Under the pieces are notes generated by a model. The model saw only the letters and a program-made list of their open reading frames with translations. It ran no database searches and was not told where the DNA came from. Made by a program: the position numbers and the translations under genes. This document shows positions 1 through 64,000 of a DNA stretch of 64,000 nt, in pieces. This DNA is from Rutstroemia sp. NJR-2017a BVV2 (lineage: Eukaryota; Ascomycota; Leotiomycetes; Helotiales; Rutstroemiaceae). The DNA lies in contig NJPS01000046.1 of the NCBI GenBank assembly GCA_002946415.1, positions 1,860,001 to 1,924,000 on the forward strand. Direction: 5' to 3'. Each line of letters opens with the position of its first letter. Position 1 is the first letter of the stretch.

Positions 1-93
1 GGGAAAGATTGTACAGGATTTGTGAGGAGGCATGAATGCATGCTGGTGTTTGACAGGTTGTGGCTCTGGCGGTTGGCTTCTTGGACGAATACA

Positions 94-660
94 CTATCGT
101 TGATGCATTAACATTTTGCACTTGCCATATTCAATCAAACAGAAAGGCATATGGGTACGGCATATCAAAAAAGATATGTACGTACCGGTAAAGAACATGC
201 AAAAGAGAACGACCAGAGCGGTAAGCACCAAGGCCAAAACCACAATAGCAATGCTCTCCGCAAATCGTCTGAAGATTGCGAACTTGCGCCTGCGTGAGCG
301 AGAACCGCGCTTCGCCTTACGAAGAAGTGGCGTCCGATCGGACTCTTCATCATCGGTGAGCCTGGTGGAAGTGGTACAAATATTCAATACTTGATCTGTC
401 AAACTCGGATGCTTCCGTTCTTCCCAGCCCCCTTTAGGAGCACCCATATCGAACAATCGCGATGCAATTAGAGTCAGGAACCCTGCAAGAGGGATAACGA
501 AGTTTGAAAAGGTCTGCTCGTCGTCTGTCGTTGGTCGTGTCCTTGATCGTGGACGCGATGTTGATCGCGTTGGTAATCTCGTTCTGTCTCTTGATCTGGA
601 CCTCGATAGGGGCGGCACAGTTCCTTTTTTCCGTATGGGCGCCAGATTAGCGAAATTAAC
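94..660 (-). CDS. Possible hypothetical membrane protein, start not found
   Basis: This open frame runs about 189 codons but has no ATG before about codon 73, so a real gene would need an upstream exon that I could not place. The N-terminal half is rich in Ser-Arg and Arg-Thr pairs, followed by a hydrophobic stretch (about residues 52-66). Near the C-terminus a basic cluster (RSRRRKF) is followed by a strong membrane segment of about 28 residues. A basic cytosolic tail with one or two membrane anchors would fit. I recognise no family. It could be a chance frame, so confidence is low. Confidence 0.3.
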   Translation of the reverse strand, partial: VNFANLAPIRKKGTVPPLSRSRSRDRTRLPTRSTSRPRSRTRPTTDDEQTFSNFVIPLAGFLTLIASRLFDMGAPKGGWEERKHPSLTDQVLNICTTSTRLTDDEESDRTPLLRKAKRGSRSRRRKFAIFRRFAESIAIVVLALVLTALVVLFCMFFTGTYISFLICRTHMPFCLIEYGKCKMLMHQR

Positions 661-663
661 CAA

Positions 664-3600
664 AAATTGTCCAAAATCAAACCGAAAACAAGTCGGCTTG
701 GAATGAATGGGGATAGTTGATTGCGTTCAGCAAGTTCTAAAACTCGATGGTGGTCTGACGCGGAATAAAGGTAGGTTGTACTGGAAAGCGGGGAGAGCTT
801 CTTTCCTAATGTGGACAGTCACAGCGAAAGCGCACTAGGACCTGAGGTTGGTGGCTCGGGCGGTTCATTGGAGTGACGCAAACCACACCAGCTAGAAGCT
901 TTAGAAGCTTTAGAAGCATAGAAGCATTCAAGCAACTCGGATTCTATTGTCACCTGCTTGCATCTGAATTGCCGGTCGTCTCTCCCGGAATCCATTACTA
1001 TTCTTCTAATGTCCTTCATTTTACCTTGAAGACCGCGCCTAATGCGTGTCGTGCGTGTCCATACTTCGTAGAGAGCGTCCAGGAAAGGGAGCTGGGGAAA
1101 TTCCGGCTCGGATGCTGTCGGTAAGATTATACAACATTTAAGACATCGCAATCGCAGGTTGCTGGGCGACATCAGAAAGATAAAGTAACTTTCTACTAAA
1201 GTAGAATACGAAAGATATCGTCATAGGATACCGACTTGGTGGGACAGTCATGCCAACCCAGCTCGTCCATGCAATTAGTTCTATGGGTATGGTGGTGATT
1301 ATGGTTATGGTTCTGGCATGCATGGCTGAACCTCGCAAACGTTGATGATGGGTCAAAAGTCTGTTCACCACCAAACAAGCGCCGACTGGCCCATACTGTC
1401 CTGTCCTGTACTCCGTAGGTAGGGTTTAGACAGGAGATAGGGCTATACGTAACTTGAGCCGGAGAGTGGAACTGTATAAGCAGAAGTCTCACAATTTCTT
1501 AGACAAGTGTTCAGATATAAACACCAAACGAGCAATTCATCTTCATCGCACTTCACATACTAACTACTTTAACCATATCCGAGTGCCGTGGCCGTCACGA
1601 GATGCCGTGGTTGTCAACTTGCCATATCCAGGAGGATGGGTCGTGTTTACTTGCTACTTTTGTAGATTGTAAGGTTCTACCGGCGGAAGAACCGGTATAT
1701 GCTAACATACATTGGATTCTTTTGTATTCGTGGTCCAATCTGTCACTTCTGCCCCGTACCTTGTCTTACCCGAGCTGGTTTTATCCAGGTCAAGGTTGTG
1801 GGAGAAGTCCTTCTTGCAGCTTTAATCGTACGACATGAAGATGAAATTTCGAAAGCCTCATTCTCCTAATCTGAGTTTTCGTGAATTCTGATGGAATTTA
1901 TGGAGCTTTGAATGGATAACCTTGCCACTACCGACTAGACAGGAAGGACTTTTCTGTGTTTTGCACATTGTCCCCAAAGGAGCTGTTGACCCCTGAATCC
2001 GATTTCTTGTTGCTGACAGCGAAATTTTCATACCAGGGTTTCACTTGAGTCAGTTCGCATGTTGCATGTTATGTTTATTCTCACGATATGGTTGGCTACA
2101 AAACACAGTCCAAGGGATCTCGAAGGTATGAAGTCATAGGAGGAACCTCCGCTTCCGCCGCAAATGTGGGTACGTTGGGTACTCTTGGGTTCTTTTGGCC
2201 AAACTTTTCCAAGGGTCCTTTTGCTCTCCAGTGTCTCCACGACCTGTTCTGGTCGTTTCAAGAACCCTTTCAACGATTTACCACCCGTTGAGTTATGACT
2301 ACTTCGTACTTCGTACAGCCCACAATTGAAGCTTTAACTTTTCTTCTCCTCAGCAACGACCTTAGTTACTACCTTGTCCCTTCGTTGAAGTTCGTTCTCG
2401 TTACCTGTCAGGCTGTCAGGTTGCCGCCGTTGATCATATCCCCCTACGATCTTGATAGTCATTGTTGAGCTGGTTCTAAAGACGTCTAGAACTTTTGGTT
2501 AAGGGTAACTTATGTTCTTATGTGGTTGCTGCAATGACCAGTGACGACATCTTTAGTGATGTAGATCTTCGATAGCTAGGTACGAACCGTACTTGTACGA
2601 TACAACCTGCCCATCTTTGCCACATCCGGACGCTGTAACGTGCGCACTGCACACTGCACACTGCACACATAAGACTCTGTTTAGTAATCTGCTCTAGGAA
2701 GGTACCGGTACCTCTTTCACTGAGTAGTGCGACTGGGAAAATGAGGCTCTCGTCGTTCAGACATATTGCCTGTCGCTGTTGTTGTCGTTGCGTTGGGATG
2801 CACCGACCGCAAACAACAGAACAACAATGCAGATGACAAGATTGGAGACAATAAGATTCGGTAGGGAAAATATGCCATGTGGAAATGTGCCCTAGGAATG
2901 GTCCACAAATATATCCGCAAATCTGTGCTGTACTGTGTAGCTTTCATACCTCGAACCCTCAACCCTACAAGCAGAGTGCCGACTTCCTGCGTTCCCTGTC
3001 GCTTTGAAATCGAACTGCATGTGTGAAGTAGATGTGTTGTTGCCGTTACTACGGCCTCGCTATGCCTCGTACATCTACCAAGTACATTCTGTTTCCTACG
3101 GAGGCGCTGGAGGCAGCGCTTCGCATCATAAGACAGGGCGCGCTAAATGCCAAGGAGCAGGGATAGAAATAGGGAATAGTGGTGTTATGCTGATGTCAAA
3201 GGATGCTCACCTCAAGCAGCATGGTGGTGTGGTGGGGGTAAAAAGAGGAAAAACGACTCCTGAACTTGGTTGAATGGAGCAGTGGAATCCCCAATCCGAC
3301 AGATTCCAAGGAGACTGACTTCCAAGATCTTGATTTCAAGCGCACCAAACACACCCCAAACACACACCAAATACACACAAAATACGCGCCAGTACTTTTC
3401 CTGTACAAACTTCACATAAAAGTAAGATGTACTCTCCAGATATGTCATAGAATGCAAGCAAAGCCTGGAAAAGGGTATCCATCAGGTTTGGAGCACATAA
3501 TACCGGCTTTCCTTGTGTCCCAATGTTTGATCTTTCATCATTCTGGAAGTCCCCTCCAAAGCGCTTCCAAGTTTGTGTGACAGGTGATGATCTTGGGAAA

Positions 3601-4562
3601 AAGGCCGGAAGAGGGGCAGCGAGTATTAAAGTAATAAATGGTCCGTTGTATGAATATGAAAACAATATGAAGAGGAACAGGAATACTGTAGCAGAAGTGA
3701 TGGCAGTGAGTATGATACGAGTAACGGTTAGGTACTGGGAGTTTGGGAGTTTGGTATTAACCCGTCAATCCACTCTTGTGCCACCGGCCACTCCATACCA
3801 CCACACTACCACTGCCTGCACCACGACCGAAAAAGAGCTGGGTTCTTTTCTCACTCTCTACATGACACTAGTAAAGTATTATTGTCCAGATCAGATCAAT
3901 CAATCCCTTTTCACCGATCTACCTTGTCAACGTACCTTTTTCCCCTTCCAACCTACTAGGTACAAGTACAGTATACCCAAAAAATTTCACAACAAAGGCA
4001 GGCAAACAAACCAATCTTGGCTAGCAATCGGAGGGCAGTTCAACGTTCAGAGTTCCAACGTCCCAAGTTCTCGTTCTCCAGCTTTTATCCCAGACACCCT
4101 TACACATATCCTACTACAGACCGAAGTACACACGACTCTTTCTTTTGCATAGGAAGCGAACACTCAACCCTCCCCGACCCTCGTTACTGTCCACAATCTA
4201 TCGAAATCCCGGTATACGACTTGATGAATTACCTATATGCGCTCTCTATTCGCTGCTGCTCCTCCCATTGTTACTGCTGATATTCATTCGAGCATGAGTC
4301 TTTGACGTCTCGTACAAAGTCAGTTGTCCTGAAAGTCGTTTATTTGCCGGATTGCCTTAAAAGCCTCCCTCTACGTCATTTCCACCAAAAGCTTTCATCT
4401 TACCTGCTCTCCAAACTCATACCAAATCAACCCATAACCACCCCAAAGGTCCCACGAATGAAGCACCTGGCTGTGGCGATTACAATAGCGATCGCGATTT
4501 TATTTGTTCTGCGTTCAAAATAACGCCAGGTTTCCGTGGGTGGCTTGCCAAGGGAGGACGGC
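664..4562. other. Long gene-poor stretch upstream of the histidine kinase
   Basis: I see no convincing gene. The longest open frame (3523-4152, plus) has no recognisable domain and looks like chance. Short tandem repeats occur near 894-925 (units of about 10 bases around TAGAAGCTTT), near 2645-2667 (7-base ACTGCAC units) and in a CA-rich run near 3345-3390. The last kilobase is pyrimidine-rich, as expected for a promoter and long 5' leader of the kinase gene. Confidence 0.4.
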
Positions 4563-7500
4563 ATGCCCCCTCCAAAATCTCCTCTCGATAAACCATCTTC
4601 GTCCCAGTCCAGGAGGTCGTCAGAGTCGCGGCGTTCTAGTACGGACAAAGGAGGAGGAGATGGCTCGTCAGTACATTCACATCCCTCCCCATCGAGCAGC
4701 CGGCATGGAATGAAATCACCTCGGTCGTCGTTTTCGAAGGCGAAAGACTCAATGCCAGACTCTCCAGGTGGTGCAAGGGCACCTTCGAACCACAGCGACG
4801 TGGAAAAGTTTAGCGACGTGGAGGACTCGGATGCCGGATCATTCAGAAACCCTAGAAATGAGGTCGATCATGCAGAAGAGAGAAGGAAGTCAATACACAG
4901 TCTGAAGGAAAGCATCAGCTCAGGAGTGATACCGCAATATGACATGGCCGAGGAAGTGGAGCGGCTTCGTGCTATGAATGCTCAATTACAACTAAGTCAG
5001 CATCGGCAGAGATTGGCGAAGCAGCTGGAGGATAAAGAGGGACGAGCAAATAATGCGCCTGCGAGCACCAGTGCCAAGACTCGGATCTCTCCGATACACG
5101 AGGAATCGATATCGCCATCTTTAGAGGCAGCCTTCATCAGCCCTATGCCATCTAGCTTAGAGACGGCATCAACGGAATCAGCAAGGACTATTCGAGGAGG
5201 AGAGACTCCTGCTGCGCTCAGTGCAAGAACGCCATCATATCCGTTTCCACCAATGAGAACCCCTCGGCAACTTAGTTATTCTGGCCACCGTCCCTTCACA
5301 GCTTTATCACCCACAGTTAATCCATCGAATTTTGCTGGCGGCTTCTTTCATGACGGCCCACACGATCATGTAGTATCTGGTCCAATAACGCCAGCTTCGA
5401 CATTAAACTTCCAGCCTGCAGGTTCTCAGCATTCAAGAGATGATCCAAACTTTGAGACGCCGAATCTCTATGATCTGAGTCTCATGCTTTCCGCCGAGCC
5501 AGGCCTGGATCCATGGTGGTCTACTGTTGTGCAAATAATGCGAGATGTGTACAAGGCTGACCGAGTAACCTTATCTGTGCCCGCAGATTCGACTGATGTA
5601 GAGAATGTCCCCTGGGGTCAAAAAGCAACTTTCAACGCCGCAGAGGAGGATGATTTAAGTCTTGCATATTTACAGCAGGGGAGTGGGCGTTTTCCCAGCA
5701 GTGGTGACACGAATGAGACCTCTAATTCAGAAGGCACTGCAGCTGGTGACTCTCCGCCAATACCGGCACAGCCGCGTCCAGGGCTCACCACCCGGCACTC
5801 TTTTACTTCCTATGAAGTCACGACAAAAGAGCCAACGTCGTTCTCAGAGGCCTCTAGGAATACTGTCACAAGACCTCCCACTCTCACTCGTGCTAAAAGT
5901 TATGCTGTTACGCGACCCGACCCACCACCACGGACTGCAACGTTGAAAAATGCGCAGTTGAGCTTGCAAGCTCTACAAGAACACATGGCACAAGAAGAGG
6001 CAAAACCTGCAAGCTGGGAAGACGTAGAGACTTCGTCCAGAGATGTCCGAGGAAGAGTCTTTCCCGTTTTACAAGCTTTAGACTTTGAGGCTGATCCATT
6101 AATCGATAATAGCGGGATCCTAAGAGTTCTTGAGCGGGGAAAGGTCATTGCTCTGACACGCGACTATCCGTACTTGAGTGATCCAGTAACCGAGGACAAG
6201 AGCACGGCAAGCAAGGTCGCGATCCGTTCGCTGAAAAAAGATTCACCTGAGAGATCCAAAAAGACCAGGCCACCGGAACTCACCTCGCGATCATCCATGT
6301 TTGGCAACAAACATGCGAAACGACCAAGCCGAAGCATTCGTGGCCATACAGGGGAAAAGTGGAAGCTCGCTACGCAGCTTGAGGATGAACTGCCCCTACC
6401 ATTTCCTAAATATGAGGAATACGAACAAGCCCCGCCATCGCCATGGTCACAGTCACCGGCTCCTTCACCAGCTGTGCGCGCAGAAACCACAGAGAACCCT
6501 TTCTTTGCAGACCCGACGATCGACGAAGAGACTTTCAACCCAAACCAAGCGCCAGAAGATTACTCTAAAATGCAGCCGGTTGAAGCCATCGGAATTGATA
6601 GGTCTTGGACAGTTTTACACATACCTTTGGCGCATCCCCTCCTATCCAAGCCGGTACAGTCATTTCGATTGGATGCAGCAGTGATGGAATCGAAGTCGGC
6701 GGGCCGAGCAAGAGGTGTTCCCCAACTGCCAAAATATCCTGACCCCTCCAAACCGCAGGCAATCGAGCAAGCCAAAGAGAAGCAAACCCCCATTGCAATC
6801 TTGTCGATCTTAAGTTCAGTTATTCCTTATCCTTCTAATCTTAGACATTCTCTAGAAAATCTCTCACCGCATATGGCCACTTCCTTCTCTCTATGTCGAC
6901 ACTATTCGAACTTGGAGACGGAAGTCGCTGGCTTATCTCGAAAGCGTCCACACACTACAGGATTTGGTGCCATTGCTCCTGCGGGGCGACCTGGACATGA
7001 GCAACCTACAACCATGAGCGGTAATATATCTTATTCACCATCTGAAGAAGGATTCACTCATCAATCAACAGGCGGAAGCATTACAAGCCCTAGCGATTAT
7101 TCGGGAGTATCCAGGAGCGCTAACGCATCCCCAAGCGGCACGCCTGGCTGGGATCCTGGAAGTGTTGGCCTTACTATGGATAGGAAGTCTGCCGGCGGAA
7201 GCCCGGGCTATATCACTACGGAAGGTTATTTTGGCTCAAGGACACGACCAGGCATTTCGCGCATGGATACTGGATCGGGTAGCAGCATCACTGGCGTACG
7301 AAGATCTTCAAAAGAAAACTCTCCTGCCGAAACGCGACCTCCCGCTGCCCGAAGCTCCGCAGAAGATCGGTCCTCTGCAGTAGAGCCATCATCGGCGGGA
7401 TCCACTGAAGACCCAGCTAAAATCAAAACAGATGTTGAGGGCTCGCAATCCACTACCACAGTGGCCAAACAAGAAAATCGCGCTCATCGATCCTCCAAGG

Positions 7501-10500
7501 AACCTGCCGAGTCATCCGAACCTCGAGAACCAAGTCCATCCCATCACAACCCTCATGAATCACCCCGAAGACAAGCAATGCGAGGAGCTTCGCATGGTGC
7601 TGCGAAGTCCGAGCGCCAACATACCCTGCTGCACTCATATGGCGCAGATTTTGGAGCTACCTTTCAATCTTTGCCAACAACTTCAGCTCCATCAATTAAG
7701 GCTCCTGCTGCCCCAAAAGCCCAATCTCGGCAAGGCAGCATGGCAGTTCCTACAGACATGCCGCCTCCATCCGATCGACTCAAAGGTCTAATGCTCGATT
7801 CGTTACCCGCCCATGTGTTTGTGGCACTGCCGCAGACAGGAGAGATAGTTTGGGTCAACAGTCGATATTTGACATACCGAGGTCAAACGGTGTCTGAACT
7901 ATATCAAGATCCTTGGGGCAGCATTCACCCCGATGAACGAGAAGACTATCTCAAGGCTTGGACGCATGCGGTGAAAACAGGGGAACAATTCTCAATGCAA
8001 GTGCGCATCCGACGATTCGACGGAAGCTATCGATGGTTCTACACCAGGGCAGTGGGCTCTCGAGATATAAGGGGTGTTATTGTGCAATGGTATGGTTCGC
8101 ACATGGATATACACGATCAACATATCGCAGAAGTCAAGGCCGCTCGGCAGGAGGAAATAGAAGCTTCGGAAGCTAAACATCGACAACTGGCGAACTTAAT
8201 TCCGCAGATTATTTTTGCAGCCACTGAAGATGAAGGCGTAACATTTGCCAACGAACAATGGTTGTCATATACCGGGCAGGATTTTAACGATGCGCTGGGG
8301 TTGGGCTTTATGGACTATGTGCATCCGGACGATCTTGCGAGATGCCAAATACCAATTGATCGACCACCGACTCCCTTACCACACAAATCGAAGAAACCGG
8401 GCGAGCCAATAAGAAATCCTTCTCAAACGTCCTCCGGTGGCAAATCAGGGCAATCAGGGCAATCGTCAAATGTTTCGGAAGTCCCTACCGAAACGACCGT
8501 CAAAGGAATTCATCAAAGTCTTTCGAGGAATAATAGTTCTAGCAGCAGCTCCGTCTACGAGTTTGCTACCGCAGATCTATCGGAACTGGCAAGGAGTGGA
8601 GTAATCAAGATAACAACTGATAGCAACGGCAGACTCTCTTATACGACTGAGGTTAGACTAAGATCGAAGACCGGAGAGTATCGATGGCACCTGGTGAGGT
8701 GTGTAGAGGTAGACAACATCAATCTTGGTAGCGGAGATGGCTCGTGGTTTGGCGCTTGTACAGATATCAACGATCACAAGCTGCTTGAGACGAAGCTCAA
8801 AGAGGCTATGGAGTCCAAGGGCAAGTTCCTTAGCAACATGTCTCACGAGATCCGTACGCCCTTGATAGGCATTTCCGGCATGGTAAGCTTTCTCCAGGAT
8901 ACTGTGCTCAATGACGAACAGCTCGATTATACCAATACGATTCAGTCGAGTGCAAGCAGCCTCCTCAACATCATCAACGACATCTTAGACCTCTCCAAGG
9001 TTGACGCAGGTATGATGAAGCTGTCTTATGAATGGTTCCATACTCGTTCTCTTGTCGAAGAGGTTAACGAAATGGTATCGACCATGGCTATCACAAAACG
9101 CTTGGAACTGAACTATGTCGTCGAGGTTGACGTTCCCGAGATGGTGAAAGGAGATAAGTTCCGCATTCGACAAGTATTACTGAACGTTATCGGTAATGCC
9201 ATCAAGTTCACAACAGTTGGAGAAGTATTTAGTCGATGCCGTGTTTACAACGAGCCGGATTCTACAGCAGGCGAGAACGAAGTCATGTTAGAGTACTCCA
9301 TTGTTGATACTGGAAGAGGATTTACTAAAGAAGAAGCGGAGCTAATATTCAAGCCATTCAGTCAGATTGATGGAAGCAGCACCAGACAGCACGGTGGCAG
9401 CGGCTTGGGACTGGTCATTTCTAGGCAGCTCGTTGAACTCCATGGAGGGAAGATGCAAGGCACAGCAATACCTGGAAAAGGCTCTACATTCACGTTCACC
9501 GCCAAGTTTGGTTTGCCAACTTCCGAAGACCACCCAGAGCCACTAGCAACGCCTGCACTAACCAGAGTCTCATCAGACAAGCCTGCGGCGACTACTGAGA
9601 TATCTACAATGCCTAAGCATGTTACGAATAATCCGATATTGGCTAGTAGGTTGTTGCACTCGCCTGCTATTGCGGAAAGCCCCAAAACCGAATCAAGTAT
9701 AGACTCCCCGGCTGTTACATCATCAGATAGTTCAGAGCCCTCCCTCCGCTCCATGCGTTCCCATCTAACAGAGAGGTCGTCAGGGTCTTCCATTGCGCAA
9801 AGTTTGCATCATTTCAGCGAAGCAGCTCGGGCTAGCAATCCGGATTTATCGCAAATGAAGTTGGAGCTCCCAGAGAAGCACGCAGCCTTGTCTCCAACCG
9901 CTATAACGTCTCCGACAAACTTGACTCTGTCTACGCCAACGCCAACGCTCTCGACGCCGAACCCAACATCTCTACCACGCAAGAATAACTCACCACCAAA
10001 CAGCTCTATTGCAGATCTCAAGAATTTCCGGCCTCCGATGTACTCTATCTTGCTCATTTGTCCGCAAACACATAGTCGGGAGGCGACCACTCAACACATC
10101 GAAATAACCTTACCGAAGGACGTGCCGCACCAGATCACCCCACTTGCCAGCGTGGAGGAAGCTCGAAGGCTTATCAGTGGAGAGGATCCTGTCATATTCA
10201 CACATATCGTGCTAAATCTAGGATCAGCCGAGGAGATTGTCCAGTTGATTGATCAGATAGTCATGTCTGTCATGCTCCCACAAATTTCAATCGTCGTTCT
10301 GTCGGATCCAGTACAGCGACAAGAGGTAATCAAGATGGCCACAGCGTACGATTACGACCAACTCGCCAAAGACAATCGCGTAACATTCATCTACAAGCCC
10401 GTCAAACCGTCTAGATTTGCTGTAATTTTTGATCCAGATAAGGAGAGGGATCTTAGCACAGATCGCAATCGCTCCAGTGCTCAGCAACAAGTCGCAAGCC

Positions 10501-11035
10501 AGAAACAGCATTATTTGGACGTTGGCCAACGTCTCGGAAATAAAGGTCTTAAGGTGCTTCTTGTTGAGGATAACCAGGTCAATCAGAAAGTGCTTTTGAA
10601 ATTCTTGAGCAAAGTCGGTATTGCGGTTGAGCTAGCTTTGGATGGTATGGAATGCACGGAAAGAGTATTTGCTAAGCCTCACGGAACTTATTCTTTGATA
10701 CTGGTAAGCTCAAGATGCGTCACCATGCTCACTTCCTTCAACTGACATTACGACAGTGCGATCTTCACATGCCTCGCAAAGACGGCTACCAAACCTGCCG
10801 AGAAATTCGAGAATGGGAAGAGAAGGGGTCTTACCCCAAGATGCCAATCATCGCACTTTCAGCCAACGTTATGGCTGATGTTCTAGATAAGTGCATCCAG
10901 GCAGGCTTCAATAGCTACGTCACCAAGCCTGTCGACTTCAAACTACTGAGCAAAGCCATGAGCAACCTACTGGATCCAGGCTCGTCCGCAAATCCCGAAG
11001 ATTTTCCTGGTACCCTGATGAAGCCGCCATCATAA
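4563..11035 (+). CDS. Hybrid histidine kinase with two PAS domains
   Basis: Two exons (4563-10703, 10757-11035) give about 2139 residues. The 53-base intron falls on a codon boundary inside the receiver domain, just before the phospho-acceptor Asp. Order: a long Ser/Pro-rich N-terminus; a possible GAF-like segment (about 300-540); PAS 1 (about 1072-1184); PAS 2 (about 1204-1405, split by a Ser-rich insert); HisKA with FLSNMSHEIRTPLIG (His about 1428); a HATPase with N box NVIGNAIKF, G1 DTGRGF, F box FKPFSQID and G2 GGSGLGL; and a C-terminal receiver with VEDN (about 2000), Asp about 2049 (CDLHMP) and Lys about 2104 (TKPVD). All phosphorelay residues are present. It should autophosphorylate on His and pass phosphate via its own receiver to an HPt protein of the fungal relay. 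No membrane segment is evident, so a cytosolic sensor is likely. The frame opens 27 bases earlier with GTG; the first ATG is at 4563, though an upstream exon is possible. I do not assign a kinase class. Confidence 0.93.
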
Positions 11036-13216
11036 AATTTACTTATTCTCACTAACACTTTTTTTCCTCTTGCATTGTATGGCGTTTTACCACTATTTAA
11101 GCTTCTTTTTTCGACTCTGCGAGCCACTTAATGTGTATGAGCATGGCATGGCGCCGTTCCTATTCTCCTGTCTCATGGACGGGATGTAAATTATGGACAA
11201 AGAATGGCTGGCCTCTGGTTCTATCTTCTTCCGTAATTGTTTTTCATTTCGATGGGGCCTAGCATGGCATGGCATATCATATACGATACACCTCTTCGCA
11301 AAGAGTCTTCCGTTGCAGTACTCATTTTCTCGATTTTTCGTTACGCACTAGCAGATGTCATGAAGGATGCCTCTGTTCAGGAACGGACTGCATGGAGGGT
11401 CTAAGGATGGGAGGGCGGATAGACGGGTGAATATGCATCCCTGATCCTTGGCTTCCTCTTCCATTTTCTTTTGGCTATTCGGTCAGATAGGGAAGAAGCT
11501 GGGCAGGACTGATTGATTGATACTGGTCATGGTGATTCTAATGGAAAATTTTACACAAGAGATCGAGCGATACCTCTCAACGTTTCTGAACTCTTGGTTG
11601 TTTTGATGCACTGCGTGGAAAACGTCCGGCGTGGCGTGGAGTGGTTAGGTCGTGGAAGGGGAGGAGAAGGAGGACCCAATAATCGAAGCGGGTGTCGGTG
11701 CAGGGAGCATACGTTTTATCTTTGTTGTGGGTAGATATCGGGATGTGGGTATTTGGGAAGAAGATAAAGCGGGGAGAAAGAGTCAAGGAGGGAATGGAAC
11801 TGGGTTGAGCGATTATCTATTTATTATTTAGATTACAGCCAAGTGAGTTTTAGTTTGGCAGGTCTTGGTTTGTTATGAAGAGAGGATGGAAAGGGAAACG
11901 GAATCGGAAACGGAGATGAAGATAAAAGATGAAATGTGAACGGAAAATGGCCACGGGATAGGAGTGGAATGATCTGACATGATGGGGAAGGAATAGGAAA
12001 GAAGGGACATGGGCAAGAAGACATCATATATTTTAGATTCCTTAAAACTGAGGACTTTTAAATGTTGAGAGCTGCGTAGAATGTGTGAGTGCCGATTTGC
12101 GTATTTCGCGTGGCATTTCTTGAAAACGTTTGGTGGGAGTTACTACGGTATGATGTACGAGATAGGAAAGACTCGCATGCACGATGTTGACAACTATGAT
12201 GATGCAATGCGATGCGCAACTCATACGGTATACCGTAGCTTTCCTCTTGCAGCGTCCTGACTCGCGAAAGCCTTGCTAGCACGGCTGCAGCCTTGTTCTG
12301 GCAAACTCTGCGTGCAGTGAATAGAGAAGCGGTCAATAAGAAGACGTTGAGAGTGAGGGAAATTACAATACGAAAGAAGCAGAAATTCACTTATTGCAAT
12401 TTCATTGTCTGCTGACAATCTCTCTGTTCAACGACACCTTCACTGTGCTGTACGGAGCAAACGAGAATCATACAGAGCTAAGCTGTTTTGGGATGTCGAC
12501 TTTTGCAACCATGGCCAAAAGGGTTATTTTTGGTACCTGAGGTTGTCGTTTTCAATAACACGAAGTTGACTCCTCTTCTCCCGTTTACCAATTCAATCCA
12601 TCACTCCCGTACGAACTCGACGACGTCCATCTACATCGCCGCGCCAACTGTGTGACGCGTCTCTCTTGTTTGTATTGATGTTAAACGGTGTTGAACAGTT
12701 TTCATACTGTACGGGAGCACACTTGTTGTCAGATTTTAAGAACCCTTCTCGCCCTTCTCGCCCTTCTCGCCGTCGATTGCTGTCCGCTTGGACGCTTTCT
12801 GGAGATCATCCCCAACCAACCCTCGAAACTTCCCCACACCAATTCACTCATCAAGGAGCGAGGCTGAGGCTGACCACTGGCTGACCTTGCAAAAGTGGTC
12901 ATTGCTCGGTACCCACAACAAAAGGACGCTAATTGTGCACTTTTTTTGCTAAGCGACCACGATTTGTCTCTTAAAGTAGCCAATTCTTGTTGTCGACCTT
13001 GATCTTCTTTTCTGTTTCCCCGTTTTCCGTTTTCCACCCACGAAATTGAACAACGTCGACAACAACTCGACAACAACACCATAACTCGACCTTACGCGAC
13101 TTCGCGTGACTTCGCATCCTGCCAGGCGCTATTAACTGCGATACAGGAATAATTAACAACACCCAAACAACGGAAAACCGCCGTCACTCTTACAATTCAT
13201 CGCGTCATTCACCGAA
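11036..13216. other. Intergenic region after the histidine kinase
   Basis: I see no supported gene. A minus-strand frame (12058-12390) carries one hydrophobic segment but no family signature. A pyrimidine-rich tract with three CCCTTCTCG-like repeats lies at about 12745-12772. The last few hundred bases contain TCGAC-rich sequence typical of a fungal 5' leader for the next gene. Confidence 0.4.
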
Positions 13217-16200
13217 ATGCCGCGCCGCACACGCGCTAACCCCAGCCCGGGAGGCTTAAAGTCCCTCGACGACGTTGTTCCCAAGAGAAGAGGAAGAAAA
13301 GCTGCCGTAAAGATCGAACAGTCCATCGAGTCTGTCGAGACAACTATCACCAATACCACTACAGCTGAGGCGTCTGTCGATGTCGCGTTCACCCAATCTC
13401 AATCACCACCCCCTACCAATACCTCCCGATCTTATTCACCTGAATCACGATCTCAATCCCCTCTCCCTATCGAGTCTCGATCTACCTCTCCTCCTGTAGT
13501 TACTACCGCGACCTCCAACGATGCGTCATCAGATAACGATGTTACCACTCCAAAGCGACAGTCGCAGCGCCTTAGTCCTCTTACTTCCGGCAGAAAAAGA
13601 GCGCGAGTCGAAGAAGATCCTGTTACCCCTGCTGTCGGCACTCCTGAAGGAAAAGAGGAAGTTGAGGAACAAAGATCGAACAAGCGCGCACGAAAGTCTC
13701 CAGGTGATTCGCTTGATTCGCCCAGCAAGTCTGATAGATCGTACGTCGTCCATGTATAAGCCCCTGCTTCACTTTTTCTTTTTGCTAACGCGGTATTGGT
13801 TTAGGGAACGCGAACCTCAAGAGAAAGGCTCAGGTCGCCGATCAGCTCGCAAGACAGAGCGCCAAACACTATCAAGAAAATCAACTCCCACTAAGTCACA
13901 ACCTCGTGGCCGCAGACAACCAGACACACAGGTCAACCCAGGGAGCAGCTCAGATGAAGTCACTGAGAAGCAGCCGTCTCCTGTACGCGTTCGATCTAAG
14001 TCCACGTCCAGACCCAATAATGTCGCTTCCTCTCGCTCTCCACGACAAGTGGTACAAGAGAACACTGCCATAGAGTCTAAGCAATCAACACAGCCAGAGC
14101 ACGTCAGCGCTGGCCCATCTCAACCTACTCGCGCCGCCCCTAAGCTTACACTTCCTGCTCCCTCCTTACAACCCGCTCCGCAACAAATTTCAACCCTTCC
14201 GCCACTAAAAGCATCAGACATACCTACCGATCCTGATGAGCGCATGGAGTTTGCCGCAAAGCGATTCGGCTTTCAACCAGTTACATTCGGCGCGAATTTA
14301 AAACCCTACCCACCACCAAGAGCTACACCTAGATCAAAGAGTGACTGGATTCGCGCGAGGTTCGTAAACCGCGGGGTCCTTCCTAAGGAAGCGTTCTCAA
14401 TTGATACGGTTGAGGTAAGTTTGCCCTTTTATCACGTCCCTTGTGTATATACTGACCGTTTCCAGGAGGCTCAACCCGAGCAAACGAAGACAGCTGCGGC
14501 TTCTTCCAGTGAGACTCTTTTCACATCTGATATTAATTCTGCCGCGCGTCGATCCGAAGATGGACTCTTATTAACAGATCCCTATCTAGTAACAGTGGCT
14601 CAAGCTTTCACTACTCACAAAGATCAGTCAAAGCAGTTACCCACAATTGAAGAGATTCAAGCATTCCTTGCGTCATATTCATCACAAGACGCTGCAGGGA
14701 AGGCGAACTCTCAAAGCATTGTCAAATCCTCTCAACAACCCTCATCATCAAAAGCCACCAGACGACAATCCCTGGAAATGAAGGTCATTAAGCAGGACTC
14801 TTTGTTTGACAGCGATGATAACATGTCTGAAGAAGAAGAGCTCAATGAACCAAAAACACCTGAGCCAGAGCAGTCCCCTGTTCCGCCGCCCACTCCTTCA
14901 TCTGTATGGAGACCCTTCACCTTTGTCGCCAGCATTTCAAACATTATCACCAGCCCCTTCCGCAGCAAAGCTTCTATCGTCCCTGTTGAACCATACATCT
15001 TCAACCAACCTGCCGCAAGCCGGGTAATTGGACCAAAGCGTATGCCCCAAACAGAGCGAAAGCGTATCGTCCGCGATAACGGAAAGGGCCGCGCAGTTCC
15101 ACGCACTGAACGCCCAAAGCGCAACCGTGATTACACTCAAATTCCAATCCAAAACCGAGGCATCCTTACACCAGCCGAAGTTGCTGAGATCCACCGAGCT
15201 CAAGACGAGTATGCACGCAAGATGGGTCATCCTAACGCGGACCTCCAATCGAGCGCTAGAGAAAAGCGCAGGGCGGTAAACTTCGAACGGGACGAGAGCA
15301 GCTCCCTCACCAGCGCTCAGCTTGCTACACCGGCCAAGACCGGAGAGAAGCGCGGCGTTCATGGCGAGGTGAAATCTGCTAAGAAGCCATGGAACGCTGT
15401 TCATGATCTTCCTTCCTCCGACGAGGATGAGGATGACAAAATCAACTCGCCAACCCCCCGTCCTTCGGCCAGTGCTGCAAAATTTGTCCCGCAGGACCTT
15501 GGGTTTACCAGCATCTACCGACCAGCTGGTCCTACAAATCGCCTATCACCTCGACAACTACAACAACAAAAAGATGAACGTGACAGTGGCAACCTGGCCA
15601 TTCCGCTGGAGGAGTTGAACAATCTCGATTATTTGAAAGCCCCAGGCGGTTACTATGACGGCCCAACAATATCCGACCCCACAGACTGGAAGAAGCTTGA
15701 AGAGCAGAGGGAACAGACTAAAAGAGAAGCACTCGATCCCAACTGGTGGTGGGAGACCAACCCATTCAAAAACTGTGGGCCTGCGGCAAAGAAGAAGAAC
15801 CTCTTCGCTCAGCAGGAGGAGCAAAGAAAGGCAGAGGAGTCAGGTTCTCAGTCGCAGAAAACACCCGTTCGCAGAGGCGGCTATCAAGTACCCGATTACA
15901 GCAGTGATGAAAGTGACGAAGAAGAAGAGACTGCCAGTGAAGTTGCGCAAGGCAGCAGAATCCTTGAGCCAAAACAGTGGACTCAAGTTCCTCCCCCAAA
16001 GCCTAGACCTGGTAATGCGCAGTTGCCACAAACCGATCTCAACAAAACTACCTCGGCAGATCCTAACCAGAAAGAAGCCATTCAGCACGCGATCCAAAAC
16101 GCAAACAGACATGCACCAAGGAAGCCAAGCAACTTACGTAACATGTCAACTCTTTCTCCACTCCAGGTTGAGCAGCAAGAGCGCGATAAGCAATTGTCCA

Positions 16201-16514
16201 AGGGCAAGGGAAAGGAGACGGAGAAATATCCATGGTCATTTGCGTCATATGAGTTCAATCTCGAGGTCCTTCCAGAAGTATTGGCAGCAATAAATGAGGC
16301 AGAGGCCGACAGATTCCTTCCCATGACGCCTATTCCTGAGGATATCTGGAATGCTGTATATGAAGAAGCGCCCAAGAAGCTGGAGCCTGTTATGGCCGCT
16401 GAACGCATCTTTGACGAAATTGAATCACGCAAGGCATCCGAGCCTATAATTGCATGGGACAAACCTGCGCCTTGGACCCAGCCAAAGTCCAAGCCAACCC
16501 CTTACTTTACTTAA
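13217..16514 (+). CDS. Large disordered basic protein, probably nuclear
   Basis: Three exons fit: 13217-13740, 13805-14414 and 14466-16514, about 1060 residues. The first junction (donor GTACGT) completes a split Ser codon in phase. The second intron (14415-14465, donor GTAAGT, acceptor CCAG, branch ACTGAC) is 51 bases and has no stop, so retaining it would keep the frame. The protein opens MPRRTRANPSPGG, is full of Ser-Pro, Arg and Lys, and has several monopartite nuclear-localisation-like clusters (such as KRRGRK). The more ordered parts are a middle segment (WRPFTFVASISN) and the C-terminal 90 residues, which are acidic and aromatic and look helical (YEFNLEVLPEVLAAINEAEA). A nuclear or nuclear-envelope role is an inference from composition only; I do not recognise the family. 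Confidence 0.8.
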
Positions 16515-18828
16515 TCTCCAAATCTAACTGAGAAAACATGGTGGCACGCGTGCTCACTATACCGGATCGAACACCAATCCTACTGTACAATTATTGAGGA
16601 GTAATTTTCTTTTTCCTTTTCATTCAATGCTCGATTTCGGACTGCACTTTACTTTACAAACGGCGTTTCATCTGAGATTGGTTCCAGCATTTCATTGCAT
16701 TGCATGGAGTTTGGCATACGAGGATGAACACTATGAACGAACGCACACACATTATCATCGCCTCACAAAAAATAGTCGTCAGGTAGTGGCGACTTACTCA
16801 CATACGGAAGACCTTGTCACCTCGTTGACTGGATATACTTGGCGTTTTATATACACCAACTCACCATGACCACTCCTTACGACAACTCGATTCTTACGAT
16901 TACTCACCCACCCTGACCTTCTTATGCGAATTCTTCGCCACTATGCACATCCGGATGTGCAATTACAACGGCGAAAACTCTCCTACTTTGGATGAGGGGA
17001 TACTTCCTCGATGGAGTCGCGACCCATCGAGCATGTAAGCTTCCCAGAGCCCGCGTTCTTGTGCCTGGATATCCAGTGGCGGAATTAGCATTATCGGAGT
17101 TCAGCATCTTTCCGCGACATGTTCGTACGACAAACAACACAAGCCCGCCTACTTTGGTTGGGTGGTTTTTTCCTTGGTGCCGTCAAATGCACCAGGCATG
17201 TAAAAAGCCCTGCGTTGTTGGGTTGTACCTATCGTGGATGTTAACTGGATGAGTAGTCGCCTTTCCGCGACGTGTTCGTACAACGAACAACATACACCCG
17301 CCTACTTTGGTTGGGAGGTTTTTCCTTGGTGCCGTCAAATGCACCAGGCATGTAAAAAGCCTGTGTTGTTGAGTTGTACCTATCGTGGATGTCAATCGAA
17401 TCAGTTGTCGAATCGTTCGAAGGGTCGATACTTGGTACTTTTTATGGTCTTTGTCTTACTTGTTTTTTGTTTTCTGGTGTGCATACAACGGAGTTTGAAG
17501 TGTCCCAAGGGAATACACGTACATACCATGAGTCATTGTAGGAGTTGGCCTTAGGGGTTATTTTTTGTAATGAGTTTTTTGCCCATCAGCAATATGGGTT
17601 TCTTGGCTATTGAGACCACGTGTAGATATTGAAGGAATGCATAGAAATGGAATGGGGAACAATGGATGGATGGGGCTTACATAGCAACATGGGACCTGGG
17701 CATCATGGGAATGTATGAGTTGTCTGTAGAGATAAATTAAAAAAAATTAAAAAAGCCTGTGTCTGTCTTTGTGTGGTGATAATGTGCTTTGTTTGCTCTA
17801 TTTTTGGTTGCAGACATGTTTGGTAAACAGTCAATAGATGCTCTATGGGCTATGGCGAGTGCCATGGTATTACCATAGTGATGCACTGATGCTAGTCATC
17901 GTGATTCTCTGTCTCAATACAAGTCTTCACTGTCTCCTGTTCATTCATCTCTCAGTCGTATGAATCTTATCTTTTCTCATATGACCGCACACCACTTTAC
18001 TACTTCTCCATGATTAAACAAGCAGCACCTACTAATCATCACGTTGGCGCCTCCGAGGCGAAGTGCATTGCCTGAATCACTTCTCCAAACATGATATCTC
18101 ATATTTAATAATCAAATCATCCCCTCTCCTTCAACAGCGGAACCATCAACACCATCCCCCGACGCAGATCTTTGATCAATCATACCGGCAGCGAGTTTCG
18201 GCAATATCACAATATCCCCAACAAAGAAACTGCCCCTCATGTGATGTGGGAGAACAAAGACCCCTGGGACAAAGAACTTGCCGGTGGGAGTGACGTGCGG
18301 GCTGGGAGATAAAGACTTCGCAGGCGGAATTACCATAGACTGGAGGCGGAATGGGTTGTGTGGATATTAATAGCTTGGTTTTTACGAGCGTGGGTGAAAG
18401 AGACAAAGAGCATGAGAATGGGAGAGGCAAACGGGGAATAAGGATCTCTTTGCTGAGCTGTGACTGACGCAAAAGATGCGGATTCAGAGAAGGGTAAAAA
18501 TAGTCGCTCGCTCGCATCATTCGGAGAGGGAAACGAAACAAACAAAGTTGTTGTCTATGAATAGATAGGTATAAGGAAAGGGAAGGGAAGGGGGAAAAGA
18601 GAATACGTCGATGGCTGAGAGTTCTCATTCAGGGCTCTTTAAAACCAAGTCTGACCTTTTTTTTACCCAGACATCTTTTCGAACTTGCGCATATACACGA
18701 TTTCGTTCGTGTGTTATGTTGTGTTGTTGGTCATATTTCCAGTCCTTCGTCCCCACAAGCACGGATAGAAAAGCGCAATATATCACATCCCGCGCTCGCT
18801 GCCAGAGACATATATTTCCGCATTCGGA
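16515..18828. other. Intergenic region with a tandem duplication
   Basis: I find no supported gene in these 2.3 kb. The notable content is the 153-base tandem repeat annotated separately. A minus-strand frame at 18112-18336 starts with ATG but has no recognisable domain, and I treat it as chance. Confidence 0.4.
17108..17411. repeat. Two-copy 153-base tandem repeat with a decayed third copy
   Basis: Copy 1 (17108-17260) and copy 2 (17261-17411) both begin CTTTCCGCGAC and share long identical blocks, including TTCCTTGGTGCCGTCAAATG and CACCAGGCATGTAAAAAGCC, with scattered substitutions and small length changes. A more diverged third copy seems to lie upstream at about 16960-17050, where CTACTTTGG and a CATGTAAG block recur in the same order. 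No conserved reading frame explains the repeat. Confidence 0.8.
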
Positions 18829-21030
18829 ATGACGATAAGATATCATATCATGGTTAAAATAGAACACACAACCTACGACTCCGTCCGGGAGCAGCATCCC
18901 TTTTCCTCTCCTTCTTCCCTGTCATCCTCGCCCCCTCCTCGAAAACAATCCCCTCACCCCCTCCTCGAGACCACACACCGCATCAAAGAATTCCTCAAAG
19001 CGAAATCAAAAGACATCCGCGCCTTCTCGCTGTCTACTCCGTCCCCAACTCCAACCCAAACCAGCCAGCCGAATTTCCATGATCTGGATGCAGGGCTGCA
19101 TACGCAGCTCGGGAAGAATTACCCCGCGGGGAGTGTGAGTTTGTCGCGGATTGCGGTGTTGAGGGAGAGGGAGAGGGAGAGGGAAAAGAATTGGGAGAGG
19201 GAGAGAGAAAGGAGATATAAACAGAAGAAGAAGAATAATAATAAAAAAGTCCCCCGAGAACCGAGCATACGCACGAGCACGGGAGGGAGCAGTAGTCAAG
19301 TTGCCTTAGACATCGAACCCGATTCCGAAATCGAAAACTGGAAAAAGACGCAGAGGGGACTGGAGCGAGATTTCGCGAAACGGGGAGTCGGGAGCGCAAG
19401 TCCGAGTTGGAGTTGGAGTTTGAGTTTGAGTGGTACGGATAGCTCGGGGTCGGGAAGGGGGAGGGGCAGCGCGCAGATGGGACTGAGGAAGGAGGTGCCG
19501 AGGGCGAGGGGGAGAAGAGAGTTGACGCATATGCAGGGGTGGGTGGGGGGGTTGGGTAATGAGGATGAGGGGTTTGGTGTTAGGACGTCGGTTTCGAGCG
19601 GGAGTGTGAGTGAGAGTAGGACGGGGAGTAGCGGGAGCGGGAGCGGGGTTCGGAGTGCGAGTGCTGGGGATGCGGCGGTATCGTGGAATCGGAATGATTG
19701 GGAGGTGATGCGGAAGGGGATGAAAGAGGGGAATCTAGAGCGCGTGGTCCCGCCGAAAGCGGAAGTTCCGAAATATAGGGATGTTTTGGGGTTGGGGGGA
19801 GATTCGCCTGTTAGGGAGAGAGAAAAAGAGAGAGAAAAAGAGAGAGAAAAAGAGAGAGAAAAAGAAAAAGAAAAAGCACCACGTCCCGCGAAAAGCAAAG
19901 CCGGCCCAGCTCCGGTTCCGGCTGCGGGTCTGGATGTCGGGAGATTCAAGGAATATATCGGACAAACAGGACTCCCTGCCACAAGTCCTCCTACTTCTAA
20001 TCATGAGCAGGAAGAGAGAAATCATGTACTCTCTCCCCCAGTGGCACAAACTACACAAACAAGTAAATTCCCCTCCCCCTTCGAATACCTCCCGTACCCG
20101 AACTCGAACTCCAAAGGCCAAGGGAAAGCTCCAGCTGCGACCGACGGATCGACGGATAGCGATGAGGGATTCTGGTGCGTGGGCGTCCCGGACGAATATC
20201 TAGCCCCCGCACCTGCGAGATGTAGCTTATGCCACCAAAGAGAAATCGCCCATCATCCGGGAAGCGCAAATGGCGGGCACGAAGGCTGGTGCGCTACCTG
20301 CGCGGAAGAATTCGCTCGTTCGCAAACTTTTGAACCTGGATTGCATGAACGAACAGCTGAGACCCCGCGTATGGTTGATGTGCGCGAGGTGCGGGCTTCG
20401 ACGCCTCCGCTGAGGAATGAGAGGAGTGAAGGTGTGGTTGCGGGGCCGAGTGCAGAGATGCTGCGGGAATGGGAGTGGAAACCTCCGGTGCCGCCGAAGG
20501 ATGATGCGAATGGGATGGGGACGGAGCAGGATTACTTTTCGCAGAAGCCGGATGTGCCGCTTAAGGAGGGGGAGGGGGAGGTGAAAGAGGGGAGGGTGAG
20601 GGTGGGGTTGAGGGTGGTGGAGGGGGGGAGGTGGGGGAGTTTGAGGGGGGTGGTGGAGGGTGGGGGGGTGGATGATAGTGGGGAGGAGGAGGAGGAGGAG
20701 GAGGAGGATGCGGCGTCGAGGGAGTATCATGATTGGGTTGTGGAGGGGGCGAGGGAGGAGTCGAGGGAGAGGTTTGGGGTGGAGAAGATGAGGGAGAAGG
20801 AGAGGCTGAGCGGGGTGGAGATACAGAGGGAGAGGGAGAGGGAGGAGAGGCTGGGGAGGGAGAATAGGGAGACGGGGTTGTTTACTTTTTTTAAGGCGGG
20901 AGATAGTGAGGACGGGAGAGGGAGTAAGTTGTTTACTTTCTTTAATGATAGTAGTGATGATGAGGGAGGGAAGAGGAAGGATAGAAAGGGTAGTGCGAAA
21001 GGGAGTCCAAAGGGGAAAGGGAGGGCTTGA
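18829..21030 (+). CDS. Charged low-complexity protein with a Cys cluster
   Basis: A single open frame of 733 residues; an in-frame ATG at 18850 would give 726 and looks equally good. The protein is dominated by Arg/Glu/Lys runs, including four near-perfect EREK tetrads (about residues 328-345), and by Gly/Ser tracts. A short ordered island at about 445-505 contains CSLC, then His residues, then CATC about 20 residues later, so one zinc ion could be bound. The C-terminal tail repeats a FTFF motif twice (LFTFFKAGDSED and LFTFFNDSSDDE), which may be short linear motifs. Length and lack of stops over 2.2 kb support a real gene, although base composition is skewed to G on this strand. I do not recognise the family. 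Confidence 0.7.
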   Translation: MTIRYHIMVKIEHTTYDSVREQHPFSSPSSLSSSPPPRKQSPHPLLETTHRIKEFLKAKSKDIRAFSLSTPSPTPTQTSQPNFHDLDAGLHTQLGKNYPAGSVSLSRIAVLREREREREKNWERERERRYKQKKKNNNKKVPREPSIRTSTGGSSSQVALDIEPDSEIENWKKTQRGLERDFAKRGVGSASPSWSWSLSLSGTDSSGSGRGRGSAQMGLRKEVPRARGRRELTHMQGWVGGLGNEDEGFGVRTSVSSGSVSESRTGSSGSGSGVRSASAGDAAVSWNRNDWEVMRKGMKEGNLERVVPPKAEVPKYRDVLGLGGDSPVREREKEREKEREKEREKEKEKAPRPAKSKAGPAPVPAAGLDVGRFKEYIGQTGLPATSPPTSNHEQEERNHVLSPPVAQTTQTSKFPSPFEYLPYPNSNSKGQGKAPAATDGSTDSDEGFWCVGVPDEYLAPAPARCSLCHQREIAHHPGSANGGHEGWCATCAEEFARSQTFEPGLHERTAETPRMVDVREVRASTPPLRNERSEGVVAGPSAEMLREWEWKPPVPPKDDANGMGTEQDYFSQKPDVPLKEGEGEVKEGRVRVGLRVVEGGRWGSLRGVVEGGGVDDSGEEEEEEEEDAASREYHDWVVEGAREESRERFGVEKMREKERLSGVEIQREREREERLGRENRETGLFTFFKAGDSEDGRGSKLFTFFNDSSDDEGGKRKDRKGSAKGSPKGKGRA
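19811..19876. repeat. 12-base microsatellite inside a coding region
   Basis: Units of GAGAGAGAAAAA repeat about four times and then shorten to GAAAAA units. In the plus frame they encode Glu-Arg-Glu-Lys tetrads, so length change by whole units keeps the frame. Confidence 0.85.
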
Positions 21031-21456
21031 TATGATGGCGGCGTTGGGGGGAGGATTGCGTTCTTGAACTTTTGGGAAAAGTTCCGTTATAGACGGTTTA
21101 AAGGGTTTATTTATCATTTTTTGTATATAGATTTGCGTGGTTTTGGAGTTTGGGTTTTGTATTATAGATGGCGCGATTTGTATGATGCTCGGGTCTCGGA
21201 CTCAACATGGGGAGTTTGGTATTTTGTGAAGAATTCAGTCTATGCTGGTGTTATGGATTGCGACTAAAATACTACAATTGCAATCTATTATCATGAAAAG
21301 TCATATAACAAAAGGGATGGTAGTTATATCCACTGTAATGGAGTGAGTGCCGTGAGTGCATTGTGATATTTAGTCATCTTAGAGATAATCTATACTACTC
21401 AACTCCCTGAACCCCACGAACCCATATTCACCTCCCAACAACAAAGGTGCTCGCTT
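21031..21456. other. Convergent intergenic spacer
   Basis: AT-rich spacer between the 3' end of the charged protein (plus) and the 3' end of LSM5 (minus). I see only likely 3' untranslated sequence. Confidence 0.5.
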
Positions 21457-22195
21457 TTACGATCCGCCAACTGGTCCTTCTCCACCGGGTACTAACTGTG
21501 TAGGAATTCTTGTGAGCATGTCTCTTCTATTCCCTTCTTCATCATCATCTTCTTTTGAAGAACGCAAACGGAAGAAAGGTAACTTACCATAGCAATGCCA
21601 TTCCCGTTCAATAGAATCTTTGGAAGTTTGGTTTGGTTTCCTAGGTAGTCGCTAGAGCGGGAAAATGGTTAGTGGTGATGGGATGGAGGGATGCGTGGGA
21701 CGTACAATTCGGTGACGTCTTCTAGGACCATGTCTGCGGTGGGGTGTTAGATGTATGTATTGTGAAGAAGGTATGAGGAATGGGGGAGAGGAGTAGAGTG
21801 ATGGGAAGAGTAGGGATAGAAAGGTATGGGATTTCGATAGAGGCAAGAGAGGGGATGGAAAGTCGTTGGATTTGACAGAGATAGGAAAGGGAGAGCCGAG
21901 GTAGGATGTAGACTGGTAGGTGGAAGATACTTACTGACGTAGTCATCAAAACCCATAAGCGTGCCGGTGAACTCTGAGGCGTTGGTTAGTTGAGAAGTTG
22001 GAGACAAGCATCAAGCTCAATGTTCGGGTAACAGGTCAAAGGAAGGTCTCCGATTCTACATGCCTTTATCACCTTTCATCACAACCCAGATTTTAGAACC
22101 GACACATTTGTCGATGAGTTCTGTTTGCAGTTAGGAATAGCTGCTATATGGTAAAGGTAGAGAAACAAACCGAGGGGTAGTAATTGTGAAGCCAT
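21457..22195 (-). CDS. LSM5: U6 snRNA-associated Sm-like protein LSm5
   Basis: Six exons, in transcript order 22195-22171, 22120-22064, 21973-21935, 21733-21706, 21651-21588 and 21495-21457, encode 83 residues. Phases all match, and the product follows LSm5 along its whole length: MASQLLPLELIDKCVGSKIW, then VVMKGDKEFTGTLMGFDDYV (Sm1), then the Sm2 block ILLNGNGIAMLVPGGEGP. LSm5 is a subunit of the LSm2-8 ring that binds the U6 snRNA 3' end for splicing, and of the cytoplasmic LSm1-7 ring for mRNA decapping. The second intron has donor GC (AAAG, then GCATGT); a GT donor nearby would bring an in-frame stop, so a GC-AG intron is the better reading. Five introns in 83 codons is dense but usual for this gene in filamentous fungi. 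Confidence 0.95.
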
Positions 22196-22718
22196 TTTGA
22201 GGTTGTGTGTGAAGAAGCAGTGACCGAAGTGTCTGAGGTAGAATGTGTTAGTGTTTTCCTGAAGACAGGCTGTTTCTTAACCAAAACTGTCTTGGATCCT
22301 TTAACCCGTCAACTGTAGTCTCAAATTCACCTACAATCACCTACAACCACCTGTAAGGAAGTAACAAACAAGGGTACGCTGATGGTTGGGTGCACGTGAA
22401 GATGACTGAGGTGAGAAATTTCCACTCACAAAGAGAGACTTGTAGATCAGTCAAAGCCAACAAAGAAGATTCCCGTTAGATCTTTGCTATTTCTTGCGTT
22501 GTTTGATGTCTCGTTGCCCGACCACAATATCTAAATGCTTCTCGTGATTCACAGGAATCAACTTCTCATCGTTCGTTGACCTTTTCCTAACGTTAAGGCC
22601 TCAGGCATAAATATCATTGTTTCCTCCCATCAACCTCCAGACAGAACGATTGGTGATCGATCGTCCAAACCTCCACTCCTCAACAGGACCACATAATACT
22701 CACATACATGCTCGTGTC
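22196..22718. other. Divergent promoter region between LSM5 and the exonuclease gene
   Basis: About 520 bases separate the divergent starts of LSM5 (minus) and the exonuclease (plus). I see short direct CACCTACAA repeats near 22330-22350 but no motif that I can assign with confidence. Confidence 0.4.
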
Positions 22719-24522
22719 ATGCTCCTTAGCAATCATGGAGCATCAAAACTGGGCAAGTCACTTCAAAGTCCCATTATGACGAGTATAGGTTCACTTCACG
22801 GAACTGCAATGAAATCTACTATTGCAGCTATTCGAGGAAAAAGACCTGGGTATGTATATGTCCTTTGCGGAGGGGCAGTAGTGCGGAGATATCTCTGAAG
22901 CTAATGCGCTCCACTGCAGTCCCTCAGTCATTCGATCAATGAGTATGAACTCACCGAATTTATGGCATCCATGCCATGGTATTGTGTTTAAAGATGCGAC
23001 GGGAGCGGGGCAGTCGAGAGTATTGAGCACGGTGGCTGTGGCGGCGGCTCATGATCAGGAACTCGCTTTCCAGTCGAATGCGGAGGACAATTACGTGCTG
23101 GCGAGCTCGAGTTTCGAAGTTCTTACTACAACAGAGACTGCTGCAACTTCTGTCGAGAAAGACGCGAAGGCGGAAGCGTCTGCGGAAGCGGAAGAGATCG
23201 CAGAGGATCCAGAACTGAATGAACTTCCCTACTCCGAATCGAATTTCAAGATGACTGAGGAGCTCTTTCGAAAAGCGAAGGATGCGGTACCAGAGACGCC
23301 CGAGTCTTACTGGTCTTACAATTTATACCGCGGTCCCGTACTTGATGGCACGCCACAGAAAGTCAAGGTACATTATTGTCAATCCAAGAGCACCACCGAG
23401 CGCGTCATAAAAGAATACTTTTTGGACAAGAAAGTTGTGGGATTCGACATAGAATGGAAGGCGGAAGCACGCGCAGGCGATGGAATAAAGAAGAACGTTT
23501 CCCTGATCCAATTGGCTACAGAGGAACGTATTGGTCTTTTCCACATTGCGTTATTCCCAAACGACGGCCGCGCCAACCTTGTTGCGCCGAGTTTGAAGAA
23601 GATAATGGAGGATCCAGAAGTCACCAAGGTTGGGGTATCTATAAGAGCAGACTGCACACGGCTTCGAAATCATCTTGGCATCAATTCTGTGTCTCTCTTC
23701 GAGCTCAGTCACTTGTACCGACTGGTTAAGTTTTTACCGTCCAAGGAGTACAAGATGATCAACAAGCGGTTGGTATCCTTAGCAACACAGGTTCAAGAAC
23801 ACTTGCATCTACCTATGTTCAAGGGAGATGTGAGACAGAGTGATTGGAGTCAAGCATTGCGAATGGATCAAATCATATATGCGGCATCCGATTCATACGC
23901 TGGGGTTCATTTATTCAATACACTCGAGAGCAAACGTCAAGCTCTAGATCCCACACCACCTCGACCCTATCACGTCGACGAAGAAAAACCTATCCGTCTT
24001 GCAGAAAATGTTGTCGCTCCTTCAGAAGACACACCCGAGGATGTGGAACTCGACCCCGAAGAATTAACCACACCAAAGCGAAAATATACCCGCCGCAAAC
24101 CTATCATCCCTCAACCTCTCGCCCTCGATCCAGATTTCTCCCTAGAAGACTCCGACGACTCCGAAAAAGCCTCTCCACCATCCTCCAAACCCACTCAGTC
24201 ACCCATCGTCCTCTCAGCCGAAGTTCTCGCCGCCCTACATCGGGGCGTCCACGCCACCTCCAAAACCCCTCCCGCTTGCCTACGCGCGTATTTCATCTGG
24301 TATCACAATCCCTCTCTTTCGCTCGCGGAAATCGCTGCTCTGTTACGTGATCCGCCGTTGCAGATGAGTACTGTGGTTAATTATATAATGGAGGCGGTGA
24401 GGAGAGAGGGCTTGGACTTTGAGAAAGACAGGTTGAGAGAGATCATGGGAATGATGTCGAAGGATGCACTTTGGAGTCGGTATAGGAGTTTGGCGAAGAT
24501 GGTTGATGGGGTAAGGGGTTGA
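22719..24522 (+). CDS. DEDDy-type 3'-5' exonuclease (WRN/RNase D-like)
   Basis: Two exons (22719-22849, 22920-24522) give 577 residues; the junction completes a Gly codon in phase. The DEDDy fold is clear. Motif I is VGFDIEW (Asp and Glu about 220 and 222), motif II is KVGVSIRADCTRL, and motif III is YAASDSYAGVHLF with the Tyr-x3-Asp spacing. All metal ligands are present, so it should cut nucleotides from 3' ends. This matches fungal relatives of the Werner exonuclease domain without a helicase. A C-terminal helical segment (about 490-570: LRAYFIWYHNPSLSLAEIAA) looks like a helix-turn-helix of the RecQ-associated kind; that is inference. The N-terminus (MLLSNHGASKLGKSLQS) is basic and free of acidic residues and could target mitochondria. 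Starting in exon 2 at 22939 would give 527 residues. Confidence 0.88.
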
Positions 24523-25394
24523 TTTTGGATGGGTGCGATGGGATAGGATGGAATGGTATAGGACAGGATATAGGAATGCACCAATGGCGTTTTAGAGGAT
24601 GGTTTTGGAATTACTCGGTGTAGAGCATCATGAGGCGATGAGCAGATACCATGGAGAATGGGATATGGTTACGGATATGGTTACGGATATGGTTACGGTC
24701 ATGGTTTTGGGCATTGGGTTAAAGGAAATTGGAACAATCCATGCCAAATATAAGGCCGGGTCTTATATATTGCAATATAGAGATATGGTGCTGGAGGAAC
24801 TTTGTCGACCTGGTGCAATATTATTTGGGCAGGCTGGAGGTGTGCAGGATTGCTGGAAGGCGTTGGCTTTTCTTGCAATACATGTCATAGATTTGCTTCT
24901 CTCTTTTAACAATGTTTTCCAGAGAAAGGCCTTGCTGTCTCTGATGCTCCTTTACTGCAGAAGTAAACAGGCGACAAGTATGGGTCTGTTGCGAGAGATG
25001 AAGCGAGATAGTACGAAAAGAGACGAAATAAAAAGATATGGAATTAGTGCTCACAGATATGCAAATTCGACCAGAATGACAAACAGAAATAGGATTGTAA
25101 TTTCTATAGGAGAGTAACAAACACGCAAGATTCTCGATAATTTGAAAGTGGTGATTAGCTAGCTAACCAAGAGAACATCCAGCCGGACGCCAGAAACTCC
25201 CTGCTCATGAATTGTATACTAGGAAAAATCACGCTACGTTGAGATACCAATACTTCCGCTAAATCGCACTAACTACCCCGTTGAATCGTAGGATAGCTGA
25301 AGTTTCCTCTAGAGTCTAGACTGCCCCCTAGATTTGCTACGAATCAAAGTTCAGAGTTCCGCATCATCTCCCTCTCACACACCCCACTAACACT
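24523..25394. other. Convergent intergenic spacer with a small satellite
   Basis: No supported gene. A 12-base unit (ATGGTTACGGAT) repeats three times at 24664-24699. An open frame at 24599-25117 (plus) has no recognisable domain and mostly translates this repeat and 3' sequence. Confidence 0.4.
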
Positions 25395-26249
25395 TCATTT
25401 CAAGCCAAACTTCTGCTTCTTGATCCTAGGCACCACACCCAAGAGGATCAAAACCGAAGACACAATCACAGCCCAGCTCTTGATCTTCAACACCTTCACA
25501 TTAAACGTAGTCCACGTAGCAGCGCAGATGGTAGCGAGCATCAGCACCGCAATCACGTAGCCCAGCGCGCGGTGGTATTTGTAGATAGATTTCGCGTTAG
25601 CGACGGACCCGTACAGCGAGGGGGTGAAGTATTGCGTGAAGCCGATTATGGATTGGATGAGCAGGAGGATGTAGGTTATGAGACCGACTGTAAAGGGGAT
25701 TGTTAGATTAGATTAAATCGATGGGATGGGAGCAATGTGGGAACTTACGAATCGCATGCCCGGACTCGAAATGTGTGCCGTTGTGGGCGAATTTATTGAC
25801 TTCGATGACGACGAGCCCGGCGATGAAGATAGATGCTGCGACGCTGTTGAGACTGGCGTGCACGAGTGTGCCGTTGCGTTTTTGGGTCGCGGTGTGTGTG
25901 GGTTGGAGGATGAGCGCGGATTGTAGGAGGACGAGCACACCGGCGGAGTTGAGGAGGGGGTGCGCGGAGAAGAGCATGAGGGGTGACAGGAATATCGAGG
26001 CCCAGATTTGGCCGGCGAGGAGGACGGCGCCGACTTGGGCGATGGGGGCGGTGCCTGGGAGAGGTGTCAGTTGCGGGGGAGGAGATGGAAATGGAGGGAT
26101 TGGAATATGGTCTTACCGATTCCGAGATTGTAATAGAGAGGTAGCCCGTCTTGCTGCGAAGCATCTCCTGCTCTTCCGAGCAAGGGCTCGTCTTCCCCGT
26201 AGCTTGGGTCGTGGGGGTTGTTCTGCGGTATACCGGTAGCAGAAGCCAT
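25395..26249 (-). CDS. Cytochrome b561-type transmembrane protein
   Basis: Three exons in transcript order (26249-26117, 26054-25749, 25687-25395) encode 243 residues with all phases matching. The N-terminus is hydrophilic and carries an acidic dileucine-like motif (EDEPLLGR) typical of vacuolar or endosomal sorting. About six hydrophobic segments follow. His residues sit where b561 proteins bind two haems: FSAHPLLN, VHASLNS, the HFESGH block and YHRALGY. The family moves electrons across membranes, often from ascorbate or another donor to ferric iron or monodehydroascorbate. The soluble DOMON domain found in some relatives is absent. A haem-bearing transmembrane electron carrier is well supported; the electron donor and acceptor are unknown. 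Confidence 0.82.
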
Positions 26250-26966
26250 TGTGCGATCAAGACTTGAAGTTAACGCGAAGAGCTTGGTTGTGCGTCACTA
26301 GGAGAGCAGTCCAAAAGAAAGAAAATGTAGAATCGAAATGTAGAGGATTGGAGAACAGGCGGGTGAGCATCGAGCTTGTATATGAACAGTATTACGAAGT
26401 ACCGGCCAGCCTAGTAGCACAATCCAACATATATGACGCAAAGACTGCGGGGAATACAAGCCAATCAGCGCGCTCGGTTCTGTAAGCAAGATTGGGGAAA
26501 TCACGGATTTAGGAGTGTTATGGCACAATGCAATCCATGCGGCTTATTATTGGTTGTATTTATAGAATGGGGTGCAATGCAAATGCACTTGGATCAAGAT
26601 TGAAGGATTTTTGGCTGAGCTTGAACTTGTTCAGCAGGTTGCAATACTTCCTATTCCGCTAGTGCCGTGCTCGAGTAGATTTACTGCACAGAGAGAGGAG
26701 GGACGATAAAGCTCAGACCATCCAGGATCAGATTCATGCCTGAGGGACAAAATCTGTGCTGCGGGGCAATCTTATCGGCATCGTTATCGGAGGTGCCCGA
26801 GAAGAAAGTTAGTTGCACGCTGGCATTACTCGATAGAAATTGGAAATTGCAAAGTCTTCCACAAATTCACTTTACTTGCAGTGATACCAATTTTCCTTTC
26901 TAGTTTTCCTTTCTTCTTCTCTCCCCAACCTCCATTCATTCAATTACTTCTGTACAACGCAGCAAG
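26250..26966. other. Divergent promoter region before allantoicase
   Basis: About 700 bases between the divergent b561 and allantoicase genes. I see no coding sequence. GATAA-like sites (CTTATCGG at about 26770 and GTTATCGG at about 26782) lie 180-200 bases before the allantoicase ATG. They could be GATA-factor sites, which commonly control purine catabolism in fungi; this link is an inference. Confidence 0.35.
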
Positions 26967-28249
26967 ATGGCGTTCGAGACTGAATATAAGACAGAGGATG
27001 TTGTGGTCACACGAGTGCCAGCGGACAAGATTGACACCACTTTTCGCTCTTCTACTATTGGTAAGTGCTTCTGAAACATCGTGTAGCAAAGCTGGAAGAA
27101 AGTCCCCGGGTAGCCTCGGATGCTGTTCTGTAGATCTAATTGTGCCCATATCTTCGTGGACACTGAAAGAGTGTGTCTCAACATATTGAGGGCATTGCTA
27201 GGGAACACCAGCTGTAGCAGGAGAGAAACAGAAGTCAAGGTCTTGCAGCATGCAGATGGCTGACACTTTCATTAGATCTAATTTCGGGAACTCTTGGCGG
27301 AAAAGTCCTTTCCTTTTCCGATGAATGGTTTGCGGAAGCAAATAACCTCATCACTCCTACCCCGCCCATTAGACAACCAGGTAAAATGGTTTTCACTGGA
27401 GCCTGGTACGATGGATGGGAAACACGCAGACACAATACTGAGCCTTTTGATTATGTTGTCATTCGTCTCGGTGTAGCCTCTGGGACGGTTGAAGGTGTAG
27501 AAGTTGACACTGCCTTCTTCAGCGGTAACCATGCACCAGCTATCTCAGTAGAGGGTGTTTTCAGTGACAATGACGAGGAAGTCGTCAGCTGGAAGGGAGG
27601 TCGGGGAAAATGGGAGACTATTGTTGGCCTACAAGAATGTGGTCCTTCTCAGCGGTTTGGTTGGAAGCTAAATGTCCCAACCACGAAGGCATACACACAC
27701 GTGAGGTTGAATATGTACCCAGATGGTGGTATTGCTAGATTCAGGCTCTTTGGTCATGCCGTGCCAGTTTTCCCAGAAGACAAGAATGCTATCTTTGATT
27801 TAGCTGCCGCTCAAAATGGAGGTGTTGCTATCTCTTGCAGCGATCAACACTTCGGTGTCATCGCAAATCTGATACTTCCCGGCCGCGGAAAGGATATGGG
27901 TGATGGATGGGAGACGTCGAGATCTCGGGAAAAGGGCCATGTGGACTGGGCTATCATACGCCTTGGGGCACCAGGCACCATTGACAACTTGATTGTCGAT
28001 ACAGCTTTCTTTAGAGGAAACTTCCCACAAAAGGTGAAGGTTGAAGCTATCAACTGGAGTGGAGAGGGCGAGCCAGGGGTATCAGCCGAGGGATGGACTG
28101 AGGTTGTTGAAGCCAGTAAGACGAGTGCTGACAAGGAGCACGAGTTCGATTCATTGGTGAAGGATAAAACTTTTACCCACGTTAAGTTGGTTATGATTCC
28201 AGATGGTGGAGTGAAGAGGATTCGTGTTTTAGGAAGGAGAAGCGTTTAA
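26967..28249 (+). CDS. DAL2: Allantoicase (EC 3.5.3.4)
   Basis: Two exons (26967-27060, 27276-28249) encode 355 residues; the 215-base intron is the longest I used, and its ends are GTAAGT and TTAG in phase. The protein hydrolyses allantoate to ureidoglycolate and urea in purine degradation. Two homologous halves are visible. The first has GGKVLSFSDEWFAEANNLI, GAWYDGWETRRHN, DTAFFSGNHAP and MYPDGGIARFRLFG. The second repeats the pattern with GDGWETSRSR, DTAFFRGNFP and MIPDGGVKRIRVLG. The length matches fungal allantoicases. It should let the fungus use purines or allantoin as nitrogen sources. No other purine-catabolic gene is nearby. Confidence 0.95.
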
Positions 28250-28751
28250 AAGCCAGGCAAGGAGCATGGGCCTTGGCTGGCGCATCTGTGTTGTAACTCA
28301 TTCAGAAAGACGATGCCCTTCTCGGTCATGTAAAGTACCTTGAGTGGCACCTTTGAAATCAACATGAAGCCACCCATTTCATCTATCCGCAGAGATTTTG
28401 TTCAATTAATGGTGATGTGTGGTGATGTGCATAAGGATAATTAAACTGATTCCAAGAGGAACATAGCAAGGCTGAATTTAGACGGCACAGCCCGTTGCTT
28501 TTGCTGGTGAAACCTTGCATCGCACGGACCACTCTTGGTGACTTTCAATGCGCAACATTGCATTGTGCGGCGTCATTCAAAAGTCCAGGTCACCCATCAG
28601 AGCGGCTTCCGTGTGAAACAACTCGACTTTCCCAATTATTGGTACGCTCACCAGCTCCTGGTCTACATATCAGCATCTGCAGCCTGGGAACTACAGCCAA
28701 TTAGAGTGCAGCAAATGTTTGCGGAGTACATGTGGTCTCCTAGCTGTTGTG
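28250..28751. other. Intergenic spacer
   Basis: Allantoicase 3' sequence and the leader of the next gene, both on the plus strand. I see no further gene. Confidence 0.4.
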
Positions 28752-31309
28752 ATGGACATCGGGGACAATAATGGAGATCTCGGTGGTGGTTTTGGAGAGG
28801 AAGTGAAGACGCCACGAGCACTACCCGATGATTTGCCAAAGTCACTGGACGATCGAAAGAATGTGTCTGCGGAGTATGCACCCGAGACGGAGATGTACGA
28901 TGCCTGGCAGGGTAGGACAGTCCCGGTCACAAATGCAAATCATGGTTCTAACATAATTAGGACAATCACAATTCCTGACGACGCCCGTCCTGGCCAAACC
29001 ACTAGAATTCAAGAGCTTGTCGCTGGATAACGACGACTTCGACGACGATATCACAAAACAAAAAATAGGAGACAGCGATACTAGATTGATGGAGATGTTG
29101 GCTGCCCAAGCGGCTCACAGAGATGGCTCGGCGAGCGAGGACGAAGATGCGGTAGCGACAGACGCAAACCTTTCGATCGAAGAGAAGAAGGATATACTAC
29201 AGAAGGCATTGAATATGGCAGCCAGCAATGGCGATATGGATCGCATAGAAAGGATACTGAATGGAAAGGCGAAGGATCTGGTGGATGTGAATGCGCCGGA
29301 TGAAGAGGGCACGGCGCCAATTATATACGCCAGCTGTTTTGTGAGGATATTGCTAAATTTGGTCGAACCCTACTAATATCTTCTAGGGGCACGAAGCAGT
29401 TGTGACTGCACTTCTAGATGCGGGCGCGGATGTTGACAAGCAGGATCGGAATCAATGGAGCGCTCTAATGTGGGCAATGACAAATAGACACAAGGGAATT
29501 GCCAAAGCGCTTCTTGATCGGGGTGCATCTGTCGATGTCAAATCTTCAACCGGGAGAACTGCATTCGATTTTGTCGCTCCTGAAAGCGAAATTGCTGATT
29601 ATCTACATGATAGCGGGTATAACATTGGAAACGCAGGCGTCACAGATGATTTTTACAACCCAGGATTTTCGCAAGATCGATTCGAGGAAGAAATGGCCGA
29701 GAATGAAATGCGAAGACGAATGATGATGGAAAGTGCTAGGGATCTGGAAGTTGACCTTGGGAATGTGGGGATTGACGACCAACCAGAATCGCCGGAAGAG
29801 TTGGAAGAAGAAGCTCAAGAGTTTGATTGGACCCGTTGTTTGCATGATCAGATGTTTGTCTTTCAGGAGAGCGAACTAGGACGAATTCTTGATATTATCA
29901 TCACGAATATGTCACCACAAAGATCGCCTTCTCAGAAGCCAGTACCAGCGAACATGATCTTTCTCAGTGCAAGGTATGCTCACTATCATGCAAGCCATGA
30001 TCTTCTGGCGAAACTACTTATTAGTGCGATGGATAAGATCAACGATGTAGTGGAGGCTCATCAATGGGATATGACCATTCTGGCTTTTTGGATTTCCAAT
30101 GCCACATTGCTGTTACATTATCTGAAGAAGGACGCTGGACTTTCTGAATCAACATCGGAGTTTCAGCTTCAGCTTGCGGAGTTGATTAACGAGATTTTCA
30201 TCTTGATCATTCGGGACGCTGAAAGAAGAATGGATAAAGTTCTTGACTCAGCCATGTTAGAGCATGAGACTATTCCCGGGTTCGAGGACGTTACCTTCCA
30301 GCATGAATGGAAAATCTTCAAGAGGAAAGCTGCCGTCAAGGAAGTGCCAATTGAGAAACGATTCCGACCTCCCTCGCCAAAGCAGAGAGCCAAGCCCTCG
30401 CCCCGCAATGTAACATCATTATTATCTTCAACCCTCTTCGTCTTAGATTTATACGATATACATTCTGTTATCACATCTCAGATATTAGCTCAATTGCTAT
30501 ACTGGCTTGGCGCCGAGCTTTTCAACAGAATCATGTCTAACAGGAAATACTTGGCCCGCACCAAGGCTATGCAAATACGCATGAATATATCCAGTTTAGA
30601 GGAATGGGCGCGAACGAACAATCGACAACCGGAACATTATGAGCACGGCTCTATGACCTCGAGCGGAGAGATGACGATCGAAGCCGCCCGGAGGCATCTT
30701 GCACCCGTGGTTCAATTACTACAGTGGTTGCAGTGTTTCTCGTCACTGGGACAAGATGACCTTGAGGCTTTGGTTGGAACCTTACAGCAACTCACGCGCC
30801 TAACGCCACAACAACTAATCCACTCGGTAAAACACTATCGAGCCGAAGTCGGAGAAAAAGGTCTCCCCAAAAGCGCCATGAACTACCTCATCAACCTGCA
30901 AGAAGAAGCCCGCCTCCGCAAAGAACGCCAACGCCACTCCCAAAACGCGCGCAATATCAGCGCACCCTCGACCCCCGCCAAAAAAGGCACCAACAGCGTG
31001 CCCGCAACCCCTGAATCCAACGGCAAAGAAGCAAAACCACAGTCGCCATACGAAGAAGACCCTCTGGACGACGACGACGATTTACCCGGAAACTTGCTCC
31101 TGGATCCGGCGCTCATGTTGCCGTTTTCCCTCCCCTCGAGCACGGATATGCTGGTTAGTTATGGGGCGGGCTTTGGTGGCATGAATAGAGAGAGGGAGAG
31201 AAAGTATATTCCTACGGTGCCGCCGGAGTTTTTGGCGAAGTTGGATTTGAGTGGCGGGAGGGCGCAATCGACGTTTCAGGAGAGGGATTGGGAGAATGAG
31301 GAGTTGTGA
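28752..31309 (+). CDS. Ankyrin-repeat and DIL-domain protein
   Basis: Three exons (28752-28911, 28961-29340, 29387-31309) encode 820 residues with phases matching at both 46-49-base introns. An acidic N-terminus leads into ankyrin repeats at about 125-250 (APDEEGTAPIIYASCF, GHEAVVTALLDAGADVDKQD, ALLDRGASVDVKSSTG). A long helical region then matches the DIL (dilute) domain that forms the cargo-binding tail of class V myosins: LHDQMFVFQESELGRILDII, then ILAFWISNATLLLHYLKKD, then LFVLDLYDIHSVITSQILAQ, ending near residue 690. The motor domain is absent. Fungi have such motor-free ankyrin-DIL proteins, thought to act in membrane traffic or cell polarity. The C-terminal 130 residues are low complexity and acidic. 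The family call is firm; the cellular role is inferred. Confidence 0.9.
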
Positions 31310-32278
31310 GGGAGGGGTGGGTGGGGAAGTGTGAAAAGATGGAGGGAAATGGGAAAGTTGGGGAAAGCATTGGCATGGGTGGCGTTTAGAGGCGTTTTTT
31401 GTCATCGTCGTATCTTATAGGAGAGAGAGGAAACAATGGTGAGAAGAAGGGACGAGACGCGATGACAGTATGCTGTCTTTCTATGTGCCGTGTTGTTGTC
31501 TGACGTAGCATCGATGGAAGAGAGGTATATCTAGAAGCCCGGACTTTTTTGAAAGCATAAATCAGGAATATTCAGTATAACTGATTAGCTAGGTGTGGAG
31601 AATAGATAGAGAAACAGAATCAGATATTGTTGTCGTATACCCCCGGGCCTGTCTTATGCTGGAGTTGCAGATGTTAGTCTGTTCGATTGTGATCCACGAA
31701 CACACGGAATTTCGTTCATGAGATTGCGGGTGGCTGGTGTTGTACTTGTACGGAGTTCGGTAATGGTTGTGGGTGTACATATGTGTAAGACTGAGTTACC
31801 GATACTGAGAGAGGAGTCTTACATGGTGAGATTATGGAAGGGAAGTGGATACCCGAGACGGAGAGATCGTGTAAGATTACAGAGACGGCTTTTGTACGAG
31901 TGGATATACAGCTAGGCGTAAGGGGATGGGATTCCGAGGGCGAAGGGCAGATTTGGAGGGACGTGTGGTTACTGGAAGGGGAGCTTGGGGAAGGTGTTCG
32001 GGGGATGGATATGCTGTGAATGATGGGTGTTAGGTGAGTGCTGGGCGTGGTATAAAAGCTTTGTCTCGTGTTCTGGTTTATTGTACTGTGCTGTGCTACT
32101 TTTTATGCTGTTCTTATTGTTCGGACTAGTCTCCGATCATTTGGTTATTAAGCATTGCCGATGAATTTACTAGAAGTACGTATGCTCTGGTATATCTACA
32201 GACTTAAGATAATGCTAAGGATAGGAACTTTGGTTTGATTTATCTATATCTGCGATCGCTAGCATCCCAGCACTTTCT
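31310..32278. other. Convergent intergenic spacer
   Basis: No supported gene between the ankyrin/DIL gene (plus) and the WWxxGT family gene (minus). This stretch marks the change from conserved genes to the accessory region. Confidence 0.4.
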
Positions 32279-33079
32279 TCATGCATTCCCCAGTTCAATC
32301 CCATAATCCGATCCTTTCACAGTGAACGTGATCTCATTAGACGCTGGAAGTATGATCTTGGGACGCAGTGTGTGACTCTCGCTTCCGAACTGGATCTTCG
32401 TATGTTTATGATCCTACATTCAGTCAGCAGATATTCCATGCGCAAGCAAGACCTATTACCTCGAATGTCCCCCAATCCCACCATGGAACAGCACCTCCGT
32501 CAACGTGATACGTACATGTATCTTCAACAACGAACTTCTCTGCAGTCGAGAAGAAGATATCGGCGTTCATTGATGAAGTGACACTCTGGCCAGGCAAGAG
32601 ACTTACGAAAGTATGATGGTTTTTTCTAACAATGGTATCTTGTGTCGCCCAGTCAATCGGAAACCCGCACTCCTCGTCACTGTCATCACCACGCATACCA
32701 CTCCCTTCGGCTGATTCGCCATAAATCATCATTGGCTCTACGCCTCTAGAAGTATTATGGAGTAGGCTTAAGGCGGTTGGATCTGTTGCGGTGTAGTTCT
32801 TATTGAAGATTATAGGACGACCTGGTCCTGAGAAGAGTGGTGAGCTTTCACCAATATATGTAATCGTAGTTTCGAGCTTGAACTCGCTCTTCTTAGTAAG
32901 TATATCGGCACCCGACAGCGATATTGAGAAGATTGGAGTAGAAGCACTGCAGCAGATTGTTAGTGAGCATAACGCAGTTTTGTAAGATGTTACTGTTCTA
33001 ACATCTTTGTATTTTCAAGAAGCTCTGGTGTTTGAGGTTGCATTTTGCCAACGGCATCTTCTGAGAGTTCGGATGCCAT
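32279..33079 (-). CDS. Uncharacterised beta-rich protein, WWxxGT family, intact copy
   Basis: Three exons in transcript order (33079-32994, 32946-32460, 32413-32279) encode 235 residues, with phases matching at both introns. I do not recognise the family. The protein starts with a short helical N-terminus, then alternating hydrophobic patterns typical of a beta sandwich (PIFSISLSGADIL, LETTITYIGE), an acidic loop, SLLPGQSVTSS, GGAVPWWDWGTFEDHKH and the closing strand PASNEITFTV. There is no signal peptide. Two broken paralogues lie at 46.2-47.8 kb. One shares the same phase-0 intron exactly after the GTxE motif, which strongly supports these exon ends. The PGQS block followed by strands recalls the N-terminal beta domains of M35 peptidases; this is a weak resemblance only. 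An extra 5' exon from an ATG at 33152 is possible. Confidence 0.75.
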
Positions 33080-33720
33080 ATCGCCGAATACCACTAATAA
33101 TAATCTTAGGTCTATATCGAACCCTCAGAGACATACTGGTTAGCCGCCATGGCTTTCTAGAGCAGGTGACATCTGTGTCCACTGTTCATGTCCAAAGTCC
33201 CAGAAAGCTGCAACTATATGTTAGTGCACTATATTTCACGTCAGCAACAGCACGAAGGATTCTCGATCTACTATTCGAAGATGTGGTCACAAAAGATAAC
33301 CAATTGTCTTTCTGGTCATCAAGGAAGATGTGGATAAATCAACTGTGCCGCCGGAGTTTTTGCAAAATACAGTAAGCGTTTGTTGTTGTTTTGTGGTCCA
33401 AACTGTTGGTATGCAATGAACCGGGTAGTGAAAACAGGGTACAGACAACAGTTGGGGGCCTTTAGTATCGTCGTTTGCCAAATTGCTTGATATGGACCTC
33501 TACGTACTGGAAATATCCTTACGTTAAATGCCAATAATCACCAACTTTTGTATTGGATACGTGGGTCTAAGGCATTAATGGCCGCAGAAGGCACAGTAAA
33601 GAATTCCTCAAGGATGTGACAGGAGGTATAAAATGTGGTTGACTCTCCCCAAACCTCTTTCAATTGATCAATTTTTCAAAATACTGTTTGTCCCAAAATA
33701 TCACAATCAAACTTTCAATT
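33080..33720. other. Divergent promoter region
   Basis: Sequence between the WWxxGT gene (minus) and the alpha/beta hydrolase (plus). No coding sequence is evident apart from the possible extra 5' exon of the WWxxGT gene near 33125-33152. Confidence 0.4.
33625..33633 (+). promoter_or_regulatory. Probable TATA box of the alpha/beta hydrolase gene
   Basis: The sequence GGTATAAAA lies about 90 bases before the hydrolase ATG, a normal distance for a fungal TATA element. No competing start codon lies between. Confidence 0.45.
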
Positions 33721-34625
33721 ATGCCTCGTCCCGCCTCCAAGACGGTTTTCGTTCTGGTGCCAGGCGCTTCTCAAAGCCCTGCACACTATGGCTATCTGCT
33801 TCATCTCCTCCTTACACGCGGTCACCCTGTATACTCCGCTATACTCCCAAGCACAGGAAGTAACAAGAACGTCACAGTACAAGATGACGCAGACTATGTG
33901 CGTGAACAAATGCTTCTTCCAATTCTGGACATTGAACAACACAATGTGATCATGATCATGCACTCCTACAGGTGGGAATCTCCTGTCTGTTTTGATATGT
34001 TTTACTAACTGTACAAATTGTGTAGTGGCGTTCCGGGTAGTGCTGCCGCTTTAGGCTTGGGTAAGAAAGAGCGTGCGGCCGCTGGCAAGAGTACTTCTGT
34101 CTTAGGACAGATTTACATCGCCTCGCTCTTGATCAAAGGAGGTGACGGCGGGGACATTGTTGCAGCTCTCGGTGGCCAGCTCCCACCTCATATTTCTCCT
34201 AATGTAAGTGTTATTTTACTACACCACATCATTGTTCGTATCTTATTTGGTTCTAACAAGCTGCTTAGAAAGCTGCTGGTATCCTTACCTGTGACGACCC
34301 TGCTCCACCATTGTACGGCGACGTCACCCCGAAGGAGTTCCAAGATGCTGTTGTGCTATCTACTTTGTGTCCTAGCTATGCTGCATGGCATAGTCCGTGC
34401 CCACGAGCATCTTGGGACTCGGAGGCGTTCAAGAGCAGGATTGCCTTTGTTCGTACTCTGAAAGACAAAGGTGTCCCTCTTGAGATCCAAGATATGATAA
34501 TCAAGGGGACAGGAGAGGAATGGATCATCAAGGATATAGATACTGGTCATAGCCCGAACTTATCAGCACCAGAAAAACTCTTCGATATTTTGGAAGAGCT
34601 CGGAAAGCACTTTGAGAGTTTGTAG
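33721..34625 (+). CDS. Small alpha/beta hydrolase
   Basis: Three exons (33721-33971, 34026-34203, 34269-34625) encode 261 residues, all in phase. The fold is shown by an N-terminal strand and oxyanion loop (FVLVPGASQSPAHYGYL), the segment LTRGHPVYSAILPS, the nucleophile region IMIMHSYSGVPGSAA (Ser in HSYSG, assembled across intron 1) and a late catalytic His in DTGHSPNLSAPEKL. This layout is that of single-domain AB-hydrolase-1 proteins such as methyl esterases, and the length is normal. No signal peptide is visible, so it is probably cytosolic. It lies next to the repeat peptide and UstYa-like genes and a damaged copy of its 3' end lies beyond UstYa, so it may belong to that locus. The substrate is unknown. 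Confidence 0.85.
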
Positions 34626-34994
34626 TCGGTTCATAAGAGGGATCAGGACTGGTCAATTCTTGAAGTCGTCGAGGGTGTCTTGGGAACTGGTAATGGGTAT
34701 ATAAAGCCCAAAGCTAGACTCTACATATTAACTTGAAAAGCGTGGCCAAGACTCGATAATTAAAGACGTTCTCAATTTATCATACATTCAGAGAGAAAGC
34801 AAAAAGGAATAGTAGTGATTGGTTGATATCTAACTAAAATTTGTACTATTCAGCCCTGAATGAACTTCTTCAACTTGGTGATACTCTTAAAATTCCTCAT
34901 CAACAAAACCCAGCACGAATCGAAAAAAACAGAAGACAGATGAGCTACCCAGCCTCCAACCATATCAACAACGTGCCGGGTATAACTTCCCAAC
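34626..34994. other. Convergent intergenic spacer
   Basis: 3' flanks of the hydrolase (plus) and of the repeat peptide gene (minus). No gene seen. Confidence 0.5.
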
Positions 34995-35318
34995 CTAACC
35001 CTCGTGTTCGTAAGTACCAAAGGCCGTGTTAACAACAGCGTTCTCAGGGGTAGCTGCACGAGGTCCGTTGCCATTGTGGTCGTAAGTGCCAAACGCCGTG
35101 TTAACTACAGCATTATCGGGAGCAGCTGCATGGGGTCCGTTGCCGTGGTCGTAGGTGCCAAAGGCGGTGTTAACTACAGCACTGCCGGGGGCAGCTGCGC
35201 GAGCCTCGTTGCCGTGAGGATCAAATCGGGTGTTGAGAACGGCCCCAGTGCTAGTTGTGATTGGAGCAGCAGCGGCAGCGCTCACCATGGAGGCTATGAG
35301 GAGGGCCTTGAGTTGCAT
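34995..35318 (-). CDS. Secreted tandem-repeat protein, candidate RiPP precursor
   Basis: A single exon encodes 107 residues from the ATG at 35318; the frame opens 15 bases earlier with a non-ATG codon. Residues 1-19 form a clean signal peptide (basic MQLK start, hydrophobic core, Ala-rich cleavage region before PITT). The rest is four tandem units of about 20-24 residues. The first is degenerate (AVLNTRFDPHGNEARAAAP). The next three share AVVNTAFGTY, then Asp or Glu, then His, followed in two by Gly/Asn/Pro and AAAP or AATP. There is no Cys and no dibasic Kex2 site; only single Arg or His precedes the AAxP spacer. A signal peptide plus repeated Tyr-containing cores, divergent from a UstYa-like gene, matches the layout of dikaritin-type RiPP precursors. 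The missing KR sites are a departure from known ones. It could instead be a structural secreted repeat protein. Confidence 0.75.
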   Translation of the reverse strand: MQLKALLIASMVSAAAAAPITTSTGAVLNTRFDPHGNEARAAAPGSAVVNTAFGTYDHGNGPHAAAPDNAVVNTAFGTYDHNGNGPRAATPENAVVNTAFGTYEHEG

Positions 35319-35457
35319 GATGGAAGCGAGCAATGAAGTAGACTATAAGTAGTTTTGGCTGAGTAGAGAGATTGAAACTTGAATCCTTGATTGGAATTTG
35401 ATTTAGATGTTAGATGAAGATTTCAGGTCCGTAAAAGAAAAGGAGAAAATTCCTCTG

Positions 35458-35467
35458 TTATATATAG
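35458..35467 (-). promoter_or_regulatory. Probable TATA box of the repeat-peptide gene
   Basis: A TATATA run lies about 140 bases upstream of the precursor ATG in the divergent promoter region. Confidence 0.4.
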
Positions 35468-35564
35468 TAGGTGGATCATATTCAAGTCAAACGGGATTGG
35501 TCTGGTATTCGCAGTTTTGCACTACGGAGGTTGTTAGATGATAGTTACGCTGCGGTGTATATAG

Positions 35565-35862
35565 GTGAATAGTTCCAAGGAAATCTTGATTTGCATGTTT
35601 GACTACTGGTATTATTGATCACGCAACTGCTGTCCTATTCACCATGCTGTCAGCACCTGGTCACCGATACAATAATTCTTTAGTGAATTATACTAAGATC
35701 AAATACGACATTCATGTCTGTGTTTATTAGATAATAGCTAGGTTGTGTTGAATACAGTTCCAAGAAAAACTTGATTTGTAAGTTGCCAGTGGCAATTGCT
35801 AATACTCTCAACACCGAGTCCCCGAGATAAGGGTTCTTTAGTGAATCATGCTGAGATCATCA
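35565..35862. repeat. Diverged direct repeat in the divergent promoter
   Basis: Copy A (about 35565-35703) and copy B (about 35749-35862) share, in the same order, a GTTCCAAG block, a CTTGATTTG block, a CACCGA block and TTCTTTAGTGAATYATRCT. They are offset by about 180 bases with gaps between blocks. Both copies sit between the repeat-peptide and UstYa-like start codons. Confidence 0.65.
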
Positions 35863-36109
35863 ACTGTAAAGGTCGCATCATCCGAAATTGGGGCAGACTG
35901 GCAGGAAGGATTTACCCAGAATACCCTGATCATCTGACTGGAAAGCGGCTTGATGGATAAGTCTGAATAAAACACACTTCCCACTAAACATCCTTCTCAG
36001 AAATAACCACTCACTTGTCACCCCTTTTCGAACGGCGGAGAATATCATCTTAGTACCTTTCAAGCACAATCAAGACTACTTCTGTTCTTTCAGGCGTTCA
36101 ATACCGACC

Positions 36110-37199
36110 ATGTATTCCGAAGATAAGCTTTCCGAACAAAACCTCCTTGGAGGCGATGACAGTGTAAAAGAGAAAGACGAAGAAAGTAACCAGCCTATTT
36201 CAAGACTTGCTTTATCTCAAAACTATGGAGTTCCAGCATTTATTTGGGGCTTACAATTGATATTCTTCCTCATCTCTTTGTCCCTTCTACTCAGTTCTTT
36301 CTCGCATTGCAATTCTCAGGCGGGCGTTTGTAAAGACCATATGCCAATGTACTCCCCTGCTTTGGAGGGTGTAAAGGACACAGGCTTCTATAGACGCTTC
36401 GATGGGAGCTTTTCGAAGCCCAACAGTTTCAAAGGACCGCCTAGCCCATCTATCAACGAACATTGGCATAACATTACTTATTCTACTGGTATAATACTCT
36501 TCCCATTTATGTATTATGATACTAACACTCGCAGGCGGTGTGATCAGCATTTCCGAAGAGACCTTACATGCAGTCAATGCTTCGGCTGAGTATTCCGTCA
36601 AGTTAGCTCCAGAACTTGGCGGGGGCTACATGGCTACTGTTGAATCGCTACACCAGTTACATTGTCTGGATTTTCTACGACAAGCGACCTACGAAGATTA
36701 CTACAAAGACACATGGGAGGATAGTCCGGAGATGATACGTTATCATCTTGGTAACTTCCCCCCTTGAATGGCGTAAGGTCAAGAAATGATCACTAATGAC
36801 TTCAACAGATCACTGTATAGATAATCTACGACAGAAGGCAAGCTACTTCTTCAACTCAACTCAGATTCCTCAGGACAGAGAGGCTAACAAGTTCTAGTTG
36901 ATGTGCGATGCAGATGCTGGAATCCTGACCTATGTTTGGGTCAAGGGCTGGCAAACCCCCCTTCCAGACTTCAGCGTGTATGTACCCCCTACACAACTTC
37001 AATCCAAGATACTCACAGAAGCACGTGTGAACACTGAACATACAATCTTAAACTAACATTGTTTTACTTTCACAGTCAGCACAAATGTCGCGATTTTTAT
37101 GCGTTGAAGGACTGGGTCACTAAGAATCAGCTATTTTTCGCTACAGGACAGAGTATCGAGCGTATACCTGGAGCGTCGGAACTTGACAGCCGACCTTAA
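36110..37199 (+). CDS. UstYa-like (DUF3328) oxidative cyclase family protein
   Basis: Five exons (36110-36488, 36535-36750, 36809-36837, 36898-36977, 37076-37199) encode 275 residues with every phase matching. A hydrophilic N-terminus is followed by one membrane anchor (about residues 43-65, FIWGLQLIFFLISLSLLL) and a lumenal domain. The two family-defining HxxHC motifs are present: HQLHC, then LDFLRQ, in exon 2; and HLDHC, then IDNLRQ, completed across intron 2. LMCDADAGILTYVWVKGW and PDFSVQHKCRDF close the domain. Length and order fit UstYa/UstYb, which are needed for oxidative cyclisation in ustiloxin and related fungal RiPPs and also occur in some non-ribosomal clusters. Intron 3 uses a GC donor (AAG, then GCAAGC), which keeps the motif in frame. 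It is divergent from the repeat-peptide gene with 791 bases between the starts. Confidence 0.88.
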
Positions 37200-37829
37200 T
37201 ACAATGAAATGGACAGTAGTCAAACTCACGGGGCCGTTTTGTAGGGTGTGACAGGAGAAGCGGGGAGTTTGCATCGGAATATGGGAAAGGACTCAGAGGA
37301 GGAACGGATCAACTGAGAGTGAATTCATTGAGAAGACGAAAGCGTACACAATCGAGGTTGAAACAAGAACTTGTACTGTAGTAATTCAGACCATCATCTA
37401 AAAGTTTTCCTACTTCTTTGCAATCAATTGCGGGAAAAGCCCAATCAGCTTTCATATACCAACCATATGGCTCCGTTTCGTGGGGATATCGCCAGTGATT
37501 CACCACTAGTCACGCTTTCACTGCTTTGTGACTTCAGCAAGGCAGCATGCAAGAGAATTCTGACTGTCTCCGTAGGGATATTATGAGTGAATCGGCTGGG
37601 CTTCCTATTCGAGAACGGGTAAACCACTAGTTTACTCACTGTCTACGACTCCAGATATAAATATAAGAAATCTCAGTCACTTTGCCCCTCCTTAGTACGT
37701 ATTCCTGACTTTAGTATGACCCAGCCTTGTTAACTCAGATTGGGCATCGTGAAACAAAAAATCCAACATAGCTGCCGGTGGGTTGACCGCGTCACTTCTC
37801 CGCATGAGGATTTGAAAAGTAATGCCAGA
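37200..37829. other. Spacer after the UstYa-like gene
   Basis: No supported gene. Short frames here lack any family signature. Confidence 0.4.
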
Positions 37830-38045
37830 CATAAGTACATAATCCTCGACGGACCAACAAAAGAAAGCAGTAAGAGTTGATAGTCATATTCTTACAAACC
37901 TGTCATCACAAGAAAATATCTGCGATATTTAGAAGAGCTTGGAAACGAGTTTGAGAGTTTGTAGTTTGGTATCCAAAAATCAGAACTAGTCGATCTTTTC
38001 ACGCATTGAGTGTCTTAAGAATTGGTGACAGCTGGTGAATTGTGC
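37830..38045 (+). pseudogene. Relic of the 3' end of an alpha/beta hydrolase gene
   Basis: The stretch follows the last part of the hydrolase gene at 34475-34700. The clearest blocks are ATAATC, the GGTCAT/AGTCAT block, and CGATATTTAGAAGAGCTTGG, which parallels CGATATTTTGGAAGAGCTCGG. Both end with GAGAGTTTGTAG, and the similarity continues into the 3' untranslated region. The copy has gaps and early stops (TTG became TAG in the ILEEL motif), so it codes for nothing. It implies that a second hydrolase copy once lay beyond the UstYa-like gene. Confidence 0.7.
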
Positions 38046-38480
38046 TATCGGCCCATCAATTTTTAAGTTTTTCAGTACGCAACAGGGTAATTCAATAGAA
38101 TTCTACCTTAATGCTTGAAACTCCTCTATGCGAGACTATCCCCTTCAGCGTGTCACTCGAAGACCAACAGATCGCCTCTGGAAGATTCTAGCTGCCTGTA
38201 CAAACTTCCAGCAGTCCATTTCTAAAATCTGATGAACAACAGCCACGATATTAAAAGCCCCTAAAAGTACCGTTTACAATTCACATGACTTACATATAAC
38301 TATAAAACATCCAACTCCAGTATACTATCTTGTTCCCATTCTAAACCGTGGTCTTGTACAGGCACGTACAGAGGCACAGCGGGTAAATTTAGGCTTATAG
38401 GACGTCAGTTTGAAGGTGCTGGATGCTTAACTTGATTGAACTGATGGGTTATCTACAGTGGGAAGGACTAGCTATATTTA
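38046..38480. other. Spacer between the hydrolase relic and the transposon
   Basis: No gene seen. It could contain the 3' terminal repeat of the retroelement, but I found no matching copy on the other side. Confidence 0.3.
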
Positions 38481-38481
38481 T

Positions 38482-38587
38482 AGGCCTTTCAGGCCCATTG
38501 CCTTAGGCCTCTCAGGCCTATTTGCCACAGGCGTCGTAAGCCTGAACCACAGGCTTTATAAGCCTGAATCATAGGCTTCGTAAGCCT
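38482..38587. repeat. Array of five short palindromes
   Basis: Five inverted repeats of 14-15 bases start at 38482, 38505, 38529, 38551 and 38573, a regular 22-24-base step. Their arms vary but mostly keep pairing: AGGCCTCTCAGGCCT, AGGCTTTATAAGCCT and AGGCTTCGTAAGCCT are perfect, while AGGCGTCGTAAGCCT has one broken pair. Spacers are 7-9 bases. The array lies just beyond the 3' end of the copia pol relic. Confidence 0.85.
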
Positions 38588-38697
38588 AATCGATCACTAC
38601 GACGTTCAGTTTAAGGTGGTGGGTACCTGCCCCACCTACCCCACTTCAGTGGTTCCAATAGCCCCCTTCCTGAGTACTGTAGATGCCCCCTAGCACC

Positions 38698-40769
38698 TTA
38701 TTTCAGGCTCATTAGCCCTTGAATACATCTTTTATAAGCTGGCAATGGCAAGGGCTTAGTTAGCACATCTGCCAGCGTATTCTCGGTACTACAGTATGCT
38801 ATAGTTGCCTTCCCATAAGCTACTAAGTCTCGAATATAGTGGTACCGAACCTCTATATGCTTAGTCCTGCTGTGAGCTACAGGGTCCTTAGATAGTACAA
38901 CACAGCCCTGATTGCCACTGAATATAGGCACCTCTAGGTGCTCTCCCAGATAATTAGGCCTTTCTAGCTCCTTAATCAATGCTCTAAGCCATTGCCCCTG
39001 CTTACTAGCCTCAGATAGGGCTATGTATTCGGCCTCAGTAGTTGACAGGCTAACACAGCGCTGTGTTACTGAATTCCAGGTGACAGACCCACCTAATAAT
39101 AGGTACAAATACCCTGAAATTGACCTTCGATCAGTAGTATCGCCAGCATAGTCGGTGTCACAGTACCCCTGTAATATAGGCTTCCCTTGGCCTATATTGC
39201 CGTACTCTAGGCAGTATCCCTGGATGCCAATTAGGTACTTCAGCACCCGTAGGATAGCATTTCAGTGCCTGATTACTGGCGTGCTACAGTGCTGGCTTAG
39301 TTGCCCTGCCGTATAGGTAATATCAGGCCTAGTACCCTTAGTACACCATAGAAGGCCCCCTACAGCGCTCTGATATAGGGCTTGATCAGCCGGAGGCTCA
39401 TTCTCAACCCCTTTAATTAGGGTGTCCCGATCTGCCATAGGGAGGTTTATAGGTTTAGCTTCCCTGAGCTTGAACCTGGAGATTAGGTCCTTGATATAAG
39501 CCCCTTGAGCCAGCCTTAAGGTTCTTGCTTCTCTGTTTCGGGTCACTTGTAGGCCTAAAATCATCCCTACATCTCCTAGGTCCTTAATTTGCCATAGGCT
39601 TGAAATGCCCTCAATCACTTCCTGTACCTCCTGCAGTACAGGGCCTAATATGAGCATATCATCGATATATAAGCCTATTAGTACGCCTGTTTCAGGGTTC
39701 CTGAACATGCTCGGATCACTATATAGGGGCTGGAAACCTAGCTTCTTAAGCCCACTACAGGCTTCGATATACCATTCTCTGCCTGACTGCTTGAGCCCAT
39801 ATAAGGGTGCTTTTAGCTATAGCACCTTTCCTTCAGGGCATCCTTCTAGGCCTAAGGGAACCTTGGCATATATAGTGGCATGCAGTTTAGCCCTTGGGTA
39901 GGCGCTAACTATATCCACTTGCTTGATTTCTAGGTCCTTATATGCCCCTATAGCTAGTAATACTCTTAGGCTCTCTTGTCTGACTGTAGGGCTGAAGGTC
40001 TCTAAAAAGTTATCTCCAGGCACCTGGCTAAAGCCTTGTGCAACTAGCCTAGCCTTAAAGCGATCGATTAGGCCTGTAGGGGTGCACTTGACTGTAAATA
40101 CCCATTTAGTGCCTACAGGCTTCTTTCCTTCAGGGAGTACAGCGTATTCCCCGGTACCTAAGGCCTGTAATTTCGCTAGTTCATCCTTAATTGCCTCCTT
40201 CTAGTAGGCTCCCCATATAGGGTCATTTATTGCCTCAGTATAGCTCTGGGGTATATTAACCTTTTCGGGTGCTAGTAAGGCATAATTCCTAGGTTCTCTA
40301 GCCCGTAGTACCCTTCCTTAAGGGAGTTCTTGGGCCTGTAGAGGTTCCTGAGCCTGGGGGGGTTCCTGGTGATCTTGAGCTTCAATGCCATCTAGGGTAT
40401 TATCCCCCCTAGCTCAAGATTATCAGGCCCTTCAGGCTCACTTAGCTCACTTAACCCTTCCGGCTCATCTGGTTCAGTCAACTCAGAGCTTTCTAAGCCC
40501 CCTGGGCCAGCCATTTCTAGGCTCTCTAGGTGGCTAGTATCCACTATAATGGTATCTCCTTCAGGCAATTCAGCCTCTTCAGGGCTGCTTATTTGCTGGG
40601 TTTCGGGGGTTTCCAGCTTAAATGGCTGATTCTCGACGAATCTAGGTGCTGTAGCTAGCACCACTTTATTCGATTCATAGTCGTACAGTCTATATTGCCT
40701 ATCTGTGGGTATGTAGCCTATAAATACCATTTTCCTAGTATTTGGCTCGAGCTGGACATCGAGATACAT
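38698..40769 (-). mobile_element. Ty1/copia retrotransposon relic (pol 3' part)
   Basis: On the minus strand the order is: the end of the integrase region (KMVFIGYIPTDRQYRLYDYE, about 40.7 kb); reverse transcriptase (GTKWVFTVK, RLVAQGF, FSPTVRQESLRVLLA, then LYIDDML, the YxDD-type active site with Ile); and RNase H (GYCDTDYAGD, SLSTTEAEYIALSEA, HSRTKHIEVRYHYIRD). This integrase-RT-RNase H order defines copia elements. The gag, protease and core integrase are missing. Several in-frame stops sit at expected Trp or Gln positions (40202, 39817 and 39262 areas), with one frame change near 40.3-40.4 kb. Most stops are G-to-A or C-to-T changes, consistent with repeat-induced point mutation. It cannot encode a working polyprotein. 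Confidence 0.9.
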
Positions 40770-41477
40770 ATGGTTTGTGTTGTTTGGGCCGATCTCTGAG
40801 TTTGATGAAAACTGTCAGTTAGCTAGCCTCTGACACAACTTATTAAAAACGAGGGAGCATATGGATCAATAATTGTGAGGTTCTAAGACTGAAAGGAAAA
40901 CACTTACATATTGGACCCCAGCGAAATCATGCGCGTTGCAGAGTCGCTCCTCTCCACGACTGGGGACTGCACCAAACTCATGAGTCATGACTTTTATAAC
41001 TGGTATTATAGTAGTTGCTACTATTTACCGATGACATGAATGTATTAGCTGCGGTTTTGATCATGCCGTTAAGTGTAATCGGGTCATCGTAAAAACTTGA
41101 CTCTATTTCGACACCGAGCTCGCGTTTGACTAAGCCCTCTTCATCTGCCACCCACTCGACGTCCTTGATGTATGCTTTTCCCGTGTTGCAGGAAGTATAT
41201 GTGGATGCCAGTGACACCGGAGTAGTGGATGGTGAAGCGATAGCATTGGACAGCGAAGTGTAAACGGGCTCCAGTAAGTTGTCCCAGGTTTACGCTGTTC
41301 TGATCCTTTTCTGCCGAGAGCGTCTGAGGAGTTGAAATTATCATTGAGTCGCAACGCACACTCTATGATGGTCTGCGTGCCAATTTTGAAGGCCACGGTC
41401 ATGTGAGGTTGGTGTTCGGGGCCTGGAACCTGGAAAGTTTGCGAGCGCCGATCTGCCGTTGCGGTTGTAGGCTGTGG
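40770..41477. other. Uncharacterised stretch between transposon and HET gene
   Basis: Minus-strand frames at 40978-41217 and 41130-41402 overlap in different phases. One reads VEWVADEEGLVKRELGVEIE and then a Ser/Asn-rich tail, which looks like real protein sequence. I could not join them or name a family. It may be the 3' part of a decayed gene. Confidence 0.25.
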
Positions 41478-43712
41478 TCAGACAATAGAGAGCGTACACC
41501 AGCCTTCCTCGTCCCGAGACTCAAATTCCAACCAATCTTCGTTCTTGATCTGCCAGAAGTCCTCGTAGACAGACTCTCCCAGCCCTAGGCTGTTTCGAGA
41601 GATCGTCACTGTGCCATACCTGCTGAACTGCCCTTTCTGAGTCCCAGTTGGAAGAAGTAGTAGACAGATCATGGAGTGACTTGGGACGACCATGGGAAGG
41701 CAGTGAAACTTCAACGATGGCGGCTTGCAGTCCAGCGTAATCTCAATGCTGTTCCCAGAGCTTGTCGTGCCGTCCAACTGGTAGCTCCAAGTAGAGCCAT
41801 TGCAGAAAACACTGTAGTGGTCGTCTTTCCACTCTGGTAATATCTCCAGTGTCGCAAGTCTGCCAATGACTCGTAGCGTGCCTCCTGTCAAGGCACCCAT
41901 CTTGTCGTCGGTTACACTGTCGACGCGGCAGTCTATGATGCCTACAACCGCGCGGCTGGCGGCATAGTCGTCCTCTGTATCACTTTCGCTTTCTGTATCG
42001 GAGTCGATAATGTTAGAAAATACGGGCGGCAACCTCTTCCGTATATCGTAAGACGTATCAAACGTTGTTTTGGAGACAACGGGCTCCTCCAGACAAGCCC
42101 ACGACCACGATGGCGCACGATAGGGGCTGGGGCGAGGAGGCAAGTCCTCAGGCCTGATGTCATAAAACTGTCTTGCGACGTTCCAGCAGAGGTCCGAGAT
42201 CATCCATCTCCCCCAGATGCCAGCAAAGTAGTCGGATCCCAGAGCCCCAGCCATGAACTTGGAAACCCCGGACAGGGCCACCAACTTGTCCGTGTGGAAG
42301 GTGAAGGCCTTTCCGGTATAGTCTCGGAGAATCCTGGACCAGAACTGAATGTACCTGCGCTCCTCTTGCTTGCTAATTTTCCTTCTTCCGGCTTCGTGGT
42401 TCGCTTCGGCGTCTGTGCTGGCATCTACTCCCTTGCTGCGGCCAAAGGCCCTCCACTTCGCGGCAGGCGGGTACTCGAACGGAGAGCTTGGGACGCCAAA
42501 TGCGGCCTCTTCACACGCATCTACGGTGCGGCACTGCCAAAGCACCTGTTTTCCGGCAAGATGAAGCATTCTCGGTGCCAGTAGCGTCTCCTGGAGTACC
42601 CAGCCTCTCGATAACAGAGGCAGGTTTGTAGCATATGGCCTGAGGATGTCCCAAATGTCCTTGGAATATATCCCGAAAGTGCTGTTCTCGAAGTTGTCCC
42701 AAGCCGTTTGGACCACGCACGACTGCGAAGGAGGAAGCTCCCTTGGAGGAAAGCAGCCAGCGAGGCTGTCTGGGGCCGCTGTCGCGGCTATATTGATGGT
42801 GCTGTTCATGTACACGCTGCTCATGAGTGTCGACTCTGCAAACTAGTCGTCTTTCGAGTCCTGGATGATGCATAATGAATCGATCTAGATATAGCCAATG
42901 CCGAGGTATCGTGCGGCCAGGATCACGTCCTGAAAGGTCTGTCCGAGATCCGAGATATCGATGCCCTGCTGGAGATCGAATGCAGACTTTGAGGTTAACT
43001 GCATTGTATGAGATGCTTTCTTGCCCCAACAGTGACTGATGGTGGCATATCGTGAGGCGTCGGTTTCCTGCTTCGGGTTCACCAAAAGCCGGATCTTTTT
43101 TGGAGAGGGGGATCCAATCTGTAGAAGCCGACTCGGGATGACTTTCATATCCTGGGCCGACTTCGATGGCTTGCATCTTTCGTGCTTTGTCAAACATCGG
43201 TGTAGCCATTCTTGTGCAGTCTTCATGCTAGGAGTCCAGGCCCCGAGATCGGGCAGACTTTCAGAGGGACCACCATCCGGGATGTCGTCTTTCTCATCAA
43301 CCGGAATGCGAGTGAGACGGAACTCCTCAAAGGTATAACTGTGGTACGCCTCAGCCGGCTCTCTAGGCTCAGGCCGGTCCCGGCCGAACATGACCATGAA
43401 GTTCAGCGTTGCCGGGCCGGAATGATTTCCAAGGAACAAATGATACCTCGTGGAGTACTGCGGTGATACATAGCCGGGGTCGACACGCGGGACATTTTCG
43501 AGCCATGTGATATCGCCCTGATCACTAGGCGGGTTGCGACAAGAGATTGCCCACAGCTTGCGGCAGATAGGACAGTTTTCAAAAGCCGCTTTCTCAAGTT
43601 GCTCGCGATAGCTGTGGTGCGGAAATGGCGGGTAGACAACGCCTTGGGCAGATAACTGTTTTACGTTGGTATGTCCTTCGAAGATGCGCCGACACGCTTT
43701 GCACAGAGCCAT
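41478..43712 (-). pseudogene. HET-domain gene with two nonsense mutations
   Basis: One uninterrupted frame of 744 codons runs from ATG 43712 to the TGA at 41478, except for two TAG codons at 42887-42885 and 42845-42843. The N-terminus has CKACRRIF and CPICRKLW pairs. The HET core begins with YATISHCWG (about residue 222) and continues YLGIGYI, stop, IDSLCIIQDSKDD, stop, then SSVYMNSTINIAATA. Both stops replace the two Trp residues that are nearly invariant in HET domains, each by TGG to TAG. No frameshift is present in 2.2 kb, so inactivation looks recent. HET proteins trigger cell death or growth arrest when incompatible fungal strains fuse. The C-terminal half (about 300-744) is the variable part of the family. 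If translated, only the first 275 residues would be made. Confidence 0.88.
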
Positions 43713-44389
43713 CGTGACTGCCAGAGGGAGACTGCGGCTGGCTATTGGGCACCTGGGCTCTGCACGAGGACTCAGGTCGTCTCGGGCAGAAGAATGAGGT
43801 GCGAGTCGTGATCTATTATAACAACGACGGACAAACGGACTAGCTGGATCCCGGATTTGATACCGTCTGCGTTGGGTAAAGTATTAGGAAGTCGAAGAAG
43901 TGAAGTTCTTCAGCCCATATCGCCCAATGCCCGAAACGAATATGGTGGCTAAAGTTCCCGGGTGCGGGGCGTGGAACAGCACAAGCCAATCGCTTGACGC
44001 ACAAATTAGCAACACCCATAAGAATCATGGCAGCCTACTTAGTATCCGGGATAAATAAACCCTCACCCTGTATTTTCAGTAGATTCTCCTCCAAAAAATT
44101 GAACATATCTGCTATTTCATTCCAACCGCCAAGTACGAAAGAGGGTTGACAGGGGGCCTCATCTATAGCTGGAGGCAATATTTCTATAGAATAGACTGAT
44201 AGTTTCGAATACTTTGACTTTCCCAAAAACTTCCTGGATCTGTGAGGTTGGTTAGATTTGCAATCATCAATGACTACGCTAAGGATAAGTCAGCTCATGG
44301 TATAGTCTCATGCCTAGTTTGCCTAGGGGTAAGAAATAAATGAGACCCCGACAGTTGTACCTTGTTTGCTTGACGCAGCGCTCGTCCTA
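43713..44389. other. Spacer upstream of the HET pseudogene
   Basis: Contains the HET promoter side. A minus-strand frame at 44035-44226 (GGWNEIADMFNFLEENLLKI) could be a 3' exon of the peptidase-like fragment that follows, but I cannot support the join. Confidence 0.3.
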
Positions 44390-44860
44390 GAAAAACGGGT
44401 ATATGGTCAGCTTTCCACTTCCATCATTCATTTTGGCTGCAAATTTTGGTTGCTTCTGGCCGTCTAGATCGTTGCACTTGATTTCACCTCCCCGTCTCTC
44501 GAGTGCCGAGGGAATCTGTGCCCCTTCCTCGGGACACACGACGTGAATGTTGTACATTCCATTACTATAATCTGATATCAAGTACATCTGCCTAAATCTG
44601 GTAGCCACGGTGTCTGAGAAGCTGGGTTTTTTGCGAGAACTTTCACCGAAAAAAGATGTAAAGTAGTCGGCGTCGACCAGGTGCTGACTTGCATATAAGG
44701 CCATAGCCCGCGCGATGTTGAAGTCCTTATTGATGGAATCGTGCTGCTCCTGAGTACAGGTCGAATCGAACAGATAGTTTCTTTGTTAGATACTAACAGT
44801 TCGTTAGTAAAGGGGTCGATGGCAAGGCCGCAAGAGGCCGGCACTACTTTGCTACTGAAT
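44390..44860 (-). pseudogene. Fragment of an M35-like metallopeptidase-family protein
   Basis: The minus frame reads YLFDSTCTQEQHDSINKDFN, then ARAMALYASQHL, YFTSFFGES, TVATRFRQMYLI, YNIHVVCPEEG and finally FAAKMNDGSGKLTIYPFF before a TAG. This pattern (Cys, helical run, YFTxFF, a second Cys, then MxDxSxxLxxxPxFF) matches the N-terminal half of fungal lysine-specific/deuterolysin-like (M35) peptidase-domain proteins. The zinc-binding HExxH part expected downstream is not found before the stop. The 5' exon is also missing. I read it as a truncated or decayed gene; a split gene with undetected exons remains possible. Confidence 0.45.
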
Positions 44861-46150
44861 TGACCATGTTTTCTCCTCAGAGTCCTCACTGTCGAGTCAA
44901 CCCTTCACTCCGTGGATACTTACTTGGCTGAACAAATTTTGAAAACAAACAGACATCATACTTAGAAGATAACGAGACAATGCATTTTGTTCTTTAGTGG
45001 CCAAAGGTCCTCGCCGAGTACTAGCTCCCGAGCATCGAGTCCATGAGGCATATTTATCCTACCAGCATACAACGTATTAGTAGCACATTGTGCTTATTGT
45101 GCTATCAGTTTGAGGCAGAAGGATCGAGACCAATCTGATTGTTTAAGACTGCATATTACTCTCAGTAGTAATGTAGTGACGAGTCCAACTGTTGAAAGGA
45201 GCAATGTGCCTGTATCACCAGTGTTATTGATTATGAACATGATGTCTAAATCGGTAAGAAATCAGCACCCGGTACTGATACTGTAGCTGATACTGAGGTG
45301 ATCAGCATGCTAGTATTCTCGATACAATATACTCCAATTACCTGATTAGGATCTAGAAAGAAAATTCACTTGAAGTTCAAATTCCCGAAATGTCAAGAAT
45401 ATACTATATTTTAATATTTGAGTACACAGTCAATATAAGTAGGATAACAACCCATCAATACTTATTGAAATATATCATGGATCTATGATCCAGTACGTCT
45501 CACTAGAGGGGGCATATGATATCATATCCAAGATACTCAAAAGGCACTCCCAACACTGGTCTACGTTTATGTATAGATGGAGGACATGCTTGACCTCGTA
45601 CCTTGATGTTGTTGCTTCAGGGTTATGTCACAAACGCGGGATGTTTGGCAGAAGCTGTGAAATCAGGACATGTGAGTAGGTAAAGTGCTCTCTCTACTAA
45701 CTAACTGGGTCATAAGGACCATTATTTATACCCAAAATATGACCATTTATCGGTCCCTTTAATGAGCGCAGCACAACTAATTAAATGGGCTTCTGTACAT
45801 ATGAAACGTTCCGGACAAGTGGAAATGAAGGCATTCGCATAAAGTGAATCTCTCCTGTAGGCTGTAGTCCGTATTCTCACAGGACAATGAGGGCATTGCT
45901 CATAGATCAAATTTACCGAATCCTATGACAAAGTCACTCAATCTCAACCACCCACCGTTGGTAGATACTCAGACAATGATATATCTAGTTCCTGCATATG
46001 CCTCTTGGAGGATTCGTACTTCATCTTTCACCAACACTTCCTGGAGATATTTCATATTCAAGATATCGCTCGCTCAGGGCAGCCTTTTTCGGTAGCAGGT
46101 TCCATGATGCAGTCCAGCGAACAAAAAAAAAATTCGAACTCTGAACAAAG
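44861..46150. other. Gene-poor stretch
   Basis: No supported gene in about 1.3 kb. The sequence is AT-rich with many short stops in all frames. Confidence 0.4.
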
Positions 46151-46794
46151 GTGAGATTACTGATCCCTTCTCTTAGCAGTTTTGCTGATGAGATAAGAAA
46201 CAATCATGACTTCACACCACGGATAAGACTCGATATCAAGACCGACAATTTTCTTGTTCGAGATTTGCCTTTCTATATTCACTTCTGGTTCACTTCTGGT
46301 TCACTCTCTTGTCCCCCACACCGAACTCCGATCTTAAATCTATTCTAGTAAATAAAGCGCCGCTTTCTTCACTTGCTCGCGGCCAACTACGACTTGCCCA
46401 CTCGAATCATGGCTCCGAGTTTATTGATATCGCAGAAGATTTGATCTTTTACGCTCCTCGAACTCGTACCACAATTGGCAGTGATTTCAGGATCACGGAT
46501 GAAGACATCACTGAGATTCCCTTCGATTGGCCATTATTGGTGCGAGTAGAATTGTCAGAACTGTGCCGTTACCGACTAAAAGCAGGAATGAGCTACAATC
46601 TAGTCTGGCTTGGTGGTGATGAAATCGAATGGTGGGGGTGGGGGACGTTGCTAAAGCGCTGTGGAGAACATGTGCATATTGAGGCATCCGATGCAGATTC
46701 ACACGCGACACTGATTGTGTCTAACGATACGGCTTTTAGGATTGCGGAGGATACAGATGACAACCAGCTGCAACCCACGTCAAAGGGTCCTTGA
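46151..46794 (+). pseudogene. WWxxGT family paralogue broken by an 11-base duplication
   Basis: The coding trace starts near 46205 with RIRLDIKTDNFLVRDLPFYI, which parallels PIFSISLSGADIL in the intact copy at 32.3-33.1 kb. It then shifts frame at 46278-46299 and continues to TAG-free sequence ending at 46794: ITEIPFDW, LKAGMSYNLVWLGGDEIEWW, then GWGTLL and SHATLIVSNDTAFRIAE. The shift is exactly explained by two adjacent copies of TTCACTTCTGG; with only one, both halves lie in one frame. No ATG is present in frame at the expected N-terminus and the phase-0 intron of the other copies is absent here. It is probably a dead gene. Confidence 0.65.
46278..46299. repeat. Perfect 11-base tandem duplication
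   Basis: TTCACTTCTGG occurs twice without a gap, followed by a third partial TTCACT. It changes the reading frame of the WWxxGT paralogue by 11 bases. Confidence 0.95.
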
Positions 46795-46867
46795 GTGTGA
46801 ACGGATGTAAGAGCAGCAATTAACCCCCAAGGCTATGAAACAGACTCGCTGACAATACACCCCAGCC

Positions 46868-47842
46868 TTAGTTCTCCGATTGTTTCAGTATCGCTTTCGG
46901 GTCCCGACGTTATTCCTGGTAGGAACGACAGCAAAACCAAAAAGACAATCACCTATCATGGAGAAAGCCCACTTTTCTCATCGAGCCGTCCCATCACCCT
47001 TACTGCAATACTCCTGGGCAATCGTCGAAGGATATATAGCCTATACCGTCACACCTCTAAAGGTCTCGAGCTTATGGAACCTGTCTTCGAAAAAACATTC
47101 CTTACATGTTCGAATGCTTTCTCAAGCGATGAGGAGCACGAGGAACCAGACGAAGATGCTGCTGCTGAGGGAAATGATGTTGCCGATGGGAATGATGCTC
47201 GGGGAAATGATGCAGCTGCTGCGGAAAGTGATGCTGCAGGCGAAATCGGAATTGAGCCCGGAAAAGATAATGACGCACAATCTTTGCAAGTTCAGGATCC
47301 CACATTCATCGATACCGCACAGTCCTCGCAAGACAATGGCGCTACATCAACCAAGAATGAACTGCCCTTACAAAATGATGGCTCTACACACATCCACGGT
47401 GATCAGCCTCAACGTGAGGGAGATGGATCGGGCGACGAGAACGAGGTAAGCGACGAGGAAGAGGAGGACGACGAAAACGAATTCCTAATGACCTGATCCG
47501 ACTACGAATACAATGTTGGAGACAACCCATTCGGCACCTACGCGACTCTATGGCCCGGCCAAAGTCTTACCTTCGACGTGGGCCCCGAACGTCTAAGATG
47601 CACCGATGAACTAAAGGATGGTGAGACGTATACTTTTCGCTACGATGGAGGAACTGTTCACTGGTAGGGTTTGGGCACGTTAGAGGTACGATCTCCTACT
47701 CGGATGCGAATTATCTTCTAACTCTATCCTACAGGATCACAAGAGAACCAGAATCTTTGGCGATACCGATGACAGCCACAGAGTGCGTCCGAGGACCCCA
47801 GTTCCAGCGTCGAATGAGATCCAGTTCACCGTTCAGCGATAA
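46868..47842 (+). pseudogene. WWxxGT family paralogue with two nonsense codons
   Basis: The trace opens PIVSVSLSGPDVIPGR and KTITYHGESPLFSSSRPI, closely parallel to the intact copy, and continues through an Asp/Glu/Ala-rich insert (about 47100-47480) with GGGAATGATG-type repeats. A TGA at 47494 sits where the intact copy has Trp (FPIDW). After it come LWPGQSLTFDV, ELKDGETYTFRYDGG and HW, then a TAG at 47665 in place of the second Trp of WWxxGT. The intron (47686-47734, donor GTACGA) lies in phase 0 after GTLE, exactly as in the intact copy. The last exon is DHKRTRIFGDTDDSHRVRPR and PASNEIQFTVQR. The upstream start is not found. Confidence 0.75.
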
Positions 47843-50071
47843 AATGAATCATGCCATTGAATCGGTTGTTGAGTAAGGAAAATCTTGGGAAACGGAGTAA
47901 CTTATAGATAGATGAATTAGCAACATTGTTATCACCACCATCATCATACTACATCAGGATTACTGGTCTAACTCATGTGCTCACACTTATGGCTGTACCT
48001 TTCTAGAGCGAGCTATCACTCATAAGACGTACAGATTTGCGGCCTTAACGAAAATGAAGGTGCCTTTTGTCACATACCGCTAGGTATCAAGTGCAGATCT
48101 GAGGACCGTCACTTCTGACATCGACTTCAGACTCGAGGACTGTCGCCTCTGGTATCAACTTCAAATCCGAGTACCGCCATCCCTACACGTGCCCACTTCA
48201 CGCATCAACAAACCGAACTGTGGCTGATACCTTGGCCCTAGTTTGAACTACAATGTACCGTTATTAGAACTGCCTTTCATTCGACACAGCGCCGCACATC
48301 AACCCGGGAATCAAGATGATGAGAAAGAACTCCTTCCCAAGGCGATCTCGACGAAGCTTTTCAGTCATTCATTCATCCGCGCTATGATAAACAAACATAG
48401 GAGGCAAACTACCCTCAGACTCTCACTCAATATCCAAGGGACCATCATCCCCGTACTTATTCTAAGGGTACTTATTCCAACCATGCCTATCTATCTACCA
48501 CTACCGAACCTCGCGTCGTCGCGTCGGCTCCCACATCTCCAACTCCACAAGTAATTCATTTAAAATTAACCTCCCAGAAAAACAAGGATGACACAGCCCC
48601 CTATCCGCACCGTTCCTTCTTGCGATTCCTTTCTTGGGCTAGCAGTGCTGCAAATAGAAGCGGCCGTGAAACGAAAGGGACGTTATGGGAAATAAGGTTT
48701 TGCGGGGCGAATGGGTGGATTGGGTTAGTTTTTGGTTGGGTCTTGCTAGATGGGAAATGGGTTATGGGAAATGGGATGTGGAGAATTGGGTAAGTGATTT
48801 CCGAGGGGTTTGCCGAGTAGATTGGAGATTGGAGATGGTGATGGCGATGGTGATGGGGATGGCGATGGTGAATGGGATGGCGATGGTGATGGGGATGGTG
48901 AGTAAGGATGGATGGGAGACTTTTCCTTCTTCTGGAGAGTGGTGCGCGTGTTGTGGTTGTGTACGTATGTGCACTATCCTAAAGGTTATGCAGTGCTTAT
49001 GCAAGGCAGGACGAAAGGTACTTGTACTTCGTATATCCTCAACGCAAGCGTACCGCTTCTGCGGCCAACTGACTCTTGCCCGCCGTGTAAAGCATTCCGG
49101 CTTCCAGATTTGTTTACTCTGTACAGTAAAGTCCATCTCGGAATCGGCTCGAGAAGGAAACGTTTGTCCTTCCTAAACGGCGCTTGCAATCTCCTCTTAT
49201 CTTACTTTTCTGCTGTGAGCAATTCCTAATTTGTAGATCATCATCCCGTCCGGTGCCTTGCATTGACATGTTGCGCTTTGCTACTCACGCAACCAGAACC
49301 GAACTTGCAGGCCGTAAGATTGATAATAAGCTTTCGCATTGCATCAGCGCTGTCTATGATGATTACCCGGTGACGGTGTTGCGCTATTGCTTGACGCAAT
49401 TCCGCCTGTTGCGAATGTGTGAATCTGTGAATGTGTGAATAAAGAAGAGAAAATCTTCACAACTCTGTAACCTTACGCGACTCGGCTCAACTGCAACAGC
49501 ATTTTTGGAGAACAGATATCGTACCACGTCGTGCACGTTTCACACCTTGAAAGAGGAACCCTTGAGAGGAACATGGGAACAAGCACAGCACCGACCGTCA
49601 CCGATTATATCCCGACCACTCGATTGGTGCGCTCTGTTTGTTCCTTTCCATCAAGCCACAAAGGGCCAAGGTTAGAGCATCAAGCGTTTTCAGAGAAAAA
49701 GCTACACAGCATTGATATGCGCGACCAAAGCGTGCTGGGTGTACTGAGTACATATTGACAAGGGAAGGGGAAAAAGGGAAGGGAAAAAAGGAAAGAAAAA
49801 AATACAAGAAAGAAGGGATCTGCCCATAGCAAGAACGAACAATCGAATGATTGAACCTTGAAGAGAGATAGATAATCCTTCTCTTCTTCCCGAATCAATA
49901 TGCTTTGAGATTGAACTCTTCCCCTTCTCGACACAATACTTGGGTACCCCAGAGATTACGTCCCATTTCATTCTATTTCCTCTCCCTTTCCCTTTACTAT
50001 CACGAAAGTTCACGATCAATTAAAGCAATCAAATCAATCAATTGAGATCCAATTCCCGAGATAATGAAATT
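47843..50071. other. Intergenic region and TBC gene leader
   Basis: No supported gene. About three copies of a 34-35-base unit containing GAGGACYGTC lie at 48085-48190, and a GATGGxGATGG minisatellite at 48833-48901. The last 300 bases are pyrimidine-rich and AATCAATC-rich, consistent with a long 5' leader of the TBC gene. Confidence 0.4.
48833..48901. repeat. GATGG-type minisatellite
   Basis: Six-base GATGGT/GATGGC/GATGGG units repeat about eleven times with small changes. Confidence 0.8.
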
Positions 50072-52784
50072 ATGGCACCCGAAAAGCTTGGAAGTCTTAG
50101 AACTTCTCTCAGGATGAAATCCTCATCTGCTGGATCTGGCGCTGGCACTGGCACTGGCATTGGCATTCACAATACTCACGCTCACTCGCATACTCATAGC
50201 ATCGGCACCCCACAAGTTACGTGTCCGGTGACCGAGGAGGGGCTAATTGCACTGCGATACGAGGAACTTCTCCCTGCAAAACCTCCGATTCCAGTAACCG
50301 TTGCGCCTCCACTCTCTCCACCTACCGATACACATCCTGCTTTTCGACCGCGACAACTTGCGCTTGCCTTGGATCCGAAGAAAGATGACACCAAGAGAGA
50401 TTCCGGTCTTGCACCTACCACCAGTACTGCCGCTGCTGCTCACGAAGGCTCTGTGAAAACGACCGATGACAATGCCTTGGGCATAAAGTTTAATTCCAAT
50501 TTGTCTACGAATACGGCGCCTCCTACAGGCACCGCCTTGGATTCGGATTCAGCTGCAGCTTCAGCCCCAGCTACAGCGCAACATTTACCATCGAGCCATG
50601 TACAGTCGCCCACGTCGCCGCCCACTTCGCCCACGACACCAAAACCTGTAAGACCTGAGAGCATTGGTTCTGGCGGATCTATAAGACGTTGGAAGAATCG
50701 CAATAGCAATCCCAGAGCATCTACCGCAAAATCAACGACAAATTCAGAGGAGGAATTTTCGCCCATCACAACTCCCATACCTAGCGAAAGCTTGTTAGAG
50801 GAGGATTTTATGCAGTCGATGTCTTTCTCGAAACGAGGTAGTATGATGCTCGGTGGCAGAAAAGCAGTAAATAATCAAACGCGTCCTAATGCGTCGCGAA
50901 GGTGGGTGGGATCCGCTCCCCCCTCCCCTTTGGGGGTCCCTGCTTATTGCTTGCTGACAACAATGTTTCAGACAACCCAGCATTTCTATGTTGGTAACAC
51001 CGTCGCCCTCGATCAGAGTATTGTCAACAGATCTCGAAATGGAGTCGCAGAAGGTTCGATCAATGTACGAGTCGGGGTCGGCGTTGGACTGGAGGGATGG
51101 GAAAGATGACAAGGCTGAGAATCGTTTGAGCGCAAACGGGCAACCACTCCCTGATCGACCCGTTACGTGAGTTGCTGATCAGCTTTCGTTATGATGGATG
51201 TCTTTCACTAACGGGTATTTAGAGCGAATAGCTACTTGACTCCAAACGGCACGGGCGTACCTCAGAGATCGACGAGCGCACTTTCGAACAGGAGGGCAGG
51301 AGAATTGGCAGGGGGAATTGAGGATTGGGAGGATGTTAATGGGAAAGATGTTGACAGATATGGGTTTATCAATGCGAAACGTAGTCCTTCGAGGCCTGGC
51401 ACACCGGAACCCAGACCACCGCAGCGCGTCTCGACGGTACTTCAACTGGCGTCGGAAGCGCCGCGGAGAAGGCGAACATTTGGACGGACACCATCGACAG
51501 CGACTGCGAGGAGGAGCTTTAGTCGACAGCCTACTCGAAAATTATCTACGAGATCTTTACGAATGAGTGGGGACGCGGCCTCAATACGGAGTACAAGGAG
51601 TTCACAATTTAGAGCGGCAGCGAATCGATTGCCGGGTAATAAGGATAGAAGATGGATGGATGAAGCGGGTGATATGCTTACTTTACCTCCTGGTCTGTCG
51701 GATATTGCAGAAGAAACAGAGGGTGGGAAAGGGGTAGAAATGATGAAAAAGAAGGAATCGCAACGAACTGAGAAATGGAGAAAGATGGCGAAAATTGTCA
51801 AAACGGGCAAAGATGGTGAAGGGATGGAATTCGAATTCGACACAAAAAGTTCCAAATTAATAGAGAGGACATGGAAAGGAATTCCTGATCGATGGCGTTC
51901 TGCAGCATGGTATTCGTTTTTGGCAAGTTCTGCGCGGAAGAGGACAGACAGTGCTTCGGATAAAGATATCATTAGAGCTTTCCATAATCTGCAGGATCAA
52001 AGCTCTGGAGACGATGTCCAGATCGATGTGGACGTTCCGAGGACAATCAACAGTCATATTATGTTTCGACGGAGATATCGAGGTGGCCAGAGATTGCTGT
52101 TTAGAGTCTTGCATGCGCTGTCGTTGTATTTTCCCACGACGGGTTATGTACAGGGTATGGCGTCTTTGGCAGCCACGCTTCTGTGCTATTATGATGAAGA
52201 GAAGTGCTTTGTCATGCTGGTGCGGATGTGGACCTTACGCGGGTTGGAGAAATTATACGAGCCGGGCTTTGGAGGCCTAATGGCGGCATTGGATGAATTT
52301 TCCACAAAATGGCTCGACAGCGGCGAGGTCTCTGCTAAACTGGTAAGCTGACCATTTCATCCACCTTCAAGCATCCCCTCCTACCTCAACCACACTAACA
52401 CCCTCCCCCCTCTAGACCGACCTCGGCATCGAACCCACCGCCTATGGCACCCGCTGGTACCTCACGCTCTTCAACTACTCGATTCCATTCCCCGCCCAAC
52501 TGCGCGTCTGGGACGTCTTCATGCTGCTCGGCGACGCGGATCCCGCTCTGGAGAAGTGCCGCGATGAGAAGAGACCGTTTGCGGGCGGGCTGGATATCAT
52601 TCATGCGACGAGTGCGGCGCTGATTGATGGCACTAGGGATATTTTGCTGGATAGCGATTTTGAAAATGCGATGAAGGTGTTGACAAGTTGGATTCCGGTC
52701 AAGGATGAGGAGTTGTTGATGAAGGTTGCAAGGGCGGAGTGGAAGTTGAATAGGAAGGGGAGGGGGAGGGGGAGGAGGAGGTGA
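50072..52784 (+). CDS. TBC-domain Rab GTPase-activating protein
   Basis: Four exons (50072-50901, 50972-51166, 51223-52342, 52416-52784) encode 837 residues, all in phase. The first 480 residues are disordered, Ser/Thr/Pro-rich, with His-Thr repeats near the start. The TBC domain (about 545-815) starts with WKGIPDRWRSAAWYSFL. The arginine finger is in IDVDVPRT (the IxxDxxR motif) and the glutamine finger in YVQGMASLAATLL. A late LRVWDVFMLLGD motif follows. Both catalytic fingers are present, so it should speed GTP hydrolysis by a Rab protein in membrane traffic. The closest known types are Gyp/Msb3-like fungal RabGAPs, but I cannot name the target. The frame before ATG 50072 starts with a non-ATG codon. 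Confidence 0.9.
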
Positions 52785-54303
52785 CTATTTTGGGGTGAGG
52801 GATGAGGGATGAGATGGGAGGGGTGTGGAATTGAGTTGGATGAAGGAAGGATGGATACCTACACTACAGCACTGCCGTAGCTCTTTTTTGTCTTTTTGTT
52901 TACTTACGCACACACGGCTGCTATGATGGAAAGGAGGTCATCTCATTCGGACCTCCTTTACTCTCGTTTTCTGATTTTTGGTTTCCTTGGGTCATATATT
53001 CGTCTGTTTGAGTTGGGTCTTTACTGCATTATACCACAGTCGCATGGGAGTTGGGTTGGGGATGGAAAGGGTCTTTCCATCACCGTTATTGATGGATAGA
53101 AGAAAGAATGGACGGAATAATTACTTATTTAATACTTTTTTAATATGTGTTTTGTGTTTTGGTGTGGCGCCTTGACTTGATCTTTGTGTTTCTTTTTGGG
53201 TTCCTGAGGCACTGAGGGTGGTGGGGAATGGGGTGGATAAAGTGGAGCGGGATGGAGGGGATGGATGGGAGTGGAGGGGGGAGCAATTATTTATTTGTAT
53301 ATTATTCATGATGTGATAGGCATGGGGGTTTCCTATATATCTTATTCCATTTCATTTATTTGGAGCGTGCTTTTGGGTTTGTCTGGTTGCTTGTTTGGTT
53401 TACCTTTTGAGAGAGGGGACAGACAGAGGATATGGTTGGGGTGTGAAACGGGGGTTTGAGAGGGATTTGAATGATTTTAATTTGTGGAAGGGGAGGGGAT
53501 AAGGATAGGGGTGGAAGAGGAGAGGAGAGAGGGATTAGAAAGAAGGAGGGGGAGAGTGAGGAGGGGGGACGATGAGATGTGGGATGGAATGGATGGGGAA
53601 ATTGAGACAGGAGTCAGAGATGCAGGGGATATATATGGTGAGGTGAGGCGGATTTTGAGTTGGAAAGGGAGCAGTGGATTGGAATATCATACAGACGGAA
53701 ACAGAAATATTTAAGGTGTACTGGAGAGTAGATGGATGCATGGATGCACAGATTCATTCAGTCGTTGGTGAAAGGCTGGATGAGTGGGTAGGAATTGGAT
53801 ACATGTGTGTGGTGTGGAATGAAAAGAGATGGTGCTAATATATAGATAGATGTATAGATACAGAGATAGATAGATGAATCGAACCTCTTCCATGAGTTAC
53901 CCCTGGGTATTATTATATGGGTATCGAGGTAGGAAGAGGATATTATTAGGTTCATGGTTAGCGTTTTGTAGCCGACTGACTTTCCACCTATAAAGTAGTT
54001 GTTGACCAAAGTAGGATGAGGAAGTCTTTTGGTGTAGGACTTCTTTTCGCCATGGCGTGTATGTATATGAACGAGGGGCTATTTTCAAGAGCGGCTGATA
54101 CATGTTGCAGAGTAGTCTCTTTCGCTCATGACTTCAACAGCTGAAGATTTTACTTATAAGATACGATGTTTATAATATTCGTATATCTTTACATTATCTG
54201 TAGAAGTTCCAGACTTTCAAAAGCCGTCTTTATGTATATTGTAGTCTTTGGTCAAAATGGGTTACACCAATCTCCAATCCATTCACAACCATGTCTCTAT
54301 GGG
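52785..54303. other. Convergent intergenic region
   Basis: About 1.5 kb between the 3' ends of the TBC gene (plus) and the GMC gene (minus). It is low complexity, with GGAT/GATGGA runs near 53200-53600 and TAGATA runs near 53840-53880. I see no gene. Confidence 0.5.
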
Positions 54304-56254
54304 TCATCTTCCAAGCCTGATATCATCCGCAATCTTCTCCGCAATCATATAAACGGACGCCTGTATATGTCCCGGCAGCGCAAACGGAAAAATCGACGCA
54401 TCCACAACCCGCAGCCCTTCCACGCCATATACCTTCGCCTGCGGATCCACCACCGCAAACTTCGACCCTTTTTTACCCATCCCACATGTTGCACTTGCGT
54501 GGAACTCCGGGAGTAAGTTGGGAGTCAGATATGCCAAGATCTCCTCATCCGTCTGCACCGCTGCGCCGGGGAGTAGCTCCGGCCCAATCGTGATAGCCCG
54601 CCCAATATCCGTATTCCAAATCTCCCGCACGCGCTTGAAAATCGCAACCATGATCTCTCGATCAGCCGGGTGGCTAAACCAGCCAAGATCAATGACTGGC
54701 GGATCCGAGATGCTTGCGCTGGATATCGATACACTCCCGCGCGAGAACGTCGAAATGAGAGCTCCGGCAACGATTCCCTGCGTGGTGAAATTCTGCCCCC
54801 CTATCCCCGCGCCGCGATATTCAGCTTCGGGCCAATCGGCGGGTAGGGTATCGAGCAGCGCGAGCGTCGCGTTGGAGAGGGTTTTGCGGAGATGCGCGGG
54901 CAGTTTCTCGAATGTTAGGTAGCCGGCTACGGCGCTGTATGGGCCTGCTGCATCGTCGAGGTATTGATCGAGAATCGTTTCGGTGTTGGCTGGGTTGGCG
55001 ACTATGCTCCCGGCGCTGGGGGTGCGGACTTGCTTAGTGATGAAGAAGGAGTTTTGATCGGAGAGGTTCTTGCCCACGCCTGGGAGGTCGGATATTACGG
55101 GGATGTTGAGTGATTCGAGGGTGGAGCGAGGTCCGATACCTGGGTGGGTTCTTAGTGGTACTGCTGATACGTGCAATGGGTGATATAAAGCAATGACTTA
55201 CCGGAAACCATGAGAAGCTGCGGAGAATGGAAAGTACCTGCGGATAAAATCACCTCCTTCTTCGCCTGGATGGTATATTCGACACCGCCTGTGTTAACCA
55301 CAACAGAAGTAGCTTTCCTTGGCGAACCCTCACTGAAAAGAATCTTCATCGCTTGAGAATGGATATGCACCATGATATCCGTGCTCAATATCGCATCATC
55401 CAAGTATGCAGTCTTCGACGACGATCTAGTAGCATGTTTTGGATCTATCGTAGACGGCACCCATGCCCCATAACCCGCAAGTGACCCACTGCTGAAGCCA
55501 ACTGGACTCAGGGGTATCCCAAGCGACTGTATCGCATGCGCCATCCAGTTAATCGTCGGATCAACCCAATTATTCCAGGATACTTGCAACGGGCCTTTTT
55601 TCGAGCTAAAAACCGTTGGATCGTATATCACCGTCGCATTCGGTGTATTCCTCTTCTTCAAATCCGGCGGGGTCAGCTGACACGATTTCTTAAAGTACGG
55701 AAGCAGGTTCTCAAAAGTATAGTTATCGTCGCCTGCGATATCAGCCCATTTTTGATACGCCCCAGCAGTAGAACGATGATAGGCCAGTGTGTTGAGTGCG
55801 GAGGAACCGCCGAGTGTCTTCCCGCGCGCATAATGGTATCGGACGTTTCCTGCACTAGGCTGAGGTATGGAAACCAAGTCCCAGTCCATGAGAGGATATC
55901 GGGGGTAGTCTTCTCCCGAGGAAATTACTGCCATGCGGATTGAGTTCAAGGGTACGACGCTGTAGTTGCCGTTGTCTTGTTCGTAGTCACCGCCGGCTTC
56001 GATCACGCCTACCGAGGCGAATTCTGCGAGCCGTGATGCGATGGCTAGGCCGGCTGTGCCGCCGCCAATTACTTGGTTTGTTCAGCTATGACACTTGCTG
56101 TGTTGGAGGAGAATGAGGAGTTGAACTTACTGACATAGTCGTAAGTAGCATTGCCTGGAACAGCAAAAGCACTTGATTTAAGTCGTCGTTGAGCAGGTGA
56201 CGCACCAACCACACCTGCGAGAAAAAGTACATTCAAAAGATAGTTGAGATACAT
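54304..56254 (-). CDS. Secreted GMC-family FAD oxidoreductase
   Basis: Three exons in transcript order (56254-56131, 56071-55202, 55139-54304) encode 609 residues with phases matching. A signal peptide of about 18 residues (YLNYLLNVLFLAGVVGAS) precedes the FAD-binding Rossmann start YDYVIIGGGTAGLAIASRL, completed across intron 1. GMC signatures follow: GKTLGGSSALNTLAYHR (signature 1) and SAGTFHSPQLLMVSG, then IGP (signature 2, split by intron 2). The active site has His in FHASATCGMG and a second His in LPGHIQASVYMIAEKIAD. The length is normal for aryl-alcohol oxidase, glucose oxidase or glucose dehydrogenase relatives. Being secreted, it may oxidise alcohols or sugars outside the cell, or act in a secondary-metabolite pathway. 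The substrate cannot be read from the sequence. Confidence 0.92.
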
Positions 56255-57733
56255 TGTTGCAGGTCTACTGTATGTTCATAGAATATACTTACAGCGGGAT
56301 AGAATCATTTATACATTGGTAAGTTACGCCAAATCAATAAATCCCTAGCCATGTATCGCGGAACCGGGCTTTGCTGACATGCATGATGAGGGGTAAATGT
56401 AACAATGAGGGTATATCAGAACCACGTTAAGAATTTCTTCTGCCAACCGATATTTTGGAAGAATTTGGCGATTGGCCATTGCTGAAGTAAGAGTTTGCTT
56501 TTATTATATGCGGATATTAATTGGAACTGTATATGCCGCGTTCTGGGATGGTTGAAGCCCGTTTTTACCTAATTTGGCTCTGCCGTACATGATCGTGTCG
56601 ATCGATTAACACTACAGCCTTGTCGTATAGTCTTTATTCGTCAAGTATACCTTCCCGCTGACTCCTCGTGGAGCAAGGGAAAATTTACTCCAATGCAGCT
56701 GCTGCCAGTCGAAGCAAGCTATGTTCTTGCTAGACAGAGCAGCAATTTATAAAACTGAACCGCTAAAATCACGTTCAGACCGGCAACTGTAGCGAGCATC
56801 GTGGGATCTTTACAGAAACTGCTGTCATCAGCAAGCTTATTGTAAGAAGCAACAGCCCTATTCGTGCCTCTAGAAGCCACCGATACCTGCAGGGTTTATC
56901 AGTCAGCAGTATTGCATCGGGATGTGTGGGCCGACACGTGGGTCAGGGACCCTCCATTTCTCCATTTGGACGGATCGAGCCGAAAGATCTTGAATTCGAG
57001 GTACTTCGTAGGTAGGCTTTGTGTGCTTGATAGTTGTACAACAAGGGTGAGCGCCAGGTACTGTACTAGCCTTGACGCAGGGTACGCAAGTACGTGAAAA
57101 TGAGCTGAGCTTGCCCCGCTGTGCCTACAGGGAGTTAAGTCCATTCCAGATAAAATACCTGGCGTGATCTTCAGCTTCACATCCTTCATACGTCTCTCCT
57201 TCTAAGATATCAATAGTAATCGCATCGTATCATATTATTTCGTATTTTATGTAAGCAGTACAAGTAATCCGAAGTTGCGCGCCGATTTTTAAATGCCTCC
57301 AATGCGGACGAATGCAGTAAGGTCAGTAGTAAAGTGTCGCGAAAATACCAAGGCGACAAGACAGGGCTGCGAAGGATTCAATGATGGGTTGGCGTATGAG
57401 CGCTTGGCCAATGAGAACCTTCGTCTCGACAAACTCGAGATTAAAGCACTTGGTACAGTTAGTTCCATTAACTGCAGTTGACCAAGTGCAGTTGGTAAAT
57501 TACCCAGAGATGGAAAGCTCGTACTCGTACGAAGATTGGATGCAATTCGATTCTTCCTCACCGTACCTTTCCGGAAGCTATGCTGAGGATTTAAATTCCT
57601 CAAGAACCCTCACCCTAACTTTTGTTGTTAGAGATCAAGAGTTGAGCATCGTTCTTATGAAGCACTAGTAAGCAACCAATCTTTAATGCGATTTGTATGC
57701 TACAATTTGACTAAGGAGTTAGGTATAGCTAAT
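56255..57733. other. Divergent promoter region between GMC and sterol reductase
   Basis: About 1.5 kb. Short frames at 57293-57668 have no recognisable domain and are likely part of the sterol reductase leader. An in-frame ATG at 57686 would add 16 residues to the reductase. Confidence 0.4.
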
Positions 57734-59268
57734 ATGAGTATGACTACGGAAAACGCGAAGACCGAGACCCGGCTGCGAGGGAAGGGTAACTTCGTGAAAA
57801 TCGCGAAGGAGCTTGCGAACGGACACCTCGATGATTTCGCGCAGGTGCAGAAAAGTGGAGGATGGAAACCTGGGATGGACCCCAAGGTCGATTACTCAGG
57901 GCATTTCGAATTCGGCGGTTCACTTGGAACTCTAGCTCTCATGACCAGTTTTCCTCTACTCATGTATTATATGTGGATTGGTGCAACATACTACGATGGC
58001 CAACTCCCTTTACCACAAGGAGGACAATCCTGGACCGACTTCGGTAGACACATGTTCCGACTTGTCTACACCGGGGCATTCCCGCATCTAAGAGCTTGGA
58101 AAATATACTGGGCATACTACATATTCGAAGTTGCGTGCTACCTGTTTATGCCCGGCTTTACGTGTTATGGCAAGCCATTGCCACATGAAGGTGGCAAAAA
58201 GCTGAAATACTACTGTTCAGCCTATTCCAGCTTCTATCTTACCATTCTCATAGCCGCTGTGTTGCATGGAACCGGCTTTTTTCGACTTCAAACGATTCTG
58301 GATGAATTTGGCCCGATCATGTCTGTAGCCATCATTTCCGGATTTCTCATGAGCTTCTATGCCTACTTTTCTGCTTTCGCTCGTGGATCTCAACACCGTA
58401 TAACTGGCTATCCAATCTACGATTTTTTCATGGGGGCTGAGCTCAATCCCCGTCTCTTCGGCATTCTCGATTTCAAGATGTTTTATGAAGTTCGGATCCC
58501 CTGGTTTATCTTATTCGGGTTGAGTTGCGCAGCCGCTGCACGCCAATATGAGCAATACGGATACGTCTCGGGAGAAGTTCTGTTCCTTGTAATGGCTCAT
58601 TTCATTTACGCCAATGCATGTGCTAAGGCTGAACATCTGATCACTACAACTTGGGACATGTATCAGGAAAAGATGGGGTTCATGCTGACTTTTTGGAACA
58701 TGGCAGGTGTGCCTATGTCGTACTGTCACTGTACACTGTACCTCGCTAACCATGATCCATCTACATATGCATGGAACAAATACGCCTTGGCTGTATTGAC
58801 CGTAGCCTACCTTTTCGTATACTGGGTTTGGGATACGGCGAATGCCCAGAAGAATTCATTCCGTATGATGGAACGTGGTACATTTGCGAAGCGCAAGACT
58901 TTCCCGCAGCTTCCCTGGCAAGAAGTTTACAATCCCAAAACCATCGAAACCGATACTGGGGATAAGATTCTAGCAGATGGATGGTACGGTTTGGCGCGCA
59001 AGGTCCACTACAGTTGTGATGCTTTCTTTGCTCTCTCATGGGGCCTCATAACTGGCTTCAACAGTCCATTCCCATGGTTTTACTCCGTGTTCTTCATGGT
59101 AATGATAGCACACCGGGCTAGGAGAGACATTATGAAGTGCAGGCAAAAGTACGGCGATGCGTGGAAGGAATATGAGAAACAAGTGCCTTACCTCTTCATT
59201 CCCGTGAGTACCCTCCAGCTGTTACGGCACGTAAAGTCCTTTTCTAACTGTGACAGTATGTCATCTAA
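57734..59268 (+). CDS. ERG4: Delta(24(24(1)))-sterol reductase, Erg4 type
   Basis: Two exons (57734-59203, 59257-59268) encode 493 residues. The tiny second exon adds only Tyr-Val-Ile and the stop, so the protein ends LFIPYVI, matching the conserved C-terminus of Erg4. About eight membrane segments are visible. Family blocks include [66 protein letters not shown] and LANHDPSTY. The ERG4/ERG24 signature near the C-terminus reads [17 protein letters not shown]. The enzyme uses NADPH to reduce the C24(28) double bond in the last step of ergosterol synthesis, in the endoplasmic reticulum. The ATG at 57686 is an alternative start giving 509 residues; I prefer 57734 (MSMTTENAK). Confidence 0.92.
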
Positions 59269-60462
59269 TCTTGTCCTTGTTTGAAATTCGTTATACGAGT
59301 ATCATCGCCTTGGTGCACCACTTCGATTTACGCTACTCTCTCTCTAAATCTGGCTAGCAAGTAGTTAATCTTCTTGTTCGCTGAAATTACGAAATGCAGG
59401 TATCTTGTATAGCAATCACACTCACTGCCTTGTGAATCTTTCATTTAGCACTGTGCTTGGCAGGAAAATTAGTTGACTGCCTTGCTTGTTTGCAATAATA
59501 CTGAACCTTTTCCTTTAGCACTGTGCGACACGCACTTACCAATTCATGTCGTGATGCCTGCTATCAACCGTGTTGGGCCATTTTCATCTGCCGGGTGTAA
59601 TTACCGATTAGAAAGCGTGCTGGCCAGTGGCGACTTACCATGGCGTGCTGCTTAGGTACGGGAATGTTTCTATTATTGATTAGATTCTAGAATTTTAGTA
59701 TTCTTGCATTATAGAAGGATTGAAAATGCTCGACAATTGCATATACCCCAACGATGGTACTGAATGCCTAGAGAAAAATGTTGTATGAGCAGATCAATTC
59801 AGAATAATGGACAGTCTAATTCAATCATCGTGAGCCAACAACAGAAACCAAATAGCACGTCCGCAAGACTTAAGAAACTCTTATCAAATAGCCAAGAGAA
59901 GAGAGGCTCTGGAGCTCTGGGCATTGGCTCGATGGCGATTGCTATTATAGAACATTCTGGGCGGGATTGCAAGCTAAAATAGCTTAGAGCCACTTCCCAG
60001 TTGCCTGACTGTTAGCATATACTCCCAGGAGTTGTGTTTTATGAATCGTACTGCACGATTGCATGATAAACCAATATAGAACATCGTGAACGTGCCAAGG
60101 ACCACCAAACTCCAGGGAAGCTTTACCGCTCGCTTACAACAGCCGCTCTCGGAAGCCGCCTTTAGCTTCGGGACGATCAAATGCTTAATCTTAAAAGTCA
60201 GGGGTAGGGCAGGGGCCACCCGCGATGGAAAAACGGACAGACTGAGCCCTTGTGGTCCCGTTAGTAATTGTAGGATCAATAAGGTTAGCTTGGAAAGCTT
60301 TGTCCGAGACATATAGTCAAGTGGCACCTCGAAGATACACGCTGTAATCTTGTTCTCACTTATGTTTTGAAGGTCACTCACATACTTCCGCTCTCCAACC
60401 TACAGTACATCAAATACATGAGAGAAGGAGAATTGTCGTTGATTGCCCACCAGATTGACATC
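59269..60462. other. Intergenic region
   Basis: No supported gene in about 1.2 kb. A minus-strand frame of 135 codons (60381-59974) lacks an ATG start and any family signature. Confidence 0.4.
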
Positions 60463-61526
60463 ATGATTAGAAAATTTCGCGATTGGTTGGAAAATGTTAG
60501 TCACCCCAGAATTATGCAATAGACTCGTTGTTCTGACAATCTAAAGCTTTCGCTGCGCAGGGAAACGCGTGCAGCCCCACCTGTACGGTCACCACACCGG
60601 CAACGGCGTCTCACAATCCCTCTGCCCGTCGACCAGGCGGGACCAAAACAAACAACGGCGTCTCAAGAACAGAGCAGCTTTTTCTCGAAGCTCCCGTTTG
60701 AGATACGGCTCATGATTTATCGAGAGATTTTTGGCGACCGAGTAATTCATATTGCTTACGAGTACTCGGAAACCAAAAGGAAATGGGAACTATGGAGCAT
60801 TCAATGTATCTGTCCGTTCTTTCTAGGCCAAGGAGATATATGTCGTGAACGCTGGGGGGAGCAGCGAAAGTTATCACCACGAGACTACAGTTTTGGGGAA
60901 AGGCTGTCATGGGCTAAAATCGAGTTTTCTCTGTTGCGGAGTTGCCGCCAAGCGTAAGGAGCCTATCCACCATTTAATAATTGTCGCTTCTCATTTCACA
61001 CTCTCTTTGAATCTGATGGAACACTGATTTAATGATTGCCAGATATTCTGAGGGAATCGACTTACTCTACAGCACTAACGTCTTCCGTATCGATGATACT
61101 CTTACCCTGCGTTACTTGCCCTCTCTCGTGCTCCCCCAACGCCTGGCTTGCATCCAAGCGATTGCTATGAATTGGGCACTCCCTCCATCTATGCAACCTA
61201 ATTCATCTGTTCACGCACAAAAAGAATACGATTTGGCATGGGAACTATTAGCCTCTAAATATAATGGGCTATGCAACCTTCGCGTCGCGCTCATGGCCTT
61301 TCGCATCCCGTGGAGAGGAGAGAAATCTCTGGACGAGGTTAGTCAAATGTGGCTGAGACCTATAGATAGACTGATGTCTCAGCACCTCAAAATGTTTACC
61401 GTTCATGTCCCGGAGTCACTATACGACCAGTTCAAAAATTTTCCAATGGTAGAAAGGTGGTACTCTCTTGTCCATATGAGAGATATAGACTTTCCCTGTG
61501 GAATATTTGAAGGAAATGGCTGGTGA
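60463..61526 (+). CDS. DUF7730-like protein
   Basis: Three exons fit: 60463-60495, 60547-60953 and 61043-61526, giving 307 residues. The second junction completes an Ala codon and joins SLLRSCRQA to YSEGIDLLYSTNVFRI, a strong family match. The first intron (donor GTTAGT, branch CTGAC, acceptor AAAG) is less certain. Before the domain lies a Pro/Arg-rich stretch, then FFSKLPFEIRLMIYREIFGD, the typical opening of the large fungal DUF7730 family, which resembles an F-box-like start. These proteins are common and often multicopy in Ascomycota, and their function is unknown. The C-terminal region (LRVALMAFRIP, MWLRPIDRLM) also fits the family. Confidence 0.7.
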
Positions 61527-61867
61527 TTCATTACTAACTTATCGAGATATTTGTTCTGTATTTAGCCTATTATCGTCTTAACTTTTCTCTAGACTGCTTG
61601 TATTCACGTAAAAGCTTAGAATTGTTAGAGCAACTTTGACTGCCGCCTCTATTTGCGTGATTTTTGTTAAACTCGTGTGAGTCCAGTCATACCTGAGGCC
61701 GAACGGGACCGTACATAGACCTCAATTCACAACCAATAGACTTGCCAGGAACAGGAACATCATCTTCTAAATATAATTATTTGCATATTCTTCCTCCATT
61801 AGTGCAAAATAACTCCCGTCTGGATTAAAAGCTGACTCGCAGGAATAATATTCAATGTGTTTCGCTC
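61527..61867. other. Convergent intergenic spacer
   Basis: 3' flanks of the DUF7730-like gene (plus) and the LysM gene (minus). No gene seen. Confidence 0.5.
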
Positions 61868-64000
61868 TCACGACGCTGTAGTGGCCGCTGGAACTGGAGA
61901 CCCGCTTGTAATTGTGGTTGCTTGCCCAGATATCCCAATACAAACATAAACCGCGGCTTGCAACCCAGCACAATTAGAGCCAATAGCAGGGTTCCACCCG
62001 TAGAAGTCACTGCCAATATGTCAGTCAACTTAGTGTTGAGCCTTGCTGGATTATTTTTCTGTCCCCAAAAGAAAACGTACCTCAAAGATATGCCAGCGTC
62101 AAGGGCAATGTCGGAACAGCTATCCCCTGACTGAACATCATAAAATCTTAAGCATCCGCTCACCATTCCGGTCTATTGTTCAACGTTAGCTACGTTTTTG
62201 ACCACCTTTCAATTGTTTCGGCTCACTTGTGTTGGAGATGGAGTTGCAGGCACTGGATTTCCACTTGTGATAGTTGTCGCCGGCCCTGTGGTGCCAACGC
62301 AAACATAAACATTGGCCTGAAGCCCAGAGCAGTCGCCATTAAGGGCAGGATTCCACCCATAGAAGGTAGAGATAGCAATGTTAGAGTCCAGAGCAATATC
62401 GGTACAATCATTGCCACTTTCCACGAGATAAAATCTATCACAGTTGCTCACCATGCCAGCCTAAGAGAGAAGTCAGTGATTGGAGCGTTAAGAGTCTCAA
62501 ACTTTGGCACTAATGCATAGTTCCAATAAAGAAAAGGATGACAAAGAAACGAAAGCGCAGGGGTATCAAAATCTTCGAGATTCGGAGCATTGGCTCCCAA
62601 GAAGGAGGAGGATTTTGCTTACCTGAACTGGTGTTGGAGTGCCCATTGATGATCCAGAAGTGGTAGATGGTACCGTGGTGCTGGGAGCTATACCGGTGGA
62701 ACCTGTTGTAGTTGCTGATGTTGTTATTTCGTTAGGCAGACCAACGCAGATAAAGTAATTTGGTGCGAGACCGGAGCAATCTGATCCAAGTGCCGGGTTC
62801 CAGTCGGCGAGTTGAGTCAAAGTAACGCCGTTAGCGGCCGCGATTGATGTGCAGTTATCAGTTCTGTGGGTCATATTACAAATTGTTACGTCTTACAGAA
62901 TTCGAGGGAACTTACTCGCCAACAAACCAATAGGAGATACAACTGCTTGGGATTCCAGGCTGCTCTGGTTGAGGTCCCACACCGTTTGTAGGTAAGGGAG
63001 TGGCGGAGAAGGTGGTTGTGGGGTTAGTGGGAGTGCCTGGAACGGCGACGCAGTAATAATCTCCCACAACCAAGCCCGAGCAATCCGACCCCAGCGCTGG
63101 GTTCCAAGCGAGAAGATCTGCAGTAGTGAAGGTCTGGAAGTACTGCGGTATGAAATCACAGTCATCCCCAATTGTAGCTTTATACCAAGAAGTACAACTT
63201 GGGGCGATACCAGACTGAACAGGTGATGGAAGAACGGAGGCTGTGGATGGAAGGGGTAGACTGGTAAAGTTGGCTACACAGTAATAGGCGTTTTCTAAAT
63301 TAGTGCAATCGACGCCCGAGTTCCATTCTTCGAATTGCGCAACTTCCAGGTAACCCAAGGTTGAAGTCACGTTGCTACACGTATCACCCTATCCGAAAGT
63401 TAGTGGGTTATATGGTGCACAGAATCTATAATATTCACCTGGTTTGCTTCGTAGTACGATTGACACGTAGAGATTGTACCGTTAGCAACTGGTTCTGGAG
63501 GATAAGCTATACTGATCTGTGGAATGCTGGCCGGCGTCCACGCAGGATAGTATTGACTAGTCGCATTGGGAAGGCTAGATTGATCCATCGGGGCATCTAC
63601 GCAGTAGTACCAATTAACGTATAGTCCACTACAATCTGTGCCTACACTTGGGTTCCAAGACAAACTATGGATGTGAATGTCAGCAGATTGATCCGCAGGA
63701 TTGTTCGATGAATGAAGGTTAATTTCTTACAAGTCAGACATGGTAATCAAGTTCGAGTAGCGGTTGACAATAGTCTGACAATTGTCTTGTGATGTTGCTT
63801 GATAGTAACGAAGACCTGAAGAGTGTTAGAAGTACGAAGTGAAATTTATGGCTGTTTATCTGAATTCTTACACGGTGAAAGGATGCCAGATTGTGTCGGT
63901 GTTGGAGGCCAAGCTGTTGCAGTAGGAATAGGAACAAGCACGGCAGAAGTCTCGTTGCCAATGATTGAATATGTCCCTACCGCCGACTTACTTGTCGACG
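61868..64000 (-). CDS. Multi-LysM secreted protein, partial at the window end
   Basis: The gene ends at TGA 61868 (last residues SPVPAATTAS); its 5' end lies beyond position 64000. At least six LysM domains are readable on the minus strand, separated by Ser/Thr/Pro linkers and several short introns. Core motifs in order are SWNPSVGTDCSGLYVNWYYC; WNSGVDCTNLENAYYC; AWNPALGSDCSGLVVGDYYC; DWNPALGSDCSGLAPNYFIC; GWNPALNGDCSGLQANVYVC; and GWNPAIGSNCAGLQAAVYVC. Each is preceded by the first half, of the type CTxxYxxxxGDxC. The paired Cys residues in every domain mark the fungal extracellular subtype. LysM domains bind chitin or related N-acetylglucosamine polymers, so the protein may shield or sense cell-wall chitin. 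No chitinase (GH18) domain is visible in this part, but one could lie in the missing N-terminus. Confidence 0.88.

Follow-up and report, generated by a model that had tools for sequence, protein, structure and literature searches.

The locus described here raises the question of whether a short repeat protein and a UstYa-family protein, encoded head to head in Rutstroemia sp. NJR-2017a BVV2, work as a pair, and whether the repeat protein belongs to one of the known classes of fungal peptide precursor. The window, that is, the whole stretch of 64,000 nucleotides that was analysed (contig NJPS01000046.1, 1860001-1924000), was considered together with the rest of the genome, with related proteins and with the literature. 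As set out below, the divergent genes are probably a minimal UstYa-modified RiPP pair, the cores of which would be modified by UstYa and released without a dibasic site.

The repeat protein and its relatives

The precursor gene (34995..35318, minus strand) was read as an intronless frame from the ATG at 35318 to the stop ending at 34995, encoding 107 aa with a hydrophobic N-terminus followed by four repeat units. The initial annotation had claimed three Tyr-containing repeats in a protein of 107 residues, and three exact copies of AVVNTAFGTY were found at residues 47-56 (core 1, 35151..35180), 70-79 (core 2, 35082..35111) and 94-103 (core 3, 35010..35039), respectively, all on the minus strand and with spacings of 23 and 24 aa. 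A degenerate fourth unit, absent from that annotation, lies upstream of the cores (AVLNTRF, residues 26-32; 35223..35243, minus strand); it reads AVLNTRFDPHGNEAR, is preceded by the hydrophobic Ala-rich start and lacks the T-Y end, which is found in the other three of the four units. With three 10-aa cores and the degenerate unit, the protein has at least three tandem repeats of at least 8 aa. The linkers between the cores, DHGNGPHAAAPDN and DHNGNGPRAATPEN, vary in residues and length. The Ala-rich, hydrophobic N-terminus passed a crude hydropathy rule, which is not a signal-peptide predictor, and the protein may be secreted. No Pfam match was obtained for the precursor at E 0.1, and the genome search returned it as a single copy.

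The repeats were compared with shuffled sequences. After shuffling of the residues following residue 18, any 5-mer occurred three times in 18 of 100,000 shuffles, and the real protein carries a 10-mer three times; a chance repeat was thus ruled out. Five nucleotides vary among the 30-nt cores, all at silent third positions, and five random changes kept the peptide intact in a fraction of 0.0005 of 200,000 trials. Since the linkers vary in residues and length while the cores differ silently, the core of the precursor appears to be kept by selection.

Two related proteins were found. With the natural precursor sequence, a search of about 5.8 billion proteins, in which only proteins of up to 1.75 times the query length were listed (the 188 aa of P0085 being just over), gave a single match at E 0.1, P0001, which covers 27% of the query at 97% identity and is encoded on a contig of 1116 bp. 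One frame aligns its start with that of the precursor (28 of 29 residues) and a second frame aligns its repeats (26 of 32); this close relative's copy is therefore frameshifted, misassembled or spliced. With the query lengthened by its own repeats, two proteins were obtained at E 10 among the best 7,997 candidates scored, namely P0001 and P0085, the latter encoded on a contig of 29 kb and with an E value of 4.4e-9 that rests on the lengthened query; the back-search with P0085's own letters is the cleaner test. When the genome was searched with the last 114 aa of P0085, the precursor ORF was returned at E 3.2e-12 and the sole other row stood at E 3.1. Recent duplication of the precursor was ruled out by its single copy in both the forward search and this back-search, and a chance ORF was ruled out by the silent-only variation of the cores together with the existence of P0085.

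The 114-aa tail of P0085, which looks like a short secreted protein, contains four cores (AVVNSRFATY, AAVNSRFATY, AVVNSRFVTY and AVVNTRFATY), all four with the T-Y end. Across both proteins A1, N4 and F7 are invariant in eight of eight units and T9-Y10 is present in seven of eight, the exception being the degenerate unit of the precursor. The P0085 linkers contain VER, ETR and GAR, with one Arg in each of the three, and no dibasic pair occurs in the tail; the KK carried by the predicted 188-aa protein lies ahead of the Met taken as the start. The conservation of the core in this diverged second precursor supports the reading of a precursor plus UstYa.

The UstYa-family gene and its surroundings

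The UstYa-family gene (36110..37199, plus strand; 275 aa) was modelled with five exons at 36110-36488, 36535-36750, 36809-36837, 36898-36977 and 37076-37199. Its frame is open only with the four modelled introns, the third of which (36838..36897, plus strand), modelled from sequence, is of the GC-AG type, holds an in-frame TAG and has a CTAAC sequence before its end. The spliced protein aligned without a gap across the GC-AG junction with 11 relatives, and a broken gene was ruled out, as the intron removes the TAG and the protein is continuous with its relatives. Against PF11807 the spliced 275 aa gave E 7.9e-55 and 186.5 bits (cut-off 25) over positions 15-220 of the 220 in the profile, and both HxxHC motifs of UstYa that had been claimed for the protein are in place, as HQLHC at 166 and HLDHC at 197.

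In the protein search 83 entries were listed at or below E 0.001, the top one being 67% identical over the whole length; among the best relatives are proteins from Aspergillus, lichen fungi, Calogaya, Cudoniella acicularis, Hypoxylon trugodes and Nemania serpens. The best-scoring other UstYa match in the genome reached 38% identity across about 120 residues, so that the protein, at 67% identity to other genera, is nearer to foreign proteins than to its own paralogues. In the AlphaFold model of the relative P0002 (68% identical; mean pLDDT 75.4, pTM 0.57), one long helix at 40-69 would fit the membrane anchor, as expected. The comparison of this model with PDB folds gave 0 matches at E 0.001, and the sequence search of solved structures likewise gave 0. 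No relative of the UstYa protein was confirmed in the viral and prokaryote contigs scanned, and none of the precursor in the viral contigs scanned.

The spacing of 791 bases given earlier for the head-to-head genes was reproduced, as their start codons are separated by a shared upstream region of 791 bp (35319..36109, no strand). Within it imperfect direct repeats were found at 35571-35599/35756-35784 (29 nt, 86%) and 35644-35701/35802-35859 (58 nt, 76%), and no CGG...CCG sites. The neighbouring alpha/beta hydrolase of the initial annotation is also present (33721..34625, plus strand; Abhydrolase_6, PF12697, E 1.1e-14), convergent with the precursor and 369 bp away from it; related hydrolases are present elsewhere in the genome, and its suggested role as an accessory enzyme follows from adjacency, its sole tie to the pair. 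Beyond the UstYa gene, at 37897-37965, there is a copy of the hydrolase 3' end (34557-34626; 81% over 70 columns), left behind by a second hydrolase or by a rearrangement.

The Pfam scan of the window covered 20 selected ORFs or spliced models, a subset of its exons. Among these 20 no tyrosinase, methyltransferase, P450, S41 peptidase or transporter was detected, in line with the earlier statement that the first three are missing nearby. A GMC oxidoreductase was found at 54.3-56.1 kb, about 17 kb from the pair, and an ERG4/ERG24 protein was also identified by Pfam in the window. Remains of a Copia-type retrotransposon (38698-40814, minus strand; RVT_2 at 39265-39816) begin about 1.5 kb past the UstYa gene. 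A HET-domain protein at 41481-43883 was read in two minus-strand frames scoring 25.2 and 20.2 bits, of which the latter falls below the cut-off; an intron or a frameshift interrupts it between the two. Two proteins in opposite orientation and without a Pfam match, at 32424-33014 and 46210-47496, look alike by eye, with common stretches such as ISLSGPD / VSLSGPD and TITYHGES / TITYIGES. The introns, the Copia-type reverse transcriptase, the HET domains and the ERG4/ERG24 protein fit a filamentous fungus, and the relatives of the UstYa protein fit an ascomycete.

Known precursors, missing dibasic sites and the release of the cores

Ring closure in ustiloxin and asperipin-2a is reported to need UstYa-family proteins (PMC6514808), and the need for UstYa homologues in ring closure is also stated in the KEP survey (PMC7329392). 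In ustiloxin and phomopsin, the dikaritins with YAIG, YVIG and YVIP, a repeat precursor likewise stands beside UstYa-family genes and the core holds Tyr. Their clusters differ in carrying several UstYa genes, a tyrosinase, a methyltransferase and others, none of which was found here, and their precursors differ in a Tyr-x-Ile core and in Kex2 sites between the repeats, neither of which was found here. Asperipin-2a, with the precursor AprA, a single UstYa homologue AprY and the core FYYTGY, is alike in its small gene set and repeat precursor (PMC6514808). The asperipin cluster differs in its reductase and transporter, neither being seen here, its core sequence is unrelated, and its precursor is classed among the Kex2-processed ones.

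The widest comparison is with the 7878 KEPs described from 1461 strains (PMC7329392), in which a DUF3328 gene was reported near 1758 (22%), most often next door, and as the most frequent type of gene next to KEP genes. The present precursor resembles these KEPs with DUF3328 neighbours in its hydrophobic N-terminus, at least three repeats over 8 aa, Tyr in the repeat and the UstYa gene next door; Tyr is given as commoner in repeats with a DUF3328 neighbour, at 65.6% versus 38.2% (PMC7329392). It differs in that KEPs are defined by KR, KK, RK or RR between the repeats (PMC7329392), and no dibasic [KR][KR] pair occurs across its 107 aa. This survey, the largest published, demands these pairs, so the precursor would not be counted in it. 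Repeats with dibasic Kex2 sites between them are the description given for dikaritin and KEP precursors elsewhere (PMC9769878, PMC10512285); this defining feature was looked for and not found, which places the precursor outside both of these classes. The dikaritin-like reading put forward in the initial annotation stands in its architecture only, the pair probably working like a dikaritin system, and fails in the dibasic Kex2 sites, a lack on which that annotation is silent.

In the literature searched, the six core strings did not occur, and no UstYa-paired precursors without Kex2 sites were announced in titles or abstract openings. According to PMC6339444, Kex2 sites are present in "almost all" of the UstYa-linked precursors that an earlier study described from Aspergillus, a wording by which exceptions may already be published (Nagano 2016). 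UstYa clusters without any repeat precursor are reported from lichens (PMC12048977).

The lack of dibasic sites in the diverged P0085 as well looks old when the two proteins are compared, and this bears on a decaying system, in which the precursor would have lost its cleavage sites and be becoming a pseudogene beside a still intact UstYa gene. The degenerate first unit and the GPH linker, the frameshifted copy P0001 in the close relative and the number of full cores, only three, are what such decay would leave; the shared absence of dibasic sites in the P0085 repeat region and the silent-only core differences oppose it, and we consider decay very unlikely.

How the cores would be released was then read from the linkers. 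One Arg is held by two of the three precursor linkers, where it follows Pro (GPR) or Ala (EAR) and precedes the XA/XP dipeptides AA-AP or AA-TP, and the third has His in its place (GPH). Cleavage after a single Arg has been seen in expressed KEPs (PMC9769878), and the residues reported to be tolerated by Kex2 before Arg (Arg, Thr, Pro, Glu or Ile; PMC8528282) match GPR in the precursor and VER and ETR in P0085. The succession of Arg and AA-AP or AA-TP is compatible with STE13-type trimming of XA/XP dipeptides (PMC6339444), a signature described in that source as absent from the known precursors of toxic cyclic tetrapeptides and epichloecyclins. Single-Arg cleavage followed by dipeptide trimming is thus weakly suggested as the likeliest route; an Arg also lies inside the P0085 core, and single-Arg cleavage could cut there. 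That Arg counts against single-Arg release and, with two diverged repeat regions free of dibasic sites, would agree with cores that are crosslinked and never excised, the product being the entire secreted protein with several ties between its side chains. Such an outcome is most improbable, as the dikaritin accounts consulted describe proteolytic release and no uncut product, and one Arg stands in every one of the three linkers of P0085 and in two of the three of the precursor, in the precursor followed by XA/XP dipeptides.

For the UstYa-modified pair, the following course is proposed. The 107-aa protein would enter the secretory pathway, and each AVVN-[ST]-x-F-x-T-Y core would be modified by the membrane-anchored UstYa-family oxidase, most plausibly by tying Tyr to the side chain of the Phe three residues earlier. 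Release of the cores would then fall to a protease for which a dibasic site is not required. Most likely, a kexin- or yapsin-type cut would be made after the single linker Arg, and the AA-AP or AA-TP dipeptides would be trimmed thereafter. The Phe-Tyr tie over four residues is a guess from F-x-T-Y, the constant aromatic pair in both precursors; an aromatic residue three before Tyr is also seen in asperipin FYYTGY (Y-T-G-Y; PMC6514808), the likeness being one of spacing only. In asperipin-2a the ether bonds are described as running from Tyr side chains to beta-carbons (PMC6514808).

UstYa genes and repeat frames across the genome

The genome (43.4 Mb, 79 contigs) gave 79 exon-level UstYa matches, some of them on seemingly duplicated contigs: contigs C25 and C74 showed identical matches at identical coordinates and C50 and C74 mirrored ones, which suggests duplicated or chimeric contigs. 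In 23 other UstYa stretches, a subset of all UstYa places in the genome, a tandem-repeat precursor-like ORF was found in eight and none was seen in 15, versus none in three random stretches of 9 kb used as the control. The eight (L010 2177-2437, L011 6998-7375, L013 3367-3750, L015 6513-6863, L023 9428-9901, L024 7773-8768, L025 1757-2020 and L026 7434-8594) were chosen by eye from the repeat-scan rows, L013 at the 60% threshold; rows in other frames, a Ser/Pro-rich frame of L015 (1478-2716) and a low-complexity row (EREK) in the window were left out of the count, the stretches L013/L014 and L021/L022 overlap, and L011/L012 adjoin. The remainder of the window held no repeat ORF besides one low-complexity row. 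In the excerpts, each of the eight ORFs carries 1 to 6 dibasic pairs (one KK pair in L010) versus 0 in the precursor. A motif in print, DADAATXYV[A/V]D (PMC6339444), is similar to the unit of L026, DADNAIVYPADAKR. L010 also holds, at 2087-2587, a two-unit repeat, DDDDAIAYAWFNEDGTEK, with a single Arg followed by APADG or TPADG; it may be a further precursor that is cleaved non-canonically. Candidate UstYa-linked peptides seem to be numerous in this fungus, and the apparent recurrence of the precursor-UstYa arrangement elsewhere in the genome supports the reading as a pair.

The same survey bears on whether the repeat protein is instead an unmodified secreted protein or linear peptide precursor (a wall component, an effector or a signal) with a UstYa neighbour that is coincidental or acts elsewhere. 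The 79 UstYa matches leave room for chance neighbours, the precursor lacks dibasic sites, and a DUF3328 gene is reported absent near 78% of the published KEPs (PMC7329392). XA/XP after Arg moreover recalls linear pheromone precursors (PMC6339444): in the alpha-pheromone precursors such dipeptides, the STE13 targets, likewise stand before the repeated segment, as AA-AP and AA-TP do here. The precursor differs from them in having no KR and, by eye, in its core, and a DUF3328 neighbour is described for almost no pheromone precursor (PMC7329392). With a Tyr-ending core conserved in the diverged P0085, the head-to-head genes and repeat ORFs in eight of 23 UstYa stretches versus none of three random ones, we hold an unmodified protein to be unlikely.

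Several observations weigh against the UstYa-modified pair itself: one linker has His and another has Arg after Ala, Arg lies inside the P0085 core, the P0001 repeats are out of frame, the repeat region is free of dibasic sites, the usual mark of such precursors, UstYa matches are many in the genome, 15 of the 23 UstYa stretches surveyed show no repeat ORF, and UstYa-family proteins are also described to catalyse other chemistry (desaturation, hydroxylation and chlorination). Beyond the pairing, it is a real possibility, though short of a probable one, that the locus represents a separate UstYa-paired lineage with the core AVVN-[ST]-x-F-x-T-Y, no dibasic sites and a Phe-Tyr tie, the product being released by single-Arg cleavage and dipeptide trimming or kept as an uncut crosslinked protein. 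The precursor and P0085 would be two diverged members of this lineage, which surveys with a filter for dibasic sites would miss.

The main value of the finding, and what is new here, is the second, diverged precursor P0085, which is likewise without dibasic sites. Both forms of the core, NTAFGTY and NSRFATY, provide exact targets for mass spectrometry, and this type of precursor makes it testable whether UstYa enzymes act before, or without, proteolysis. If the reading is true and a conserved dibasic-free precursor type stands beside UstYa, some of the cyclic peptides that fungi make are being overlooked.
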